64,000 nucleotides of DNA from Limnohabitans sp. WS1 (GTDB lineage Bacteria > Pseudomonadota > Gammaproteobacteria > Burkholderiales > Burkholderiaceae_C), in the NCBI RefSeq assembly GCF_003063265.1, contig NZ_NERU01000002.1:1-64000 (forward strand), given 5' to 3'. Below, one piece after another: positions 1 to 64,000 of the stretch. Every line of letters begins with the position of its first letter. Position 1 is the first letter of the stretch. The notes beneath the pieces are model-generated. The model was not told the DNA's origin. It did no database searches and saw only the letters and a list, made by a program, of their open reading frames with translations. Both the position numbers and the translations under genes were made by a program.

Positions 1-57
1 AGAATTCAAACCCACAAAAAGACGCCAAATAAGGGCAAAATCCAAACCCGAAAGATG

Positions 58-417
58 TCAGTTTGAGCGCTTGCAGCTGGCTCCTATATGCCGAAAACAG
101 CTGGCTCCTTTATGCCGAAAAGTGACAATCCAATCACAGCTTGCCAAAGATGCCAACTGTGCCTTGTCTAGTCCACGGTTTACCTTGTATTCAACATCCT
201 CAAATGAAGCCAATTCAGGCATCCCTGCGCCTCGGATCAAACGCTTCAACTTTCGGGCCTCACGCTCGGATGCCTCGTGATCAACAAGCATTGCAAAGCG
301 ATCATCAAAACTGACATCATGCAATTTGGGTTGCTGAAGCTGCATGTCGTAAGCATCGGCCATTGGAACGAGCTTGAGCTCTCGAAGGCGAGTAATGGTT
401 TGTTGCGTGCTGCTCAT
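58..417 (-). pseudogene. istB: IstB transposition helper, C-terminally truncated
   Basis: The first 95 or so residues match the N-terminal helical part of IstB/DnaC-like ATPases of IS21 elements, ending in the usual ASCDWI stretch. A complete IstB is about 250 aa and continues into a Walker A P-loop; here the frame runs into a tandem 24-bp repeat and stops at 119 aa, so the ATPase core is missing. Its ATG overlaps the istA stop codon by 4 bases, the normal IS21 arrangement. The protein cannot act as an ATPase, so the element is probably unable to move without help in trans. Confidence 0.85.
73..120. repeat. Tandem 24-bp repeat at the broken IS21 end
   Basis: Two adjacent copies of a 24-bp unit, beginning CAGCTGGCTCCT and ending TGCCGAAAA, differ at one position (ATATG versus TTATG). 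IS21-family ends carry multiple short terminal repeats, so this is probably the terminal repeat region joined to istB by an internal deletion. No convincing partner repeat is visible beyond istA. Confidence 0.6.
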
Positions 418-1952
418 GCTGATTCTCCAAAATAACTAGGACCACGCAATTCACCAATGACTTTGACTTTTGGTGCTTGAGTGATAGAAAAACGTTTGTC
501 TGCATCCTCTTTGAGGATGGATGTGATGCTGCGAAGTGAGGTGATATTCAATGGCATCGCGTAGGCACAGACCTCTTCAAATCGGACCTCACCGTAGTCC
601 CTTGCGAGGTCACGCATTCGTCGTGCAGCTTTGACGACGTTTGTGATGTCGCTTCGGTTTTCAAGTTGATGCCGAATCATCAACTCCACATTGCCGCCGA
701 CATTCATCGCCCATGCCAACAATGCCCGAGGTTCGGCATCAAGCACTCGGTTGTGTATGACGGGCTGATGCTCTGGTATCGTTCTGGCATCTCCTTGTGT
801 CTCAATCAAAGGGTGAAGGGCAACCCTTCGACCTCGGTGGAAGATTTCAATCACAGTGGCGGTAAACCTGAGGTCCACGCCTTCTCGTGCAAGCGTATGA
901 GGCACTGAATAGAAGCGTCTTTGATGTTCGACGTGATAGTCATCCTGTACCCTGACGCTATATCGCCAATCACTCAATTCAAATGCCGTTCCAGGCAATG
1001 GCTTGAGGCTCGCTTTTTCTGTTTCCAGAAAGCGATCCAATCGACAGCCTGGTAGCCGTTTAAATGGATGGCGATTCATTTCTTCGGCCTTGATACGGAG
1101 CTCTGCATTCAACTCGGCAAGGCTGAAAAAAATGCGATCACGAAGTGAAAACAAGGCCCATCGTTGAGCGATCTGCACTCCCACTTCAGCCTTGGCTTTG
1201 TGTTTGGGTTTTCGTGCCCCCGTCGGTAAAGGTGCCGTGGCGTAATGGCTCAGGCAATCTCTGTAGGCGGGGTTGATCACCGTTCGATCCCGTTCACGCC
1301 GCCAAACGGCCGCTTTAAGGTTGTCGCTGACGACCCACTCTGGCACACCACCCAGAACCTCGAAACAATTGGCGTGACATTTCAGCCAGTCTTTGGTGGT
1401 CTGACTTGCCGTGGCTTCGATGTACGTGTAGTTTGAGTACCCAAGCACAGCCAAAAAGATTTGAGCAAAGGTCGATGGGCCACCGTTTTGATCTCGGATT
1501 TCAACGGTCCGGCCCGCAAAATCCACAAACAGCTTTTCACCTGGTCGGTGCGTGCGTCGCATCACCACATGCTGATTTTTTGTCCAAACTCTATAGAGCA
1601 TGGCAAATTGTGAGTAGCCGACCCCTTCAGGGGTGGTCTCGCGCCACTCTCGCCAAAGACGCTCCAGAGTCGCGTCGGGTCGTCGCATCTCGTTATGAAT
1701 CCATTCACAATCTGGATGCGTCTTGAGTTGCGCAACAGATCTATCTTGGGTTCCAAGTGCTGCCCGCCAGGCATCATCATCTAACGGCGAAAGCTCTTGC
1801 CAACACAAGCCAGAGGCATCCACTTGCTGTCGAAATTTTCGGATCGTGTCGTGGTGCGTCCCTGTTGTTCTTGAAATTGCTCGGTGAGCCAACGTCGGGT
1901 CATAAAAGTGCTGGCGTGCAATGTCACGCTGCAAATGAACGGGTAGCCTCAT
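414..1952 (-). CDS. istA: IS21-family transposase IstA
   Basis: The 512-aa protein has an N-terminal helix-turn-helix (about residues 15-45) and an rve integrase core. The DDE residues appear as D144 (FVDFAG), D210 (WVVSDN) and E256 (HKAKAEVG), with spacing normal for IS21. The length matches the family (about 500 aa). It overlaps istB by 4 bases. The transposase looks intact, but its helper is truncated. The insertion sits at the left edge of an accessory region. Confidence 0.93.
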   Translation of the reverse strand: MRLPVHLQRDIARQHFYDPTLAHRAISRTTGTHHDTIRKFRQQVDASGLCWQELSPLDDDAWRAALGTQDRSVAQLKTHPDCEWIHNEMRRPDATLERLWREWRETTPEGVGYSQFAMLYRVWTKNQHVVMRRTHRPGEKLFVDFAGRTVEIRDQNGGPSTFAQIFLAVLGYSNYTYIEATASQTTKDWLKCHANCFEVLGGVPEWVVSDNLKAAVWRRERDRTVINPAYRDCLSHYATAPLPTGARKPKHKAKAEVGVQIAQRWALFSLRDRIFFSLAELNAELRIKAEEMNRHPFKRLPGCRLDRFLETEKASLKPLPGTAFELSDWRYSVRVQDDYHVEHQRRFYSVPHTLAREGVDLRFTATVIEIFHRGRRVALHPLIETQGDARTIPEHQPVIHNRVLDAEPRALLAWAMNVGGNVELMIRHQLENRSDITNVVKAARRMRDLARDYGEVRFEEVCAYAMPLNITSLRSITSILKEDADKRFSITQAPKVKVIGELRGPSYFGESA

Positions 1953-2093
1953 GGCGCTCCTTTGGTCAAACGAGTGCAGGAGGCATGCACTCGGGGTGAG
2001 TTAACCCACTCCCGCCCACTTGACATGAGGGGATGCTCGACCGATACTCCAACCCACAAGGTACTACTTGATTCGGCTTCGGTCGGACGCTAG

Positions 2094-2119
2094 GCCCGAG
2101 GTGTCCGCCTCGGGCTTTT
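2094..2119 (+). terminator. Rho-independent terminator
   Basis: A perfect 8-bp GC stem (GCCCGAGG with CCTCGGGC) closes a 6-base loop and is followed by TTTT. No intact plus-strand gene lies directly upstream, so it may be the leftover 3' end of a gene replaced by the IS21 element. Confidence 0.6.
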
Positions 2120-2170
2120 GCGTTTCTGGGTGGCTAGATTTAGCGTCGTTCTGGTTTTTCCCTCCTCGTT

Positions 2171-2434
2171 TTATTCAGCGCTAGACGTGATTCGTGCCTG
2201 TGCAAGCCAGTGGGCGACATCTCTGGTTAGTGCATAAAAACCTCGTCGATGTGGCAACGTGAACAGCGTTACGGCGACTTGACCACGGTATCTGGCTTGT
2301 CTTAGCCCCGCCACACTGGCGTGTCCCAGAGCGTTGGCCAACCGCAGGCCTCCCAGCAGTGGGCCATGGGTTTGCTCCATTTCTGTTTTCAATTTTTCTG
2401 CCAAGGTGCCTGGCTCGCATGAACTCGTGGTCAT
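2171..2434 (-). CDS. Small uncharacterised accessory protein
   Basis: The open frame extends upstream, but the ATG at 2434 is preferred because a GAGAG ribosome-binding site sits just ahead of it. The 87-aa product contains GGLRLANALGHASVAGLRQA followed by a run ending LPHRRGFYALTRDVAHWLAQ. It resembles small proteins of integrative elements in Burkholderiales that look like wingless helix-turn-helix or excisionase-like factors. That role is inference. It is divergent from the next gene with about 90 bp between starts. Confidence 0.5.
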   Translation of the reverse strand: MTTSSCEPGTLAEKLKTEMEQTHGPLLGGLRLANALGHASVAGLRQARYRGQVAVTLFTLPHRRGFYALTRDVAHWLAQARITSSAE

Positions 2435-2523
2435 TTGTTCGGGTCTCTCTACGGTTGTCACGCAGTGTTTCCGAAAGTTAGCAATTGTGGAACCCGAACG
2501 GATAATCGGAGTTTCTGTACACC

Positions 2524-3267
2524 ATGACCATGCCCACCTTTTTGCAACCGCCAAAGCCGGGTCGCCCAAAGCGAAATCCGATTGATGTCTTGCGCACGAA
2601 GGTTTGGTTTTATGCCGTCAAAGCCAGGTCAGGTTTGCCAAGTGCCTATGCCATTGAGTTGGCAATAGAGCCGTCCATCGTCAAACACAAAGAGGCGGGA
2701 GTGGTGCGTCCGCGTAAATGGGATGGCTATCAAACGGGTTTGCGTGTCCCGCAAAGAATGGTCGGCAAGCCATATTCCGTTGTTATTGCCGATCAAAACT
2801 ACCCCGGTACTGCGTCCTACTTTGATTCGCCAATTTGGGCTGTGTTGCGTGGGGATCAGCTCAATCAGAGGTGGATTGACGATAATCTCAAAGCATTAGC
2901 CCCCGCAATCACGGATCTCCTGATGGTTTCAGCACCTCCAATGCTTCAGGCCATCCCGCAACCAGATCGTTTCCAGAAATTTGATGAAGAAACGGCCTAT
3001 CGGTTGGCAGAAATCGGGACATTTGAAGCGTTGGTTGCGCTCATCTTGCTTGTCAAGAAATCAGAACTGATTTCCTCTCAAGAGTTACGAGAATTGGCCC
3101 TCAACGCTTACCACCATTGCCAGTCTTGGGTGAAGGTGTTGCCAGAGATTGCGCCTATCGCACTCGATCTATTTCATGAAATTGATCTCAAGTGCAAACA
3201 CTGGATCTACCCATCCCCTGAATGGCGAATGGAAGTGGTCATCTTCTCCCGTGAGATCAATCGATGA
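2524..3267 (+). CDS. Hypothetical protein
   Basis: A 247-aa soluble protein beginning with the basic Pro-rich stretch KPGRPKR. No signal peptide, membrane segment or catalytic motif was recognised. The centre has aromatic and charged residues and the C-terminal half is probably helical. A second in-frame ATG lies 6 bases downstream and a weak GGAG lies about 12 bases upstream. It was not recognised. Its position between an IS remnant and a metal-resistance island suggests accessory origin. Confidence 0.55.
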   Translation: MTMPTFLQPPKPGRPKRNPIDVLRTKVWFYAVKARSGLPSAYAIELAIEPSIVKHKEAGVVRPRKWDGYQTGLRVPQRMVGKPYSVVIADQNYPGTASYFDSPIWAVLRGDQLNQRWIDDNLKALAPAITDLLMVSAPPMLQAIPQPDRFQKFDEETAYRLAEIGTFEALVALILLVKKSELISSQELRELALNAYHHCQSWVKVLPEIAPIALDLFHEIDLKCKHWIYPSPEWRMEVVIFSREINR

Positions 3268-3903
3268 CCCCTTGGTCGAACATCAAATCAAACCGACATC
3301 TGAAACTTGGGCATCTGGTCAATGGTTTTTCTCTGGACCGACCTTGGTCAACCTGGTTTTCAACCAGCGAGGCCCCCATTACCGCCGTCTTTCTTCAAGG
3401 GCCGTTGCTCCCACCCCAACCAACAGCAGTCTGACCATAGTCGGCTCGTTTCAAGAGCTTGACAGGCCCAGCCCGGTCAACCCACGTCTCCCAGATTGGC
3501 TTGCCGCGTTGTGCCTCAGCCATTCTTAAACGTGTTTCTGCGTGTGTGGGTTCCAAAATTACTGTCAGTGGACAGTCAATGAGATCAATGGCTTTGACAC
3601 TAACTCTTCCATGGGTTGGACGGTACCCCCCCGCATTTAATGTCAAATTCCTATTTCGCAACACAAATTTTGTCAGTCAGCTTCCGACCCAAAGCGAACG
3701 GTCGCTGTGTTGTTTTGGGCGGCGGTAATGCAGCGTTAGCAGACAGCGGTTTACGGCGGAGGCTACCTGTTACCGGCCAGAAGCTGACGTAGGCTGAAAA
3801 ATGTTAATGGCTGCATTGAACTGATTACCGTTATGAAGCCAATCAGCTAAATCGAACTGATTGACTGCCATTTGGCTCATTTAAGTTTCTGGGCGTCCCA
3901 GCA
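3268..3903. other. 636-bp gap without a confident gene
   Basis: The only protein-like reading is a minus-strand frame at 3395-3664 (89 aa, with a stretch reading DCPLTVILEPTHAETRLRM). It lacks a clear ribosome-binding site and has no recognised family, so it may be a fragment. No terminator, RNA gene or repeat was seen. Confidence 0.4.
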
Positions 3904-4329
3904 TTAAGCTGGATGGCATGCGCAAGACTCCCCGTGAGCGGCGGACACTAGCTCTTCAAGAATGCCGCAGTGCGCCCCCTCGTGGGTACCGAGGCATCGC
4001 GCCCGCAGCCGAAGCAGCTGCTTCTCCAGTGCCCTCATGCTCTTTAGGCGGGCGCGCACACGGGCCAGTTGGTCGTCCACCAGAAGATCGACATCGCCGC
4101 AGTTTCTGTCCGGTTTATCAACGAATCCAAGTAGCCGCTTCACATCGCCCAGCGGCATGTCCAGAGCCCGGCAGTGGCGGATGAACGACAGGCGCTCCAG
4201 GTGAGCCACCGCGTAGTCGCGGTAGCCGTTTTCGCGCCGAGCCGGCGCGGGCATCAAGCCCTGTTTTTCGTAGTAACGGATGGTTTCGACATCCACGCCG
4301 GTGGCGAGGGCAAGTTCCTTTATCTGCAT
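3904..4329 (-). CDS. cadR: MerR-family Cd/Pb-responsive regulator (CadR/PbrR type)
   Basis: The 141-aa protein has the MerR helix-turn-helix at the N-terminus (MQIKELALATGVDVETIRYY) and a long dimerisation helix. Cys77, Cys112 and Cys121 lie at or next to the positions of the metal thiolate ligands of CadR and PbrR, and the tail ends in a Cys/His cluster (SCACHPA). A longer upstream frame exists, but this start fits family length and leaves room for the divergent promoter. It probably represses and then, on metal binding, activates the facing transporter gene. Cadmium versus lead preference cannot be read from sequence. Confidence 0.9.
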   Translation of the reverse strand: MQIKELALATGVDVETIRYYEKQGLMPAPARRENGYRDYAVAHLERLSFIRHCRALDMPLGDVKRLLGFVDKPDRNCGDVDLLVDDQLARVRARLKSMRALEKQLLRLRARCLGTHEGAHCGILEELVSAAHGESCACHPA

Positions 4330-4355
4330 TACATGATCCTGCTTTAAATAAGTAT

Positions 4356-4386
4356 TTGACACTGTAGCGGCTCCAGGGTTTCTAAT
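4356..4386 (+). promoter_or_regulatory. MerR-type promoter and operator
   Basis: TTGACA (4356-4361) and TCTAAT (4381-4386) are separated by 19 bp, the over-long spacer typical of MerR-controlled promoters. Inside it lies an imperfect dyad (ACACTGTAG, 3-bp centre, CTCCAGGGT; 4359-4379) with 7 of 9 positions matching. The start codon of the downstream gene must lie beyond this -10 box, which excludes the ATG at 4385. Confidence 0.75.
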
Positions 4387-4408
4387 GCAAGTATTGAAAG
4401 GAAAACCC

Positions 4409-5041
4409 ATGTCAACCCACTGCTGTGACCACGTCGCACCCAAACTTGATGCCATTGTCAACCTGGTCCGTTACCGCAAGATCCTCTGGATCGCCCTCGT
4501 GGTCAATGCCGCGATGTTCCTGGTCGAGATCGTGGCTGGCGTTCAGTCTGGGTCACTTTCTTTGCTGGCGGACGCGGTCGATTTTGCGGGCGACGCGATG
4601 AACTACGCGGTATCGCTCGCGGTGCTGGCTTCGGCGCTGGCATGGCGAGCGCGCGCCGCCATGCTCAAAGCCTTGAGCATGATGGGTTTTGGCCTGTATG
4701 TGCTGGGCGCAGCACTGTGGTCGGTGTGGAATGGCGGCGTGCCCCAGGCCACCACTATGGGTTCAATAGCCCTCGTGGCGCTGGTGGCCAACGTGGCCGT
4801 GGCATGGATGCTCTATGCCTTCCGAGAAGGCGATGCCAACATGCGAAGCGTGTGGCTATGCTCTCGCAACGACGCCATCGGCAACCTTGCCGTGTTCATC
4901 GCCGCCTTGGGCGTGTTCGGCACTGGATCGGCCTGGCCTGATCTTGCGGTGGCCAGCCTGATGGCGGCGCTCGCCTTGCACGGTGGCTGGACCGTGCTGC
5001 AGCTGGCGCGCGGGGAACAGGGCGAAGATAGTGCCAAGTAA
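4409..5041 (+). CDS. Cation diffusion facilitator-type metal exporter
   Basis: A 210-aa inner membrane protein with about six hydrophobic segments. It carries CDF-like motifs in TM2 (LLADAVDFAGDAMNY) and TM5 (SRNDAIGN), where Asp and Asn/His residues normally bind the metal. It lacks the long cytoplasmic C-terminal domain of CzcD-type CDFs, which is usual for the short forms linked to CadR/PbrR. The ATG at 4409 follows an AAAGGAAAA ribosome-binding site and lies downstream of the MerR promoter; the upstream ATG overlaps the -10. Likely exports Cd, Zn or Pb from the cytoplasm. Confidence 0.85.
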   Translation: MSTHCCDHVAPKLDAIVNLVRYRKILWIALVVNAAMFLVEIVAGVQSGSLSLLADAVDFAGDAMNYAVSLAVLASALAWRARAAMLKALSMMGFGLYVLGAALWSVWNGGVPQATTMGSIALVALVANVAVAWMLYAFREGDANMRSVWLCSRNDAIGNLAVFIAALGVFGTGSAWPDLAVASLMAALALHGGWTVLQLARGEQGEDSAK

Positions 5042-5110
5042 GACTACCATGGCCACGTCCACTGAACCAATCCGATTGAATCCTTCCGCTGTGTGTCAGA
5101 CAACCTCGGT

Positions 5111-6154
5111 ATGAATAGAGCCGTCCTTTACGCGCTTTGTGCTGCGGCACTGTTTGGCGCTAGCACCCCGTTTGCTAAGCTATTGACGGGTGATACACCA
5201 CCAGTTCTTTTGGCGGGGTTGCTTTATTTGGGAAGCGGGCTTGGCCTAAGTCTGGCACGCGTGATTCGTGATCGCGGCGTAAGGCCGTCGGGCCTGCCCA
5301 AAGGTGACTGGCCCTGGCTTCTGGGGGCGATCTTTTTTGGTGGGATGCTAGGCCCTGTGGCGCTGATGTTTGGATTGCTATCAACAAGCGGTTCCACTGC
5401 ATCGCTGTTGCTGAACCTCGAAGCGGTTCTGACTGCTGTAATTGCCTGGGTTGTTTTCAAGGAAAACGCTGATAAGCGCATCATATTGGGAATGCTAGCG
5501 ATCGTGGCCGGTGGTGTTGCGTTGAGCTGGCCGACTGCCTCCGCTGTCCAACCCAGCATCACGGGCCCCGCCTTGGTGGGTTTAGCATGCCTGTGCTGGG
5601 CTATTGACAACAACCTAACCCGCAAGGTGTCAGCATCGGATGCCCTGTTCATTGCTGCTACCAAGGGCGTCATGGCAGGCGCAGTCAATACGTTGATTGC
5701 GATGGGTATGGGTGCCGTGCTGCCCAGATTTGCCACTCTGTTGGCCACGATGGCGGTCGGTCTTTTGGGCTACGGCATCAGTCTTGTTCTGTTTGTACTG
5801 GCCTTGCGGGGTCTGGGAACAGCCCGCACCGGCGCCTACTTTTCTACGGCACCATTTATAGGAGCGGCTACGGCCTTGATGGTCTTCCCGGAAACCACAT
5901 CTTTGGCGTTTTGGGTTGCTGCGGCGCTGATGGGCCTTGGTGTTTGGCTTCATCTGACCGAGCACCATGCACATGAACATTTGCACGAAACGCTGCAGCA
6001 TGAACACGAACATGAACATGACGAGCACCACCAGCATGTCCATGACTTTGAATGGGATGGCGTTGAGCCTCACACACATGATCACAAGCATGCAAAACTC
6101 AAACACGAGCATTCACATTTTCCGGACATTCACCACCGACATTCGCATTCATGA
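5111..6154 (+). CDS. EamA/DMT-family transporter with His-rich cytoplasmic tail
   Basis: About ten transmembrane segments form the two EamA repeats (starting near residues 1 and 150). A tail of about 60 residues follows with 24 histidines mixed with Glu and Asp. EamA proteins usually export metabolites, but the tail and the neighbours point to a metal-linked role. The start is uncertain: ATG 5111 gives the family-like [20 protein letters not shown], while GTG 5093 adds six residues; neither has a clear ribosome-binding site. It overlaps ynfA by 4 bases, so the two are probably translationally coupled. Confidence 0.85.
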
Positions 6155-6489
6155 CACCGATCCAAGCATTTGGCCTGTACGCGCTAACCGCCTGCGCAGA
6201 GATTATTGGTTGCTACCTGCCGTACTTATGGCTCAAGAAAAGTGCGTCTCCATGGTGGTTGATTGTTGCCGCAGCAAGTTTGGGCCTGTTCGCGTGGCTG
6301 CTGACGCTGCATCCACATCCTGCTGGACGTGTGTATGCCGCCTACGGTGGGGTATACATCGTTGTTTCAGTCTTGTGGCTGTGGTTAGTCGATGGCGTGT
6401 TGCCTGATCGCTGGGACTTGGTAGGCGCATCACTCGTGCTTGCCGGAGTGGCTGTGATTTATTTTGCACCGCGCAACGTGTCGCTTTGA
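6151..6489 (+). CDS. ynfA: YnfA/UPF0060 family small membrane protein
   Basis: A 112-aa protein with four predicted transmembrane helices and the family hallmarks [21 protein letters not shown] and LWLWLVDG. YnfA proteins resemble small multidrug resistance transporters, although their physiological substrate is not settled. It overlaps the upstream EamA gene (ATGA) and is likely co-transcribed with it. Confidence 0.93.
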
Positions 6490-6550
6490 CTCAGCATGTG
6501 CTTTCGAGTGTCTAGGCGATAAGCGCTGCCCCCGCTTCTCAGAGTCATGC

Positions 6551-6709
6551 TCAAAACTCTCCAAACGAACCATTCCCAATGACAGCTTGGCATGGCAGGT
6601 GCTTCCAGAACATCAGAGCAACAAGTGCTACAAAGACCATCCAAAGTCTTGCGGAGTAAAGATGGTACTTGTCCAGACAGGTTGAAGCAATCCCGCCAAT
6701 GACAATCAG
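6551..6709 (-). pseudogene. Possible remnant of a small membrane protein
   Basis: The minus strand holds a 52-codon open stretch with two hydrophobic segments (LIVIGGIAST and LWMVFVALVALMFW) that ends GNGSFGEF. It has no ATG or GTG start and a stop lies just upstream, so it is either a decayed gene or a chance reading. It lies downstream of the lipoprotein gene in the same direction. No family was recognised. Confidence 0.2.
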
Positions 6710-6732
6710 TCATGGCGGATGGCCTCGGAGCA

Positions 6733-7260
6733 TCAAAGCAAAGTGATGTCTTTGATCAAACGGGAACGCAGTGCGCGCCGTTTGAGTTGATCAACTGAGT
6801 CATCTGTCCACCAATGTGAAGAGTTGCCCCAGATCCAATCGGTACCCGTAATCCCTAGTAACTGAACTTCTCCCTTCATACCTGAAATTGTTCGCTCAAA
6901 CGTTTTACCTCCAACATTGAAAGTGATTTGATGAGTCCCCTCTTTTAATCGGAGGCGTATCATGGAGTTTGGAACAGTCTCCATCGCTGCGCCACCATCC
7001 ACAGAAATGTCCAACGGATGATGTCCGTCGCCCCAATAACGCACGACGTAAACCGTCAGAGCTTCAGGCACTGAGGCAAACGACTTTGCTTCATCATCTT
7101 TGGCAATGCTGGGTGCAGGATCTTTGGTGCAGTAAGCATTTCTTCCTCGATCCGTATGGCAATGCGGCTTCTCAGCGATTCGATCAACCGGTGAAGCGCA
7201 GCCTGCGATGCCAAGTACGCAAGCTGAGACGACGATTGTTTTAGTAATCCAAGTTTTCAT
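6733..7260 (-). CDS. Hypothetical lipoprotein
   Basis: A 175-aa protein with a lipoprotein signal: basic MKTWITK, hydrophobic core and lipobox LGIAGC. The start at 7260 is chosen to give this signal; the longer frame is discarded. The mature part is a probable beta-rich domain with a Cys/His pair (KPHCHT) soon after the anchor. It is last in the minus-strand metal-efflux cluster and may be part of it. The function is not recognised. Confidence 0.7.
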   Translation of the reverse strand: MKTWITKTIVVSACVLGIAGCASPVDRIAEKPHCHTDRGRNAYCTKDPAPSIAKDDEAKSFASVPEALTVYVVRYWGDGHHPLDISVDGGAAMETVPNSMIRLRLKEGTHQITFNVGGKTFERTISGMKGEVQLLGITGTDWIWGNSSHWWTDDSVDQLKRRALRSRLIKDITLL

Positions 7261-7318
7261 AATATTTTCCCAAAATTGATCCACCATTTGTGGCAAATAC
7301 AAGTAAGTTGTAAACGCC

Positions 7319-7693
7319 TCATTTCAGAACAAAACGTGCAGAAGTGGTTTTCCCAGCTGAACTGAATTGAGCAACAACCTTTGTCCCAGGAGCTACCTTG
7401 AAGCTACCTTTGGCTTCAAGCTTGTCGCCTGTTGGTTTCAACTCAACTTCTTGCTTGTCAGCGCCAGAAAGCAGTGTGACTTTTGCCGTCGTTTTACTCA
7501 CGTCAACGGGTTTGCCATGGTCACGCACGAACAACTGCAGCACATCAGGTTTGGCGACCAGTTCGTAGTCAACATCCTTGACGGTGGTCAAAACACCCCC
7601 TTGCATTGGTTTGTGATCTGTATCGTGTGGCCCTGCCCATGCGAGTCCGCTGAGGAAAAGTGACGATGTGATCAAGAGCGTATGGAATTTCAT
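7319..7693 (-). CDS. Small periplasmic protein of the RND metal-efflux operon
   Basis: A 124-aa protein with a Sec signal peptide (MKFHTLLITSSLFLSGLAWA) and a mature N-terminus rich in His and Asp (GPHDTDHKPMQGG). The remainder looks like a small all-beta domain. Its ATG at 7693 follows an AAAAGGA ribosome-binding site and lies 49 bases after the RND pump. Its position and the HDTDH stretch suggest periplasmic metal binding or delivery. It is not a clear CusF homologue, so the role is inferred from context. Confidence 0.75.
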   Translation of the reverse strand: MKFHTLLITSSLFLSGLAWAGPHDTDHKPMQGGVLTTVKDVDYELVAKPDVLQLFVRDHGKPVDVSKTTAKVTLLSGADKQEVELKPTGDKLEAKGSFKVAPGTKVVAQFSSAGKTTSARFVLK

Positions 7694-7742
7694 GAGATGT
7701 CCTTTTGAGGTTTTGGTTGAGGTTGAAGAAACGAATGAATGG

Positions 7743-10700
7743 TCAGAATGCTTCAGCATCTTTGTCTTGCAAAAGCGCCTCGGCAGGTTTGCGGCCAAAG
7801 AGCCAAAACATGGCAGGCGTCAGAAAGGTGTCGAGCAGCGTCGAGCTGATCAAGCCCGAGAAAATCACCACGGCGACCGGGTGCAAAATTTCGGTGCCGG
7901 GGCGTTCGGCCTCGAAGAGCAATGGTGCCAATGCGAAGGCAGTCACCAAGGCCGTCATCAACACCGGGCTCAAACGTTCCATCGAACCGCGCAAGATCAT
8001 GGGCTTGGTGAAGGACTCTCCCTCAAAGCGCATCAGGTTGATGTAATGACTGACCTTCAAAATGCCGTTGCGCACCGAAATGCCCGCCAGCGTAATGAAG
8101 CCGACCAGGGCGGCCACCGACAAGGGCTGACCTGACAGCCAAAGACCCAACACGGCACCCACGAGCGCCAAGGGAATGTTCACCATGATCAAGGCCGACA
8201 AAACGGCGGACTTGTAGCGGCTGTAAAGCACCACAAACATCAACACCACAGAGACCACCGAGAGCAAAGAGATCAGGCGCGAGGCTTCTTCTTGCGCCTG
8301 AAACTGTCCTCCAAGGGTGATGAAGTAGCCCTCTGGCAATCGAGAATCCGCCGTCACTTTGCGTATGTCGGCCACGACTTCTGACAATGGGCGGCCCGAA
8401 GCGTTGGCAGAAATCACGATACGCCGCTTGCCGTTGTCCCGACTGATTTGGTTGGGACCATCGGCGTCTTCAATCGTTGCGATTTTGGACAGCGGAATTC
8501 TGCCCGAGGGTGTTTCGATCAACACCTGGCCCAGGCCTTCCAGCGATCGTGCGGATTCTGGTAAACGCACAACCAGCGCAAAGCGGCGACCTCCCTCCAT
8601 GATTTGCGTGACACGTTCACCTTCCACCAGGGTCTGCAGTGTGGCAAGCACTTGCGCGCCAGACAGGCCGTATTGCGCCGCTGCCGCATAGTCCAACCGT
8701 ACCTTGATTTGGGGCGCAAGAACTTGTTTTTCGATTTGCAGGTCGGCTATGCCCTCGATGCCTGACAGCCGTGAGCGCAGCGCATCGGCTTGCCCGCGCA
8801 GCACGTCCAGGTCTTCGCCAAAAATCTTGACGGCGATTTGGGAGCGCACCCCAGACAGCATGTGGTCGATGCGGTGTGAGATGGGTTGCCCCACCTCAAT
8901 CGAAGCAGGCAGGTTGACCAAGCGTGCACGGATGTCGGCACGGACCTCATCCATTGAGCGCGTCAACTCGCCTGAGGGTTTGATGCCCACGTCCAATTCG
9001 CTGACATGAACGCCTTCGGCATGCTCATCCAATTCAGCACGTCCGCTGCGTCTGCCCACATGCAGCACTTCGGGCACCTGCTTGACCAGCACTTCGGCCT
9101 GGCGCGCCAGGTCAGAGGACTCGGTCAAGGTCACGCCCGGGTTCAGCCGTATGCCCACCAGCAAGGTGCCTTCATTGAAAGGAGGCAAGAAGGTGGTCGG
9201 AAAAAACGGAACAGCCGCCGCTGCAAACACTACCGCCACACATGCACTGGTTATCGCCACGCGTGGCTTGTCCAGCACTTTTTGCAAACTGCCTTTGTAG
9301 CCTTGCTTGAGCCATGCCAGCACTTTGGTGTCGCCATGGTCCAAGTTTTTCATGCCCGGCAAGAGGTAGTAGCTCAGCACCGGCGTCATCGTTACCGACA
9401 CCAACAAAGAGGCCAGTGTCGAGATGATGAAGGCAATGCCCAGCGGCACAAACAACTTGCCTTCCAGGCCCGGCAAAGCAAAAAGCGGCAGGAAGACCAG
9501 CACGATGATCACCGTCGCATAGAGGATCGCCGAGCGGACTTCCATGGACGCCTTGGCCACGAGCGCGAGCAGCGACAGGCGCTGGCTTGGGTCCTTGGCA
9601 CGGTCTTCTTTCATGCGCCGCAAGATGTTTTCCACATCCACCACGGCATCGTCCACCAGTCCGCCAATGGCAATCGCCAGCCCCCCCAGCGTCATGGTGT
9701 TGATCGACAAGCCAAAATACTTGAACACCAGTGCCGTGATGAAGATGGACACTGGGATGGCGGTGAGCGCGATGATGGTGGGACGAACTGTGCCCAAGAA
9801 GAAGAACAGGATCGCGGCCACAAACAGCGACGCACCGATCAACTTGCCTTGCAGCGTCGAGATCGACGCCTCAATGAAGCTGGCCTGCCGGAAGGTCACA
9901 CGGGGTGCCTCCATCCCCGCAGGAAGGGATGCCTTGAGATCCGTAATCGCTTCTTCAATCGACTGGGTCAAACGGGTCGTGTCAGCAGTGGGCTGCTTTT
10001 GAACGCCGAGAATCACGGCTGGCTTGCCCTCAAAGCCTGCATCCCCACGTTTGATGGCTGCGGCAAAAGTGACCTCAGCGATCTGCCGCAACAAAATGGG
10101 CTGACCGTTCTTGGCGGTGATGGCCAGATTGCGCAAGTCCTCCAGACGGGACGTGCGGCCCAAATTTCGGATTAAGTACTCGCGCCCGTTGAGTTCAAGA
10201 AACCCACCGGATGTATTGGCCGAAAACCCGCGCAACGCTGACTCCAACTGGTCCAAGGAGATACCTAAGTCCGACATGCGCGCTGTATTGGGCTGCACCT
10301 GAAACTGGCGCACTTCGCCGCCAATGGGGATGATCTGTGCGACGCCGGGGATGGACAGGAGTCGAGGCCGGAGCACCCAGTCGGCGTACTCACGCACGGC
10401 CATAGGGGAGATTTTCTGCGGATCGACAGGAATAGCGATCTGCATGATCTCACCCATGATGGAGCTGATCGGTCCCATGCGGGGTATCACCCCGGCAGCC
10501 AAACCTTCTTCCATGGACGAGAGACGTTCAGACACCAGTTGGCGTGCCCGAAAAATCTCTGTGTCCCAGTTGAAGGTGACATACAAAAAGGACAGGCCAG
10601 CAGAGGAAGTAGAACGAACCGATTCGACCCCAGGCAAGCCATTCATGGCCGTCTCCAGAGGAAAGGTAATCAGTTGCTCGACCTCTTCGGGCGCCATGCC

Positions 10701-10862
10701 ACCCGCCTCGGTCATGATCGTCACAGTAGGTTTGTTGAGGTCGGGAAAGACATCGACTGGCGTTCGAGACAATGTGAATGCCCCGTAAGCCATCAATACG
10801 GCACCCGCTATCAACACCAGAAGCCGGTTGGTCAGGCTATTTTCGAGAAGCCACTTGAACAT
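7743..10862 (-). CDS. CzcA/CusA-family heavy-metal efflux RND transporter
   Basis: A 1039-aa inner membrane pump, the normal length. It starts MFKWLLENSLTNRLL and shows 12-TM RND architecture with two large periplasmic loops. The TM4 proton-relay motif reads DDAVVDVEN (about residues 404-412). That differs from the DGAVVMVEN-like motif of Zn/Co/Cd CzcA and from the Cu/Ag CusA motif, so it belongs to a less characterised heavy-metal branch and the ion cannot be named. It follows the adaptor gene by 12 bases, forming a tripartite efflux operon. Confidence 0.93.
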   Translation of the reverse strand: MFKWLLENSLTNRLLVLIAGAVLMAYGAFTLSRTPVDVFPDLNKPTVTIMTEAGGMAPEEVEQLITFPLETAMNGLPGVESVRSTSSAGLSFLYVTFNWDTEIFRARQLVSERLSSMEEGLAAGVIPRMGPISSIMGEIMQIAIPVDPQKISPMAVREYADWVLRPRLLSIPGVAQIIPIGGEVRQFQVQPNTARMSDLGISLDQLESALRGFSANTSGGFLELNGREYLIRNLGRTSRLEDLRNLAITAKNGQPILLRQIAEVTFAAAIKRGDAGFEGKPAVILGVQKQPTADTTRLTQSIEEAITDLKASLPAGMEAPRVTFRQASFIEASISTLQGKLIGASLFVAAILFFFLGTVRPTIIALTAIPVSIFITALVFKYFGLSINTMTLGGLAIAIGGLVDDAVVDVENILRRMKEDRAKDPSQRLSLLALVAKASMEVRSAILYATVIIVLVFLPLFALPGLEGKLFVPLGIAFIISTLASLLVSVTMTPVLSYYLLPGMKNLDHGDTKVLAWLKQGYKGSLQKVLDKPRVAITSACVAVVFAAAAVPFFPTTFLPPFNEGTLLVGIRLNPGVTLTESSDLARQAEVLVKQVPEVLHVGRRSGRAELDEHAEGVHVSELDVGIKPSGELTRSMDEVRADIRARLVNLPASIEVGQPISHRIDHMLSGVRSQIAVKIFGEDLDVLRGQADALRSRLSGIEGIADLQIEKQVLAPQIKVRLDYAAAAQYGLSGAQVLATLQTLVEGERVTQIMEGGRRFALVVRLPESARSLEGLGQVLIETPSGRIPLSKIATIEDADGPNQISRDNGKRRIVISANASGRPLSEVVADIRKVTADSRLPEGYFITLGGQFQAQEEASRLISLLSVVSVVLMFVVLYSRYKSAVLSALIMVNIPLALVGAVLGLWLSGQPLSVAALVGFITLAGISVRNGILKVSHYINLMRFEGESFTKPMILRGSMERLSPVLMTALVTAFALAPLLFEAERPGTEILHPVAVVIFSGLISSTLLDTFLTPAMFWLFGRKPAEALLQDKDAEAF

Positions 10863-10874
10863 ATCGTGACCCCT

Positions 10875-12005
10875 TTAACGGACTTGGTTGATGAGCGTGG
10901 CACCTTGGGTCGCCACACGATCGCCAGACTTCAAGCCCGAGATCACCGTGACGCGCGCGCCATCCAGGGGCTCGAACGTCACCGTGCGGGGTTCAAACTG
11001 CTCAGCTGCAGACTTGACCCACATCACGTTCTGATTGGCAGCGTTTTTCATCAGTGCCGACTGGGGGACCGCAATACCCTGTGTCTTTTGCTTGGACTGC
11101 ACATAGACTTTGACGGGCTGTCCAACGGCCAGACCTAGTAGTTCCGGGCTTTGCACTTGGAAGTTCAGCGGCAGCGCTTGCTCGCGCAAACTGCGCGCTG
11201 CACCCATGAAAACCAGTGGCGTGCGCTGGTCGCCAACAGCCAATGAGGCACCGCCGATGTTGTTGGCCACTGAGCCATCAAAAGCCAAGGCTTCAATGCG
11301 CAGCCGCTTCGGGTCGACAATTTCAAAAATCAAATCCCGCGTGTCCACCACTTGGCCTGCCACGACATGCGCCGAGGCAATCACCCCAGAAACAGGCGCG
11401 ACCAGTGCTTCTTTGCTGCTGAGGCCGCCACCGACGGCCGACATGCGATCGGTCAGGCTGAGCACCTCACTCTCTGCGGCTTCCACTTCCTTGCGCGGTA
11501 CGGTGTCCGACAACTCGCGCAAACGTGCCAAACGCTTTTCGGCAAGCGCTTTGGCAGCGCGAAATTCGGCCAATTGAGTCAACTGGCTGGCCCGCTCCAG
11601 GGGGGCGAACGCAGGGACGACGTAGGCCAAGACCTGTCCCTTCTTGACGGTTTGCCCTGCGTTGGGCAGGCCATTAGGGCCGGGTTCTATGCGTCCGGCG
11701 TTGATGGGCTGGACTTTGCCCCCAGCGTTGGGGTCCATCAGTACCTGACCATTGAGTTCAAAGGCGCGTGGCAGCTCAGCGGTTTCCACCACCATCGTGC
11801 GCACATTCAGTTGGCGTTGGGCTGGTTTGGGCAGAAACACGCTGCCATCGGCCATGCGCTGTGGACCATTGGCATTGGCCGTCGCAGGCGCAGCGCCGTG
11901 GTCATGGCCTTCGCCCGCGTACGTAGGCAGTGCAGCACCTGCAAGGGTCAAAGCAGTGGCCAGTGCCATCCAGTGGCGTTTTTTTGAAGTGTTGATTGTT
12001 TTCAT
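10875..12005 (-). CDS. RND efflux periplasmic adaptor (membrane fusion protein)
   Basis: A 376-aa CzcB/CusB-type adaptor with a signal peptide and a His-rich mature N-terminus (AGEGHDHG). It has lipoyl-like halves around a helical hairpin and a C-terminal beta domain. A strong AAGGAG precedes the ATG at 12005, which excludes the upstream extension. It bridges the inner membrane pump and the TolC-type channel. The GHDHG stretch is shared with the next upstream protein, which suggests both handle the same metal. Confidence 0.9.
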   Translation of the reverse strand: MKTINTSKKRHWMALATALTLAGAALPTYAGEGHDHGAAPATANANGPQRMADGSVFLPKPAQRQLNVRTMVVETAELPRAFELNGQVLMDPNAGGKVQPINAGRIEPGPNGLPNAGQTVKKGQVLAYVVPAFAPLERASQLTQLAEFRAAKALAEKRLARLRELSDTVPRKEVEAAESEVLSLTDRMSAVGGGLSSKEALVAPVSGVIASAHVVAGQVVDTRDLIFEIVDPKRLRIEALAFDGSVANNIGGASLAVGDQRTPLVFMGAARSLREQALPLNFQVQSPELLGLAVGQPVKVYVQSKQKTQGIAVPQSALMKNAANQNVMWVKSAAEQFEPRTVTFEPLDGARVTVISGLKSGDRVATQGATLINQVR

Positions 12006-12016
12006 GCTGAGGCTCC

Positions 12017-12553
12017 TTAGGCCGTACGAGCTTGTTGACGAAAGCGAACGATCGCGCCTAATGCCATCAGGGCCAATAACCCCCCGCCGATCCACAGGGC
12101 GATGCCTTTCCAAGAAGAACCACTGACAGGTTCATCTTCGTCCTCGTGCAAATCGAGTTCGCCAGTCAGCAGGTCGTTCAGTTCACCGGCCTGAATGGTT
12201 GCGGTGATGGCAATGACGCCAGGTTTGAGCGTGTCCCTGAGGATGACTTCGTATTCACCTACGCCGTGTTTTTCGGCTTTGTATTTGCCGCCTTGGATAT
12301 CGATGTCAATTTGGGCGTCATTGACCGGACTGTTGTCTGTAAAACGGTCCAGGTAAATCGTCAGCTGCTTGCCATTGACAATGCCGACCATTTCAAGATC
12401 CTCTGAAACCGCGACGAAACGCGGCAGTGCTGTTCCCTGGGTTTTTGGCGCAGCTTCCGCGTGATCGTGACCCTCACCGGCAATGGCCATAGGACTGAGT
12501 AATGTGAATATCAGCGCCATAAAGGTGGCGGCTGTTGAATGAATGATCTTCAT
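12017..12553 (-). CDS. Periplasmic membrane-anchored protein of the efflux operon
   Basis: A 178-aa protein with a signal peptide (cleavage near SPMAIA), the motif GEGHDH directly after it, a beta-rich middle and one C-terminal transmembrane helix (WKGIALWIGGGLLALMALGAIV) followed by a basic end. It is anchored with most of its mass in the periplasm. It sits between the outer membrane factor and the adaptor genes, 11 bases before the adaptor. The family is not named; a metal-delivery or assembly role is inferred. Confidence 0.78.
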   Translation of the reverse strand: MKIIHSTAATFMALIFTLLSPMAIAGEGHDHAEAAPKTQGTALPRFVAVSEDLEMVGIVNGKQLTIYLDRFTDNSPVNDAQIDIDIQGGKYKAEKHGVGEYEVILRDTLKPGVIAITATIQAGELNDLLTGELDLHEDEDEPVSGSSWKGIALWIGGGLLALMALGAIVRFRQQARTA

Positions 12554-12585
12554 GGTGTTCCTTGAGTTTTTGAGGGGTGTCAGCA

Positions 12586-13866
12586 TCACTGAGGCAGCAG
12601 GCCCAAGGACTGCCGCAATGCCGAAATGGCGGAGGCCAGGTCAATTCGGCTTCGAGCGGCTTGTCTCGCGGCCTCTGCAGCCTCTGCTTCAATGCGCAAG
12701 CGGGTGGGCAGATCCGACTCGCCCAGCCTGAACGACTTGTCAAAAAAGCTGCGGGACTCGTTGGCCAGCTGGGCTCGTCGCTGCGCAGCATCAAGTTGAG
12801 TGCGTGCGGCCTCCAGACGAGCTGCAGCGCCTTGTTTGTCGGCTTGAATGCGCGCCTGCTCGAGGACCAGTTGTGACTGCACTTCTATCGCTTCGGCTTG
12901 TGCAGTCGCAAGACGAGCGTCATGCCTAGGGCCAGCACCCAAGGGCACGCGAATGCCAATCAGCACAGTCTGGCCATAGCGTTCTCCAAATGCCCCACGG
13001 CCGCGCGCTGTGGCCACCGTGAGTTCCGGGTTGGATCGCCTCTGGGCGCTGATCAGCTGAGCCGTCCGCTCGGCCATCGTGATGCGATCCTCCAGTTCAG
13101 CCAACAAGGGATGCCCCACTGACGCACCCGTATGTGGGGTCGAATCTGGCGTTGGCTCCACCGCCGCGTTGACTTTCAAGTCTGCCGGAGCCGTCCTGCC
13201 TGTCAGCGCCATCACTTGTGCCAAGGCTGCGGCAGATGCAGCTTGAGCTTGGGCGGCATGCGCTTGGGCCGCAGCGACAGCGCCTTCGGCTTGATGCTGG
13301 TCGGACTTTGCCAGATCACCCGCGTTGGTCCGTTTGGCAACATCAGCGGCGAGGCGTTGTGCATTGGCCAGTTGTTCGCTCGCCAGTTCAGCATCGACGC
13401 GAGCTCGCAACCAGCCCCACCAAGCATCCCTGACGGAAGAGGCGAGCCGCAGTTGTGAGGCGAGCAGCTTGCGCTCAACCAACGAGATTTCAGCTTGCGC
13501 CAGATCGGTACTGGCCGTGCGTTGTCCGGGTAGCCAGATGGGAACGGCGATACCCACCTCAGCTTCCCGCGCACCGCTGTTGCCTGTCATCCGGTCTGAT
13601 CGCTGACTTATCTCCAGCGAGGGCGGCTCGGGGGACAGCATCGACGCGGCTTTGGCCTGGGCCTGGGCGGCATCGCGACGCGATTGAAGCGCGTGCGCCT
13701 CGGGTTGCCTTTGCCACGCCGTTTCGAAAACATCTTTCAAGGACACCGATCCACTCAACGCGGCGGCGGATGTGCCTTGTGCTTGGGCCGTCAGCACCAA
13801 GCCACTCAGGGTCATGACCGACAGCGCGATTCGAATCGGTGCCGATCTTTTTTTGTACAAACTCAT
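12586..13866 (-). CDS. TolC-family outer membrane factor (CzcC/CusC type)
   Basis: A 426-aa protein with a signal peptide ending AQA and two long Ala/Gln/Glu-rich coiled-coil repeats typical of TolC-family channels. The paired segments include LANAQRLAADVAKRTNAGDL and LANESRSFFDKSFRLGESDL. It would supply the outer membrane exit for the RND pump downstream. It is followed closely by the membrane-anchored protein, consistent with one operon. Confidence 0.92.
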   Translation of the reverse strand: MSLYKKRSAPIRIALSVMTLSGLVLTAQAQGTSAAALSGSVSLKDVFETAWQRQPEAHALQSRRDAAQAQAKAASMLSPEPPSLEISQRSDRMTGNSGAREAEVGIAVPIWLPGQRTASTDLAQAEISLVERKLLASQLRLASSVRDAWWGWLRARVDAELASEQLANAQRLAADVAKRTNAGDLAKSDQHQAEGAVAAAQAHAAQAQAASAAALAQVMALTGRTAPADLKVNAAVEPTPDSTPHTGASVGHPLLAELEDRITMAERTAQLISAQRRSNPELTVATARGRGAFGERYGQTVLIGIRVPLGAGPRHDARLATAQAEAIEVQSQLVLEQARIQADKQGAAARLEAARTQLDAAQRRAQLANESRSFFDKSFRLGESDLPTRLRIEAEAAEAARQAARSRIDLASAISALRQSLGLLPQ

Positions 13867-14018
13867 AGCTCATCTCCAATGGTGAAAACATCCAAGGAGA
13901 TCAGCGAGCAGCGACAACACGTCGCTAGGCGATGACGCACAACGCGCAAAGCGTCATGTGCATCCGCACACAAGGGATTCGAAAAGAGGGAAAGGTAAAG
14001 AAACCCGAGGCTCGCCGA

Positions 14019-14372
14019 TCAGGCAAGCACGGGCCATTGAGGCCGTTCAGGACGTTCACTTGCCATATGAGAAGCAATGACCTGAAGGTGAAGCGGGTGA
14101 TCGTCAGAGGCTGCTAATGTGGTCTTGCTCAGATCGCTGACCAGGGCGGCGGCACAACCCATATGACAAGTGGCACAGTCATGGTCCATGCCCGGCGATT
14201 GAGGGGCATTTTTGCTGGACTCTTGCTGGTCAATTGACGCATGGTCATGGGTGTGGTGACCAGGGTGCTTGGCAGTCACACTGGTTTCGTGCTCGCAATA
14301 GCTTGCCATTGCTGCCCAGCTGTATTGCAAGGGCAACAACACCAGCAAGAAAATCGCCAAGTACCGTCTCAT
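14019..14372 (-). CDS. czcI: CzcI-family small periplasmic protein
   Basis: A 117-aa protein whose start MRRYLAIFLLVLLPLQYSWA, followed by YCEHE and HPGHHTHDH, is typical of CzcI, the first gene of czcCBA-type operons. Further Cys and His residues (DHDCATCHMGC) could bind metal. CzcI has been linked to control of czc expression, but its mechanism is unsettled. The minus-strand -10 sequence TATAAT lies only 7 bases before the ATG. Confidence 0.8.
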   Translation of the reverse strand: MRRYLAIFLLVLLPLQYSWAAMASYCEHETSVTAKHPGHHTHDHASIDQQESSKNAPQSPGMDHDCATCHMGCAAALVSDLSKTTLAASDDHPLHLQVIASHMASERPERPQWPVLA

Positions 14373-14379
14373 AGGCCAC

Positions 14380-14385
14380 ATTATA
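14380..14385 (-). promoter_or_regulatory. -10 box of the RND efflux operon
   Basis: A perfect TATAAT on the minus strand lies 7 bases upstream of the czcI start codon, so transcription would begin at or next to the ATG and the message may be almost leaderless. The -35 region is weak (TGACTT at 17-bp spacing), consistent with a promoter that needs an activator. Confidence 0.5.
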
Positions 14386-14606
14386 GCGACTCAAATTTTT
14401 CAAAGTCACCGGGCATTTATTTGTCCCCGTGGAGGTTGAGGTCAATAAAGAAGGATTCAGATGCTTTGGCAAGCGCTCCAATTTACGTTTATTCAATACG
14501 ACTTTTCATTGTTTGCAAATTAACAATAATTTGTGGCTGGCCGCTTTTGGCCGATAGCTGTCGATGGTTACAACGATTGGACTAGTTGGTCACGTTGCTG
14601 GATTGA

Positions 14607-15506
14607 TTGGTCAACATCACTGGAATACGCAGACCCACCGTCTTCCAAACCCCGCGATTTGCGATGAAGGGGGGAACGGCACTGAACTTGTTCGTTCAGG
14701 ACTTGCCACGACTGTCAGTGGATATCGACGTCGTCTTCATCAACCACCAAGTCGACAGAGACAACGCACTGAAAGAAATCGCCCAAGAGCTCCAGCGCAT
14801 TGATGCAGCGATTGCTGTCATGGGTTATGAAACCCGAACCAGGAAAGTGCATGGGGGTGACGAAGTGAAGCTTGACATCTTCAGCGCAGAAGCTGAAGTC
14901 AAGGTTGAAGTGAATTTTGTTTTTCGGGGAACCGTTTTACCGATAGAGACACGTTCACTGTCAGAAAAAACACAAGCCCTGTTCTCCAAAAATATCCAGG
15001 TTCCCGTGCTCTCCCCCTCTGAACTCTATGGCAGCAAACTGGTCGCAGCGATGGACAGACAGCATCCACGTGATTTTTTTGACGTTCTCAAGATGTACGA
15101 AAGCCATGGCTTAACGCAAGAAATTTTGGACTGCTTTGTGGCCTATCTGGCGGGGCACAACAGACCCGTGCACGAGGTCTTGTTTACCAACCCGCAACCG
15201 ATGGAAGCGACATTTAAGAACGAGTTTGTGGGAATGACTTCAGAACCCATCCACTTGGATGATCTGCTCCAAACCCAAAAACGATTGATGACCGAACTAC
15301 CACGGGCGCTCACGCAAAACCACAGAAATTTCCTTCTATCGCTACTGGAAAGCAACCCGGACTGGTCGCTCCTGCCGTTCAAGCATTTGCAAGAATTGCC
15401 TGCGATCCAATGGAAACTGCAGAATTTGAGCCATCTGAAGTCAAAAAACCCTGCGAAATTCCAGCTTCAACGCGAAGCGCTTGATGAGCGATTCAAACGG
15501 CAATAG
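14607..15506 (+). pseudogene. AbiEii-like nucleotidyltransferase toxin, N-terminus lost
   Basis: From MKGGTALNLF (ATG 14664) onward the protein matches the AbiEii/AbiGii nucleotidyltransferase family: KGGTALNLF, then LPRLSVDIDVVF holding the paired acidic residues of the active site, and later SELYGSKLVAAMDRQHPRDFFD. The first helix normally before this motif is absent, a stop lies directly upstream and only a TTG is available as an upstream start. No AbiEi antitoxin is adjacent. It is either a short functional form or, more likely, a decayed remnant. Confidence 0.7.
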
Positions 15507-15646
15507 CCTTTTCTCGATCCACGATTGTGGATAGCCCTTTGCCTAATGTCAGAGGGCCATCAGTTTCAACCCGTGACAAACCGTCACGGGATGGTCACCC
15601 TCTGCATTGAGACGCAAGCTGTTGCAGCTGGTCGCGCATTCGGGGC

Positions 15647-16054
15647 TTATGCCATCCAGTCTTCAAGCTTCAAGCCCGGCACCCGCTTGAAGTGCCGTGT
15701 GTTGTGGGTTACCAAGGGCAGGCCCAGCGCTAATGCGTGCGCGGCGATTTGGGTGTCCATGTCGCCAATGGGCTGCCCGGTTTGCTGCAGGTGGGCGGCA
15801 ATTTCGCCATATCGGTCTGCGGCCTCCAACGTCCATGGCAAAACGGGCAACTCATTGAGCAGCAAATCAATGGTTCGGCGGCGTTTGTCTTCGGCTTGCA
15901 GCAGTGCCTGCCCAAACCGAGTTTCGGCGCGGGTGATGGCGGAGATGGCGACCTCCTGCTTTTTGAGCGCCGCCAACATGCGCGTTTGCAGCGCGGCAGA
16001 ATTGTTGCGTGCAAAGTAGCCCAAGATGTTGGTGTCCACCAAGAACTTGATCAC
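15647..16054 (-). CDS. vapC: PIN-domain ribonuclease toxin VapC
   Basis: A 135-aa PIN domain with acidic active-site residues in VDTNILGYF, ITRAETRFG, DMDTQIAAHA and the final VTHNTRHF region. VapC toxins cut tRNA or other RNAs. The ATG overlaps the last codons of vapB by 4 bases, the standard antitoxin-toxin order. It looks intact. Confidence 0.92.
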   Translation of the reverse strand: MIKFLVDTNILGYFARNNSAALQTRMLAALKKQEVAISAITRAETRFGQALLQAEDKRRRTIDLLLNELPVLPWTLEAADRYGEIAAHLQQTGQPIGDMDTQIAAHALALGLPLVTHNTRHFKRVPGLKLEDWMA

Positions 16055-16392
16055 TTGCGGGCCTTGGTTTTGACTGTGCGTTTAGCAGAGGCTTTTGCTG
16101 TGGCTTTGGGAGCTGTTGGCGTATCCCAGTCCGCAAACGGATTTTTGGGTGGATTGTTTTGCCGGAGGGCATCCGACAAAAAGTCGTCGGGCAATGGGTT
16201 GTCCGCAATGGCAGCCATCAGCGCATCCAGTCGACGCTGACGCAATGTTTCCGCGTCCTTGGGCTTGAGCGTGATCTCTCCCGTCACCTCGTTGCGGGCA
16301 ATCCACATTTCATCGACATCCACACGAAATGCCTTGGGCAAGCGAATCGCCTGGCTGTTGCCGTTGGTAAAAACTTTGGCGGTAGCGAGCAT
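16051..16392 (-). CDS. vapB: Antitoxin VapB (AbrB/SpoVT fold)
   Basis: The N-terminal half is a swapped-hairpin DNA-binding domain (KVFTNGNSQAIRLPKAFRVD). The middle holds the toxin-binding segment (NPFADWD), followed by a basic Lys/Ala-rich tail that is longer than usual. Total length is 113 aa. An AAGGAGG site precedes the ATG. It should neutralise VapC and repress its own promoter. Confidence 0.9.
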   Translation of the reverse strand: MLATAKVFTNGNSQAIRLPKAFRVDVDEMWIARNEVTGEITLKPKDAETLRQRRLDALMAAIADNPLPDDFLSDALRQNNPPKNPFADWDTPTAPKATAKASAKRTVKTKARK

Positions 16393-16522
16393 GGCACCCT
16401 CCTTGGAATGTATCTATGAAAACGTACCTACTTTATCACCAAGAAAATGATTCAGGCCAAGTCAAAAACCCACAGCTGAATTGATCTTGACACCGCGCAC
16501 GATACGATTTCCATTCCATTCA

Positions 16523-16559
16523 AATCATATATTGATATGATTAAGCCATGAAATCATAT
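16523..16559 (+). promoter_or_regulatory. Probable operator of fic gene 1
   Basis: A perfect 8-bp inverted repeat (AATCATAT and ATATGATT, 4-bp centre, 16523-16542) lies directly before the start codon at 16548. A third half-site AATCATAT recurs inside the first codons (16552-16559). The layout suggests an autorepressor bound over the start of the gene. Confidence 0.5.
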
Positions 16560-17735
16560 CAACGTTGGATTTGGCAGCTGCCAGAGTGGCCAGCATTGGT
16601 GTTCGACGCGAAGCGAATCCAGGCGGCATTGGCGGCCGCAAGAACATCCCAAGGAATTCTTCTTGGCAAAGCGGAGGCGATTGGCCTGGAAGGGCTGCAG
16701 CCCCACATCCGCGACTCGCTGACGCAAGAGGCATTGACCACCTCAGCCATTGAAGGCGAAAAGCTGGACCCTGAAAGCGTTCGCTCCTCCGTGGCCCGGC
16801 GCTTGGGGCTGGACACGTCTGGTGCCCCCGTACGCGAAGGCAGGCGCAACATCGAGGGACTGATCGATGTGCTGCAAGACGCCACCCTGAACACCGATTC
16901 ACCCTTGACGCTGGAGCGGCTGTGCAGCTGGCACGGGGCGCTTTTCCCAACGGGTTTTTCGGGCATGCAGCGCATCGATGTGGGCGCACTGCGTTCTGTG
17001 CCCATGGAGATCGTGAGTGGGGCCGTGGGCCACAGCAAGGTGCATTACGCCGCGCCACCCGCTGAAGGCCTGGCTAGCCAAGTGGACGCTTTTTTGACGT
17101 GGTTCAACCAAACCCAGCCCAAGGTCGGCACTCACCCCATGGACGGCTTGGTGCGTGCCGCTGTCTCGCATCTGTGGTTCGAGACGCTGCACCCCTTTGA
17201 CGATGGCAATGGGCGCATCGGCCGGGCTATCTTGCAATTGGCACTGGGCCAAGACATGGGGCAGCCTGGGCGCATCGTGACGCTGTCGAGGCAAATCGAG
17301 TCCTGCAAAGACCGGTATTACAGCGAGCTGGAGCGGGCGCAGCGTTCCAAAAGCATGGACGTGACGGCATGGGTCGAATGGATGCTGGAGCAAGTCACAC
17401 TGGCCAGCGAGTTCGCCAACCGCACCATTGATTCGGCCATTCAACGCATTCGGTTTCAGGCCCAAATGTCATCGGTCTCGCTCAATGAACGTCAGCAAAA
17501 AACCATGAAGAAGCTGCTGGATGCTGGCCCCAAAGGTTACGAAGGCGGCATGACCACGCGCAAGCACGAGCGTATTGCGCAAACCTCCACACCCACAGCA
17601 GCCCGAGACCTCATCGATCTGGAAAGGCTTGGGCTGCTCACCCGGTACGGTGATGGTCGATCAACACGGTATTACCCCGCGATAGAAGGCTGGGCCGAGG
17701 ACGATGCCAAATTGGGAAAATCCAGTGGAACTTGA
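16548..17735 (+). CDS. Fic family protein with canonical catalytic motif
   Basis: A 395-aa protein with a DUF4172-like N-terminus, the inhibitory motif TSAIEG (about 65-70) and the complete Fic motif HPFDDGNGRIGR with catalytic His215. The C-terminus looks like a winged helix (ARDLIDLERLGLLTRYGDGR). It is predicted to transfer AMP to a target hydroxyl and to be held off by the inhibitory glutamate. The palindrome over its start suggests that it, or a partner, regulates its own gene. It sits beside vapBC in the toxin-rich island. Confidence 0.92.
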   Translation: MKSYQRWIWQLPEWPALVFDAKRIQAALAAARTSQGILLGKAEAIGLEGLQPHIRDSLTQEALTTSAIEGEKLDPESVRSSVARRLGLDTSGAPVREGRRNIEGLIDVLQDATLNTDSPLTLERLCSWHGALFPTGFSGMQRIDVGALRSVPMEIVSGAVGHSKVHYAAPPAEGLASQVDAFLTWFNQTQPKVGTHPMDGLVRAAVSHLWFETLHPFDDGNGRIGRAILQLALGQDMGQPGRIVTLSRQIESCKDRYYSELERAQRSKSMDVTAWVEWMLEQVTLASEFANRTIDSAIQRIRFQAQMSSVSLNERQQKTMKKLLDAGPKGYEGGMTTRKHERIAQTSTPTAARDLIDLERLGLLTRYGDGRSTRYYPAIEGWAEDDAKLGKSSGT

Positions 17736-17916
17736 GACGCAAGACACAAGGCGCGGTGTATGCCACATTGAAACGCTTGGAGGAATCGACGTGAAAAGCC
17801 TGAAAGACGTAAAAGCCCAACTGATGGCCAACCCCGCCGTTCGCCAAGCCTATGACGCACAGGCACCCGAGTTTGAGCTAGCCCGTGAACGGATTGGAAA
17901 ACCCATCCACGAATGA
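17732..17916 (+). pseudogene. HigBA-like toxin tail and truncated antitoxin
   Basis: A GTG at 17791 with GGAGG before it starts a 41-aa product (KSLKDVKAQLMANPAVRQAY, then EFELARERIGKP). This matches the helical start of XRE-type antitoxins of the HigA kind but stops before the helix-turn-helix. Just upstream, another frame (17732-17794) ends KTQGAVYATLKRLEEST, resembling the last helix of a HigB-type toxin. The pair looks like a deleted toxin-antitoxin module. Confidence 0.5.
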
Positions 17917-17937
17917 CAGGGATGGGGCTTGACGGCT

Positions 17938-19176
17938 TCAGTGGCGATAACTCGCCGCAACACCCGTGGTTGTGGGCATGCGTTCGGCCACCAGAACATG
18001 CACTTGGCCGCCTAACTTCTCAACCAAAGTGCCCAGGTCGTCCAACACATCGTCGACCCTGGGGTAGCCGAGTTGGGAATAGTCGATGCGGCCTGTTGTG
18101 CCATCGATGCGCCCGGCGACCAGGCGACCGGCTTCGATCAACAAGATGCCCACGCGTCCCGCTGCGGCCGCATGCGCCACATCGGCCAAGTTGTCGCTGC
18201 CCAGTCCCTTGGACTTGGCCACGGCGTAGTCGTTGCACCATGCGCTTTGTTGGGCTTGTTGTGCCGGGGCGGCCACTGCCCAGGCGCGTTGCTGCAACTC
18301 GGTGGGGCTCAGGCTTTCGGGGTTGATGAGCAGGCCCTGCTTCATCAGCCGCGGGTTGTGGCTGATGGCCTGAAACAGGTGGTGGTGTTCAGGCAAAGCT
18401 GCCAGCATCAGGGGCAAGCCCGAAACGTCGGAGTGGTGCGCCTGCACCGCCCGATCCACCGCCCGGAAAAAGCGCTCCACCTCGCTGTCCATGCCGTCTT
18501 TCTTGCCGCCTTGCCCGTGGTGCATGGCCGAATGGCCAGCGCCCAGGCCACCGTACGATGACACCGAGCTGTGCGCCGTTTGTTGGCGATCGCTGCTCGT
18601 GTCGCTTGAAGAGCGCGGAACCTCTGACGCCAAGCTCAAAGCCTCCAGGCTGTCGCGGTTGCCCTCGAACAGTTGCACCTTGTTCAAGCTCAAAGCCAAG
18701 ACTTGGTAACGCTCAACCGATTGCAAAAATTGCCGCAAAGGTTGGGTGTGAAAGCTGTCGGCCACCACCGCCAAGTCGGCCACCACCGCCAAGTCGGCCA
18801 CCACCGCCAAGTCGGCCACCACCGCCAAGTCGGCCACCACCGCCAAGTCGGCCACCGGTCTGGGCAACACGTAGATGCGGAAAAAATCAGTCGCTCCCAT
18901 CACCACCAGCCCGTCGAGCGTGTGCTCCCAAAACGCGTGGTCGTTTTCCAAGGCCTCAAATGGCGCGATGAGGGCGCGCAGTGCATCGGGCGCTTGGTGC
19001 TGCAGGGATGTCTTCAGTGCGCCAACCAGATGGCGAAAACGGATCGGATCTTGCTGGTTATCGGGGTGACTGCGGTGGGTGCCCATGTACAGAGACAGGC
19101 AGGGCCGAGCGTGCAACCCAACAAGTTCCTCCAGGCTGGCGCTGGTCAGCTTGAGTGGGGTGTGACGAGCTTGCAT
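17938..19176 (-). CDS. baeRF-domain protein (release factor 1-like)
   Basis: A 412-aa protein resembling the bacterial archaeo-eukaryotic release factor (baeRF) group. It starts with LYMGTHRSHPDNQQDPIRF, and its C-terminal half contains VGILLIEAGRLVAGRIDG. Such proteins are thought to act on ribosomes, but their role is not established. The start at 19176 is chosen because the longer frame lacks family similarity. The middle holds five exact copies of a six-residue unit (DLAVVA) from an 18-bp minisatellite, and the neck after it is a Ser/Gly/His-rich linker. Confidence 0.75.
   Translation of the reverse strand: MQARHTPLKLTSASLEELVGLHARPCLSLYMGTHRSHPDNQQDPIRFRHLVGALKTSLQHQAPDALRALIAPFEALENDHAFWEHTLDGLVVMGATDFFRIYVLPRPVADLAVVADLAVVADLAVVADLAVVADLAVVADSFHTQPLRQFLQSVERYQVLALSLNKVQLFEGNRDSLEALSLASEVPRSSSDTSSDRQQTAHSSVSSYGGLGAGHSAMHHGQGGKKDGMDSEVERFFRAVDRAVQAHHSDVSGLPLMLAALPEHHHLFQAISHNPRLMKQGLLINPESLSPTELQQRAWAVAAPAQQAQQSAWCNDYAVAKSKGLGSDNLADVAHAAAAGRVGILLIEAGRLVAGRIDGTTGRIDYSQLGYPRVDDVLDDLGTLVEKLGGQVHVLVAERMPTTTGVAASYRH
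18761..18850. repeat. 18-bp minisatellite, five exact copies
   Basis: The unit GCCACCACCGCCAAGTCG is repeated five times without change, with a partial sixth copy following. The period is a multiple of three, so copy-number change would keep the frame of the surrounding baeRF gene and alter protein length by six residues per unit. Exact identity implies recent expansion or assembly-sensitive variation. Confidence 0.9.
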
Positions 19177-19396
19177 GCAAATTCCTTTTTGTTGGCGTTG
19201 ACACCATGACGGCGAGACCTGCCCCATGGGCAGTGCGCTGACAGTGCCGCAGAGCGCGGCACCTGGGGCCTGGGCTCAGGCCAAGGATTGCATGCAGTCT
19301 GCGTTGTCAGCCTTGCACAGTCTGTACTTCAACGAACGGTCTAGCGCCATGCCCGTGCTGTGGGGGCGCGTGCCGTGGTGCGCATGGCGCCTTTGA

Positions 19397-19690
19397 CGGC
19401 TGCGTGAACAGCTGCTGCAACGTAAGCTCAGCGTGGGCACCGTCGATGCGCTTCAGGGCCAAGAGCGCGCCATCATTGCCATCACCTTGACACGCAGCAA
19501 CCCCCTAGGCGAGATCGGCTTCCTGTCTGGCATCCGCCGCATGAACGTGGGCATGACCCGCGCACGGCGCAAGTTGTTGCTGGTGGGCGACTTGTCAACG
19601 CTTTGCAGCCATCCGTTTTTTGGTGAGATGTTGGCTTATGTGAAGGGGGTGGGGGGTTACCGGATGGCGCATGAGATGGGCAAACCTGAA
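19397..19690 (+). pseudogene. C-terminal fragment of a superfamily 1 DNA/RNA helicase
   Basis: The frame carries the last helicase motifs of UvrD/Dna2/Upf1-type enzymes: VGTVDALQGQERAIIAITL (motif V) and RRMNVGMTRARRKLLLVGD (motif VI). A stop lies at 19394 and no upstream helicase sequence exists, so more than 80 percent of the gene is gone. After about 19690 the reading is no longer helicase-like. Confidence 0.7.
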
Positions 19691-19893
19691 TGGTCGGACA
19701 CCGTCACATCCGGCACAGAAGCCATCGCATCGCTCGGGTCCATGGGCGAGGCGTGGCGCACCAAAGCGGTGGATGACACCTTCAAAGCCAGCGCCAGACG
19801 CTGTAGGGCCAGCACCCCAGGTTTGGGCTCGCCACCCGAAAGCAGCCGGTGCAAATAGGCCCGCGTCAACCCTGCCCGCTCGGCCTGTTCGTT
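19657..19893 (-). pseudogene. Fragment of an XRE-type helix-turn-helix regulator
   Basis: The minus strand reads NEQAERAGLTRAYLHRLL, then SGGEPKPGVLALQRLALALK, the second half of an XRE helix-turn-helix domain. An in-frame stop lies directly upstream, so the first helices and the start codon are missing. It faces the helicase fragment and overlaps its 3' end. It is probably a remnant of an antitoxin or phage-type repressor. Confidence 0.45.
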
Positions 19894-20246
19894 TGGCCTT
19901 CAACCTAATAAGCGGGAGCGGCGGGATACAAAGTCCAACAGGGCTGTTTGAAGTTAAGCCGCTAGTTCTGGCGGTTCTGACATGGTAATGTGGTGTTGGG
20001 ATATGGCACCGAAATAATTAATTTTATAAAAAAGTTAATTACAAATAAAAAATAAATAAAATAAATGATATTGATACAAACAACTTCTGAAAATTTTCCA
20101 AACACTTCCCCACGTCCCAGACTGTGCACCCAGTCACAGCTTGTTACCCCTTTCTTTGTTCTGAACCAAAGATATCGCTGACAACACGCACACACACTGC
20201 GGCCGGTTTGGCCTCATCCCCAACTTAAAGTAAAGAAAGTACAAGC
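19894..20246. other. AT-rich 353-bp intergenic region
   Basis: The centre (about 20015-20080) is a run of A/T-rich DNA (for example AAAAAATAAATAAAATAAAT), clearly unlike the GC-rich surroundings. No gene, RNA or strong hairpin was seen. It probably holds the promoter of the following DUF1566 gene and may mark an insertion boundary. Confidence 0.4.
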
Positions 20247-21035
20247 ATGAGAAGCATTGCATGGCAAACGAAATGGAAAAACTCAAGGGTAAACATCCAA
20301 CCATCAGCTAGATTGGTGCTTTCACTCGTGACGTCCGTAGTGTTAGTGGCTTGTGGGGGCGGGTCAGGTTCCGGGGAAGGTGCTGGTGCAGGTGCAGGTG
20401 CAGGTGCAGGTGCAGGATCAGGATCAGGATCAGGATCAGGATCAGGAGCAGCCACAAGCAAACTACCCCACACCGGAATCACCGCCAGCCAGTGCTACAG
20501 CGCGGGCAGCAACACCCTCATGACATGCAGCGGTGTGGCCAATGACTTGAACGCCCAGCAAGACGGGCACCGCGCCAACATTAACGCCATGAGCTATAGC
20601 AAAGTGGGCTTTAGCGGCGAGGCCTTGCCTGACAACGCCAGCAGTTGGTGCGCGGTCAAAGACAACGTGACTGGCCTGCTGTGGCAAAACCACCAAGTCC
20701 CCCCCGCCACCTTCACCAATTGGGGCGACAACCGCGCAGGTGACGCCAGCAAGTACGCGGCTGATAACGCCACCCTGTGTGGGCAGAGTGGTTGGCGCTT
20801 GCCCACCGTGGACGAACTGCAGTCCATCGTGGATTACAGCAAGCCTTTCCCCGGCCCCACAATCAACACCGCCTGGTTCCCCAACACGCCGAGCTATTCT
20901 TACTACTGGGCGTCGTCGCCCTATGTGGGCGCTACCCCCGACCTCGCCTGGAACGTCTATTTCGGCCGGGGCAACGTCGGCCCCAACTACCGCCGCTACA
21001 GCCACCCTGTTCGGTGGGTGCGTGCCAGTCAGTGA
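20247..21035 (+). CDS. DUF1566 lipoprotein, DGR target protein 1
   Basis: A 262-aa protein with a lipoprotein signal (lipobox LVAC), a Gly/Ala then Gly/Ser repeat linker (about residues 44-67) and a DUF1566 (Lcl C-terminal, C-type-lectin-like) domain with NVTGLLWQ and GWRLPTVDELQSIVDY. The last 43 codons form a variable-repeat-like region ending VRWVRASQ, nearly matching the end of the second DUF1566 gene. It lies 30 bases upstream of the Avd-like gene. The likely role is a surface-displayed ligand-binding protein diversified by a retroelement. Confidence 0.85.
   Translation: MRSIAWQTKWKNSRVNIQPSARLVLSLVTSVVLVACGGGSGSGEGAGAGAGAGAGAGSGSGSGSGSGAATSKLPHTGITASQCYSAGSNTLMTCSGVANDLNAQQDGHRANINAMSYSKVGFSGEALPDNASSWCAVKDNVTGLLWQNHQVPPATFTNWGDNRAGDASKYAADNATLCGQSGWRLPTVDELQSIVDYSKPFPGPTINTAWFPNTPSYSYYWASSPYVGATPDLAWNVYFGRGNVGPNYRRYSHPVRWVRASQ
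20381..20452. repeat. Hexanucleotide repeats encoding a Gly-Ala/Gly-Ser linker
   Basis: GGTGCA-type units are followed by five GGATCA-type units, together encoding a flexible linker between the lipid anchor and the DUF1566 domain. Unit gain or loss keeps the frame and would change how far the domain reaches from the membrane. Confidence 0.85.
20907..21035 (+). repeat. Variable repeat 1 (VR1) of the DGR
   Basis: The last 129 bases of target gene 1 align with the last 129 bases of target gene 2. Conserved blocks include TCGTCGCCC, TATTTCGGC, GGCAACGTC and a 3' block GGTGCGTGCCAGTCAGTGAT. Between blocks the codons differ mainly at NNY-type positions, as expected where a template had adenines. 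The conserved 3' block would be the initiation-of-mutagenic-homology segment. Confidence 0.65.
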
Positions 21036-21039
21036 TCGG

Positions 21040-21050
21040 GCGCGAAGCGC
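21040..21050. promoter_or_regulatory. Hairpin downstream of VR1
   Basis: GCGC-GAA-GCGC lies 4 bases after the stop codon of target gene 1. Known DGR targets need a short hairpin or cruciform just after the variable repeat. VR2 has a different hairpin at the same relative position. Confidence 0.45.
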
Positions 21051-21065
21051 TTTGGACATAAAAGC

Positions 21066-21650
21066 ATGAGCACACCTCTACCGTCCATCTACCCCAACTG
21101 CCGCAGGTTGCTAGTGCCGACCGAAGACATGGTGCTGCGTTTCAGCTGTTACCACAAATATACCCTGGGCACCGACTTGCGTCAGTCAGCCATGGGCATC
21201 ATGCGCACCGTCAATCAAGCCGTGTACGACAAACCGCGCCAGGCCCAGCACGTGCAGGCTCTAGTTTGGCGGGGGGACGACTATAAGCCGACGCCGCAGC
21301 TGAGCATGGGCGTGGGCCTATTTGCTCCTGGTCAACAAGGTAGTGCTGGTGGTGCAAATGCAGCGGGTATATCGCAGGCTAGGGTCAAAGCAAGATTGAG
21401 CTTCCAAAATTTTGAGCAAGCGGCCACCCTTGCCGCTGCCGTTGGCAAACAGTGCGGCAGTTGGGTGCAGGTTTTGGCCCGTCGCCTTCGCCGACGCGCA
21501 GAGCAAGCTGCTCCGTCTGGCATGGCCAGCGCGGGCGCCGGGTCACAGCCTGCACCGCCGGTGCAGTACCATCCCGCTTCACTGAGTGGATGCGCCACCT
21601 CTGTGCCCTTGGGCTCTGCAGAACTACTAGGGCCAGAGGGCAAACCATGA
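21066..21650 (+). CDS. avd: Avd-like DGR accessory protein
   Basis: The first 125 residues look like the four-helix-bundle Avd family that pairs with DGR reverse transcriptases (FSCYHKYTLGTDLRQSAMGI, then FQNFEQAATLAAAVGKQCG). A central Gly/Ala-rich insert is unusual. After about residue 135 the sequence loses family character, and the product is 194 aa, longer than a typical Avd, so the tail may be former intergenic DNA. It overlaps the reverse transcriptase start (ATGA). Confidence 0.7.
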   Translation: MSTPLPSIYPNCRRLLVPTEDMVLRFSCYHKYTLGTDLRQSAMGIMRTVNQAVYDKPRQAQHVQALVWRGDDYKPTPQLSMGVGLFAPGQQGSAGGANAAGISQARVKARLSFQNFEQAATLAAAVGKQCGSWVQVLARRLRRRAEQAAPSGMASAGAGSQPAPPVQYHPASLSGCATSVPLGSAELLGPEGKP

Positions 21651-22543
21651 CAAAGCCATGCTACCTGCGTTCTGCCAACCGCGCGGGCAAAGGCAGCCAC
21701 GCGGCGGTGGACCGCCTGCATGCTTTTATGCGCCAGCGCAACGGGCATGGATGGTTGATGTGCCGCTACCTCTACACCCGCAAGAGCTCGGGCGGCGGCG
21801 CGCTGCGCAGCCTGTGCCACAAACTGCTGGCACAGACGGTGCAAGAGTGGTGCGCCGATCCTGCCGCTGCCGTCAAAGTGCCGCCACATAAGCGTCTGCG
21901 CAATGCGCCCGCCGGTTGCGGCTTGCCCATTGGCAACCTGACTAGCCAGTTTTTTGCCAACGTGTACCTCAATGAGCTGGACCAATTCGTCAAACAGACG
22001 CTCAAAGCCAAGCACTATGTGAGCTATGTGGGCGACTTTGTGCTGCTGGCCCCCAACGCGGCCACCCTGCGCCAGTGGTACGACCAAATTGCGCAGTTTT
22101 TGCAAGCGCGTTTGAGCTTGCGGCTCAAAGACGAACCCCGCCTGGCCCCGCTGGCGCAGGGGGTGGACTTTTTGGGCTATGTGCTCTACCCCAGTCACCG
22201 TTTGGTGCGTCGCCGAGTGGTGGCGCATTGCAAGGGCAAGCTGAGCGCCTGGGCGCAGCGCCATGTGACCTTCCGTTATGTAAACGCGCGTCATGCCCGT
22301 CTTGATAGGGCATCCATGGATTCCCGCCTTCGCGGGAATGACGCTCAGGGGCTGCACAACCAATGGCCGCTTGCGGTGTGCAGCGTGCAGCGAGCAAAAA
22401 GGCTACGAAACCCTGCGCTTTGCCTCGCCGCAAACGCCCGACGTCAGCCGCGTGCACGCCAGGCAAACCGGCTGGCTGCGCCACGGCACCAGCAGGCGCG
22501 AAATCACTCACTTCCAAATTTTTACGGAGATCGCACCATGAAT
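21647..22543 (+). pseudogene. DGR reverse transcriptase, degenerate
   Basis: The sequence has the DGR-specific motif GLPIGNLTSQ (IGxxxSQ instead of QGxxxSP), then FFANVYLNELDQFVKQTL and the QGVDFLGYVLYPSHRLVRRR region. Four lesions are visible. The N-terminal palm sequence is short, starting near GKGSHAAVDRL. The segment that should hold the first catalytic Asp (motif A) is missing before LCHKLLAQ. The YVDD box reads YVGD (22025-22036). The C-terminus is replaced by a 55-bp inverted-repeat element at 22289. The frame stays open into target gene 2. The enzyme should be inactive. Confidence 0.8.
22289..22343. repeat. Short interspersed inverted-repeat element
   Basis: A 55-bp element with near-perfect 11-bp terminal inverted repeats (CGTCATGCCCG and CGGGAATGACG) and an inner hairpin ATTCCCGCCTTCGCGGGAAT. 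Elements of this kind are scattered in genomes of Comamonadaceae and relatives. It interrupts the 3' end of the reverse transcriptase. Confidence 0.75.
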
Positions 22544-23041
22544 AAGCCACTTTTTGCCAGTTTGTTGGCCGCTACACTGTTTGCCTCTACAGTGAGGGCA
22601 CAAATCTGCCCCACTTGGCCCACGGCAGACCGCTTTACCCTGAACGGGGCGGAAGTGATCGACAAGCGCACCGGTCTGACCTGGAAACGCTGCAGTGAGG
22701 GCCAGAACTGGAACGGCAGCACTTGCACCGGCAGCGCTACGTTACACAACCACGAGGCTGCTTTGACACTGGCTAAAGCCGCCAACACCAGCCAAAGCGC
22801 CACCCTCTGGCGCCTGCCCAACGTGAAAGAGCTGGCCAGTCTGGCCGACAATGGCTGCCAACCCCCCGCGATCGACAACATGGCATTCCCGGCCACACCA
22901 CCTAGCTCGTTCTGGTCTTCGTCGCCCGATGTGGGCGACGCCAGCTACGCTTGGTACGTATATTTCGGCTATGGCAACGTCTACAGACTCGACCGCGGCA
23001 ACCACTACGTCCATGTTCGGTTGGTGCGTGCCAGTCAGTGA
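22538..23041 (+). CDS. Secreted DUF1566 protein, DGR target protein 2
   Basis: A 167-aa protein with a clear signal peptide (MNKPLFASLLAATLFASTVRA) and a DUF1566 domain (KRTGLTWKRCSEGQNW, then LWRLPNVKELASLADNGC). Its ending VRLVRASQ is almost identical to target 1. GGAG 10 bases upstream supports ATG 22538 even though the reverse transcriptase frame runs in unbroken. Unlike target 1 it has no lipobox or repeat linker, so it should be released or periplasmic. Confidence 0.85.
   Translation: MNKPLFASLLAATLFASTVRAQICPTWPTADRFTLNGAEVIDKRTGLTWKRCSEGQNWNGSTCTGSATLHNHEAALTLAKAANTSQSATLWRLPNVKELASLADNGCQPPAIDNMAFPATPPSSFWSSSPDVGDASYAWYVYFGYGNVYRLDRGNHYVHVRLVRASQ
22913..23041 (+). repeat. Variable repeat 2 (VR2) of the DGR
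   Basis: This aligns with VR1 from the Trp codon to the stop. The two share framework residues (W, SSP, VG, AW, VYFG, GNV, VR, VRASQ) and differ at the exposed positions between them. No template repeat with matching blocks was found anywhere in 19-24 kb. Confidence 0.65.
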
Positions 23042-23046
23042 TTGGG

Positions 23047-23059
23047 GCGGCGTAGCCGC
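23047..23059. promoter_or_regulatory. Hairpin downstream of VR2
   Basis: GCGGC-GTA-GCCGC follows the stop codon of target gene 2 by 5 bases. Stem sequence differs from the VR1 hairpin but position and shape agree. Confidence 0.45.
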
Positions 23060-23087
23060 ATTTGGTTTGTTGAATCAGGTAGCGCGG

Positions 23088-23227
23088 CAAACCCATGGCT
23101 GATTTGGCTTTGGCCCGCAAACGATTATTAGATGTGAAACATGCTCAGCCATGATGAACTGATTGCCAAGTTGCTCGACAACCCGCAAGTGCGGGCCGCA
23201 TTGTCAATGTCAGCGCCTGCTGGATAG
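23088..23227 (+). pseudogene. Remnant of a HigBA-type toxin-antitoxin pair
   Basis: One frame ends ADLALARKRLLDVKHAQP, resembling the last helix of HigB/RelE-type toxins. Overlapping it, ATG 23141 starts a 28-aa product (DELIAKLLDNPQVRAAL) like the N-terminus of HigA-type antitoxins, then a stop. Both genes are reduced to junction fragments. This is the second such remnant in the window. Confidence 0.45.
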
Positions 23228-23283
23228 AGGTCACACGCCTCGTTGTGTCGGCTTTCAGCGATGGGTTGTCGCTGTCACCGTGA

Positions 23284-26079
23284 TCAATTTTCTGTGGTTT
23301 TGGTTTTGCGTGATTTCTTGGCGGCTGGCGCAGGCAGCAGGCTGGTGATGCGTTGGTACAGCTCGAACAGGAAGGCCACGCGTTCGGCGTCGGAGGCGTA
23401 GGACTTTTTGCCGCCGCTGGGTTGGTAGGCGGCGTCTACGGCGGTGTCTAGTTTTTGGTGGGCCTTGAGCAGGGCCGGGGGCATGGTCAGTGGGTCGTAG
23501 AGGTCGGCCAGTGATGCGTCTGCAAATTGGGCGCGGGCGTCGAGCACGCATTGGGCTGCTTGTTCGATGGAGTTGCGGTGTTTGTCGCTGAGTGGTTCGC
23601 CAGCGAAGCCCGGCCAAGGGTAGTTGTTGTAGACGATGCTGATTGAGTACGAAAAATCACTTTTGAGGCGTCCGCTCACTGATCTGGTCCATGCCATGTG
23701 CATTGAAGACTGAAGGATGCCAAATTCGGCCAAACTGGCTTTGGGTAGCAGACGCAGTTTGTTACTTGCAAGAGTGGAGGGTGTAAGGTAGCCAAGCGGT
23801 ATGTATTCGCGGCGCTCTGAAGATACTTCTGGGATTGCCAAGTAAGGGCTTGTGGGCATGAACTCAACATGAAATCGTGTCGGGGTATCTGCAAGTTTCC
23901 GCGTTGGAGGACTTTTGCTGGAAAGGCGTGAAGCTTTAACCGCTTGAACACGTTTCATCGCTTCAGGCATTGCCCTGAGTGCCGTCGGTGAACAGTCGCC
24001 TAACCAAAGGCACCAGCGTTCGTAGCCATTCAAAAATTCGTCGGCACCCAACCAGCGGCGAAACCACTTTTCACTTTGGGGCTCAAGCGCAATGAATGCG
24101 TCACGCTCTTCTGTGCTGAAAAGGTAGCTGCCATCGTCAATGGGTTTGTTTCCAATGCCAATTTCGGGAACATCGCAGATGGGGTTGTTCCGTCTTGGCA
24201 AAACGACATCAGGTGCATCCACCAAGTAAGGATTGATGTTCTTTGCAGGCACGGCTAAAGGCGTGCCCTTGATGTCTACATATTCGTAGATCGTTTTATT
24301 GGTGAGGTCTTGCAGCCCAAAGCCTACGATCACGCAATGCACGGCGGCTTTTCCTCTTGCCTCATTGCTCCAGTTGAACGTGCGGTGTGCAAATTGAATG
24401 CGAATGCCTTGGCTGAGCATCCAGCCCCACAGCACGCCAACTTGCTCGCCTTGGGTGATGCTGTTGGTGGAAACAAAAGCGCAGCGGCAATTCGTTTCAG
24501 ACTTCACATATCGCGTGGCCTTCACATACCAAGCCGCCACAAAGTCCAGCAGCCCCGAGTTGTCGATGCCTTCAAAAACGAGACGCGAGTCTTCGCGTTG
24601 AGCATCGCCCATGAATTTGGCACCGATGAACGGCGGATTGCCCAGCAAGTAACTGCACCGCCCAGCAGGCAGCACATCGTTCCAGTCCAGCCGCAGCGCG
24701 TTGGCGTGGCGTATTTGCGGTGAGCTTTTGAGCGGTATGCGCGCAAAGTACAGGCCAAACTCCACGCTCACGCGCAGGTTCATTTGGTGGTCCACCAGCC
24801 ACATGGCCACTTGGGCAATTTGGGCCGGAAACTCTTCGATCTCGATGCCAAAGAATTGGTCCACGTTCACGCCGATCAGGCTGTGCACATCCATCGTCAA
24901 CTGGCCTTTGTGGGCGCTCAGTTCGTGGTCGGCCCGCAGCACTTTCAGCTCCAGCTCGCGCAGTTCGCGGTAGCTGATGACCAAGAAGTTGCCGCACCCG
25001 CAGGCGGGATCAAAAAACGTCAGCTGGCGCAGCTTTTTGTGAAACTCAAACAGCTTGTTGCGGTGGCCTTTCACGCGCTCAAACTCGGCGTGCAGTTCGT
25101 CCAGAAACAGGGGCTTGATGACTTTGAGGATGTTGTTTTCAGACGTGTAGTGCGCACCCAAAATACGACGGGCCTTTTCGTCCATGATGCTCTGAAATAA
25201 GCTGCCAAAAATCGCCGGGCTGATGGCCGACCAGTCGAGCCCACAGGCGTCCAGCAGGGCTTCGCGCATGGCGGTGTTGAAGTCGGCCATGGGCAGGGTT
25301 TCTTCAAACAGGCGGCCGTTGATGTACGCAAACTGGTTCAGCTGTTCGTCGATGTTTTTGCTGCGCTGGCTTTCGTGTGTGTTGAGCACCTGAAACAGTT
25401 GCCCCAGGCGCGGCCCCAGGTCCGAGCCGTCGGGCGCGGTGCGTTCTTCGACAAAGTCTCTGAACGATTGCGCGGGCTGGAAGATGCCCGTGTCATCGGC
25501 AAACAAACAAAACAGCAGACGCACCAGCAGCACCTCCAGCGCGTGGCCGCTGTAGCCGCTGGCCTTCAGGGCGTCATGCAGTCGGCCCATGCGTTCGGCG
25601 GCCCTGATGTTGACCGGGTCTTCGGCCTGGATGTCTTGCACCTTGTAGCCCGCCAGCAGGCCAAACAGCTTGACGTGTTTGTGCAGGTGCTTGAGTTCAA
25701 ATTCCACCGTCTCGCCCGTGGCCAAGCGGCGCACCCGAAAGCGGGCAAAGTCGCACACCACCACCAGCTGGGGCAGGTCGCGCTCGGGCAGGTTGTGCAG
25801 GTAGCCAATGGCCTGGTCCACCGCGTTGTCCAGGTTTTTGCCGCGCGACTTGTGCTCCACCAACAGCACGCCGGGCCAAAACAGGTCCACAAAGCCTTGT
25901 GCGCCGCCGAGCTTTTTGACGTTCAGCTCAAAGGTGGCGACGCGTTTGTTGGTGATGCCAAAGATTTCAAAGAAGTCGATCCAAAAGGGCTTGGCTTCGC
26001 TGTCTTCGTTGCAGGCGTCGGCCCAGGTTTTGCTGAATTGCAATGCCCTGGATTTGATTTCGTTCCAATTAAGACCCAT
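23284..26079 (-). CDS. MmeI-like type IIL restriction-modification enzyme
   Basis: A single 931-aa chain. The N-terminal PD-(D/E)xK nuclease shows D65, E75 and K77 (VDLFWPGVLLVEHKSRG), the same D-x9-E-x-K spacing as MmeI. A helical linker follows, then an N6-adenine methyltransferase with motif I DPACGCGNF (357-365) and motif IV NPPF (481-484), and finally a target-recognition region and a helical end. Such enzymes methylate one strand and cut about 20 bp away, with one domain recognising DNA for both activities. All key residues are present, so it is probably active. Confidence 0.9.
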   Translation of the reverse strand: MGLNWNEIKSRALQFSKTWADACNEDSEAKPFWIDFFEIFGITNKRVATFELNVKKLGGAQGFVDLFWPGVLLVEHKSRGKNLDNAVDQAIGYLHNLPERDLPQLVVVCDFARFRVRRLATGETVEFELKHLHKHVKLFGLLAGYKVQDIQAEDPVNIRAAERMGRLHDALKASGYSGHALEVLLVRLLFCLFADDTGIFQPAQSFRDFVEERTAPDGSDLGPRLGQLFQVLNTHESQRSKNIDEQLNQFAYINGRLFEETLPMADFNTAMREALLDACGLDWSAISPAIFGSLFQSIMDEKARRILGAHYTSENNILKVIKPLFLDELHAEFERVKGHRNKLFEFHKKLRQLTFFDPACGCGNFLVISYRELRELELKVLRADHELSAHKGQLTMDVHSLIGVNVDQFFGIEIEEFPAQIAQVAMWLVDHQMNLRVSVEFGLYFARIPLKSSPQIRHANALRLDWNDVLPAGRCSYLLGNPPFIGAKFMGDAQREDSRLVFEGIDNSGLLDFVAAWYVKATRYVKSETNCRCAFVSTNSITQGEQVGVLWGWMLSQGIRIQFAHRTFNWSNEARGKAAVHCVIVGFGLQDLTNKTIYEYVDIKGTPLAVPAKNINPYLVDAPDVVLPRRNNPICDVPEIGIGNKPIDDGSYLFSTEERDAFIALEPQSEKWFRRWLGADEFLNGYERWCLWLGDCSPTALRAMPEAMKRVQAVKASRLSSKSPPTRKLADTPTRFHVEFMPTSPYLAIPEVSSERREYIPLGYLTPSTLASNKLRLLPKASLAEFGILQSSMHMAWTRSVSGRLKSDFSYSISIVYNNYPWPGFAGEPLSDKHRNSIEQAAQCVLDARAQFADASLADLYDPLTMPPALLKAHQKLDTAVDAAYQPSGGKKSYASDAERVAFLFELYQRITSLLPAPAAKKSRKTKTTEN

Positions 26080-26267
26080 TTTGTACTCATAAAGTGAGTC
26101 TGGATGTTAATGGAAAGTTCTCTATTTTTAAGATTGTTGGATCTATATGGGTCACAAAACGGGCTATGCAAAGCATTTCCTACCGTGTCTTCACGTATGG
26201 CACAACCCTTGGGGCTGGTTAGCATCGGTCTCTTGCCCTTGCTACTGACCGAGCCCCCAACATCACC

Positions 26268-27074
26268 ATGCGACTCATCACCCCTGCTTTGCTGGCAACA
26301 AGTTTGCTGACCGCCTGCGCCACGCCTCAAACGCCGTTGAGTGCTGACCCCATTGCCGTGGTCGCGGCGGGCAGTTTGCGTGAAGCGATGACCGACATTG
26401 CAAGAGCGCATGAAGCGCGTACCAGTCAAAAATTGACCTTGTCTTTTGCCGCCTCTGGCCTGCTTCGCGAGCGCATCGAAAAGGGGGAAGCGGCCCAGGT
26501 TTTTGCGTCGGCCGACATGGGCCATCCGCAAAAACTGGCGGACGCCGGCAGTTGGAGCGCGCCACGCGTGTTTGTGCGCAATCAACTGTGTGCGCTCACC
26601 CAAGCCCATCTGAATTTGACGCCTGAGCGTTTACTGGGTGCTTTGCTCGATCCAGCCATCCGCCTGGGCACCAGCACGCCCAAGGCCGATCCGGCGGGTG
26701 ACTATGCGTGGGCACTGTTTCGGAAAGCCGATGCGCTGAGTGCAGGCGCTTACGCCACGCTGGACCGCAAGGCTTTGCAGTTGACCGGCGGCCCCAGTTC
26801 GCCCAAACCCCCGGCAGGTCGCGGTGCCTACGCTTGGGTCATGGACCAGGGGCAAGCCGACATTTTTCTGACCTATTGCACCAATGCGGTGGCGGCACAA
26901 CAAGAGGTACCGCGTTTGAAGATCGTGGCCGTGCCGCCGCAGTTGCAGGTCTCTGCGGGCTATGGCCTCACCGTGCGCCGTGGTGCCCACCCCGCTGCAC
27001 AGGCCTTCGCCGACGCCCTGCTGGCACCCAGCGCACAGACCATCTTTGCACGCTATGGCTTTGGCAGCCCTTGA
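26268..27074 (+). CDS. ModA-like substrate-binding lipoprotein, orphan
   Basis: A 268-aa protein with a lipobox (LLTAC) and the ModA family fold: VVAAGSLREAM, SFAASGLLRERI, VFASADM, and a C-terminal VPPQLQVSAGYGLTV. It resembles the molybdate/oxyanion binders that lack nearby ModB and ModC. No permease or ATPase gene is adjacent. It may share the transporter of another system or bind another small ligand. It lies between the restriction enzyme and a toxin-antitoxin pair. Confidence 0.82.
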   Translation: MRLITPALLATSLLTACATPQTPLSADPIAVVAAGSLREAMTDIARAHEARTSQKLTLSFAASGLLRERIEKGEAAQVFASADMGHPQKLADAGSWSAPRVFVRNQLCALTQAHLNLTPERLLGALLDPAIRLGTSTPKADPAGDYAWALFRKADALSAGAYATLDRKALQLTGGPSSPKPPAGRGAYAWVMDQGQADIFLTYCTNAVAAQQEVPRLKIVAVPPQLQVSAGYGLTVRRGAHPAAQAFADALLAPSAQTIFARYGFGSP

Positions 27075-27345
27075 TTTTTTGAGTGGGTGAGGTCAGTGGC
27101 TTACTGGCTTGGCTGACTTTGGAATGCCGAATGGTTTCATTCGTCGTCGAAGGGCAGGCCGCCTTGCAAAAAAGTACTTTTGCTGGTTGGCGTGGGAGCA
27201 GCCAAAAACACACCGTTGTGGGCATCGCCCATCAAAGAACGCCCCTGCAATGCCTGACCCAGCTGCTGGCCCAAGGCTGTACGTTGGAATGCGATCAAGC
27301 AATTACCCATTTTTATCTGGAAAAAGATAATTCATTTTTTTGGGT

Positions 27346-27669
27346 CTAAGCCAGCTCGACAACGCGAACATCGAAAGTCACTTTGAGCCAATTTCTGATG
27401 GCATCAAAAATAGCGGCCAGGTTGTCCATGCTGGGGTTGCCTTTGGGCGAAAGCATGCGGTGCAGGCTCTTGCTGGGTTTTTGGGTCAGTTCGGCCAAGC
27501 CTTCAAACCCCACCGTGGCGTTGACCAGATCGCGCAGGATCAATCGCGCCGAATCGGGCTCACCGCTCAGAAACAGCGTGGCCGCTTCGTCGAGCAATGC
27601 TTTGGCAAAAGCCGGATCACGTTGCACACGTTCAACCACGGTTTGCCTGAAATCACGCGTCAAGGTCAT
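27346..27669 (-). CDS. HigA-like antitoxin
   Basis: A 107-aa helix-turn-helix protein (LAELTQKPSKSLHRMLSPKG, then MDNLAAIFDAI) of the class paired with RelE/HigB toxins. Its ATG overlaps the toxin stop by 4 bases. The order is toxin first, as in higBA. It is expected to bind both the toxin and the palindrome upstream of the toxin gene. Confidence 0.87.
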   Translation of the reverse strand: MTLTRDFRQTVVERVQRDPAFAKALLDEAATLFLSGEPDSARLILRDLVNATVGFEGLAELTQKPSKSLHRMLSPKGNPSMDNLAAIFDAIRNWLKVTFDVRVVELA

Positions 27670-28019
27670 GTTGACTTTCCTTTTTTGTTGACAGCCAAGG
27701 CCTTCTTTCTGGCTTTGTATTCATCATGCAGGGCGACAGCCTGATCAATCGCCTTTTGCTGGTCTTTCTTGGTGCTGCCACCGAACAAAATGATCAAGGC
27801 ATCACCTTCTTTGGCCAGATAGATCCGATACCCCGGACCCCAATCGATCTTGTATTCACCGATTCCCCTGAACCATTCCAAGTTGGAGGTGTGCCCCAAT
27901 TCCAGACGGGCCTTGGCGACAGTGACTTTGGCCGCCGCTTGGGCATCCAATCCGTTGAACCACTTTTGGTAGGGGTTACCGCCATCCTCCCGGACGTATT
28001 CTTCGAGCCGGCGCTTCAT
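27666..28019 (-). CDS. RelE/HigB-type toxin
   Basis: A 117-aa protein with the phage-derived Gp49-like/HigB profile: YQKWFNGLDAQAAAKV, GIGEYKIDWGPGYRIYLAKE and ILFGGSTKKDQQKAI. It ends in a basic tail. It is predicted to be a ribosome-dependent mRNA interferase. It forms an operon with the HigA-like gene. Confidence 0.87.
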   Translation of the reverse strand: MKRRLEEYVREDGGNPYQKWFNGLDAQAAAKVTVAKARLELGHTSNLEWFRGIGEYKIDWGPGYRIYLAKEGDALIILFGGSTKKDQQKAIDQAVALHDEYKARKKALAVNKKGKST

Positions 28020-28028
28020 GGCTCAATG

Positions 28029-28044
28029 GTAACACTTGTGTTAC
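28029..28044. promoter_or_regulatory. Probable operator of the HigBA operon
   Basis: A perfect 7-bp inverted repeat (GTAACAC, 2-bp centre, GTGTTAC) ends 9 bases upstream of the toxin start codon at 28019. Position and symmetry fit the binding site of the HigA-like antitoxin. Confidence 0.55.
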
Positions 28045-28171
28045 TTTTCTTGGTCATCATCTGTGCCTCCCTTTTTTTCCAGTCAGTGTAGGAAGCGTTG
28101 GGCGTGGTGACAAGCGTTGATTTTTTCGAGTCCAAGCAGACCAGAAATCCGCTAACAGCTTATGGCGTGAT

Positions 28172-28207
28172 TTGCCAAATTGGCGCGATTATTTATAATC
28201 GCGCCAA
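28172..28207 (+). promoter_or_regulatory. Promoter and palindromic operator of fic gene 2
   Basis: TTGCCA (28172-28177) and TATAAT (28194-28199) are 16 bp apart. A perfect 13-bp inverted repeat with a 2-bp centre (arm TTGGCGCGATTAT, 28180-28207) covers the spacer and -10. The start codon at 28210 is 10 bases past the -10, so the message should be nearly leaderless. The half-site AATCGCGCCA recurs within the gene at 28353 and 28404. Confidence 0.65.
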
Positions 28208-28209
28208 TC

Positions 28210-29616
28210 ATGTCAGACTTCAATACCCAACTCTTGACCGTCATTCAGGCCCAGTCGGACGGCTTGTCGCTTGCAGAGGCCTCTGAAAAATGGCCCGATG
28301 TGCCGCGCCGCAGCATGCAAAGAGCTTTGGCAAAGTGGGTGGCGGAAGGTGAAATCGCGCCAGTTGGCAAGGCTCGTGCTACCCGTTATGTGGCTAATAT
28401 TGAAATCGCGCCAAAAGTGGTGGTTCACGCTTTACCCACTTCGGTGGGTTTGTCCGAGTCATCCACTTGGCGGGCCGAAGAAGAACTCTCTAGCGGCCAG
28501 TGGCCGCTCTCGCCCGACAGCAAAGACATCCGCGCCTATCTGGCCCAGCCCTGGAGCACGCGCCAAGCCGTGGGTTACCAGTCTGAGTTTTTGCAGGCCT
28601 ACCAGCCCAACGCCACGTTTTATCTGCCCCAGCCTGTGCGGGCGCAGTTGCACCGCATGGGCCGCACCGGGCCGGGGCCGCAACCGGCGGGCACTTATGG
28701 CCGTGCCGTGCTCGACCGTTTGTTGATCGATTTGTCTTGGGCGTCCAGCCACCTGGAGGGCAACACCTACACGCGCCTGGACACCCGCGCCCTGATCGCC
28801 CACGGTCAGCAGGCGCAAGGCCATGGCGTGACCGAGACGCAGATGATCCTGAACCACAAGGCTGCCATCGAGCTGCTCATGGACAACATGGACGCGCCGC
28901 AGTTCAGCCGCTACCTGCTGATGAACCTGCACAGCGCTTTGTCAGAAAACTTGCTCGAAAGACCCGAGGACGAAGGCCGCTTACGGTTGCATCCGGTGCA
29001 AATAGGCCAAAGCCCATACCAGCCGCCGTCGGGTCAGTCGCTGATTGGCACCTTGCTGGATGAAGCGCTGGCCAAATTCAACGCCATCGAAGACCCGTTT
29101 GAGCAGTCGTTTTTTGCCATGGTGCACTTGCCGTATTTGCAGCCCTTTGCCGACTGCAACAAGCGCACGTCGCGCCTTCTGGCCAACTGGCCGCTGCTGC
29201 AGGCGAACCTGTGCCCGCTCACGTTTTTGGGCGTGTCGCAGGACTGGTACACCGCCTCGGTGCTGGGCGTTTACGAGATGAGGCGCGTGGAGCTGCTGCG
29301 CGATTTGTTCATGTGGGCCTATGAGCGCTCGACCAAGGAATACCTCACTGCTAAGTCGAGCGTGGTGGAGCCCGATGTGCTGCGCCTGACTTACCGCGAT
29401 GCCATTCGCCACATTGTCAAAGCCGTGGTGCAAAACCCGGAGCAAGACCCGCTGGCGCTGGTGGCCACCCAAGTGGCCCTGGCCGCACCCGGGCCAGATC
29501 GTGAAAATGTTCGGGCTTTGGTCATGCAAGAGCTGCGCCGTTTGCACGAAGGCGTGCTGGCCCGCTATGGCCTGCGCCCTGCAGAGATGGAGCGCTGGCG
29601 CAGCATTCAGGGGTGA
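28210..29616 (+). CDS. Fic family protein with non-canonical catalytic motif
   Basis: A 468-aa protein with an N-terminal winged helix (about residues 10-62), an inhibitory-type motif SHLEGN (180-185) and a central Fic core. The catalytic loop reads QPFADCNKRTSR, with Gln311 where HPFxDGNGRxxR has the essential His. The nucleotide-binding Asn/Arg part is kept. Loss of the His means ordinary AMP transfer is unlikely; the protein may be a regulator or use another chemistry. The palindrome over its promoter and the winged helix suggest autoregulation. ATG 28210 is chosen over an upstream frame start that lies inside the operator. Confidence 0.88.
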   Translation: MSDFNTQLLTVIQAQSDGLSLAEASEKWPDVPRRSMQRALAKWVAEGEIAPVGKARATRYVANIEIAPKVVVHALPTSVGLSESSTWRAEEELSSGQWPLSPDSKDIRAYLAQPWSTRQAVGYQSEFLQAYQPNATFYLPQPVRAQLHRMGRTGPGPQPAGTYGRAVLDRLLIDLSWASSHLEGNTYTRLDTRALIAHGQQAQGHGVTETQMILNHKAAIELLMDNMDAPQFSRYLLMNLHSALSENLLERPEDEGRLRLHPVQIGQSPYQPPSGQSLIGTLLDEALAKFNAIEDPFEQSFFAMVHLPYLQPFADCNKRTSRLLANWPLLQANLCPLTFLGVSQDWYTASVLGVYEMRRVELLRDLFMWAYERSTKEYLTAKSSVVEPDVLRLTYRDAIRHIVKAVVQNPEQDPLALVATQVALAAPGPDRENVRALVMQELRRLHEGVLARYGLRPAEMERWRSIQG

Positions 29617-29629
29617 TTAGTCTTATTTT

Positions 29630-29907
29630 TAGGTCGGCACCTTCAGGTCCGACATGCGCAGGTTTGTCGGGGCTAAAGCCTCCGACCTACGAGAGACGCT
29701 CCCTGTAGGTCGGAGCTTCAGCTCCGACGTTTATTCGATTTGGCGCAAGTCCATGTCGGGGCTAAAGCCGCCGACCTACAAGAGACGCCCCCCGTAGGTC
29801 GGAGCTTCAGCTCCGACATCGATCCGATTTGGCGCAGGTCCATGTCGGGGCTGAAGCCGCCGACCTACAAGAGACGCTCCCCGTAGGTCGGAGCTTCAGC
29901 TCCGACG
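29630..29907. repeat. REP/BIME-like repeat array
   Basis: Three copies of GTAGGTCGGAGCTTCAGCTC (29705, 29794, 29883) lie exactly 89 bp apart and alternate with the inverted form around GTCGGGGCTAAAGCC. Each unit can form hairpins. It fills the gap between the fic gene and the amidohydrolase gene, which converge here, as REP clusters often do. No RAYT transposase is in the window. Confidence 0.85.
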
Positions 29908-29938
29908 TGGCGCTGGTGAACCACTATGGCCAAGCCTG

Positions 29939-30991
29939 TCAGCCGCGCAAACCCTCCAGCACGTTCACCGTGTTCACGCCCACCTCGGCCACGGCATACC
30001 CGCCTTCAAACGTCAGCACCGTCGGCAAGCCCAGCTGCGCAATGGCTTGCCCCAGCTTCAGGTAATCGGCACTGCGCAATTTGAATCCCGAGATCGGATC
30101 GCCCTCAAACGTGTCCAGCCCCAGCGGCACCACCAGCGCTTGCGGGGCAAAGTCGCTCACCGCTTGCATGGCGGTTTGCAGCGTGGCCCACCAAACGTCA
30201 AACCCGGTGCCACGCGGCAGCGGCAGGTTCAGGTTGTAGCCCTCGCCAGCCCCCGCGCCGCGCTCATCCGCATGGCCCAAAAAGAAGGGGTACTCGGTGC
30301 GCGGATCGCCGTGAATGGACGCGGTGAACACATCGTTGCGCTCGTAAAAGATGGTTTGTGTGCCGTTGCCGTGGTGGTAGTCCACATCCAGCACGGCCAC
30401 GCGCTGCAGCCCGCCATCGCGCAGGGCTTGCGCGGCCACGGCGGCGTTGTTGATGAAGCAGTAACCGCCCATGTAGTTGGGCCCCGCATGGTGGCCCGGT
30501 GGGCGGGTCAGGGCCAAGGCAAAGCGCTCGCCTGCCAGCACCGCTTGCGCGGCCGCCAATGCGCAGGCCGCGCCCTCGCGGGCGGCGGCCCAGCTGCCCG
30601 CCGTCAAAGGCGTGCCCGAGTCAAACGCAAACTGCCCCAGCCGCGCCGCAAAGTTGAGCGGCGGCACATCGGTGCGAAAGCCGTGTTTGGAGGCCAGCGG
30701 CCAGACCGAGGGCAGGGCGTCGCGCTCGGCATTGGTCGGGTCCAGCGCCACCCAGTCGTTCCACGCCCGAGCCAAAAAAGCCAAATAGTCCGGTGCATGT
30801 ACGCGGGCCATGGCGGCGTTCACATCCGCCGCGGCATCGGGCGTCAGCAACTGCACCACAGGGCGGCGCTGCAGTTCATCGAGCACATATCGCAAACGGT
30901 CAGGCACTTCGTGGCAATCGACCAAGCGGCCCCGGAACATTTCCTGGCGGCCTGCGTGTTGGGCGTGGTGGGTGTTGTGGAAGATTTTCAT
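29939..30991 (-). CDS. Acetylpolyamine amidohydrolase (histone deacetylase family)
   Basis: A 350-aa class II HDAC-like zinc enzyme. The active site shows RPPGHHAG, DVDYHHGNGTQ with the zinc Asp/His ligands, and a later LDTFEGDPISGFKL and FEGGYAV. Residues around GGYCFINNAAVAAQ and DPISGFKL match the acetylpolyamine amidohydrolase branch, so it likely deacetylates acetylputrescine or similar cytosolic amines. The length agrees with the roughly 340-aa family norm. Confidence 0.88.
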   Translation of the reverse strand: MKIFHNTHHAQHAGRQEMFRGRLVDCHEVPDRLRYVLDELQRRPVVQLLTPDAAADVNAAMARVHAPDYLAFLARAWNDWVALDPTNAERDALPSVWPLASKHGFRTDVPPLNFAARLGQFAFDSGTPLTAGSWAAAREGAACALAAAQAVLAGERFALALTRPPGHHAGPNYMGGYCFINNAAVAAQALRDGGLQRVAVLDVDYHHGNGTQTIFYERNDVFTASIHGDPRTEYPFFLGHADERGAGAGEGYNLNLPLPRGTGFDVWWATLQTAMQAVSDFAPQALVVPLGLDTFEGDPISGFKLRSADYLKLGQAIAQLGLPTVLTFEGGYAVAEVGVNTVNVLEGLRG

Positions 30992-31068
30992 GGTGATTGT
31001 GTTGCGGTTGACTTGATGAATGTATCGCCACAGGTCTTATCGATTGAAGTCAAGTGTTGCCCATGTCA

Positions 31069-31701
31069 TCACAAAGGCGGTCGTGTTTGGTTGATCCAGA
31101 GCTGTATGGTGGGGCGAAGCCACTGTCGCTGGGCATAAGCGATCAGTCTTTCTGGAACCGAATCACCATTCATGATGAGCCGATTGAGCATGACCGCAAG
31201 GTCTACATCCGCAATGCACCATTGGCCGCACAGGTTTTCGGAGTCGTCAACAAGCAAGGACTCTGCAGCTGAGAAGAGCTTTTGCGCCGATTCTTGTGCG
31301 GCAGAGGAAAGCGGTGGCATCTTTGGACCGTAAAAAACAACCTCGGTAGACCTTTCTTGTCTGATGGGCATCAGATCGCTGCGAAGCCAAGCCTGAACTT
31401 GGCGTGCTTTGGCTTTGCCGCGTGGGTCAACGGGATACAGCGGTGGCCCTGGAAACAATGTGTCGATGTACTCGGTGATGGCTGACGACTCCGAAAGAGA
31501 GAAGTCGCCGTGAACCAAGGTGGGCACTCGGCGTGTGATGGACATGCTGGCGAAGTCGTCAGCGTGATTCTCTTTCGCGGCGAGGTCTACGGTCGAGACT
31601 TCAAATGACAAGCCTTTTTCATGAAGCGCGACGAATGCAGACATTGCGTACGGACTTGCGAATTGCGCATCAACATATAGGCGTAGGGTGGCGTGTTCCA
31701 T
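31069..31701 (-). CDS. yfcF: Glutathione S-transferase YfcF-like
   Basis: A 210-aa GST with an N-terminal thioredoxin fold (DAQFASPYAMSAFVALHEKG, then RRVPTLVHGDFSLSESSAI) and helical C-domain. It shares long stretches with E. coli YfcF, including RQVQAWLRSDLMPIRQERST and the CIADVDLAVMLNRLI run. It probably has GSH-dependent peroxidase or transferase activity against oxidative stress. Confidence 0.9.
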   Translation of the reverse strand: MEHATLRLYVDAQFASPYAMSAFVALHEKGLSFEVSTVDLAAKENHADDFASMSITRRVPTLVHGDFSLSESSAITEYIDTLFPGPPLYPVDPRGKAKARQVQAWLRSDLMPIRQERSTEVVFYGPKMPPLSSAAQESAQKLFSAAESLLVDDSENLCGQWCIADVDLAVMLNRLIMNGDSVPERLIAYAQRQWLRPTIQLWINQTRPPL

Positions 31702-31736
31702 AAGGCTCCTGCTGCGGTGGGTGTTGTGGATGATTT

Positions 31737-32174
31737 CTATGGGCTGATGTTTGGCGTGTGATACACATCAGGTTTGTGCAGCTCCATGAAACGGGGTGGA
31801 GCGGCCAGTGGTGTAAACCCAAATTTGGCATAGAGACCATGTGCATCGCGTGTGGCGAGCAGCATACGCCTGAGTCCTTGAACATCAGGATGATCAAACA
31901 AGGCATTGAGCATCCGGTAAGACAGGCCTTGTCCGCGATACGCAGGAAGAACATACACATCAGCCAGGTACGCAAAAGTTGCACGATCTGTCACAAGGCG
32001 TGCAAAGCCTACTTGTTGTTGATCGGCCAGTGCCCCGATGCACAAGGAGCCTTCAATGGCCTTGCGCACAACCTCGTGAGGAATGCCAACGCACCAGTAA
32101 GCCTCGGTGAGAAACGCGTGAATGGCATCCACGTCAAAACGTGATTGATCAAATGTGATGGTGAATTCGTTCAT
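31737..32174 (-). CDS. GNAT-family N-acetyltransferase
   Basis: A 145-aa single-domain GNAT. The acetyl-CoA loop reads VYVLPAYRGQGLSYRML and is followed by the ARDAHGLYAKFGFTPL ending typical of the family. The substrate is not identifiable. It lies 35 bp upstream of yfcF on the same strand. Confidence 0.88.
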   Translation of the reverse strand: MNEFTITFDQSRFDVDAIHAFLTEAYWCVGIPHEVVRKAIEGSLCIGALADQQQVGFARLVTDRATFAYLADVYVLPAYRGQGLSYRMLNALFDHPDVQGLRRMLLATRDAHGLYAKFGFTPLAAPPRFMELHKPDVYHTPNISP

Positions 32175-32638
32175 GTCAGTCCTCCACTTTTTGTGATTTA
32201 TCGTTCGCTACATAAACCCTAAGGGAAAGTCGATACACCCAAATTTTCAAAACCCTTTGCACGCCGTTGGCTGCGCTGAGAAGGACGGAAGAACCTTGTC
32301 TTTGAACAACCTCCCCAGGTCAAGCCATTTGTCTCTTGTACCCTTCAGGCAGCCGTCGATGCAAACGAGGTACGAAGCCAAAGGACCCCCTGAAACGAAA
32401 AAACCGGCTTTTGCCGGCTTTTCCCCCCGTGCCCCAGATGGTCATGCCACGCTAAGAGCTCGGATTAGTTGTTCAAGAAATTATGGTGCAATTTTTGATG
32501 ATTTTTTCTCAAACGCAATCATCTTGAAAATTTTTTTGCATTATTTTTGGCTACGATGCCCAAGGATAGGACGGTGGCATTCGGGATGACAAACAATGAA
32601 GTCACCTGGCAATTGAGATGACCAGTTCAGGGGTAGCA
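32175..32638. other. 464-bp intergenic region
   Basis: No gene was supported here. It contains one hairpin at 32404-32417 (listed separately) and an A/T-rich stretch near 32480-32560 that may hold the promoter of the following antitoxin gene. Confidence 0.4.
32397..32421 (-). terminator. Rho-independent terminator
   Basis: CCGGC and GCCGG pair around a 4-base loop with a run of T on the minus-strand side (TTTTTT) and a shorter one on the plus side. It could end minus-strand transcription arriving from osmC. Confidence 0.5.
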
Positions 32639-32938
32639 ATGCGCACATGGCCAGTAAAAGACGCGGAAGTCCGGTTCAGTGAATTATTGGATGCATGCCT
32701 GTCCGAAGGGCCCCAAATGGTCACGCGGCATGGCATTGGGGTCGCTGTTTTGGTGCCGTTGCTGCAGTGGCGACGGTTGCAATCTGCAGCACGCCCTTCG
32801 TTGAAAGAACTGCTGCTCTCAGACCAAGCACGAACCGACATGCTCGTCCCGCGACGCGGACAAGTCAAAAAAATGGCTCAGAAGCCAGCGGAATTCAGTG
32901 AGCCACTTGCCTTGGCTCGCAACGCACGTCTGTCTTGA
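32639..32938 (+). CDS. Phd/YefM-family antitoxin, orphan
   Basis: A 99-aa protein starting MRTWPVKDAEVRFSELLDAC, followed by GPQMVTRHGIGVAVLVPL, the standard Phd/YefM DNA-binding and dimerisation part. The C-terminal toxin-binding tail is also present. AGGGG precedes the ATG at 32639. A PIN or Doc/YoeB toxin normally follows; here the next gene is osmC on the opposite strand, overlapping by 44 bp, so the toxin has been lost or lies elsewhere. Confidence 0.82.
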   Translation: MRTWPVKDAEVRFSELLDACLSEGPQMVTRHGIGVAVLVPLLQWRRLQSAARPSLKELLLSDQARTDMLVPRRGQVKKMAQKPAEFSEPLALARNARLS

Positions 32939-33368
32939 CAGAGTTAGCGATGAAGCATTCGTCGTGCGCCAAGTGGTGCATCTCTTGCAGCTGAGCCTGG
33001 GTCGGTAGTTTGTCCCCAGAAAATTTGACCTCAGGGCGGAGCGTGACGGTGGTCATCATGAGCTTGCCTTCTGGGTTTTTGCCCATCACGCCCTCTGCTG
33101 CGTCATGGTAGGTGTCGACCACAAAACCATGTTTGACTGCAAAGGATAAAAACCAAAGCATGTGGCAGCTGGACAGTGACGCGACGAAGGCCTCTTCGGG
33201 GTCTACCGCATCGACCACGGAATAGGGCAGTGGAACAACGTGAGGGGATGAAGACCCCGCAATCTCAATGCCGCTGTCGAAGCGCAGGATGTGTTGGCGG
33301 CTGTAGCGGTTGTCGGTGAACTTTTGATCAGACCGAGCCCAAAGAATTTCGGCGGTGTAGATGGCCAT
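32895..33368 (-). CDS. OsmC-family peroxiredoxin-like protein
   Basis: A 157-aa OsmC/Ohr fold. The peroxidatic cysteine region reads VASLSSCHMLWFLSFAVKHG and the second cysteine appears in DECFIANSVKTDV. Such proteins reduce organic hydroperoxides with thiols. Its 3' end overlaps the convergent antitoxin gene. Confidence 0.88.
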   Translation of the reverse strand: MAIYTAEILWARSDQKFTDNRYSRQHILRFDSGIEIAGSSSPHVVPLPYSVVDAVDPEEAFVASLSSCHMLWFLSFAVKHGFVVDTYHDAAEGVMGKNPEGKLMMTTVTLRPEVKFSGDKLPTQAQLQEMHHLAHDECFIANSVKTDVRCEPRQVAH

Positions 33369-33434
33369 GTGGTTTGTCGCTTCCCTGTGCGTGATTTTTT
33401 TCAGAGCTTTAACGCAGGCGTGCGTGACCTGAAG

Positions 33435-33914
33435 TCAAGCTGCCGTATGACTTTGGAGGTCCATGGTCATGAAGACGCTATGGGGGTCGAGTTGGTAGTC
33501 GCCAAAGGGGCCACAGGGCCGGAATCCGGCGCTTTTATACAGTTGGTGCGCTGGCGCAAACGTACTGGCTGGCCCGGTTTCCAGGCTCAGTCGTTGGTAG
33601 CCACGCACGATGGCTTCGCTGATGATGTGATTCAGAATGGCACGACCCGCGCCCCGACGTCGCTGGACCGTTGGGGTTCGCATGGATTTGATCTCGCCAT
33701 GATCAAGGGACAGTTCCTTGAGGGCACCACATCCCAAAAGCAGATCGCCATCGCGAGCGGTCCAGAAGGTGATTTCGGGACGTTTGAGTTGGGCCACATC
33801 GAGTGCATGCACGCTTTCAGGCGGTGAAAGTTCATGCATGTGCCGCAAGTGCTCGTCGAGCAGCGCATACACATCTGGCCGAGCGGGATCGTCGGGTGCA
33901 ATGGTCATTGACAT
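33435..33914 (-). CDS. GNAT-family N-acetyltransferase
   Basis: A 159-aa GNAT with PTVQRRRGAGRAILNHII as acetyl-CoA loop and LYKSAGFRPCGPFGDY near the end. It resembles the YafP-like group that often acetylates small metabolites; the substrate is unknown. ATG 33914 or the ATG two codons later are both possible. Confidence 0.87.
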   Translation of the reverse strand: MSMTIAPDDPARPDVYALLDEHLRHMHELSPPESVHALDVAQLKRPEITFWTARDGDLLLGCGALKELSLDHGEIKSMRTPTVQRRRGAGRAILNHIISEAIVRGYQRLSLETGPASTFAPAHQLYKSAGFRPCGPFGDYQLDPHSVFMTMDLQSHTAA

Positions 33915-33950
33915 GGCGTGTGGTGTTTTTGTGTGGTGGCCCAACTCGCC

Positions 33951-34793
33951 TCAGCCAAATTCCCGAAACCCCTTGAGCGCTGGCAGCGGCGCGAAGTTGG
34001 CCTCGCGTTTTTGTTGCATGGCGCTGATGGCTTCGCGCACGTTGGCGTTGCTCCAGATCGCGCCTTGCAGCCAGCCCATGTGGCGCAGACTGTCTTCGGT
34101 GCTGTGGTCGCGGGCGTAGTGCAGCACTTGCTTGGTGCCCCAGATGGCCACGGGTGGTTTGCTGGCGATTTCTTTGGCCGCTTGCAGGGCGGCGGCCACG
34201 GTGGCTTCGTGGGTGGGCAGCACCTCGTTCACCAGGCCGTGGGCGAGCGCCTTGTCGGCACTCAGGCGGCGACCCGTGTAGGCCAGTTCTTTGACCAGCG
34301 CCATGGGCAGCAGCTTGGGCAGGCGTTGCAAGGTGCCCACGTCGGCCACCATGCCGATGTTGATTTCCTGGATGCAGAAAAACGCGTCGGCTGAGGCATA
34401 ACGCATGCAGCAGGCGGTCACCATGTCCACCGCGCCGCCAATGCAGCCGCCGTGGATGGCGGCAATGACCGGGATGCGCAGTTCTTCAAGCAGGGTGAAG
34501 GTGTGCTGCATGTCGGTCAGCAGGTCGTACACGGCCGAGCGGCCTTCGGCGCTGGTGTCGTCCATCTGAATGGCGCTGCCAAAGGTCTGCAGGTCCATGC
34601 CCGCGCTGAAGTGTTTGCCCGTGCTGGAGATCACCAGCGCCCGGGCGGTGCCCGCCTTGTGGATGTTGGTCAGCACCTCGTGCAGCTCGCGCCAAAAGGT
34701 CGGGTGCATGGTGTTCATCGCCTCGGGGCGGTTCATCACCAGGTGGGCGACGTGGCCTTCAGTCGTTAGGGAAAAGCAGTTGAGTTTGTTCAT
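33951..34793 (-). CDS. Enoyl-CoA hydratase/isomerase family protein
   Basis: A 280-aa crotonase-fold enzyme with the oxyanion-hole segments GKHFSAGMDLQTF and HGGCIGGAVDMVTACCMRYA. The pattern (FSAGMDL, DVGTLQRLPK) resembles dienoyl-CoA isomerase-like members. CAGGAG precedes the ATG at 34793, which rules out the longer frame. It acts in fatty acid or aromatic CoA metabolism; the substrate is not determined. Confidence 0.88.
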   Translation of the reverse strand: MNKLNCFSLTTEGHVAHLVMNRPEAMNTMHPTFWRELHEVLTNIHKAGTARALVISSTGKHFSAGMDLQTFGSAIQMDDTSAEGRSAVYDLLTDMQHTFTLLEELRIPVIAAIHGGCIGGAVDMVTACCMRYASADAFFCIQEINIGMVADVGTLQRLPKLLPMALVKELAYTGRRLSADKALAHGLVNEVLPTHEATVAAALQAAKEIASKPPVAIWGTKQVLHYARDHSTEDSLRHMGWLQGAIWSNANVREAISAMQQKREANFAPLPALKGFREFG

Positions 34794-34875
34794 ATGTGGT
34801 CTCCTGTTTTTGCAATGTAGCCGTTGCGGAAGGTCGGCTGTGTCTCGGTTTTGACCTGTCGGTGGGTTGTCGCAT

Positions 34876-36237
34876 TCACAGATACTCGGCCTTGATGCGG
34901 GCAGCGTCTTCGACAAGCTGTGTCAGCCGTTTGGCCTGTTTGGCCACAAAGCTGGCGATGTCTTGGGCAAAGGCTCGTTCGTCTTGTTCGTAATCCGCTG
35001 CTTGGGCTTGTGCCATGGCTGCGGGTTCGGCCAGTTTGGCCAGGCGCTGACCTTCTCGGCGCAGCAGTTTGCGGTCGATGCCGCAGCGGGTGGCGAAGTC
35101 GGCCAGGGCGAAGGGGCTCACAGCTTCGTGCTCGAAAACATCGCCCCAGGCCATAGCCAGTTCGGTGTCAAAGCCGTCGTACTGCACCACGCTCACCAGG
35201 TCGTACCAAGGCGTCGGCTCCAGCAGTCCGCCAGGGCGCACGAAAAACGAAAAGTTCTTGCCATGTGCATCGCTGTTGCCAATGAGAAACTGAAACAGTG
35301 CCCAGCGCAGCATCGCCAGCCGCGTGCTGGCCTTGTTGCCGCTCAGTTCGGCGCAGGCGAATAGCTTTTCGTGGCTCAGGCCATCGCGGATGTGCCGCAC
35401 TTCGGCAGCGTTGCCCAGGTTGCGTTCGTATTTGTAGCTCACCGGCAAGTCGCAGGCTTGGCAGGCGTCGATGATGTGCAGGCGCTGGACCTGCACCGGA
35501 TCGCCAGAGCCCAGAATCGCCCGGTCAAAACGGCGCACCACCAGCACGGGGCGTGGTGTGCGCAACAAGGTCACCTCAGCCACCGGCAGGCCCATGCGTC
35601 GGGCCAGTGACATGCAAAAGTGCTCGTTGACGGCCAGGTGCGGTGTCTTGGGGTTGCCTGTGTCGGGTTTGAGGATGTGTGTGGAGGCCAGGCGCTGCCC
35701 ATCCACCAGCCACAGCCGCCCCCCTTCGGCCAGCGGTGTGTCGATGAAAACCACCAGCTTGTCTTGCAAGCCTGCGACCGACATGCGTACTTGGCCGTCC
35801 CACACGGTCAGCGGCAGCTGCTCGCGCTGGGCGATCCGCTCTGCCAGTTCGCTCAGGGGTATTTCGCGCTGCATGGGCGCATCGGCGGGTGCGGCCGTGG
35901 CATCACCTGTGAATTGCAAGGCGCCTGCCGTCTCGGCACCGAGCGCCCGGATGAGTCCAAAGACATTGCTTGGGGTCAGGCCCTTGTAGACGACCGCCAC
36001 GTCCAGTGCCCGGCCTTCTGGGAGCAGGTGTTCGATGAAGCGCTTGATCGTGGCAGAGCCGTACCCATCGTGTGCGCTTTTTGCGCTGGCCAAGGGCAGC
36101 GCGGGAGACAACGGAAAAGCTTGGGGGTTGGCGAGCCAGGGCGGTGCATAGCGCAAGCGCCACTGGTCATCGCGGCCTTCGTGCTCGATGACAGCAATGG
36201 GTGTTTGGTCGGTCCAGACATGCAGCGCGTCGGTCAT
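34876..36237 (-). CDS. hipA: HipA-family serine/threonine kinase toxin
   Basis: A 453-aa HipA with N-terminal Couple_hipA domain (RFIEHLLPEGRALD), ATP-binding region (AGLQDKLVVF, then THILKPDTG) and the kinase loop IGNSDAHGKNFS with Asp for catalysis, followed by YDLVSVVQYD. HipA kinases phosphorylate tRNA synthetases or other targets and cause dormancy. It is 10 bases downstream of hipB. All core motifs appear intact. Confidence 0.92.
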   Translation of the reverse strand: MTDALHVWTDQTPIAVIEHEGRDDQWRLRYAPPWLANPQAFPLSPALPLASAKSAHDGYGSATIKRFIEHLLPEGRALDVAVVYKGLTPSNVFGLIRALGAETAGALQFTGDATAAPADAPMQREIPLSELAERIAQREQLPLTVWDGQVRMSVAGLQDKLVVFIDTPLAEGGRLWLVDGQRLASTHILKPDTGNPKTPHLAVNEHFCMSLARRMGLPVAEVTLLRTPRPVLVVRRFDRAILGSGDPVQVQRLHIIDACQACDLPVSYKYERNLGNAAEVRHIRDGLSHEKLFACAELSGNKASTRLAMLRWALFQFLIGNSDAHGKNFSFFVRPGGLLEPTPWYDLVSVVQYDGFDTELAMAWGDVFEHEAVSPFALADFATRCGIDRKLLRREGQRLAKLAEPAAMAQAQAADYEQDERAFAQDIASFVAKQAKRLTQLVEDAARIKAEYL

Positions 36238-36247
36238 GGCAGTGCTT

Positions 36248-36538
36248 TCATGCCTTGGGCGAGCCGCCGCCTTGGGTGCTGGCTTCGCGCGCCCAAGGGT
36301 GTTCTTTGGGCAAGACCATCAGCGCCAGGCCCAAGCCGTCGAGCACAGCCATGGCTTTGTCCAGTTGCACTGTGCCTTGACCGTTTTCGAGCCGGGACAT
36401 GAGGTCCACCGACACGCCCAGCAGCCCGGCCGCGTCGTCGATGCGCAGCGATTGGGATTTGCGCCGCTCGCGCACGATGGGGCCGAGTGCGTTGGCTGTC
36501 GTCAAAACTGTGGCTTGTCGGGTGGGCTGATCATCCAT
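36248..36538 (-). CDS. hipB: HipB-family antitoxin
   Basis: A 96-aa XRE helix-turn-helix protein (IVRERRKSQSLRIDDAAGLL, then LMSRLENGQGTVQLDKAMAV) typical of HipB. The start is placed at 36538 because the longer frame adds non-family sequence. It should bind HipA and repress the operon through the inverted repeats upstream. Confidence 0.9.
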   Translation of the reverse strand: MDDQPTRQATVLTTANALGPIVRERRKSQSLRIDDAAGLLGVSVDLMSRLENGQGTVQLDKAMAVLDGLGLALMVLPKEHPWAREASTQGGGSPKA

Positions 36539-36635
36539 GTGGAACTTTCGGTTGAGAGGCATCCGGGGGCATGGTTTGGGGTTGGTATTTCTCACAATCC
36601 GAAACTATCGGGTTTTGCTTCCGTCGTCAACAAAT

Positions 36636-36703
36636 ATTTCGGTATTTCAGAAATTTACATCTTGGTATGCGTGGCCAGGAACTTATTTCAGTTATTCCGA
36701 AAT
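36636..36703. promoter_or_regulatory. Two candidate HipB operator sites
   Basis: Two 19-bp sites share the form ATTTC-N9-GAAAT: 36636-36654 and 36685-36703. Their centres are 49 bp apart and both lie upstream of hipB. Identical architecture with different spacer bases suggests one dimeric regulator, most simply HipB, binding twice. Confidence 0.5.
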
Positions 36704-36762
36704 GAAAAGTGTCATCTTCCGGGACAGTTCTGGACCCAAACCGCAGACCAGCGGCATGCCTC

Positions 36763-38049
36763 TCAGTCGTCTGTGAACAGAAGCTGCGTTTGCCATTCAT
36801 GACCCGGCTCTTCGGCCTTCATGGGGTGACTCACCAAATCAGGCGCTGTCCCCGCCTTGACCAGCGAGCCCACCCGCACACCCAGCAACCGAATGCGGCG
36901 CGACAGGTCCACGCGTTTGAGGCACTGGCCGGCCACTTGCCGGATGCGTTTGGCGTCTGCGGTGTATTCCGTCAGGCTTTGGTCGCGGGTGACGGCCTGG
37001 AAGTTGTCGTACCGCAGCTTGATGCCGATGGTTTTGCCTTCGTAGCCTTTGCGCTGCAAATCGGCGGCCACTTGTTCGCACAGCCGGGTGAAGACGGCCC
37101 CCAACTCGGCGCGGTCGCGCACGGCGTGCAGGTCGCGCTCAAAGGTGGTTTCGCGGCTCATGCTGACGGGTTCGCTCTCGGTCTCGACCGGGCGGTCGTC
37201 GCGGCCCCAAGCGGCTTCGTGCAGCCAAGCACCGTAGCTTTTGCCAAAGTTTTCAATCAGCCAGTGCTGTTCGCGTGCAGCCAGGTCGCCGATGGTGTGG
37301 ATGCCAAAGGCCTTGAGTTTTTCATCGGCCTTGGGGCCAACGCCGTTGATCTTGCGGCAGGCCAGTGGCCAGATGTGGGTCTGTAGGTCGGCTTCGTGCA
37401 CGACTGAGATGCCGTTGGGTTTGTTGAACTCGCTGGCCATCTTGGCGATCAGCTTGTTGGGGGCCACGCCCACCGAGCAGGTCAGGCCCGTGGCCTCAAA
37501 AATGCTTTTCTGGATCAGCCGCGCCAGCACGCGTCCGCCTTCACGCTGGCCGCCGGGCACGTCGGTGAAGTCGATGTAGACCTCGTCCACGCCCCGGTCC
37601 TGCATGACGGGCGCGATGTCGGTAATGATGCTTTTGAAGGTGCGTGAGAAGTAGCGGTAGCGGTCAAAGTCCACAGGCAGCAGGATCGCCTGCGGGCAGA
37701 GCTTGGCGGCTTTCATCAAGCCCATGGCCGAGCCCACGCCAAACTGCCTGGCCGCATAGGTGGCGGTGGTGATGACGCCGCGACCGGTGTAGCCATTCAA
37801 GCGAGGGAAGAAGTCGACCGGGATGCGGTCCAGCCGTTCGGCAAAAGTCTCTTCGGTCCATTCACCGTCGGGGTAGGCCGTTTGCAGCTTGCCCAGTAAA
37901 TCATCTTCTTTGCGGCGGCCGCCGCCAATGACCACGGGCAGGCCCTTGAGCTGCGGGTAGCGTAGCAACTCGCAGGACGCGTAAAACGCGTCCATGTCGA
38001 GGTGGGCGATGCGCCTAGGCAGAGGGGTTGAAGGTGCAGTTTCAGTCAC
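36763..38049 (-). CDS. dinB: DNA polymerase IV
   Basis: A 428-aa Y-family polymerase. The palm motifs are LDMDAFYASCE and VDEVYIDFTD, and SVGVAPNKLIAKMASEFNKP marks the conserved core. About 40 residues are inserted after IGGGRRKEDD, as in other Burkholderiales DinB proteins. The C-terminus ends in a beta-clamp-binding motif (QTQLLF). It carries out error-prone bypass of damaged bases. The downstream neighbour in the same direction is hipB. Confidence 0.95.
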   Translation of the reverse strand: MTETAPSTPLPRRIAHLDMDAFYASCELLRYPQLKGLPVVIGGGRRKEDDLLGKLQTAYPDGEWTEETFAERLDRIPVDFFPRLNGYTGRGVITTATYAARQFGVGSAMGLMKAAKLCPQAILLPVDFDRYRYFSRTFKSIITDIAPVMQDRGVDEVYIDFTDVPGGQREGGRVLARLIQKSIFEATGLTCSVGVAPNKLIAKMASEFNKPNGISVVHEADLQTHIWPLACRKINGVGPKADEKLKAFGIHTIGDLAAREQHWLIENFGKSYGAWLHEAAWGRDDRPVETESEPVSMSRETTFERDLHAVRDRAELGAVFTRLCEQVAADLQRKGYEGKTIGIKLRYDNFQAVTRDQSLTEYTADAKRIRQVAGQCLKRVDLSRRIRLLGVRVGSLVKAGTAPDLVSHPMKAEEPGHEWQTQLLFTDD

Positions 38050-38108
38050 CCTTGGAGCATAGCGCCAGCGCTGGGCCTCTCATGTGGCGGGAGGTGCCCA
38101 GCGAGGTT

Positions 38109-39263
38109 TTATGCGGTCGGAAAAGTGCCCGGCAGCAAGATGTTGGTGTTGACGTTCTGGATGTCGGTGTGACCGCAAAAGGCCATCGTCACGTCCAACT
38201 CTTTGTGGATGATTTGCAGTGCTTTGGTCACGCCTTCTTCGCCCATGGCGCCCAGGCCATAGACCATGGCGCGGCCGATCATCACGCCCTTGGCACCCAG
38301 CGCCCAGGCTTTGAGCACGTCTTGGCCGCTGCGGATGCCTCCGTCCATCCAGACTTCGATTTGGTCGCCCACAGCCGCCACGATGGCTGGCAAGGCTTCG
38401 ATGGAGCTGGGTGCGCCGTCGAGTTGGCGACCACCGTGGTTGCTCACAACTATCGCGTCGGCACCGCTGGCCACGGCCAACTTGGCGTCTTCCACGTCCA
38501 TGATGCCCTTCAAGATCAGCTTGCCGCCCCATTGCTTTTTGACCCAGGCGATGTCTTCCCAGTTGAGCGTTGGGTCAAACTGTTCGTTGGTCCACGAGGC
38601 CAGCGACTTCATGTTGGTCACAGCTTTGACGTGTCCCACCAGGTTGCCAAAGGTGTGGCGTTTGGTGCCGGCCATCCCTAAGCACCAGCGCGGCTTGGTC
38701 ATCAGGTTGATGATGTTGGCGATGGTGGGGCGGGGGGGCGCGGTCAGGCCGTTTTTCAGGTCTTTGTGGCGCTGGCCAATCACCTGCAAGTCGAGTGTGA
38801 GCACCATGGCGCTCACATTGGCGGCTTTGCAGCGGTCGATCATGCGGGCCATGGCCTCGCGGTCGCGCATCATGTACAGCTGAAACCAGAACGGCGCTTG
38901 CGTGTGGGCCGCGATGTCTTCGATGGAGCAGATGCTCATGGTCGACAGCGTGAAGGGGATGCCGAACTTCTTGGCGGCCATGGCGGCGTGCATTTCGCCG
39001 TCGGCGTGCTGCATGCCCGTGAGGCCCACGGGGGCAATACAAACGGGCATTTTGGTGTCGATGCCGACCATTTGGGTGGCCGTGGTGCGGTTTTCCATGT
39101 TCACCGCCACGCGCTGGCGCAGCTTGATCTTGTGGAAATCTGTCTCGTTGGCGCGGTAGGTGCCCTCGGTCCAGGAGCCGCTGTCGGCGTAGTCGTAGAA
39201 CATGCGCGGCACGCGCTTTTCGGCCAGAACGCGCAGGTCTTCGATGTTGGTGATCACGGGCAT
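38109..39263 (-). CDS. FMN-dependent alpha-hydroxy acid oxidase/dehydrogenase
   Basis: A 384-aa FMN TIM-barrel enzyme of the lactate dehydrogenase/glycolate oxidase family. Active-site residues are visible in the segments MFYDYADSGSWTE, QLYMMRDR and SNHGGRQLDG, and the phosphate-binding end is WMDGGIRSGQDV. It oxidises an L-2-hydroxy acid, possibly L-lactate (LldD-like). It is adjacent to the uronate genes, but a shared pathway is not proven. Confidence 0.88.
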   Translation of the reverse strand: MPVITNIEDLRVLAEKRVPRMFYDYADSGSWTEGTYRANETDFHKIKLRQRVAVNMENRTTATQMVGIDTKMPVCIAPVGLTGMQHADGEMHAAMAAKKFGIPFTLSTMSICSIEDIAAHTQAPFWFQLYMMRDREAMARMIDRCKAANVSAMVLTLDLQVIGQRHKDLKNGLTAPPRPTIANIINLMTKPRWCLGMAGTKRHTFGNLVGHVKAVTNMKSLASWTNEQFDPTLNWEDIAWVKKQWGGKLILKGIMDVEDAKLAVASGADAIVVSNHGGRQLDGAPSSIEALPAIVAAVGDQIEVWMDGGIRSGQDVLKAWALGAKGVMIGRAMVYGLGAMGEEGVTKALQIIHKELDVTMAFCGHTDIQNVNTNILLPGTFPTA

Positions 39264-39388
39264 GGGTTGTCTCCAGAGGGTTGGATGCGTAAGTCAGTGG
39301 CACCTATCGTATCGGCTGGCCGCACTGCAGGCTGTGAAACTTGGGACAGTGCGTTTGAAATTAATTTCTGAGCCCTCCGGCAGGGGAT

Positions 39389-40222
39389 TCAGCCGTGCGG
39401 AGCAACCTTGACAAAGCCGCCGCCTTGAAAAATAGCTGCAGGGTCTTGGGTGTCGATGCTGGGCTGGCGGGCCTCGACGGCGTTCCTGAAAACGTCGGAG
39501 GAGTCGAGCGGTCGGTAACCAAGGTGCCTGGCGTGCGTGTTGTCCCACCAGGTGGTCTGGTTGTCCGACATGCCGTAGACGATGCTGTGGCCCACGATGG
39601 GCGCAGTGAGCGCGGCCACCACCAGGCGCTCCAAGTCGTCATGACTCAGCCAGGTGGCCAGCATGCGGCGGTCTTTGGGCTCGGGGGTGGAAGAGCCAAT
39701 GCGGATGCTCACCGTCTCGATGCCCCAGCGGTCCCAGTACATCTGCGCCACGTCTTCGCCAAAGGCTTTGGACAGGCCATAAAACCCATCGGGCTTGGGG
39801 GGCATGCGGGTGTTGACGACTTCGTCTTGGCGGTAAAACCCCGTGACATGGTTGGAGCTGGCAAACACGATGCGTTTAACGCCCTTCAGGCGTGCCGCTT
39901 CATACAAATTGACCATGCCCGAAATATTGCCAGCCAAGATGGCGTCCCAGGGCTGTTCGGTGGACACACCACCCAAATGCACAACAGCGCTCACCTCGGT
40001 CAGCAAGGCCAGCACCTGGTCCTTGTCTTCCAGTGCCGTGATTTGCACCTCTTCGCCTTGGGTGGCAGGGCTCAGGTCGGCGCGGTCGCTCAGGCGCAGC
40101 ACCTCGCAGTAGGCTTTGAGGCGCGGGCGCAGCTCGCGCCCCAGATAACCGGCGGCACCTGTGAGCAACAAGCGGTGAAAGCGCAGAGGCGACGCAGGCG
40201 TGGTCAACATGGCTGTGCTCAA
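39389..40222 (-). CDS. udh: Uronate dehydrogenase
   Basis: A 277-aa short-chain dehydrogenase-like NAD enzyme. The Rossmann motif reads LLTGAAGYLGRELRPRL, the Ser region IVFASSNHVTGFYRQDE, the Tyr-Lys pair FYGLSKAFGE, and SIRIGSSTPEPKDRRML follows. These match uronate dehydrogenases closely. It converts D-galacturonate or D-glucuronate to the aldarolactone. It overlaps the upstream aldolase by 4 bases, placing both in one oxidative uronate route. Confidence 0.88.
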   Translation of the reverse strand: MSTAMLTTPASPLRFHRLLLTGAAGYLGRELRPRLKAYCEVLRLSDRADLSPATQGEEVQITALEDKDQVLALLTEVSAVVHLGGVSTEQPWDAILAGNISGMVNLYEAARLKGVKRIVFASSNHVTGFYRQDEVVNTRMPPKPDGFYGLSKAFGEDVAQMYWDRWGIETVSIRIGSSTPEPKDRRMLATWLSHDDLERLVVAALTAPIVGHSIVYGMSDNQTTWWDNTHARHLGYRPLDSSDVFRNAVEARQPSIDTQDPAAIFQGGGFVKVAPHG

Positions 40223-40983
40223 GCCTTGAAGCGACTGGCCAAGGCGGTGGCGCTGTCGCGCAGCACGTTCTGGTCGGCACCCACGGCCACAAACAGGCAG
40301 CCTTGTTCGACATAGTGTTTGGCCAGGGCTTCGTCGCCGGTCAAGATGCCGGCCGCTTTGCCGCAGGCCTTGATGCGTGCGATGGATTCGTCAATGACCT
40401 GGAGCACCTCGGGGTGCTTGGGGTTGCCCAAGTGGCCCAGGGCCGCCGACAAATCGCCAGGGCCGATGAACACGCCGTCCACACCGTCGACGTTGGCGAT
40501 GGCTTCCAGGTTGTCCAGCCCTTGCAGGGTCTCCACCTGCAGCAACACGCAAATTTCTTCGCTGCTGTGGTGGGCGTAGCCCTTGATGCGGCCATAGTGG
40601 CTGGCCCGGGGTGCACCCGCATAACCGCGCACGCCGTGGGGTGGGTAGCGGGTGTAGGACACGGCCTGGAGGGCTTCTTCTTCGGTTTGGATGTAGGGCA
40701 CCAACAGGGTTTGTACGCCCACATCGAGCAAACGCTTGAAGGTCACCATGTCGTTCCACGGTGGGCGCACGATGGGCGTGGTGGGGCTGCCCTTCATGGC
40801 TTGCAACTGCGCCAAAATTTCGCTCAGGTCGTTGGGCGAATGCTCCATGTCCAGCAGCAGCCAGTCAAAACCGCAGTGCGCCAGAATTTCGGTGCTGATG
40901 TTGCTGCACAGGTGCGACCACAGGCCAATTTGCTTTTGGCCGGACTGGATGGCGTGTTTGAAATGGTTGATGGGCATGTCCAT
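40219..40983 (-). CDS. HpcH/HpaI-family aldolase, likely keto-deoxy-glucarate aldolase
   Basis: A 254-aa class II aldolase with the metal ligands in FDWLLLDMEHS, LLQVETLQGLDNLEAI and VFIGPGDLSAALGHLG. A GGAG-containing site lies upstream of ATG 40983. Because it is coupled to udh, 5-keto-4-deoxy-D-glucarate (GarL activity) is the most likely substrate; a 2,4-dihydroxyhept-2-enedioate role is an alternative. Confidence 0.82.
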   Translation of the reverse strand: MDMPINHFKHAIQSGQKQIGLWSHLCSNISTEILAHCGFDWLLLDMEHSPNDLSEILAQLQAMKGSPTTPIVRPPWNDMVTFKRLLDVGVQTLLVPYIQTEEEALQAVSYTRYPPHGVRGYAGAPRASHYGRIKGYAHHSSEEICVLLQVETLQGLDNLEAIANVDGVDGVFIGPGDLSAALGHLGNPKHPEVLQVIDESIARIKACGKAAGILTGDEALAKHYVEQGCLFVAVGADQNVLRDSATALASRFKA

Positions 40984-41018
40984 GGGGCTTGTCTCCGTGT
41001 TTGGCTTTGAGCGGTCAA

Positions 41019-41522
41019 TCAGCTGCAGCTGACGCTGCCGCAACCCGACATGGTCACGTTTTTGATCGACGAGGGGTCGGCCAGGGTTTCGGTCACACTG
41101 TCAAAACCCACTGACTTGAGGTGCGCCGCCAGACCCGCGTCCATGCTGTTGGCGTGACCCGGAAACCACTCGGCCAGCGCTTCGGCCATGCGGGTGATGA
41201 TGGTGGTGTCGCTGTCCAGGTAGTGGGCTTCGACCACGCGCATGGTCTCCAAAATGGTGGCGTGGTGTTCGGCGTGGCAGTTGTCGGCCGAAAACCCGGT
41301 GGCCAGCATCCAGCGCTCTTCTTGTGCGAAGTGCTCAACCGTGTGGTTCAAAAACGCCTTGTAAACCGGCAGCTGCTGGTCTTCGGGGGTGGCCAAAATC
41401 TGGTTGATCATGTCCACAAACTCCTGGTGCGTCTCGTCCATGCGGGCGTCGCCGGTGTGGAGCGAATCGGTCCAGGGCATGAGCGTGGGGGGTGTGGCGA
41501 TTTCAGTGGCGGTGTGGGACAT
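41019..41522 (-). CDS. Bacteriohemerythrin
   Basis: A 167-aa protein with di-iron ligands: THQEF, HTVEHFAQEERWM, HAEHHATI and the terminal HANSMDAGLAAHL region. It binds O2 through a non-heme di-iron site and may act in oxygen sensing or storage. The C-terminus carries extra Cys (SGCGSVSCS). The ATG at 41522 is preferred because the longer frame does not add family sequence. Confidence 0.87.
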   Translation of the reverse strand: MSHTATEIATPPTLMPWTDSLHTGDARMDETHQEFVDMINQILATPEDQQLPVYKAFLNHTVEHFAQEERWMLATGFSADNCHAEHHATILETMRVVEAHYLDSDTTIITRMAEALAEWFPGHANSMDAGLAAHLKSVGFDSVTETLADPSSIKNVTMSGCGSVSCS

Positions 41523-41715
41523 GGCTGAACAGTTGAAAAAGTGGATCAATCAGGCGGCTAATGGGCCAGCGCTTGATTATCACGCCACATCAGCAGCCCC
41601 CAAAGGGCAGGGGCCAAGTCAAGACGGTGGCCCTGTGCCGCCAGAGGGTGCGCAGGTGCATGGGGCATTGAAATGCCGTTAACCTCAGGGTTTTTTTTAG
41701 CGCTGAGTCAAAACC

Positions 41716-42738
41716 ATGGATTCCGTCACACAAATACTGCTGGGGGCCTCTGTTGGTGTGGCCGTCATGGGGCGGCGCACGGCGCTTTGGAAGTCTGCAC
41801 TGTGGGGTGGCGTGGCGGGTCTGTTGCCCGATTTGGATGTGTTGATCGACCACGGTGACCCGATCCTCAACATGATCCGACACCGTGCCGAAAGCCATGC
41901 CTTGCTGTTGCTGGCCTTGTGGGCCTTTCCCATGGCTTGGGGGGTTTGCCGCATCCACCGCCAGCCTCAGTTGTATGGGCGATGGTGGTGGGCCATCATG
42001 CTGGCGCTGGTCACGCACCCTTTGTTGGACCTGATGACCATTTATGGCACCCAGGTTTTTCAGCCATTCACCGATGAAGCCTATGGCCTGGGCAGCATAT
42101 TCATTGTGGACCCTGCGTATTCATTGCCTTTGCTGTGGGGGGTGGTGGCGGCTTTGCGCATCAAGACGGTGGGGCGAGCTTTGGCCATCAATGGCTGGAC
42201 CTTGGCTTTCAGCACGGCCTATTTGGTCTGGAGTGCACTGGGGCAAGCTGGGGTCGCACAACATGCCCGCCAGTCCTTGCAGGCACTGAATTTGCCCAGC
42301 GAGTCCCTGCTCGTGACACCCACACCTTTGAACACGCTGCTGTGGCGTGTGGTGGCCTTGGACGGTGATCAGTTTCATGAAGGTTTTTATTCATGGCTGG
42401 ATGGCGATCGCGCCATCCGATTTGTGACCTACCCACGCGGTGGCGCTTTGGCTGCGCAAAACGCGGATCACCCGCAAATTCAGCGTTTGGCCAGGTTCAC
42501 CGATGGGTTTTTCAAGGTCCACACCCAGGGCGATCGCTTGGTGGTGACCGATTTGCGAATGGGACAAGAGCCCGATTACGTTTTCGCATTCGACATTGGA
42601 GCGCCCTTGCAAAGTGGCCAAACCCCACCCCAGTCCGAGTCATTGAGCCGCCGCATGCGTGTGGCTGAGGGACTGACATGGCTGGGCCAGCGCATGTTGG
42701 GGCGCGACCTTCCTGCGCCAGGCACGGTCAACAACTGA
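41716..42738 (+). CDS. YdjM-family membrane-bound metal-dependent hydrolase
   Basis: A 340-aa inner membrane protein starting MDSVTQILLGASVGVAVMGR with the HisAsp motifs LLPDLDVLIDHG, RHRAESHALLL and THPLLDLMTIYGT, which are family hallmarks. About five TM segments are followed by a soluble C-terminal domain. Homologues are annotated as metal-dependent hydrolases, but no substrate is proven. Confidence 0.88.
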   Translation: MDSVTQILLGASVGVAVMGRRTALWKSALWGGVAGLLPDLDVLIDHGDPILNMIRHRAESHALLLLALWAFPMAWGVCRIHRQPQLYGRWWWAIMLALVTHPLLDLMTIYGTQVFQPFTDEAYGLGSIFIVDPAYSLPLLWGVVAALRIKTVGRALAINGWTLAFSTAYLVWSALGQAGVAQHARQSLQALNLPSESLLVTPTPLNTLLWRVVALDGDQFHEGFYSWLDGDRAIRFVTYPRGGALAAQNADHPQIQRLARFTDGFFKVHTQGDRLVVTDLRMGQEPDYVFAFDIGAPLQSGQTPPQSESLSRRMRVAEGLTWLGQRMLGRDLPAPGTVNN

Positions 42739-42877
42739 GCCCAAAACTGCTTTGCATCGCCTTGCCTGTTTTTTGCGCACGGTGTGGCAGGGCGCATGGC
42801 ATCAGGGTTTGCACGGATTCCCCTGCGTTTGTCCACAGCTTCATGCACAGAAGAAAGGGACAACTTGAGCAAGCCTG

Positions 42878-43528
42878 TCAGGCCACTTCCCTTGGCCCAT
42901 AGGGCGGGTACTTGACCATGATGGCTGCAAAGAGCGCTGAACTTTCAAAAGCCGCCAGCCATGGCCTCAACGCGTGCCAAGGCTGCGCTGCAAACCAGGC
43001 AGGGTCGGTGTGGGCGTATTGACGCACAAAGGGCGCGATGGCGGCGTCAGCCAAGCTCCAGCGATCGCCGGCCAAAAAAAGCTGATGGCCAAGGCGTGCA
43101 TCCAGTGTTTGCAGCCAAAGTGCCGCTTCATCGCGGTCGGCTGCACCGCTTTCCAGGCCTGATCGATTCGGGTATTTGTAGCGGTCCAGTTGTCGTTTGA
43201 AGGGGCCGTCGTTGTGTGCGATCAGGGTCCGGGCATCGGCCATGGCCTCATCCGAGGCGGGCAGCCAGCTCAGCGGATCGCGTTGGCCCAGCGCCCACAG
43301 CATGATGTCCAGGCTTTCTTCGAGCACCTTTTCGCCTGCCGTGCCGCGCAGCCACAAAACCGGCACGGTGCCTTTGGGTGACAGGGCCAGCATGTGGACA
43401 GGCTTGTTTTTCAGCACCACTTCACGGTGTTCATGCGCCAAGCCGCTGGCGTGCAGGGCCAGTCGGGCTCGCATGGCGTAGGGGCAGCGGCGAAACGAAT
43501 ACAGGACAGGCAGGGCAGTGTCAGACAT
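42878..43528 (-). CDS. Glutathione S-transferase family protein
   Basis: A 216-aa GST. The N-terminal redox-type motif SFRRCPYAMRARLAL resembles Omega/Beta classes with a catalytic Cys. The C-terminal helical domain is preserved. A thiol transferase or conjugation role is likely; the substrate is unknown. It faces the next gene, with its start about 140 bp away. Confidence 0.88.
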   Translation of the reverse strand: MSDTALPVLYSFRRCPYAMRARLALHASGLAHEHREVVLKNKPVHMLALSPKGTVPVLWLRGTAGEKVLEESLDIMLWALGQRDPLSWLPASDEAMADARTLIAHNDGPFKRQLDRYKYPNRSGLESGAADRDEAALWLQTLDARLGHQLFLAGDRWSLADAAIAPFVRQYAHTDPAWFAAQPWHALRPWLAAFESSALFAAIMVKYPPYGPREVA

Positions 43529-43670
43529 GGGGGCAGTGTAAATGTCTGACGCCATTGCTTTTTGTGCGCCATGGCAAGCCCATCGCTGCCTTCCGAGTGG
43601 GTCTTGTGCAATCGCTCAGCGACTGTGCCAAGATAAGCCCCTTTTTATGGCTCGAATGAGGAGACATCCC

Positions 43671-44567
43671 TTGAACAACAACCTGATTGAAGACACACAA
43701 GCCTTGCTGGGCGGACACTTGGGAGACGCCGTGGCCACTCGCCGCACGGCTTTGAAAGCGGCTTTGGGCGTGGGCTATGCCGCCGCTGCCGTGCCGATCA
43801 TGGCGCAAACAGCCATCAAAACCCCTGTCACGGGCCTGGTTTCGGGCGAAGTGACCATCGAGGTGAATGGGTTCAAGATGCCCGCCTACCGCAGTGCGCC
43901 TGCGGGCAAGACCGGTTTGCCGGTGGTGTTGGTGATCTCCGAAATTTTTGGGGTCCACGAGTACATTGCCGACGTCACGCGCCGCTTGGCCCAAGCCGGT
44001 TACTTGGCCATTGCGCCTGAGTTGTTTGTGCGCCAGGGCGACCCCAATGAATATGGCGAAATCGCCAAGCTGCAAGCCGAAATCATCTCCAAAGTGCCCG
44101 ACGCGCAGGTCATGGGCGACCTGGACGCCTGTGTGGCCTGGGCAGCGGCCAACGGGGGCAACACCGACAAACTGGCCATCACGGGCTTTTGTTGGGGCGG
44201 TCGCATCACCTGGCTGTATGCGGCGCACCAGCCCAAACTGAAGGCGGGTGTGGCCTGGTATGGCCGCCTGGTGGGCAATGCCACGGCGCAAACGCCTGCT
44301 CACCCGCTGGCGTTGGTGGGCAGCCTGAAGGCCCCGGTGTTGGGCTTGTATGGCGCAGCCGACACGGGCATCCCCCTTGACACGGTGGATAAGATGAAAT
44401 CGGAACTGGCTCAGGGGCCCGCAGCGGCCAAAGCCAGTGAGTTTGTGGTTTATCCTGAGGCTCCGCACGCTTTTCATGCCGACTACCGGGGCAGCTACCG
44501 CAAAGGACCCGCTGAAGACGGCTGGCAGCGTTTGCTGGCCTGGCTCAAACGCCATGGCGTGGCCTGA
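43671..44567 (+). CDS. Dienelactone hydrolase family protein
   Basis: A 298-aa alpha/beta hydrolase with the Cys nucleophile in GFCWGGR, the Glu in SEIFGVHEYI and the His in PHAFHADY. A Tat-like N-terminus (TRRTALKAALGVGYAAAAVP) suggests export. TTG 43671 has GAGGAG at the right distance and is preferred; ATG 43647 lies upstream of that site. It probably opens dienelactones or similar esters. Confidence 0.85.
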   Translation: MNNNLIEDTQALLGGHLGDAVATRRTALKAALGVGYAAAAVPIMAQTAIKTPVTGLVSGEVTIEVNGFKMPAYRSAPAGKTGLPVVLVISEIFGVHEYIADVTRRLAQAGYLAIAPELFVRQGDPNEYGEIAKLQAEIISKVPDAQVMGDLDACVAWAAANGGNTDKLAITGFCWGGRITWLYAAHQPKLKAGVAWYGRLVGNATAQTPAHPLALVGSLKAPVLGLYGAADTGIPLDTVDKMKSELAQGPAAAKASEFVVYPEAPHAFHADYRGSYRKGPAEDGWQRLLAWLKRHGVA

Positions 44568-44583
44568 TTTTTTGAACGCAGAG

Positions 44584-44604
44584 ACCGCCCTTCGGGGCGG
44601 TTTC
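44584..44604 (+). terminator. Rho-independent terminator
   Basis: A 7-bp stem (ACCGCCC with GGGCGGT) around a TTCG loop followed by TTTC ends the dienelactone hydrolase transcript about 17 bp after its stop codon. Confidence 0.75.
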
Positions 44605-44632
44605 TAATGGGGTGCAGGGCACCTCGGGAAAC

Positions 44633-45493
44633 ATGATGACTTTATTGGCAATTTTGTTGGGCACTTTGGTGGCGGGCATTGGCAGCGTCTGGGTGGCGGC
44701 TTGGCTCAGTTTTGGCATTTTGAGCCGCTACACCCAGCACATGCTGAGCCTGGCCGCAGGGGCCTTGATGGCCACTTCGTTTTTGCACCTCTTGCCCGAG
44801 GCCTTTGAGAGTGAGGCTGGGGCGCACGAGCTGTTTTTGACCTTGTTGGTGGGCTTGGTCTTTTTCTTTTTGCTCGACAAGGCCGAACTTTGGCACCACG
44901 GACATGAACATGGCCACGACCATGGCCACGACCATGGCCACGACCATGGCCACGACCATGGACACGGTCATGGGCACGACCATGTGCACCACGCCGACCA
45001 TGCCCATGCGCACAGCGCTCATGCCGACCAAGAGCCGCTTCGCGGGCAGTGGGCGGTGTTGGCAGGCGACAGCGTGCATTGTTTTGGTGACGGTATCCTG
45101 ATCGCCTCGGCCTTCATTGCCGACATGCGTTTGGGCGTGATTGCCGCGCTGGCCGTGCTGGCCCACGAAATTCCTCACCACATGGGCGATTTGGCCGTGT
45201 TGCGCCAAGGCAGCAGCAGCCGCCAAGCGGCCATCCTCAAGGTCTCAATGGCCGGCGCCATCACCGCTTTGGGCGGTGCCGTGGGCTATGTGTTGGTCGA
45301 TGCCCTGCACGACTGGCTGCCGTATTTTCTGGTGGTGGCCAGCAGCAGTTTTGTTTATGTGGCTTTGGCCGACCTGATCCCCCAACTGCAAAAACGCCTG
45401 TCTGCTCGCGAGACGGCCGCCCAGATCATCTGGCTGGGCTTGGGCATTGGCATGGTGGTGCTGGTCAGTGCCCTGGGGGGGCATCAGCACTGA
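44633..45493 (+). CDS. ZIP-family metal transporter
   Basis: A 286-aa protein with eight TM segments. A cytoplasmic loop between TM3 and TM4 is extremely His-rich (repeated HGHD). TM4 and TM5 carry the metal-binding motifs HCFGDGILIASAF and AHEIPHHMGD. It imports Zn2+ or related ions, in the ZupT/ZIP manner. ATG 44633 is chosen. The loop comes from a 12-bp tandem repeat. Confidence 0.9.
   Translation: MMTLLAILLGTLVAGIGSVWVAAWLSFGILSRYTQHMLSLAAGALMATSFLHLLPEAFESEAGAHELFLTLLVGLVFFFLLDKAELWHHGHEHGHDHGHDHGHDHGHDHGHGHGHDHVHHADHAHAHSAHADQEPLRGQWAVLAGDSVHCFGDGILIASAFIADMRLGVIAALAVLAHEIPHHMGDLAVLRQGSSSRQAAILKVSMAGAITALGGAVGYVLVDALHDWLPYFLVVASSSFVYVALADLIPQLQKRLSARETAAQIIWLGLGIGMVVLVSALGGHQH
44909..44956. 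repeat. 12-bp tandem repeat in the ZIP gene
   Basis: The unit CATGGCCACGAC is repeated four times exactly and then continues in degenerate form. It encodes HGHD units, so copy changes alter the number of metal-binding histidines without breaking the frame. Confidence 0.85.
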
Positions 45494-45501
45494 CTGGCGT
45501 C

Positions 45502-46365
45502 TTAGCCTTTGGCGCAGGGCAGGCCGGGCGTTCGGCACCATTCGCTCCAGCTGCCCGCATACAGGGCAGTGGGGCCAAATCCGGCCAATTCCATCGCAAA
45601 CATATTGGGCACGGCAGTCACGCCGCTGCCGCAGTGGTGCACCACGGTGCTGGCCGGACGGCCCGCCAGCACTTGGTCCCACTCGGCTTTGAGCAAGTCA
45701 GGGTGTTTGAAGCGCCCATCGTCAGTGAAGTTTTCGGTGAATGGGCGGTTCAGCGCTCCGGGAATGTGGCCCGCCACCGGGTCCAGCGGCTCCACCTCTC
45801 CCCGGTAACGGGCACCTGCGCGTGCATCCACCACGGTTTGGGTGTCTTGACCCAGGGCGGTTGACACGGTGTCGGTCAGCACCAGTTGGCGCAGGGGGGC
45901 ATTCAAGTTGAATTGAGCGGGGGTGGCTGGGGCTGTGGCTACTGGGCCTGAGTCCACCGCACCGCCAGCATTTTTCCAGGCTTGCAAGCCGCCGTCGAGG
46001 ATGGCCACCGCGTCGTGCCCCAACCACTTGAGCATCCACCACAGCCGGCCGCAGTACTGGCTTTTGTTGCGGTCGTACACCACGATTTGCATGCCATTGT
46101 GAATGCCCAGACTGCCCAGCCATTGCGCCACGATCTCGCGCTGCGGCAAGGGGTGGCGACCGCCATTGACAGCTTGACCCGGGGTGTGTGTGCTCAGGTC
46201 CTTGTCCAAGTGGGCTGGCCAGGCACCTGCGATGCGTTCGCTGTCAAAAAAACCATCGGCCAGCTCGGGCTTCATCAAATCAAAGCTGCAGTCGAGCACG
46301 GCGCAGGGGCTTCCTTGCGCTTGCAGTTGTTGCAGTTCGGTGGCGGTGATCAACAAGGTGTGCAT
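45502..46365 (-). CDS. sseA: Thiosulfate/3-mercaptopyruvate sulfurtransferase
   Basis: A 287-aa protein with two rhodanese domains. The C-terminal active loop is HHCGSGVTAVP, the CGSGVTA form found in 3-mercaptopyruvate sulfurtransferases. The N-terminal domain carries GLQAWKNAGG and has no catalytic Cys loop, as usual. It transfers sulfur from 3-mercaptopyruvate to a thiol acceptor or cyanide. Confidence 0.86.
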   Translation of the reverse strand: MHTLLITATELQQLQAQGSPCAVLDCSFDLMKPELADGFFDSERIAGAWPAHLDKDLSTHTPGQAVNGGRHPLPQREIVAQWLGSLGIHNGMQIVVYDRNKSQYCGRLWWMLKWLGHDAVAILDGGLQAWKNAGGAVDSGPVATAPATPAQFNLNAPLRQLVLTDTVSTALGQDTQTVVDARAGARYRGEVEPLDPVAGHIPGALNRPFTENFTDDGRFKHPDLLKAEWDQVLAGRPASTVVHHCGSGVTAVPNMFAMELAGFGPTALYAGSWSEWCRTPGLPCAKG

Positions 46366-46391
46366 GAAAGTTCAGTCTCCGTTGGGGGTTG

Positions 46392-47270
46392 TCAATCCGG
46401 TGTGCGGGGCAGGGCCCGGTTGCGCAAAATGGTGGATGCGATGCCGCTGGCCATGATCAAGGCCATGCCCAGCCAGCCCATCAGGGCGATTTGGTCACCA
46501 AACAGCAGCAGGCCAAACAAGGCACCAAACACGATGCCCGAGTATTGCAAATTGGCCACCACCATCGTAGAGCCCCTGCTGTAGGCTTTGGTCATGCACA
46601 GCTGCCCCAATGCGGCCAGCACCCCCACAGGCAGCAGCCACAAGACGCTGGGCCAAAGCCAAGTGCTCATGCCGGTGATCAGCATCAAGGCGGCTCCGAC
46701 CACGGTGGTGCCCACTGAAAAATAAAACACGGTGCGGGCTTCGGGCTCATGCAGTCGCCCCAGTGCAGCCACCTGGATATAGGCCAGGGCGGCAATCAGA
46801 CCCGACAAGAGACCGACCACACCAGCCACCCACTGGTCTTGCTCGATGGTGGGGCGCAACAGCAAGACAACGCCTCCAAAACCGGCCAACACCGCCAAAA
46901 CAATCGGGACTTGACGGCGGATTTCACGCAATTTCCCGCTCAGCAAGGTGCCACCCACCAAAAAAACCGCCACCCACACACCACTCATGTAGTTCAGGGT
47001 CATGGCGGTGGACAGCGGCAAATGGCCCAGCGCGTAAAACCAAGCCGCCAAGGACGTCACGCCCACCACCGAGCGCCAGACGTGCATCATGGGGATGGGG
47101 GTGCGCAAAGTGATGCCTTGCATGCGGCAGATCCAGGCCATGAAGACCACGCCAATCAAGCCCCGGAAAAAAACCAGTTCAAAGGTGTGGAAGTGCGCCG
47201 ACGCATATTTGATGCAAACCCCCATCATTGAAAAAAACAACGACGCCAGGATCATCCAGGAGGCTTGCAT
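46392..47270 (-). CDS. EamA/DMT-family transporter
   Basis: A 292-aa protein with ten predicted TM helices in two EamA halves (RGLIGVVFMAW and ALGQLCMTKAYSRG are typical landmarks). The substrate is unknown; members export amino acids, nucleotides or drugs. It lies 26 bp upstream of sseA on the same strand. Confidence 0.88.
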   Translation of the reverse strand: MQASWMILASLFFSMMGVCIKYASAHFHTFELVFFRGLIGVVFMAWICRMQGITLRTPIPMMHVWRSVVGVTSLAAWFYALGHLPLSTAMTLNYMSGVWVAVFLVGGTLLSGKLREIRRQVPIVLAVLAGFGGVVLLLRPTIEQDQWVAGVVGLLSGLIAALAYIQVAALGRLHEPEARTVFYFSVGTTVVGAALMLITGMSTWLWPSVLWLLPVGVLAALGQLCMTKAYSRGSTMVVANLQYSGIVFGALFGLLLFGDQIALMGWLGMALIMASGIASTILRNRALPRTPD

Positions 47271-47283
47271 CGGCGCTTTCAGC

Positions 47284-48411
47284 TCACAGCGTGCTCATTT
47301 GACGGCGATACCACTCGTGAAAGTGTTGCATGCCGTCTTCCATGGGGCTTTGGTAAGGGCCCACTTCGTTGTCGCCGCGTGCCAGCAGGGCTTTGCGGCC
47401 CGCGTCCATGCGCTCTGCAATCTCATCGTCCTCGATGCAGGTTTCCATGTAGGCCGCTTGCTGGGCTTCGACAAATTCACGCTCAAAGGCGACGATTTCT
47501 TCGGGGTAGTAGAACTCGACCATGTTCAGCGTCTTGGTCGGGCTGATGGGGTGCAGGGTCGACACGGTGAGCACATGCGGGTACCACTCGACCATGATGT
47601 GGGGGTAGTACGTCAGCCAGATGGCACCTCGCTCGGGCAGTTGGCCGTTGCGGTAGTGGAGCAACACCTCATGCCACTTTTTGTAAGCATCTGAGCCAGG
47701 CTGGCCAAAACCACCCGACACGCCCACGGTCTGAACCGAATAGTGTTCCTTGAACTCCCAGCTCAGGTCGTCGCAGGTGACGAACTGGCCGAGCCCCGGA
47801 TGAAAGGGGCCGACATGGTAGTCCTCTAAATAAACCTCGATGAAGGTTTTCCAGTTGTAGTTGCACTCGTGCAGCTCGACCCGGTCGAGTGCGTAGCCTT
47901 CAAAGTTCAGTTGGGCTCTGGGGCCCATGCCGGCCAAATCGGCAGCGATGTAGCGGCCGTTGTCCTCGAACAAGAGGCCGTTCCATTCTTGCAACTTGTA
48001 GTTGTTCAAATTGAGGCAGGGATCGTGCCCAAAATGGGGGGCACCCAGCAACTCGCCTTTGGGCGAGTACGTCCAGCGGTGCAGCGGGCAGACGATGTTG
48101 CCGCCTGCGCTGCCTTTTTGCTGGGTCTGCAGGTTGCCCCGACCGTTGAGCATGATGGCCTGGCGGTGCCTGCACACATTGGAGACCAGCTCGACTCCGC
48201 CTTGGGCGTTGCGCACCAAAGCGCGACCTTGGGCCTCGTGGGGCAGGGCGTAGTAGTCACCCACATGGGGCACGGCCAGTTGGTGACCCACATAGCGTGG
48301 GCCTTGCTGGAAGAGGGTTTTCAATTCGCGCTGAAACAGCGCCTCATCGAAATAAGTTGAAACTGGTAGTTGGCTTGCGGCCTGCTGCAGTTGAAGACTT
48401 AAATCAGACAT
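47284..48411 (-). CDS. Rieske-type aromatic ring-hydroxylating oxygenase alpha subunit
   Basis: A 375-aa protein with the Rieske site (CRHRQAIM followed by CPLHRWTYS) near residues 80-115 and a mononuclear iron site in FIEVYLEDYHVGPFHPG. No beta subunit, ferredoxin or reductase gene is adjacent, so the electron donors must lie elsewhere. The substrate cannot be named from sequence. Confidence 0.9.
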   Translation of the reverse strand: MSDLSLQLQQAASQLPVSTYFDEALFQRELKTLFQQGPRYVGHQLAVPHVGDYYALPHEAQGRALVRNAQGGVELVSNVCRHRQAIMLNGRGNLQTQQKGSAGGNIVCPLHRWTYSPKGELLGAPHFGHDPCLNLNNYKLQEWNGLLFEDNGRYIAADLAGMGPRAQLNFEGYALDRVELHECNYNWKTFIEVYLEDYHVGPFHPGLGQFVTCDDLSWEFKEHYSVQTVGVSGGFGQPGSDAYKKWHEVLLHYRNGQLPERGAIWLTYYPHIMVEWYPHVLTVSTLHPISPTKTLNMVEFYYPEEIVAFEREFVEAQQAAYMETCIEDDEIAERMDAGRKALLARGDNEVGPYQSPMEDGMQHFHEWYRRQMSTL

Positions 48412-48698
48412 GGGTGACCTGACCTAGAGACTCCCCCTATGAAGGGGCAGGGACAAAGCGCTGAATTCAAGGAAAACGGCGCAAAAAAATGACAGGAAAA
48501 TCCTGCCGATGAAGCCCGATTCTACCCCGGGGGGTCTGCGCTGCTGTGCATCAGGACACAGGCCGTGAAAATTCCGGTCTTTGTTCCCCTGAGCGACAGC
48601 ACCCATCCCCCATTTTTGTCTTATGGGCTTGACATGGGTCACTGTCAGCTCCATCAAGGCTTAAGGCCTAAAATCGGGTTTTTTGCCGGAATACCCTC

Positions 48699-48953
48699 AT
48701 GCCCAAGGCTGCCAAACCCGACCCCGCCGATACGGAGGCGGTCAACCTGCCTGCGAATTACGAAGCAGCTTTGTCGGAGCTGGAGTTGCTGGTTGGCCAG
48801 TTGGAGTCTGGGCAAATGCCTTTGGACCAGCTGTTGACGGGCTACCAGCGCGGCGCGGTGCTGTTGGCCTATTGCCGTGACAAACTCAAAGCCGTGGAAG
48901 ACCAAATCCAGGTGCTGGACGGCGGACAACTCAAACCCTGGAGTGGCGCATGA
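48699..48953 (+). CDS. xseB: Exodeoxyribonuclease VII small subunit
   Basis: An 84-aa coiled-coil-like protein with the family core [20 protein letters not shown], ending in [19 protein letters not shown]. It pairs with XseA to degrade single-stranded DNA. It overlaps ispA by 4 bases, the classical xseB-ispA-dxs operon. Confidence 0.94.
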
Positions 48954-49852
48954 GCCTGGACCTGAAAGCCTGGATGCAAGCGCATCTGGAACGAGTGGAG
49001 TCGGCTTTGTCGACTGGCATGGTGGCCGAGTCACCCGCTGCTTTGGGGCAGGCCATGCGCTACGCTGTGCTCGACGGCGGCAAGCGCCTGCGACCCTTGT
49101 TGGTGCTGGCCACCGCCGAGGCGGTGGGTGATGACCTGAGCAGTCCGGCTGCGTTCAATGCCGCCTGCGCCATCGAGTTGATCCATGCCTATTCTTTGGT
49201 GCATGACGACATGCCTTGCATGGACAACGATGTGCTGCGGCGCGGCAAACCCACGGTGCATGTGCAGTTTGGGCAGGCGCAAGCCCTGTTGGCGGGTGAC
49301 GCATTGCAAACCCTGGCCTTCGAATTTTTGACCCCGCTGGACGGCCGTGTGCCTGCGGCAGTGCAAGCGGCCTGTGTGTCTTTGTTGGCCCGCGCTTCGG
49401 GCTACCAGGGCATGGCTGGGGGCCAGGCGATTGACCTGGCCAGTGTGGGCCAACGCCTGAGCGAAGACCAGTTGCGCCAGATGCACCGCCTCAAAACCGG
49501 GGCGCTGCTGCTGTGCAGCGTGCAGATGGGGGCGGCTTGTGTGCCTGGCGTATCCGCCTCGGTTCAGGCCGCTTTGTGTCGTTTTGGCGAGGCCTTGGGC
49601 CTGGCCTTTCAGGTGGTGGACGATGTGCTCGATGTGACGGCAGATTCGGCCACCTTGGGCAAAACTGCAGGCAAAGACGAAGCTGCCGACAAACCCACGT
49701 ATGTGGCCCTCATGGGCTTGGAGGGTGCCAAAGCATTTGCCGACGCACTGGCCGCACAGGCCACCCAAGCCTTGACCGACACGGGCTTGCCTGAAGTTCG
49801 TTTGGCTGCTTTACGTGCCTTGACCGCCATGGTGGTAGAAAGAAACAACTGA
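48950..49852 (+). CDS. ispA: Farnesyl diphosphate synthase (polyprenyl synthetase)
   Basis: A 300-aa all-helical prenyltransferase. The first aspartate-rich motif is DDMPCMDND and the second is [18 protein letters not shown] lies near the N-terminus. It condenses IPP and DMAPP into farnesyl diphosphate, which suits its place next to dxs. Confidence 0.94.
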
Positions 49853-49853
49853 C

Positions 49854-51701
49854 ATGTCCGATTTGCTCAAAAACATCGACACCCCGGCCGATCTGCGCCG
49901 CCTGCAGCGCACCGACTTGCCCCAGTTGGCCGACGAACTGCGCCACTGCGTGCTCGACAATGTCTCCAAAACCGGTGGGCACCTGAGCTCCAACCTGGGC
50001 ACGGTGGAGTTGACAGTGGCTTTGCACTACGTCTTCAACACCCCCGAAGACCGCATTGTCTGGGACGTGGGGCACCAAACCTACCCGCACAAAATCCTCA
50101 CGGGTCGACGCGATCGCATGCCCACGTTGCGTCAGTTTGGCGGCCTGTCGGGTTTTCCGCGCCGCGACGAGAGCGAATACGACACCTTTGGCACCGCGCA
50201 CTCGTCCACCAGCATTTCGGCCGCTTTGGGCATGGCCGTGGCGGCCCGCCAAAAAGGCGAGTCGCGCCATTCGATTGCCGTGATTGGCGACGGCGCCATG
50301 ACCGCAGGCATGGCCTTTGAGGCGCTGAACAACGCTGGCGTCGAAGAGTGCAAGCTGTTGGTGATCCTGAACGACAACGACATGTCGATCAGCCCACCCG
50401 TGGGGGCGCTCAACCGCTACCTCGCTCAGCTCATGAGCGGGCGTTTTTATTCGGCGGCCAAGGCCGGGGCCAAGAATGTGCTTAAAAACGCACCGCCCCT
50501 GTTTGAGCTGGCCAAGCGCCTGGAAGAGCACGCCAAGGGCATGGTCGTGCCCGCCACGCTGTTCGAAAAATTCGGCTTCAACTACATCGGCCCCATCGAC
50601 GGGCACGACCTGGAGTCGCTGATTCCGACGCTGGAAAACATCAAGCACCTGGACGGCCCGCAGTTTTTGCATGTGGTGACCAAAAAGGGCCAAGGTTATG
50701 AAAAGGCCGAGGCCGACCCGGTGGCCTACCACGGCCCCGGCAAGTTCGACCCGAATGTGGGCCTGATGCCTGCGGCCACACCTTCTAAAACCACTTTCAC
50801 CCAGGTGTTTGGCCAGTGGCTGTGCGACATGGCCGAGAAAGACATGCGCTTGGTGGGCATCACCCCCGCCATGCGCGAGGGCTCGGGCATGGTGGCTTTC
50901 CACCAGCGCTTTCCCAAACGCTATTACGACGTGGGCATTGCCGAGCAGCACGCCGTGACTTTTGCTGCGGGCATGGCCTGCGAAGGCCTCAAGCCTGTGG
51001 TGGCCATTTACTCCACATTCTTGCAACGCGGCTATGACCAGTTGATCCACGATGTGGCGCTGCAAAACCTGCCGGTGGTGTTCGCCTTGGACCGCGCGGG
51101 CCTGGTGGGTGCTGACGGGGCCACCCACGCGGGGGCTTACGACATCGCCTACATCCGCTGCATCCCCAACATGAGCCTGGCCTGCCCGGCCGATGAACGC
51201 GAATGCCGCCAGCTGCTGAGCACGGCTTATGCACAAAACCACCCGGTGGCGGTGCGCTACCCGCGCGGCGCAGGTGTGGGCACCGAGCCCGGGCGCGACC
51301 TGGACACCCTGCCTTTTGGCAAAGGCGAAGTGCGCCGCCAAGGCGAAAAGCTGGCCATCTTGGCCTTCGGCACCTTGTTGACCCCGGCCCTGCAGGCCGC
51401 TGAAAAGCTCAATGCCACCGTGGTCAACATGCGCTGGGTCAAACCACTGGATGTGGCGTTGTTGGCCCAAATCGCCCAAAGCCACGAGCGTTTGGTGACG
51501 GTGGAGGAGGGCTGCATCATGGGTGGCGCGGGCAGCGCTGTGGCCGAGGCCCTGCAGACCTTGCAGATCACCCGGCCCGTCTTGCACCTGGGCTTGCCCG
51601 ACGTGTTCATTGAGCATGGCGACCCGGCCAAGCTTTTGTCCATGCAAGGGCTTGATGCGGCGGGCATAGAAAAGTCCATTGGTCAGCGTTGGCCTGCTTG
51701 A
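49854..51701 (+). CDS. dxs: 1-Deoxy-D-xylulose-5-phosphate synthase
   Basis: A 615-aa thiamine diphosphate enzyme. The TPP motif reads [18 protein letters not shown] with NDN downstream, transketolase-like segments include [16 protein letters not shown], and the C-terminal domain is intact. It makes DXP from pyruvate and glyceraldehyde-3-phosphate, the entry step of the MEP pathway. It starts one base after ispA. The length matches the family. Confidence 0.96.
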
Positions 51702-51890
51702 ATTCAATTCAACAAGTTTTGAAAAGCTTTCAATTTTTGTTGTTGCTTCAACTTTGTTGAATTTCAATCCCCATTAAAAGGGTAAACCCCCCCATTTTTG
51801 GCTTGAACAGCTTCCTACAATACGCTTCGACTTGTGAGTCAACGCTCGGTTGTCCCGGGCGTGTCTTTAATTTTCAACAGGAGTCCATTC

Positions 51891-52970
51891 ATGGATCGTC
51901 GTTCCGTCATTAAAAACGCTGGCATTGCCGGTATTTTGGCTGCGGGTGCTGCACCTGCCGTTCATGCTCAAGCCGCTTTGCGCTGGCGTCTGACCTCCAG
52001 CTTCCCCAAGGCGCTGGACACTTTGTTTGGTGTGAACGATGTGTTCGCAGCCAAGGTCAAAGAGATGACCGGCGGCAAATTCGAGATCACCACCCACGCG
52101 GCCGGTGAATTGGTGCCTGCTTTTGGCACCATTGACGCCACCAAAGACGGCACTGTGGAAATGTCCAACACCGCGCCTTACTATTACTTCGGCAAGGACG
52201 AAGTGTTTGCTTTGGGTTGCGCCATTCCTTTTGGCTTGAACAGCCGTCAAATGACAGCCTGGATGCTGCATGGCAATGGCATGAAGTTGATGCGCGAGCA
52301 CTATAACAACTACAACATCGTCAACTTCGTGATGGGCAACACCGGCGCTCAAATGGGCGGCTGGTTCCGCAAGCCCATCAAGTCCTTGGCTGACTTCAAA
52401 GGCACCAAATTCCGCGTGGGCGGCTTTGCCGGCAAAGTCGTCGAGCGCATCGGTGGCGTGCCCCAAAACATCCCCGGCGGCGAGATTTACCAAGCCCTGG
52501 AAAAAGGCACGATCGATGCGGCCGAGTGGGTGGGTCCATACGACGACTTCAAGTTGGGCTTTTACAAAGTCGCTAAAAACTACGCTTACCCAGGTTGGTG
52601 GGAAGGTGGTCCTCAGCTGGACTTGCACATCAACAAAAAAGCCTATGACAGCTTGTCCAGCGAGTACAAAGCGATCATCGAAGCTGCCTCCAGTTTCGCA
52701 GCGACGGACATGCAAGCCCGCTATGACGCTCGCAACGCGGCCGCTCTCAAGAACTTGGTCGCTGGTGGTGCCAAGTTGTTCCCCTTCCCCAAGGACTTGA
52801 TGGACGCAGCTTTCAAAGAATCCATGGCGCTGTACGACGAAATCGGTGCCAAAAACCCTGGTTGGAAAAAAATCTACGCCGATTACTCTGGATTCCGAAA
52901 AGAAGCCAATCAGTGGTTCCGTTTCACCGAAGCACGCTTCGACAGCTACATGCAATCGGCCAAGCTGTAA
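51891..52970 (+). CDS. dctP: TRAP transporter solute-binding protein (TakP-like)
   Basis: A 359-aa periplasmic binding protein with a twin-arginine-like signal (MDRRSVIKNAG ending AVHAQ). The DctP fold signature (RVGGFAGKVVERIGGVPQNI, WVGPYDDFKLGF) resembles TakP, which binds 2-oxo acids. CAGGAG precedes ATG 51891, so the longer frame is ruled out. It works with the DctQ/DctM permease genes after a 280-bp gap with a terminator, which may adjust stoichiometry. Confidence 0.9.
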   Translation: MDRRSVIKNAGIAGILAAGAAPAVHAQAALRWRLTSSFPKALDTLFGVNDVFAAKVKEMTGGKFEITTHAAGELVPAFGTIDATKDGTVEMSNTAPYYYFGKDEVFALGCAIPFGLNSRQMTAWMLHGNGMKLMREHYNNYNIVNFVMGNTGAQMGGWFRKPIKSLADFKGTKFRVGGFAGKVVERIGGVPQNIPGGEIYQALEKGTIDAAEWVGPYDDFKLGFYKVAKNYAYPGWWEGGPQLDLHINKKAYDSLSSEYKAIIEAASSFAATDMQARYDARNAAALKNLVAGGAKLFPFPKDLMDAAFKESMALYDEIGAKNPGWKKIYADYSGFRKEANQWFRFTEARFDSYMQSAKL

Positions 52971-52996
52971 TCCAGCCTGCAAGATCCGCATGACAC

Positions 52997-53018
52997 AAGG
53001 CCCTTCGGGGCCTTTTGT
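52997..53018 (+). terminator. Rho-independent terminator after dctP
   Basis: AAGGCCC and GGGCCTT pair around a TTCG loop and are followed by TTGTTTT. It lies 27 bp past the dctP stop and probably lowers transcription of the membrane components downstream. Confidence 0.8.
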
Positions 53019-53250
53019 TTTGAGTGATTCCAGCTCAGGGCCGCTGCATCAGGCGCAGTTCTTGCGCAGCACCTTGCCTGGGTGGCCGCTCAGAACGCAG
53101 CCTCCAGACTCAAGGGTTATCCCTGAAAACCAGGGGTTTTGAAAAGCGCTCACGGCAAGCGATAAAAATATCAAGCCGCCGATCAACCCTGAAAGCACGT
53201 TTGCAGGTTAACGCAGACTTACAATTGCGCCAGTTTTTCTGGAGGACAAC

Positions 53251-53853
53251 ATGTCTTTTTTCTTGTTGATTTCACGGGGCATTGACCGTTTGAATCAGGG
53301 TGTGGGCCTTTTCACCACTTGGTTGATTTTGGCCACCACTTTGATCAGCGCTGGCAACGCCATTGTGCGCAAGGCCTTCGATTTGAGCTCAAACGCGCTT
53401 TTGGAAATTCAGTGGTACCTGTTTGCCGCTGTGTTTTTGTTGGGTGCGGGTTATGGCTTGCTCAAGAACTCGCATGTGCGCATCGATTTCATTTCGGGGA
53501 TGCTCAGCCCGCGCATGCGCAACTGGATTGATGTGGGCGGCATTGTGTTGGCCTTGTTCCCTTTTTGCGTCATTTGCATTTACCTGTCCTGGCCACTGTT
53601 CATGCAGGCTTACAACACGGGTGAAATGTCATCCAACGCGGGCGGCCTGATCCGCTGGCCTGTGTATGCGCTGGTGCCTGCTGGCTTTGCCTTGCTCATG
53701 CTGCAAGGCGTGTCGGAGTTGATCAAGCGTTTGGCCTTTTTGTTGGGGCAGGGCGAAGATGTTTTGTCGTCAGATGAAACGATGTCTGACGAACAAAAAG
53801 AACTCTTGGAACTTGAAAAGATTGCGCAACAACAAGCGCTGGGAGCACGTTGA
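53251..53853 (+). CDS. dctQ: TRAP transporter small permease DctQ
   Basis: A 200-aa membrane protein with four TM helices (NAIVRKAFDLSSNALLEIQW is the usual TM2 area). An acidic/Gln-rich tail follows the last helix. GGAGGA-like sites precede ATG 53251. Its TGA overlaps the start of dctM (ATGA). Confidence 0.9.
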   Translation: MSFFLLISRGIDRLNQGVGLFTTWLILATTLISAGNAIVRKAFDLSSNALLEIQWYLFAAVFLLGAGYGLLKNSHVRIDFISGMLSPRMRNWIDVGGIVLALFPFCVICIYLSWPLFMQAYNTGEMSSNAGGLIRWPVYALVPAGFALLMLQGVSELIKRLAFLLGQGEDVLSSDETMSDEQKELLELEKIAQQQALGAR

Positions 53854-55640
53854 TGGAAGCGACATTTCTGGCACAAAACTTTGTGCCCATCATGTTTGGT
53901 GGCTTGTTGGTTTTGCTGTTGACAGGTTTTCCGGTGGCCTTCGCTTTGGCCGCTTGCGGTTTGGGCTTTGGCTTCATTGGCATGGAGGCGGGGCTTTTTC
54001 CGCCATCCTTGTTCCAAGCTTTGCCGCTGCGAATATTTGGCATCATGCAAAACGACACCTTGCTGGCCATTCCGTTTTTCACCTTCATGGGCATCATCTT
54101 GCAGAAATCCGGCATGGCCGAAGACCTGCTTGAAACCGTGGGTCAGGTGTTTGGACCGGTGCGCGGCGGTGTGGCCATCGCGGTGATTTTGGTCGGGGCC
54201 TTGCTGGCTGCGACCACGGGGGTGGTGGCCGCAGCGGTCATCTCCATGGGCCTGATCTCTTTGCCCATCATGCTGCGCTACGGTTACAGCCGGGTGATTG
54301 CCACAGGGGCCATCACAGCTTCTGGCACTTTGGCACAAGCCATTCCGCCTTCTTTGGTTTTGATTGTGCTGGCCGACCAGTTGGGTCGCTCGGTGGGCGA
54401 CATGTATGCCGGTGCCTTGGTGCCGGGCTTGTTGCTGGTGGGTTTGTATGTGCTGTTCATCGTGGTGGTGGCGATTTTCAAGCCTGCCATGGTGCCGGCC
54501 TTGCCGCCAGAGGCCCGCATCTACCGCGAAGCCAATGGCAAATCGGGCCATGTGTCCTTGGCCTTTTTGTTGATTTTGTGCACCGTGGTGGGCTATGCCT
54601 GGGCCTCGGCACACGACAGCATCATGATGGCTTGGTTGGACCGCACCCAGGCAGCACCGGGTGACGAAGTGGTCATCATGTCCATGACGGTTGCTTCTTT
54701 GGTTGCTTTGGGTTTGGCCATTGTCAACCGCCTCACGGGCATGGGCTTGTTGTCCAAATTGGCCGAGCAGGTGACCTTTGTTCTGATGCCGCCCTTGATT
54801 TTGATTTTCCTGGTGTTGGGCACCATCTTTCTCGGTGTGGCCACGCCCACCGAGGGCGGGGCCATGGGGGCTTTGGGTGCTTTGATTCTGGCGATTGGCA
54901 AAGGCCGTCTGGGTAAGGCCCTTTTGAACCAAGCCTTGGAGAGCACCGCCAAGTTGGCTTCGTTTGTGCTGTTCATTCTCATCGGTTCGACCGTGTTCAG
55001 TTTCACGTTCAACGCGGCCGACGGGCACATCTGGGTCGAACACTTGTTTGTCGACATGCCGGGTGGCGCCATCGGTTTCCTGATCGTGGTGAACTTGCTG
55101 ATTTTCATCTTGGGCTGTTTCATCGATTTCTTTGAGATCGCTTTCATCGTGATCCCGATCCTGGCGCCTGTGGCCGAAAAGATCTTGCCTGGCCTCGTGC
55201 CCGGCATGACACCTGACCAGGCCATGATCTGGTTTGGTGTGATCGTGGCGATGAACCTGCAGACCTCCTTCCTGACACCGCCCTTTGGTTTTGCCTTGTT
55301 CTACCTGCGCAGTGTTGCGCCCAAGAACGATTACAAAGACCGTGTCACCGGAGAGAACATCCGCGCGGTGACCACCACTGAGATCTACAAAGGCTCGATC
55401 GCATTCATCATCCTGCAGTTGATCATGGTGGCCGCCATCATCATGGTGCCGTCTTTGGTCACAGGTGGCCTGCAAGAAGGCGTCAAGATTGATGCGGATG
55501 CTGCTTTGGAGCAGATGCTGGAGAGTGAAAGTCAAACCCAGGATGAACAAGCTGATGATCTCAAGCCTGAAGGCGAAGAAGGTCAAGAGGATGATCCTGC
55601 TAAAGCCTTGGAAGCCGAAATGAAGGCTGAAAAGAAGTAA
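53853..55640 (+). CDS. dctM: TRAP transporter large permease DctM
   Basis: A 595-aa transporter with 12-14 TM helices and the DctM repeats MLRYGYSRVIATGAITASGT and VATPTEGGAMGALGAL. It uses a Na+ or H+ gradient for uptake. The ATG at 53853 is preferred over TTG 53850. The last 50 residues (DADAALEQMLESESQ and following) form an unusual acidic, Lys/Glu-rich soluble tail not needed for transport. Confidence 0.92.
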   Translation: MEATFLAQNFVPIMFGGLLVLLLTGFPVAFALAACGLGFGFIGMEAGLFPPSLFQALPLRIFGIMQNDTLLAIPFFTFMGIILQKSGMAEDLLETVGQVFGPVRGGVAIAVILVGALLAATTGVVAAAVISMGLISLPIMLRYGYSRVIATGAITASGTLAQAIPPSLVLIVLADQLGRSVGDMYAGALVPGLLLVGLYVLFIVVVAIFKPAMVPALPPEARIYREANGKSGHVSLAFLLILCTVVGYAWASAHDSIMMAWLDRTQAAPGDEVVIMSMTVASLVALGLAIVNRLTGMGLLSKLAEQVTFVLMPPLILIFLVLGTIFLGVATPTEGGAMGALGALILAIGKGRLGKALLNQALESTAKLASFVLFILIGSTVFSFTFNAADGHIWVEHLFVDMPGGAIGFLIVVNLLIFILGCFIDFFEIAFIVIPILAPVAEKILPGLVPGMTPDQAMIWFGVIVAMNLQTSFLTPPFGFALFYLRSVAPKNDYKDRVTGENIRAVTTTEIYKGSIAFIILQLIMVAAIIMVPSLVTGGLQEGVKIDADAALEQMLESESQTQDEQADDLKPEGEEGQEDDPAKALEAEMKAEKK

Positions 55641-55672
55641 AGCAGGGTTGCGCCAACCTGATTCCACCCACA

Positions 55673-55697
55673 AGCCCGGTTCGCCGGGCTTTTTTTG
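55673..55697 (+). terminator. Rho-independent terminator after dctM
   Basis: AGCCCGG and CCGGGCT pair around a TTCG loop followed by seven T. It separates the TRAP operon from the tungstate genes. Confidence 0.85.
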
Positions 55698-55819
55698 TGG
55701 ATGCATTTTGTCCGGACCATGGAGACGAGATGGCGCGGGTTCAACCTATGCAAACTTGTTCATAGTGGACTCCCCTCATGGCTTGAAGGGTGCTTGTCCC
55801 TTAGCATCCACACCGTTGT

Positions 55820-56563
55820 ATGAATACCTTCTCCGACAGCGTCCATGCGGCGCTGCTTCTCGTCACCTCTCTTGATCCTGGCTTATGGGTGGTCGTCACC
55901 CGGTCTTTGGCCGTCAGTGCCACGGCCTGCCTGCTGGCCTATGGCGTGGGCGTGGCATTGGGGGCTTGGCTGGCGGTGTCGCGATTTCGCGGCAGGGGCG
56001 CTGTGCTGGTGGGCTTGAACACTTTGCTGGCGCTGCCTTCGGTGGTGGTGGGCTTGGTGGTGTATTTGCTGCTGTCGCGCACCGGGCCTTTGGGTTTTTT
56101 GGGCTGGATGTTCAGTTTCAAGGCCATGGTGCTGGCCCAGTTTATTTTGGTGGTGCCCGTGGTGGCCGCGCTCACGCGCCAGGTGGTTGAAGACGTGGAG
56201 CGCCAGCATGGCGAGCAGTGGGCCTCACTCGGCGCAGGGCCTTGGGTGCGCAGTTTGTTGCTGGCTTGGGATGAACGACTGGCCTTGCTCACCATTGGCG
56301 TCACCGCCTTTGGCCGCGCCATCTCGGAGGTGGGCGCGGTCATGATCGTGGGCGGCAACATCGACGGCTTCACGCGCGTCATGACCACCGCCATTGCCCT
56401 GGAGACCAGCAAAGGCGATTTGCCGCTGGCGCTGGGGTTGGGCATGGTTTTGCTGGCGGTGGTGCTGCTGCTCAATGCGCTGGTGGCGGGGCTGCGCCTG
56501 TGGGGTGAGCGGCGCTGCGCGCGATCCGCGCCAGAGGGTAGAACCACTGAGGTGCAGCCATGA
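55820..56563 (+). CDS. tupB: Tungstate ABC transporter permease TupB
   Basis: A 247-aa permease with five or six TM segments and the ABC loop EQWASLGAGPWVRSLLLAW. The family landmark AISEVGAVMIVGGNIDGFTR follows. It overlaps tupC by 4 bases. It is placed directly upstream of tungsten-enzyme genes, which supports tungstate over molybdate. Confidence 0.9.
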   Translation: MNTFSDSVHAALLLVTSLDPGLWVVVTRSLAVSATACLLAYGVGVALGAWLAVSRFRGRGAVLVGLNTLLALPSVVVGLVVYLLLSRTGPLGFLGWMFSFKAMVLAQFILVVPVVAALTRQVVEDVERQHGEQWASLGAGPWVRSLLLAWDERLALLTIGVTAFGRAISEVGAVMIVGGNIDGFTRVMTTAIALETSKGDLPLALGLGMVLLAVVLLLNALVAGLRLWGERRCARSAPEGRTTEVQP

Positions 56564-57282
56564 GTGCCGCGCAGATTGGCTTGGACGCGGTGAGCGTGCA
56601 ACTGGGGTCACAAGCAGCCTTGAAGAGCGTGAGCTTGCGCATCGAAGCGGGCGAGCGCGTGGCGCTGGTGGGAGCCAATGGCTCGGGCAAAAGCACTTTG
56701 CTGCGCACCCTGCATGGTCTGGTGCTGCCCTCGCAAGGCCAGGTTTTGCAAGTGCCGGGGGTGCGCCAGGCCATGCTGTTTCAAAGGCCGCATTTGTTGC
56801 GCCTGTCCGCCTTGAACAATGTCGCGCTGGGCTTGTGGCTGGACCGTGCACGCGGCCTGTCTTGGGCCGCTGCCAAGGCACTGGCACAACAGGCCTTGGA
56901 GCGCGTCGGTTTGTTGTCTGTGGAGCAGCAAAACGGCCGCCAGTTGTCGGGTGGGCAGCAGCAGCGCCTGGCCTTGGCCCGCGCTTGGGCACGCCAGCCC
57001 GATGTGCTGCTGCTGGACGAACCCACGGCCAGCCTGGACCCTCACGCCAAGCGCGAAGTCGAAGCCCTGATGGCCGAATTTGCCTGTGCCCCAGAACGGC
57101 CGCTGACCTTGGTCTGGGCCAGCCACAACCTGGGCCAAGTCAAGCGCTTGGCCACCCGCGTCATTTATCTGGAGTTCGGTCAAGTGATGGCCGACTTGCC
57201 CGTGGCCGATTTTTTCAACCCCGAACTGCTGGCCGAGTGCAGCCCAGCAGCCCATGCTTTTGTTCAAGGAGAACTTTCATGA
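56560..57282 (+). CDS. tupC: Tungstate ABC transporter ATPase TupC
   Basis: A 240-aa ABC ATPase with Walker A (GANGSGKST), signature (LSGGQQQRLALARAWA) and Walker B (VLLLDEPTA). The stop overlaps the tupA start (ATGA). It energises tungstate import. Confidence 0.92.
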   Translation: MSAAQIGLDAVSVQLGSQAALKSVSLRIEAGERVALVGANGSGKSTLLRTLHGLVLPSQGQVLQVPGVRQAMLFQRPHLLRLSALNNVALGLWLDRARGLSWAAAKALAQQALERVGLLSVEQQNGRQLSGGQQQRLALARAWARQPDVLLLDEPTASLDPHAKREVEALMAEFACAPERPLTLVWASHNLGQVKRLATRVIYLEFGQVMADLPVADFFNPELLAECSPAAHAFVQGELS

Positions 57283-58094
57283 CCTTTCCATCTTCTATGA
57301 CCCGTCGCGCTCTGGTGTGCGCGGTGTTGGCCACCACTTCGGTGTGGGCACAAGCCCAGTCCATCGTCATGTCGTCCACCACATCGACTGAGCAGTCAGG
57401 TTTGTTTGCGCACCTCTTGCCGGCCTTTAAAAAGGCCAGTGGCCTGGACGTGAAAGTGGTGGCCCTGGGCACAGGCCAGGCGCTGGACATGGCGCGGCGC
57501 GGTGATGCCGATGTGGTGTTTGTGCACGACCAAGTGGCCGAAGAAAAATTCGTGGCCGATGGCTTTGGCATCAAGCGCTTGCCGGTGATGTACAACGACT
57601 TTGTGCTGATCGGCCCCAAGGCCGACCCGGCAGCCACCAAGGGCAAAGACATTGTGGCGGCCTTGGCCAAGTTGTCGGCAGGCAATGCTGCCTTTGTGTC
57701 GCGCGGTGACAAGAGCGGCACACACGCGGCCGAACTGCGTTTTTGGAAGATGGCCAATCTAGCTGACAAAAAAGGCAGCGGCTACAAGGAATGCGGCTGC
57801 GGCATGGGCCCGGCTTTGAACATTGCGGCGTCTTCCGGCGGCTATGTGTTGGCCGACCGCGCCACTTGGCTGAACTTCAAAAACCGCGCCGATCTGGCCA
57901 TTTTGGTGGAGGGTGACCAACGTCTGTTCAACCAATACGGCGTCATGGTGGTCAACCCGGCCAAACATGCGCACGTCAAACAGGCCGATGCGCAAAAGTT
58001 TGTGGACTGGATCACCTCGGCCGCTGGTCAGGGTGTGATTGCCGACTACAAAATCGGCGGCGAGCAGTTGTTTTTCCCGAACGCGGGGAAGTGA
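57279..58094 (+). CDS. tupA: Tungstate-binding protein TupA
   Basis: A 271-aa periplasmic binding protein with a signal peptide (TRRALVCAVLATTSVWAQAQ) and the TupA hallmark STTSTEQSGLFAHLLP near the mature start, followed by RGDADVVFVHDQVAEEKFVA. AAGGAGA precedes ATG 57279. The order tupB-tupC-tupA differs from the common tupABC order. It should bind tungstate with high affinity. Confidence 0.92.
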   Translation: MTFPSSMTRRALVCAVLATTSVWAQAQSIVMSSTTSTEQSGLFAHLLPAFKKASGLDVKVVALGTGQALDMARRGDADVVFVHDQVAEEKFVADGFGIKRLPVMYNDFVLIGPKADPAATKGKDIVAALAKLSAGNAAFVSRGDKSGTHAAELRFWKMANLADKKGSGYKECGCGMGPALNIAASSGGYVLADRATWLNFKNRADLAILVEGDQRLFNQYGVMVVNPAKHAHVKQADAQKFVDWITSAAGQGVIADYKIGGEQLFFPNAGK

Positions 58095-58106
58095 TCTGAC
58101 ACTGGG

Positions 58107-59294
58107 TCAGCTTTTGGGCAAGCCGAGTTTGCGGTACACCGTGGCTCGGCTGATGCCCAAGGCCCGGGCCGCTTCGGCCACATTGCCTCGCGCCTGTTTG
58201 ACGGCTTCGCGGATCATCTCGGTTTGTGCGTCTTTCAGGCCTTTGGGGACTTGGGCCATGGCCGCAATTGGGGGCTCGGGGTGCGCGGTGTGGGCACCAT
58301 GGCCTGAAGGTGCGGCGTGAAAAGCCTGCGCCGAAGACCCTGCCAGCCAGGCCTGCGTTTGCAAGCGCAGCCCTGACCACAGGGGCAACTCTTGGGTCTG
58401 CGCTGCGCCTTTGCTGTTTCGCCGGGCCGCGTCGAACAGGTTTTCCCAAGCAGAGGCAAACACATCGCTGGCGTGCAAGGACTCGCCTTGCGGCGTGGGC
58501 GACAAAGACAACATTTGACGCGCGGTCGGGTTGGCACCCAAGATGTGGCCGTTGGGGCCCAAGGTGATCAAGCCGTCGCTGTCGTCGCCGGCTTGGTTGC
58601 CGGGCCAGTTCAGGCGCAGCACCAGCGCGTGTCCGGTGGACAGCAGCCAGCTGTTTTCGATGCTGCGGGCCGAGCGCCGCACCAGATGTTTCAGGGCCGG
58701 GCGTTCGGTGGTTTCGATGCCCGTCAGGTCCAGCATGCCCGCGCACAAGCCGTCAGGACCAAAAACCGGTGCCCCGGCGCAGCTGTAGACGCTGTTGTCC
58801 TGAAAAAAATGCTCACCCCGGTGGAGCCAGACCGGTTGCAGTTCGCTCAAGGCAGCACTGATGGACGTGGTGCCCACCGAGCGTTCTGACAGGTCCACGC
58901 CCACACGGGCAATGGCGTCGGCGCGGCGGTCTTGGCGGTCCACCGGGCCGTGCACATCGACCACGATGCCTTGTGCATTGGTCAAGATGGCGAAATAGCG
59001 GATGTCGGCAATCGCACGGGCCAGCTCCACCAGCACAGGCTGGGCCGCCTGCACCAGTGGGCGGCTGTTTTCTTGTACGCGGCGCATTTGCTGAGCCGAA
59101 ACGGTGTCAAACCCTACGCTTTGCTGCGGCTGCAGGCCCATGGCCAGGCAGCGTTTCCAGGACTGGGTCAGCCAAGGTGACACACCTGCCAGCGATTCGC
59201 CGGGGCGCAAGTGGCCAGAGCGCCCCTGAAACACCAGATCACGGGCTTGTTCTATCCGCTGCAAGCGGTCGCTGTTGAGGGCAGTCAGGGGCAT
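58107..59294 (-). CDS. GAF-domain transcriptional regulator with Fis-type HTH
   Basis: A 395-aa protein like the AcoR group: a GAF-type sensor (residues about 60-220, including YFAILTNAQGIVVDV, SVGTTSISAAL and GAPVFGPDGLCAGMLDLTG) and a C-terminal Fis helix-turn-helix (GNVAEAARALGISRATVYRK). The AAA+ domain needed for sigma-54 activation is absent. It is divergent from the AOR operon, with a 150-bp spacer, and probably controls it in response to a ligand such as an aldehyde. It is convergent with tupBCA. Confidence 0.87.
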   Translation of the reverse strand: MPLTALNSDRLQRIEQARDLVFQGRSGHLRPGESLAGVSPWLTQSWKRCLAMGLQPQQSVGFDTVSAQQMRRVQENSRPLVQAAQPVLVELARAIADIRYFAILTNAQGIVVDVHGPVDRQDRRADAIARVGVDLSERSVGTTSISAALSELQPVWLHRGEHFFQDNSVYSCAGAPVFGPDGLCAGMLDLTGIETTERPALKHLVRRSARSIENSWLLSTGHALVLRLNWPGNQAGDDSDGLITLGPNGHILGANPTARQMLSLSPTPQGESLHASDVFASAWENLFDAARRNSKGAAQTQELPLWSGLRLQTQAWLAGSSAQAFHAAPSGHGAHTAHPEPPIAAMAQVPKGLKDAQTEMIREAVKQARGNVAEAARALGISRATVYRKLGLPKS

Positions 59295-59328
59295 GTCAGA
59301 TGTGTATCAAGCTGAGAATTTTTGCGTC

Positions 59329-59349
59329 AACCCTGTCAAACCTAGGGTT
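59329..59349. promoter_or_regulatory. Inverted repeat in the regulator-AOR intergenic region
   Basis: AACCCT and AGGGTT form a 6-bp inverted repeat with a 9-bp spacer, midway between the divergent starts. It is a candidate site for the GAF/Fis regulator; support is positional only. Confidence 0.35.
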
Positions 59350-59447
59350 AATCCGTATCGGTTTACAGGTGTATGCGCCAACAATGGCTATGCATTCTGA
59401 TTCATAAGCGCGAGCTTGACCAGCCCGCCAATTCACAGGAGATCCAC

Positions 59448-59924
59448 ATGCAGAAAGTCCTGCACATCAATCCGGACAAATGTACCGGCTGCTTGCAGTG
59501 CGAAATGGCCTGTTCTTTCGAGAACTACGGCACATACGCCACATCCAAGTCGCGCATCAAGGTGTTCGACTTCCACCACACCGGCAAAAAAGTGCCTTAC
59601 ACCTGCACCCAGTGCGATGAAGCCTGGTGCTTGCACGCCTGCCCAGTGGAAGCCATCACCGTGGACAAAGTCACGGGCGCCAAGGTGGTCAACGAGTCCA
59701 CCTGCGTGGGTTGCAAGGTGTGCACCATCGCCTGCCCATTTGGCACGATCAACTATGTGCAAGAAACTGGCAAGGTGCAAAAGTGCGACCTGTGCGGTGG
59801 CGATCCAGCTTGCGCTGATGCCTGCCCCACCGGCGCCATCACCTTCGTCGATGCCAACTGGACTGGTATGGACAAAATGAAACAGTGGGCCGACAAGTTG
59901 GGCAATCAGCCCTCTGCGGCTTAA
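59448..59924 (+). CDS. aorA: Tungsten aldehyde oxidoreductase Fe-S subunit AorA
   Basis: A 158-aa polyferredoxin with four [4Fe-4S] Cys sets: CTGCLQCEMAC, CTQCDEAWCLHAC, CVGCKVCTIAC and CDLCGGDPACADAC. ACAGGAG lies before ATG 59448. In Aromatoleum aromaticum the AOR has an AorA subunit that carries electrons between the tungsten and FAD subunits; this gene fits that place and size. It is the first gene of the operon. Confidence 0.9.
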   Translation: MQKVLHINPDKCTGCLQCEMACSFENYGTYATSKSRIKVFDFHHTGKKVPYTCTQCDEAWCLHACPVEAITVDKVTGAKVVNESTCVGCKVCTIACPFGTINYVQETGKVQKCDLCGGDPACADACPTGAITFVDANWTGMDKMKQWADKLGNQPSAA

Positions 59925-59950
59925 ACCCCCCACCCTTAAGGAGCATCAAC

Positions 59951-61798
59951 ATGTCTTGGGCTGGAAAAATTCTCCGCGTCGACCTGACCGCGGGCACCGT
60001 CAAATCTGAACCTCTGAACATGGAATGGGCCAAGGCCTATCTGGGTTCACGCGGTCTGGGCAGCAAATACCTGATCAGCGAAGTCGACCCCAAAGTCGAT
60101 CCGCTGTCGGCCGACAACAAAATCATCTGGGCCACCGGCCCGCTGACCGGCACCATGGCCTCTACCGGTGGCCGCTACACCGTCATCACCAAAGGCCCAC
60201 TGACGGGCGCCATTGCCTGCTCCAACTCGGGTGGCTACTGGGGTGCCGAGCTGAAAATGGCCGGTTGGGACATGATCATTTTTGAAGGCGCATCGGCCAA
60301 GCCGGTGTACCTCTACATCAACGACGACGAAGTCGAGCTGCGTGACGCCGGTCACCTGTGGGGCCAAAGCGTCTGGAAGACCGAGGAAATCCTCAAGTCC
60401 AGCCTGCAAGACCCGCTGCTGCGCGTGTCCAGCATTGGCAAGGCCGGTGAAAACGGTGTGCTGTATGCCGCTGTGGTGAACGACCTGCACCGTGCGGCTG
60501 GCCGTTCGGGCGTGGGCACCGTCATGGGCAGCAAAAACCTCAAGGCCATCGCCGTGCGCGGCACGATTGGTGTGGGCAACGTGCAAAACCCCAAGGCCTT
60601 CATGGCGGCGACCAAGGCCGCCAAAAAGGTGCTGGCCGACAACGGCGTCACCGGCCAGGGCCTGCCTGCTTACGGCACTCAAGTGCTGATGAACGTGATC
60701 AACGAAGTCGGTGCTTTGCCTACCCGCAACCACCGCGACGTGCAATTCGAAAGCGCCAAGGACATCTCGGCTGAAGCCATGGTCACGCCCCGCGAGACCG
60801 ACGGCAAAAAGCACCTGGTGACCAACCAAGCCTGCTTCGGTTGCACCATCGCCTGCGGCCGCATCAGCAAGATGGACGAGGGCCACTTCTCGGTCAAGAA
60901 CAAGCCCGAATACTGGGGCGCATCGGGTGGTCTCGAATACGAAGCCGCTTGGGCGCTGGGTGCAGCCAACGGTGTGAAGGACCTCGAAGCCCTGCAATAC
61001 GCCAACATGATTTGCAACGAAGAAGGCTTTGACCCGATCAGCTTCGGTGCCACCATTGGCGCCGTCATGGAGCTGTACGAAATGGGCGTGCTGACCAAAG
61101 AGCAAATTGGTGTGGACGCGCCTTTTGGCTCCGCCGAAGCCTTGTGCGAGTTTGTCGACATGACCGCCAAGGGCATTGGTTTTGGCAAGGAAATTGGCTT
61201 GGGCTCCAAGCGCCTGACCGCCAAGTACGGCCACCCCGACCTGTCCATGAGCGTCAAGGGCCAGGAATTCCCAGCCTATGACGGACGTGTGATCCAGGGC
61301 ATTGGCCTGGCTTACGCCACGTCCAACCGTGGTGCCTGCCACCTGCGTGGTTACACCATCGCTTCTGAAGTGCTGGGCATCCCGGTCAAGACCGAGCCTA
61401 CCGAGCACGAAGGCAAGCCAGAACTGGTCAAGGCTTTCCAGGACGCGACTGCTGCGTTTGACTCGGCCGGTATTTGCGTTTTCACCAGCTTCGCCTGGAC
61501 CCTGGCCGACGTGGCCCCCCAAGTGCAAGCCGCATGCGGCGAAGAGTTCACCATGGAACACTTGGCCCACATTGGTGAGCGCATCTGGAACATGGAGCGC
61601 GAGTTCAACAACGCCGCAGGCTTCACCAAGGCCGACGACAACCTGCCCAAGCGCCTGATGACCGAAGCCGCCAAAACCGGCCCCGGCAAAGGCATGGTCA
61701 GCAAGTTGGACGAGATGCTGCCCAAGTACTACGACGCGCGTGGCTGGGACGGCGAAGGCCGACCCACATCGGCCACCCGGGAACGTCTGGGACTTTGA
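59951..61798 (+). CDS. aorB: Tungsten aldehyde:ferredoxin oxidoreductase large subunit AorB
   Basis: A 615-aa AOR with the N-terminal W-pterin domain (KILRVDLTAGTVKSEPL, SRGLGSKYLI), the Fe-S ligands ACFGCTIAC plus a distant Cys (SAGICVFTSF), and the substrate-channel region LKMAGWDMIIFEG. AAGGAGC precedes ATG 59951. The length matches archaeal and bacterial AORs. It oxidises aldehydes to acids, or the reverse at low potential, using a tungsten bis-pyranopterin. Confidence 0.94.
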   Translation: MSWAGKILRVDLTAGTVKSEPLNMEWAKAYLGSRGLGSKYLISEVDPKVDPLSADNKIIWATGPLTGTMASTGGRYTVITKGPLTGAIACSNSGGYWGAELKMAGWDMIIFEGASAKPVYLYINDDEVELRDAGHLWGQSVWKTEEILKSSLQDPLLRVSSIGKAGENGVLYAAVVNDLHRAAGRSGVGTVMGSKNLKAIAVRGTIGVGNVQNPKAFMAATKAAKKVLADNGVTGQGLPAYGTQVLMNVINEVGALPTRNHRDVQFESAKDISAEAMVTPRETDGKKHLVTNQACFGCTIACGRISKMDEGHFSVKNKPEYWGASGGLEYEAAWALGAANGVKDLEALQYANMICNEEGFDPISFGATIGAVMELYEMGVLTKEQIGVDAPFGSAEALCEFVDMTAKGIGFGKEIGLGSKRLTAKYGHPDLSMSVKGQEFPAYDGRVIQGIGLAYATSNRGACHLRGYTIASEVLGIPVKTEPTEHEGKPELVKAFQDATAAFDSAGICVFTSFAWTLADVAPQVQAACGEEFTMEHLAHIGERIWNMEREFNNAAGFTKADDNLPKRLMTEAAKTGPGKGMVSKLDEMLPKYYDARGWDGEGRPTSATRERLGL

Positions 61799-61914
61799 CG
61801 GTCATTGCCCACAGGGCGTGGTCATGTCGTCAAACCCATGGTCCCGCTTGGTGAGGCTTGAATGAAATGCGCAGCGGCCTTCAATGGCCGCTGCCTGCTT
61901 TTGGAGAAAACACC

Positions 61915-63270
61915 ATGACCCATCACGTGATTCTGGGCGCAGGCCCTGCAGGCGTCATCGCCGCCGAGACCTTGCGCAAGCATTGCCCGCAAGACCGCAT
62001 CACCATCGTCGGTGACGAAAAAGAAGCGCCTTATTCGCGCATGGCGATTCCTTATTTGCTGATTGGCAACGTCGAAGAAAAAGGCACTTGGCTGCGCAAG
62101 GGCGACACCCACTTTGCCGACTTGCGCATCGACATCATGAACGCACGCGCCACCCAGGTGGACACCGTGGCGCGCCAAGTGGTGCTGGACAACGGCCAAA
62201 AGCTGGCGTTCGACAAACTGCTGATCGCCACCGGCTCGCAGCCCGTGCGTCCCCCCATTGCAGGCATGGACCTGCCCGGTGTGCACCCTTGCTGGACGCT
62301 GGCCGACGCCCGTGCCATTGCCGCACTGGCCCAGCCTGGTGCCAAGGTCTTGCAAATGGGCGCGGGCTTCATTGGCTGCATCATCATGGAAGCGCTCAAG
62401 CAACGCGGCGTCGAATTGTCGGTGGTCGAGATGGGTGACCGCATGGTGCCCCGCATGATGGGCCCCATGGCGGGCGGCATGATCCGTGACTGGTGCGAAA
62501 CCAAAGGCGTGAAAGTCTATGTGGGCACCCGAGTCGAGTCGATTGCACCTGCCGCCGCGGCCGCTGCCCCCAGCGGCATCTTGGGCAAATTGGCCAGCGC
62601 CATTGGCCTGGGCAGTCCAGCCCCAGCAGCTCAAGGTTTGCATGTGCGCCTGTCCAATGGTCAAACCGTCGAGGCCGATTTGGTCATCAGCGCCACCGGC
62701 GTGCGCCCGGCCATCGGCTTCCTCAAAGACAGTGGCATCACTTGCTTGCAAGGCATTTTGACCGACGAGTTCTTGCAAACCAATGTGCCGGGCATTTATG
62801 CCGCCGGGGACTGCGCCGAAGCTTTTGACAAAGTCAGTGGCCAGACCATCGTCAGCGCCATCCAGCCCAACGCGGCTGAACAAGCCCGCGTGGCTGCGCT
62901 CAACATGGCCGGTCAACAGACCACCCTCAAGGGCGTGACCCAGATCAACGTGCTTGACACCCTGGGCCTGATTTCCACCAGCTTTGGCAATTGGCAAGGT
63001 GTGGAAGGCGGCGAACAAGCCCAGCTGACCGACCAAGCCGCAGGCAAACACCTGAGCCTGCAGTTCAAGGACGATGTCATGGTGGGCTGCAACTCGGTGG
63101 GTTGGACCGAGCATGTGGGCGTCATGCGTGGGCTGGTCGAAGGCCAAGTGCGTTTGGGCGAATGGAAAGAACGCCTGATGCAAGACCCCACCCGCCTCGT
63201 GGACGCCTATCTGGCCTGTGCACAAGGCCAGGGTCAATGGAGTGGTGCGGCGGATGCGCGGCGCAGATGA
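61915..63270 (+). CDS. aorC: FAD-dependent oxidoreductase subunit AorC
   Basis: A 451-aa pyridine nucleotide-disulfide-type flavoprotein with FAD motif VILGAGPAGVIAAETL, NAD motif VLQMGAGFIGCIIMEAL and C-terminal FAD site GIYAAGDCAEAFD. It has no redox Cys pair. An Ala/Gly-rich insert (after VESIAP) splits the NAD domain. In AorABC enzymes this subunit passes electrons to NAD+. ATG 61915 is preferred; the frame upstream is not family-like. Confidence 0.9.
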   Translation: MTHHVILGAGPAGVIAAETLRKHCPQDRITIVGDEKEAPYSRMAIPYLLIGNVEEKGTWLRKGDTHFADLRIDIMNARATQVDTVARQVVLDNGQKLAFDKLLIATGSQPVRPPIAGMDLPGVHPCWTLADARAIAALAQPGAKVLQMGAGFIGCIIMEALKQRGVELSVVEMGDRMVPRMMGPMAGGMIRDWCETKGVKVYVGTRVESIAPAAAAAAPSGILGKLASAIGLGSPAPAAQGLHVRLSNGQTVEADLVISATGVRPAIGFLKDSGITCLQGILTDEFLQTNVPGIYAAGDCAEAFDKVSGQTIVSAIQPNAAEQARVAALNMAGQQTTLKGVTQINVLDTLGLISTSFGNWQGVEGGEQAQLTDQAAGKHLSLQFKDDVMVGCNSVGWTEHVGVMRGLVEGQVRLGEWKERLMQDPTRLVDAYLACAQGQGQWSGAADARRR

Positions 63271-63285
63271 AGTGACAATCCTCGC

Positions 63286-63540
63286 ATGAACATCACCTTC
63301 AAACTGTTTGCCACGCTCACCGACTATCTGCCTGCCGAGGTTCGCCGCAGCAATCAAATCGTCATGGACGTGGCATCTGGCACCACCATCATGCAAGTCA
63401 TCGACTCCTTCAGTCTGCCCCCCAAGCTGGTGCATCTGGTCTTGGTCAATGGCAAATACATCGCCCCCGAAGACCGAGGCACGCACGCCTTGGTTGAGAG
63501 CGATGTGCTGGCCATCTGGCCGCCTGTTGCAGGCGGCTGA
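63286..63540 (+). CDS. MoaD/ThiS-family sulfur carrier protein
   Basis: An 84-aa beta-grasp protein ending in the Gly-Gly tail (AIWPPVAGG) needed for adenylation and thiocarboxylation. It probably supplies dithiolene sulfur for the tungsten cofactor used by AorB, or assists its maturation. It follows aorC by 15 bases and is likely in the same operon. Confidence 0.87.
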   Translation: MNITFKLFATLTDYLPAEVRRSNQIVMDVASGTTIMQVIDSFSLPPKLVHLVLVNGKYIAPEDRGTHALVESDVLAIWPPVAGG

Positions 63541-63548
63541 AGTCTTCG

Positions 63549-63848
63549 ATGCAAGCAAGCTACGCCGAAACCTTCCAGCGCGACATGGGCTGCACCGAAG
63601 CCGAATGGCTGGGGTGGCTGCCCCGTGCTGTGGGACAACACCCGCTGCAATGCCAGGCCAGCAGCGCACACATCACCATCGGTGTGGGGCATCTGCAATT
63701 GCGCTGGCAAGTCATGCCCCCACGCGTCATTGCACAAATTCGCCTGCCCGTGCTGCGCATGCACTTCCAGTTTGAGGGCTTGAGCGAACAAGAACGCTAC
63801 GCCTTCATGCGGCACTTTGATCTGTACACCCAGCGCGGGGGTGGGTGA
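63549..63848 (+). CDS. Small conserved protein of the AOR operon
   Basis: A 99-aa soluble protein with a histidine- and Arg-rich middle (SSAHITIGVGHLQLRWQVMP and then RLPVLRMHFQFEG), starting 8 bases after the MoaD-like gene. It was not matched to a named family. Co-location with AOR genes and the cofactor gene suggests a maturation or chaperone role, as proposed for the extra genes of other AOR operons; this is inference. Confidence 0.72.
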   Translation: MQASYAETFQRDMGCTEAEWLGWLPRAVGQHPLQCQASSAHITIGVGHLQLRWQVMPPRVIAQIRLPVLRMHFQFEGLSEQERYAFMRHFDLYTQRGGG

Positions 63849-63913
63849 GCTGTCAATTTGAGGCACCTGTTCAGTCAGAATGAGCCCATGGATCAACCGG
63901 AATGGATCAGCCC

Positions 63914-64000
63914 ATGAGTGCTTCTTTTGCAAATTCAACCCACAGCGGCAAACCTCAAACCCCACCCTTGACTGTGGATGTGCTGATCGCAGGCGGTGGG
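63914..64000 (+). CDS. N-terminus of an FAD/NAD-binding protein, cut by window end
   Basis: Only 29 codons are visible. After a polar start the reading TVDVLIAGGG is the beginning of a dinucleotide-binding fold (GxGxxG), as in FAD-dependent monooxygenases. An ATG at 63888 is excluded by a stop codon nine codons later. The product cannot be named further. Confidence 0.5.
   Translation, partial: MSASFANSTHSGKPQTPPLTVDVLIAGGG

What the first reader, a model, noticed from the sequence alone, without database searches (positions are those of the whole stretch)
20247..23060. Relic diversity-generating retroelement with two DUF1566 target genes
Two genes end in near-identical VRASQ variable-repeat regions. 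Between them lie an Avd-like gene and a reverse transcriptase with the DGR-type IGxxxSQ motif. Targets, Avd and RT together are a DGR signature. One target is a lipoprotein with a repeat linker, the other a secreted protein, so one element may have diversified two differently placed binding proteins. Decay of RT while both targets stay open suggests selection on the frozen variants.
Basis: partly seen in the sequence, partly recalled or inferred. Interest (0 to 1): 0.85.

Follow-up and report, generated by a model that had tools for sequence, protein, structure and literature searches.

The report
Dead protein-diversifying element, two targets
This is the broken remnant of a known kind of bacterial element that rewrites binding proteins at random; its two binding-protein genes survive open, but the template it copied and the working enzyme are gone, so it most likely can no longer act.

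Summary
Window 20247-23041 carries two Lcl_C (DUF1566) genes, an Avd-like gene and a DGR-clade reverse transcriptase (RT) remnant. Relatives, closest L015 (MAG UBA7470), keep the order T1-Avd-TR-RT-T2 with a template repeat (TR) and an open RT frame. Against them the window element is dead: one deletion removed the TR and the RT start, a second removed RT motif A, the thumb is shortened and frameshifted, and YxDD (first Asp in 94 of 94 relatives) reads YVGD. No TR and no second DGR RT was found in the genome. VR1 and VR2 are about 75% identical, not near-identical; they differ at 23 of 39 positions that are A in L015's TR against 10 of 91 others, the mark of past adenine mutagenesis. Death is recent relative to the split from L015, so open target frames do not demonstrate selection on frozen variants. 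The element lies between a baeRF gene and an MmeI-type restriction gene; three congeners have no DGR beside that baeRF gene but TIR/STAND-like, patatin or kinase genes that look defence-related. Degenerate DGRs, multi-target DGRs and DUF1566 targets are all published. It is a dead new member of a known kind.

The parts
20247..21035 (+). Target 1 (T1): lipoprotein-like N-terminus (LVAC, read by eye), Gly-Ala/Gly-Ser repeat linker, C-terminal Lcl_C (DUF1566) domain
   Evidence: Pfam Lcl_C 6.6e-26; sequence
20906..21032 (+). VR1, 3' end of T1
   Evidence: core compared with L015 TR: 20 of 33 A and 2 of 46 non-A positions differ
21066..21650 (+). Avd-like ORF, altered: extra residues and Leu-to-Pro changes relative to four relatives
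   Evidence: phrog_3206 4.2e-8; NF033474 0.005; alignment
21668..21673 (+). Deletion junction 1: the sequence after Avd is joined to the RT near ANRAGKGSH; 584 bp present in L016 (4066-4649), with the TR and the RT start, are missing
21674..22266 (+). RT remnant (piece before motif A, then motifs B to D)
   Evidence: phrog_1423 8.1e-43; tree
21756..21799 (+). Deletion junction 2: motif A region (LQLDxxNFF in relatives) missing
22022..22036 (+). RT motif C region reads SYVGD; relatives RYxDD (R and first D in 94 of 94)
22267..22349 (+). Palindromic-repeat stretch in the RT thumb; 83 bp stand where L015 has 407 bp, which include a related repeat
   Evidence: the only exact copy found in the genome
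22350..22541 (+). RT C-terminal remnant, ending in another reading frame (...QTGWLRHGTSRREITHF)
22538..23041 (+). Target 2 (T2): signal-peptide-like N-terminus (read by eye), Lcl_C domain
   Evidence: Pfam Lcl_C 1.2e-31; model pLDDT 90, top fold match Lcl C-terminal domain 8q4e, E 5e-3
22911..23038 (+). VR2, 3' end of T2
   Evidence: core compared with L015 TR: 18 of 33 A and 7 of 46 non-A positions differ

Best explanation
A two-target diversity-generating retroelement, probably acquired laterally, that has died. In its working ancestor, as in intact relatives, the RT with Avd copied one TR with random bases opposite its adenines, and the cDNA replaced the variable 3' ends of two Lcl_C genes, one probably lipid-anchored and one probably secreted, giving new binding surfaces on a C-type-lectin-like fold. 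In this lineage a deletion took the TR and the RT start, further lesions removed motif A, part of the thumb and a catalytic aspartate, and the two VRs are no longer rewritten. Shown: anatomy, RT kinship, the lesions, no TR and no other DGR RT found in the genome, adenine-biased VR differences. Inferred: the copying mechanism (from the known family), the cell location and binding role of the targets, lateral arrival, the order of the lesions.
For: Same order with a TR in L015-L018; adenine-only TR-VR pairs in 82 of 95 related loci, none in window 16500-27000 nor in 9 other loci of this genome; RT tree; first Asp of YxDD 94 of 94 in relatives, Gly here; VR1-VR2 differences at 23 of 39 TR adenines against 10 of 91 others, p = 3e-8; no third VR-like copy in the genome, next matches E 0.09 or worse; the other three RTs of this genome score 396-405 bits as group II intron RTs (cut-off 300) and the RT piece finds only itself in this genome at 1e-10; both Lcl_C domains found in the genome lie here; three congeners with the same baeRF neighbour lack it.
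Against: No other strain of this species was available, so fixation and age are not measured. The TR used for the adenine test is L015's, not the lost one. The Avd match is weak and below curated cut-offs. VR2 has 7 of 46 non-A differences from that TR, more than a freshly written VR should have. The genome is a 48-contig assembly (99.99% complete by the tool's figure), so an unassembled TR cannot be wholly excluded. Binding-site columns that vary for other reasons could also concentrate differences at the same sites, though the TR of L015 is a separate sequence whose adenines predict them.
Confidence: 0.93

Rival explanations
1. Dead machinery, but the targets are kept by selection as frozen, useful binding proteins.
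For: T1 and T2 are open while the RT has deletions and a frameshift; window-only against L015-only changes are 2:3 in T2 and 12:11 in T1, no excess, against 9:5 in RT and 11:6 in Avd.
Against: RT and Avd excesses are not significant (p 0.42 and 0.33); pairwise dN/dS to L015 is alike for all four (T2 0.234, T1 0.334, Avd 0.237, RT 0.275), so most of the signal predates death; at 1-3% neutral change both frames survive in 61-23% of simulations, though only 10% at 5% and 1% at 10% (indels not modelled).
Confidence: 0.3
2. The targets are still diversified in trans by another DGR, as proposed for some loci of Thiohalocapsa PB-PSB1 (PMC10907252, passages read).
For: Trans activity is proposed in print; VR1 is close to the L015 TR at non-adenine sites (2 of 46 differ).
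Against: No TR-like sequence found and no other DGR RT found in this genome.
Confidence: 0.03
3. The RT remnant is a decayed group II intron or retron RT beside unrelated paired Lcl_C genes.
For: TIGR04416 matches the piece at 5.2e-10; generic and defence RT models in PADLOC match it.
Against: 39 bits against a cut-off of 300; tree placement; same gene order and a TR in relatives.
Confidence: 0.01

Closest known systems
Two-target DUF1566/Lcl_C DGRs of Proteobacteria and others (here L015 UBA7470, L016 Hydrogenophilales, L017 Methylovulum, L018 Methylococcaceae)
   Same: gene order, RT clade, Avd, Lcl_C targets with C-terminal VRs, VRASQ/VRAGQ ends
   Different: the window lacks TR, RT start, motif A and the first catalytic Asp; its T1 is 262 aa, L015's is over 1,100 aa and only the C-terminal part matches
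Degenerate DGR loci of Thiohalocapsa PB-PSB1 (PMC10907252; passages read)
   Same: machinery missing or pseudogenised, MITE-like repeats at damaged places, targets kept
   Different: there each class keeps one complete locus in the genome; here none was found
DUF1566 as a common DGR target domain, and DGRs with several targets (PMC6642488, PMC4159848, PMC3521204; passages read)
   Same: domain (first two papers), several targets per DGR, VR in the target ORF
   Different: the passages read describe DGRs with TR and RT
Legionella Lcl C-terminal domain (8q4e; PMC11162425, listing and start of abstract only)
   Same: Pfam family name and top fold match of the T2 model (E 5e-3, TM-score 0.41 by query, 0.52 by target)
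   Different: 17% identity over the aligned columns; ligands of T1 and T2 unknown

Membership tests
Diversity-generating retroelement (as a remnant) | RT of the DGR clade | tested here: met
   tree of 102 rows, relic with L015 98/83; 8ub7 6e-22
Diversity-generating retroelement (as a remnant) | Template repeat near the RT | tested here: not met
   not found in window or genome; missing by deletion relative to L015/L016
Diversity-generating retroelement (as a remnant) | VR differences concentrated at TR adenines | tested here: met
   23/39 against 10/91 with the L015 TR, p 3e-8; p 3e-6 to 1e-5 with the L016, L017, L018 TRs
Diversity-generating retroelement (as a remnant) | Avd accessory protein | tested here: met
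   phrog_3206 4.2e-8, position and alignment; below the Pfam and NCBIfam cut-offs
Diversity-generating retroelement (as a remnant) | VR at the 3' end of a C-type-lectin-like target | tested here: met
   Lcl_C; T2 model tops with Lcl C-terminal domain and C-type-lectin-like folds, none under E 0.001
Functional DGR | Intact catalytic RT (motif A Asp, YxDD) | tested here: not met
   motif A missing, YVGD
Functional DGR | IMH site or hairpin beside the VR | not tested
   not examined
Functional DGR | Ongoing VR diversification in a population | not testable with these tools
   no strain or read data
Group II intron or retron RT | Groups with those RTs | tested here: not met
   (3 group II rows, 4 retron-like rows that were below their family's cut-off); 39 of the 300 bits needed for TIGR04416

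The most novel reading that the evidence does not exclude
The slot between baeRF and the MmeI-type gene is a defence-type hotspot of the genus, and the two-target DGR was taken up there as one more phage- or rival-facing module whose last-written binding proteins are kept and still work after the writer was lost.
Probability: 0.12. Interest if true: 0.6.

Novelty: new member of a known kind. Interest (0 to 1): 0.33.

Why it matters
It is a clear fossil in which the lost parts can be named against living relatives, and it shows that DGR targets can outlast template and enzyme in a genome where no backup copy was found. If sister strains were sequenced, it would allow a direct test of whether frozen DGR targets are kept by selection. 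As a mechanism it adds nothing new.

Tried and rejected
VR1 against VR2 alone could not identify adenine sites; the TR of L015 solved this. A search for a third VR-like copy in the genome gave only matches with E of 0.09 or worse. PADLOC and NCBIfam gave only generic or other-class RT hits. Viral contigs: best identity 64%; plasmids: 34 records, all below 60%; L015 has 74%. The phage record collection was not searched. Selection on the targets was considered and left open. The palindromic repeat as the killing lesion was rejected, because L015 carries a related repeat at the matching thumb position in an RT frame that is open apart from a masked stretch. Rfam and tRNA scans of the window gave nothing. 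A PDB sequence search of T2 found no relative (best E 0.68).

Full report
Observation. Window 20247-23041 holds, all on the + strand, T1 (20247-21035), an Avd-like ORF (21066-21650), an RT remnant and T2 (22538-23041). Pfam gives Lcl_C (the tool's name; that it is the former DUF1566 is from recall) for both targets (6.6e-26, 1.2e-31), weak bAvd (16.8 bits, cut-off 40) and sub-threshold RVT_1 from profile position 91. PHROGs name the Avd (4.2e-8) and an RT family (8.1e-43). The VRs are 74.6% identical over 138 bp; only the edges are close (26 bp at 88%, 36 bp at 92%). These two Lcl_C domains are the only ones found in the genome at E <= 0.001.

Relatives. The closest, L015 (MAG UBA7470, 74%), then L016, L017 and L018, show the order Lcl_C target, Avd, TR, RT, Lcl_C target; in L015 VR1 and part of the RT are masked. 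An ungapped scan for repeats whose mismatches fall on adenines found such pairs in 82 of 95 loci (80 and 15); 13 gave none, and one of the 82 (L080) fails a stricter filter. The same scan found none in window 16500-27000 and none in 9 other loci of this genome. After the stricter filter, VRs lie on both sides of the RT in 20 of the 95 loci, only upstream in 44, only downstream in 12; many loci are cut by contig ends or were held with short flanks. The two-target layout is therefore ordinary in this part of the family.

RT kinship. In a tree of 102 rows (relic, 94 of the 95 loci with L104 left out, 3 group II RTs of this genome, 4 retron-like RTs that scored under their family's cut-off), 138 columns, the relic joins L015 (98/83) in a clade with L016-L018 (100/94); group II and retron-like rows lie outside. 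The program warned of few columns, an unsettled bootstrap and long outgroup branches. The PDB search ranks 8ub7_A first (6e-22; the tool says only 'Reverse transcriptase'; that it is the Bordetella phage DGR RT is my recollection), group II protein LtrA next (9.6e-7).

How it died. Against L016, window 21667 and 21674 correspond to 4065 and 4650: 584 bp with the TR and the RT start are gone. Window 21756-21799 stands where L016 has 245 bp (part of it an insert of its own) with motif A. At 22267-22349, 83 bp with a palindromic repeat stand where L015 has 407 bp of thumb and repeats, and the RT C-terminus ends in another frame. Motif C reads SYVGD; Arg and the first Asp are invariant in 94 of 94 relatives. 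L015 has a related repeat at the matching thumb position, so the repeat probably came with the element; its 26-base pattern (one free base, no mismatch) occurs once in this genome, here, which fits arrival from elsewhere but does not prove it, since variants were not sought genome-wide. The other three RTs of the genome are group II type (396-405 bits, cut-off 300).

VR evidence. With L015's TR as reference, VR1 and VR2 differ at 23 of 39 adenine positions and 10 of 91 others (p = 3e-8); the L016, L017 and L018 TRs give p of 3e-6 to 1e-5. In the core where L015's own TR and VR2 have no non-A mismatch, VR1 and VR2 differ at 21 of 33 A and 6 of 46 non-A positions; VR1 has 2 and VR2 has 7 non-A differences from that TR. 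This hints that VR2 was last rewritten earlier than VR1, but the numbers are small and the lost TR may itself have differed from L015's.

Selection. Window to L015 dN/dS: T2 0.234, T1 0.334, Avd 0.237, RT piece 0.275. Changes at outgroup-invariant columns, window-only against L015-only: T2 2:3, T1 12:11, Avd 11:6 (p 0.33), RT 9:5 (p 0.42) (T1 was compared without L016). Loss of function is thus recent against the split from L015. In a simple substitution simulation both targets stay open in 61%, 47%, 23%, 10% and 1% of runs at 1, 1.6, 3, 5 and 10% change. Open frames alone do not show selection; that neither target frame is broken by an indel is mildly in favour.

Targets. The T2 model (41 sequences, pLDDT 90) has as top Foldseek matches the Legionella Lcl C-terminal domain (8q4e, E 5e-3), Bd2740 (8oks), the adhesin InvE and C-type-lectin-like proteins; no match reached 0.001, and Mtd (1yu4) is rank 48. 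T1 starts with a lipobox-like LVAC and a Gly-Ala/Gly-Ser linker, T2 with a signal-peptide-like start; these are read by eye. L015's T1 is over 1,100 aa and only the C-terminal part matches, so the N-terminus has been exchanged or lost in one of them.

Place in the genome. The RT piece was found in none of 59 other congeners sampled (E <= 1e-10) and in 15 of 398 other family genomes (E <= 1e-15). The left neighbour (baeRF) has a 95-98% identical match in 3 of 59 congeners. In two of them (L233, L235) both flanks match the window; in the third (L234) only the left flank was seen within the 15 kb fetched. None shows T1, Avd, RT or T2 in the fetched stretch (best tblastn E 0.20). Beside baeRF lie instead a TIR protein with a sub-threshold STAND match (L233), a patatin protein (L235), or a kinase and a gene with DUF5655 and a sub-threshold NucS match (L234). 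PADLOC matches these, from weak (L235, 5.9e-5) to strong (PDC-S18 1.1e-85 in L234), and the right neighbour in the window is a type IIG restriction-methylation enzyme. Three genomes are too few to call the slot a defence hotspot with confidence. Family-wide, 137 of 399 genomes have Lcl_C at E <= 1e-10 against 16 with this RT, so Lcl_C genes often occur without it.

Prior work. DUF1566 targets and multi-target DGRs are described (PMC6642488, PMC4159848, PMC3521204; passages read). Degenerate DGRs with missing or pseudogenised parts, and MITE-like arrays in their place, are described for Thiohalocapsa PB-PSB1 (PMC10907252; passages read). In PMC8144416 three passages were seen; two speak of DGRs scored inactive by SNP measures. 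A paper titled 'Diversity-Generating Retroelements in Prokaryotic Immunity' (PMC10053308) was seen only in a listing. No search asked for a DGR in a baeRF-MmeI slot, so I make no claim that this is absent from print.

Verdict. A real, dead, two-target DGR: a new member of a known kind, of modest interest.

Noticed in passing
about 19680-23292; L233:9335-11664, L235:3484-6389, L234 below 11620: Slot between a baeRF gene and an MmeI-type gene with different cargo in three congeners (DGR relic here; TIR/STAND-like, patatin, kinase genes there): looks like a defence-type hotspot.
   Followed up: partly
18757-18856: 18-bp in-frame tandem repeat in the baeRF gene: 5 exact copies in the window, 1 in L233 and L234, 0 in L235; in L235's genome (G026) the baeRF match is in two pieces.
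   Followed up: partly
L015:4188-6029, L016:4314-5987, L017:4227-6044, window 22267-22349: In-frame palindromic or repeat inserts in RTs of this small clade; among 127 RTs (66 cellular-scan, 61 viral loci) with motifs A and B found, L015 and L016 have the two longest A-to-B spacings (144, partly masked, and 112 aa; median 67); L017's insert lies before motif A.
   Followed up: partly
19433-19858: Fragment of an AAA_12 helicase-like gene (2.2e-17) at the left edge of the slot.
   Followed up: no
21452-23041: An open frame of 529 aa joins the RT remnant and T2; automatic annotation could call a false fusion protein.
   Followed up: no
22911-23038: VR2 carries more non-adenine differences from the L015 TR than VR1 (7 against 2 of 46), as if T2 was frozen earlier.
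   Followed up: partly
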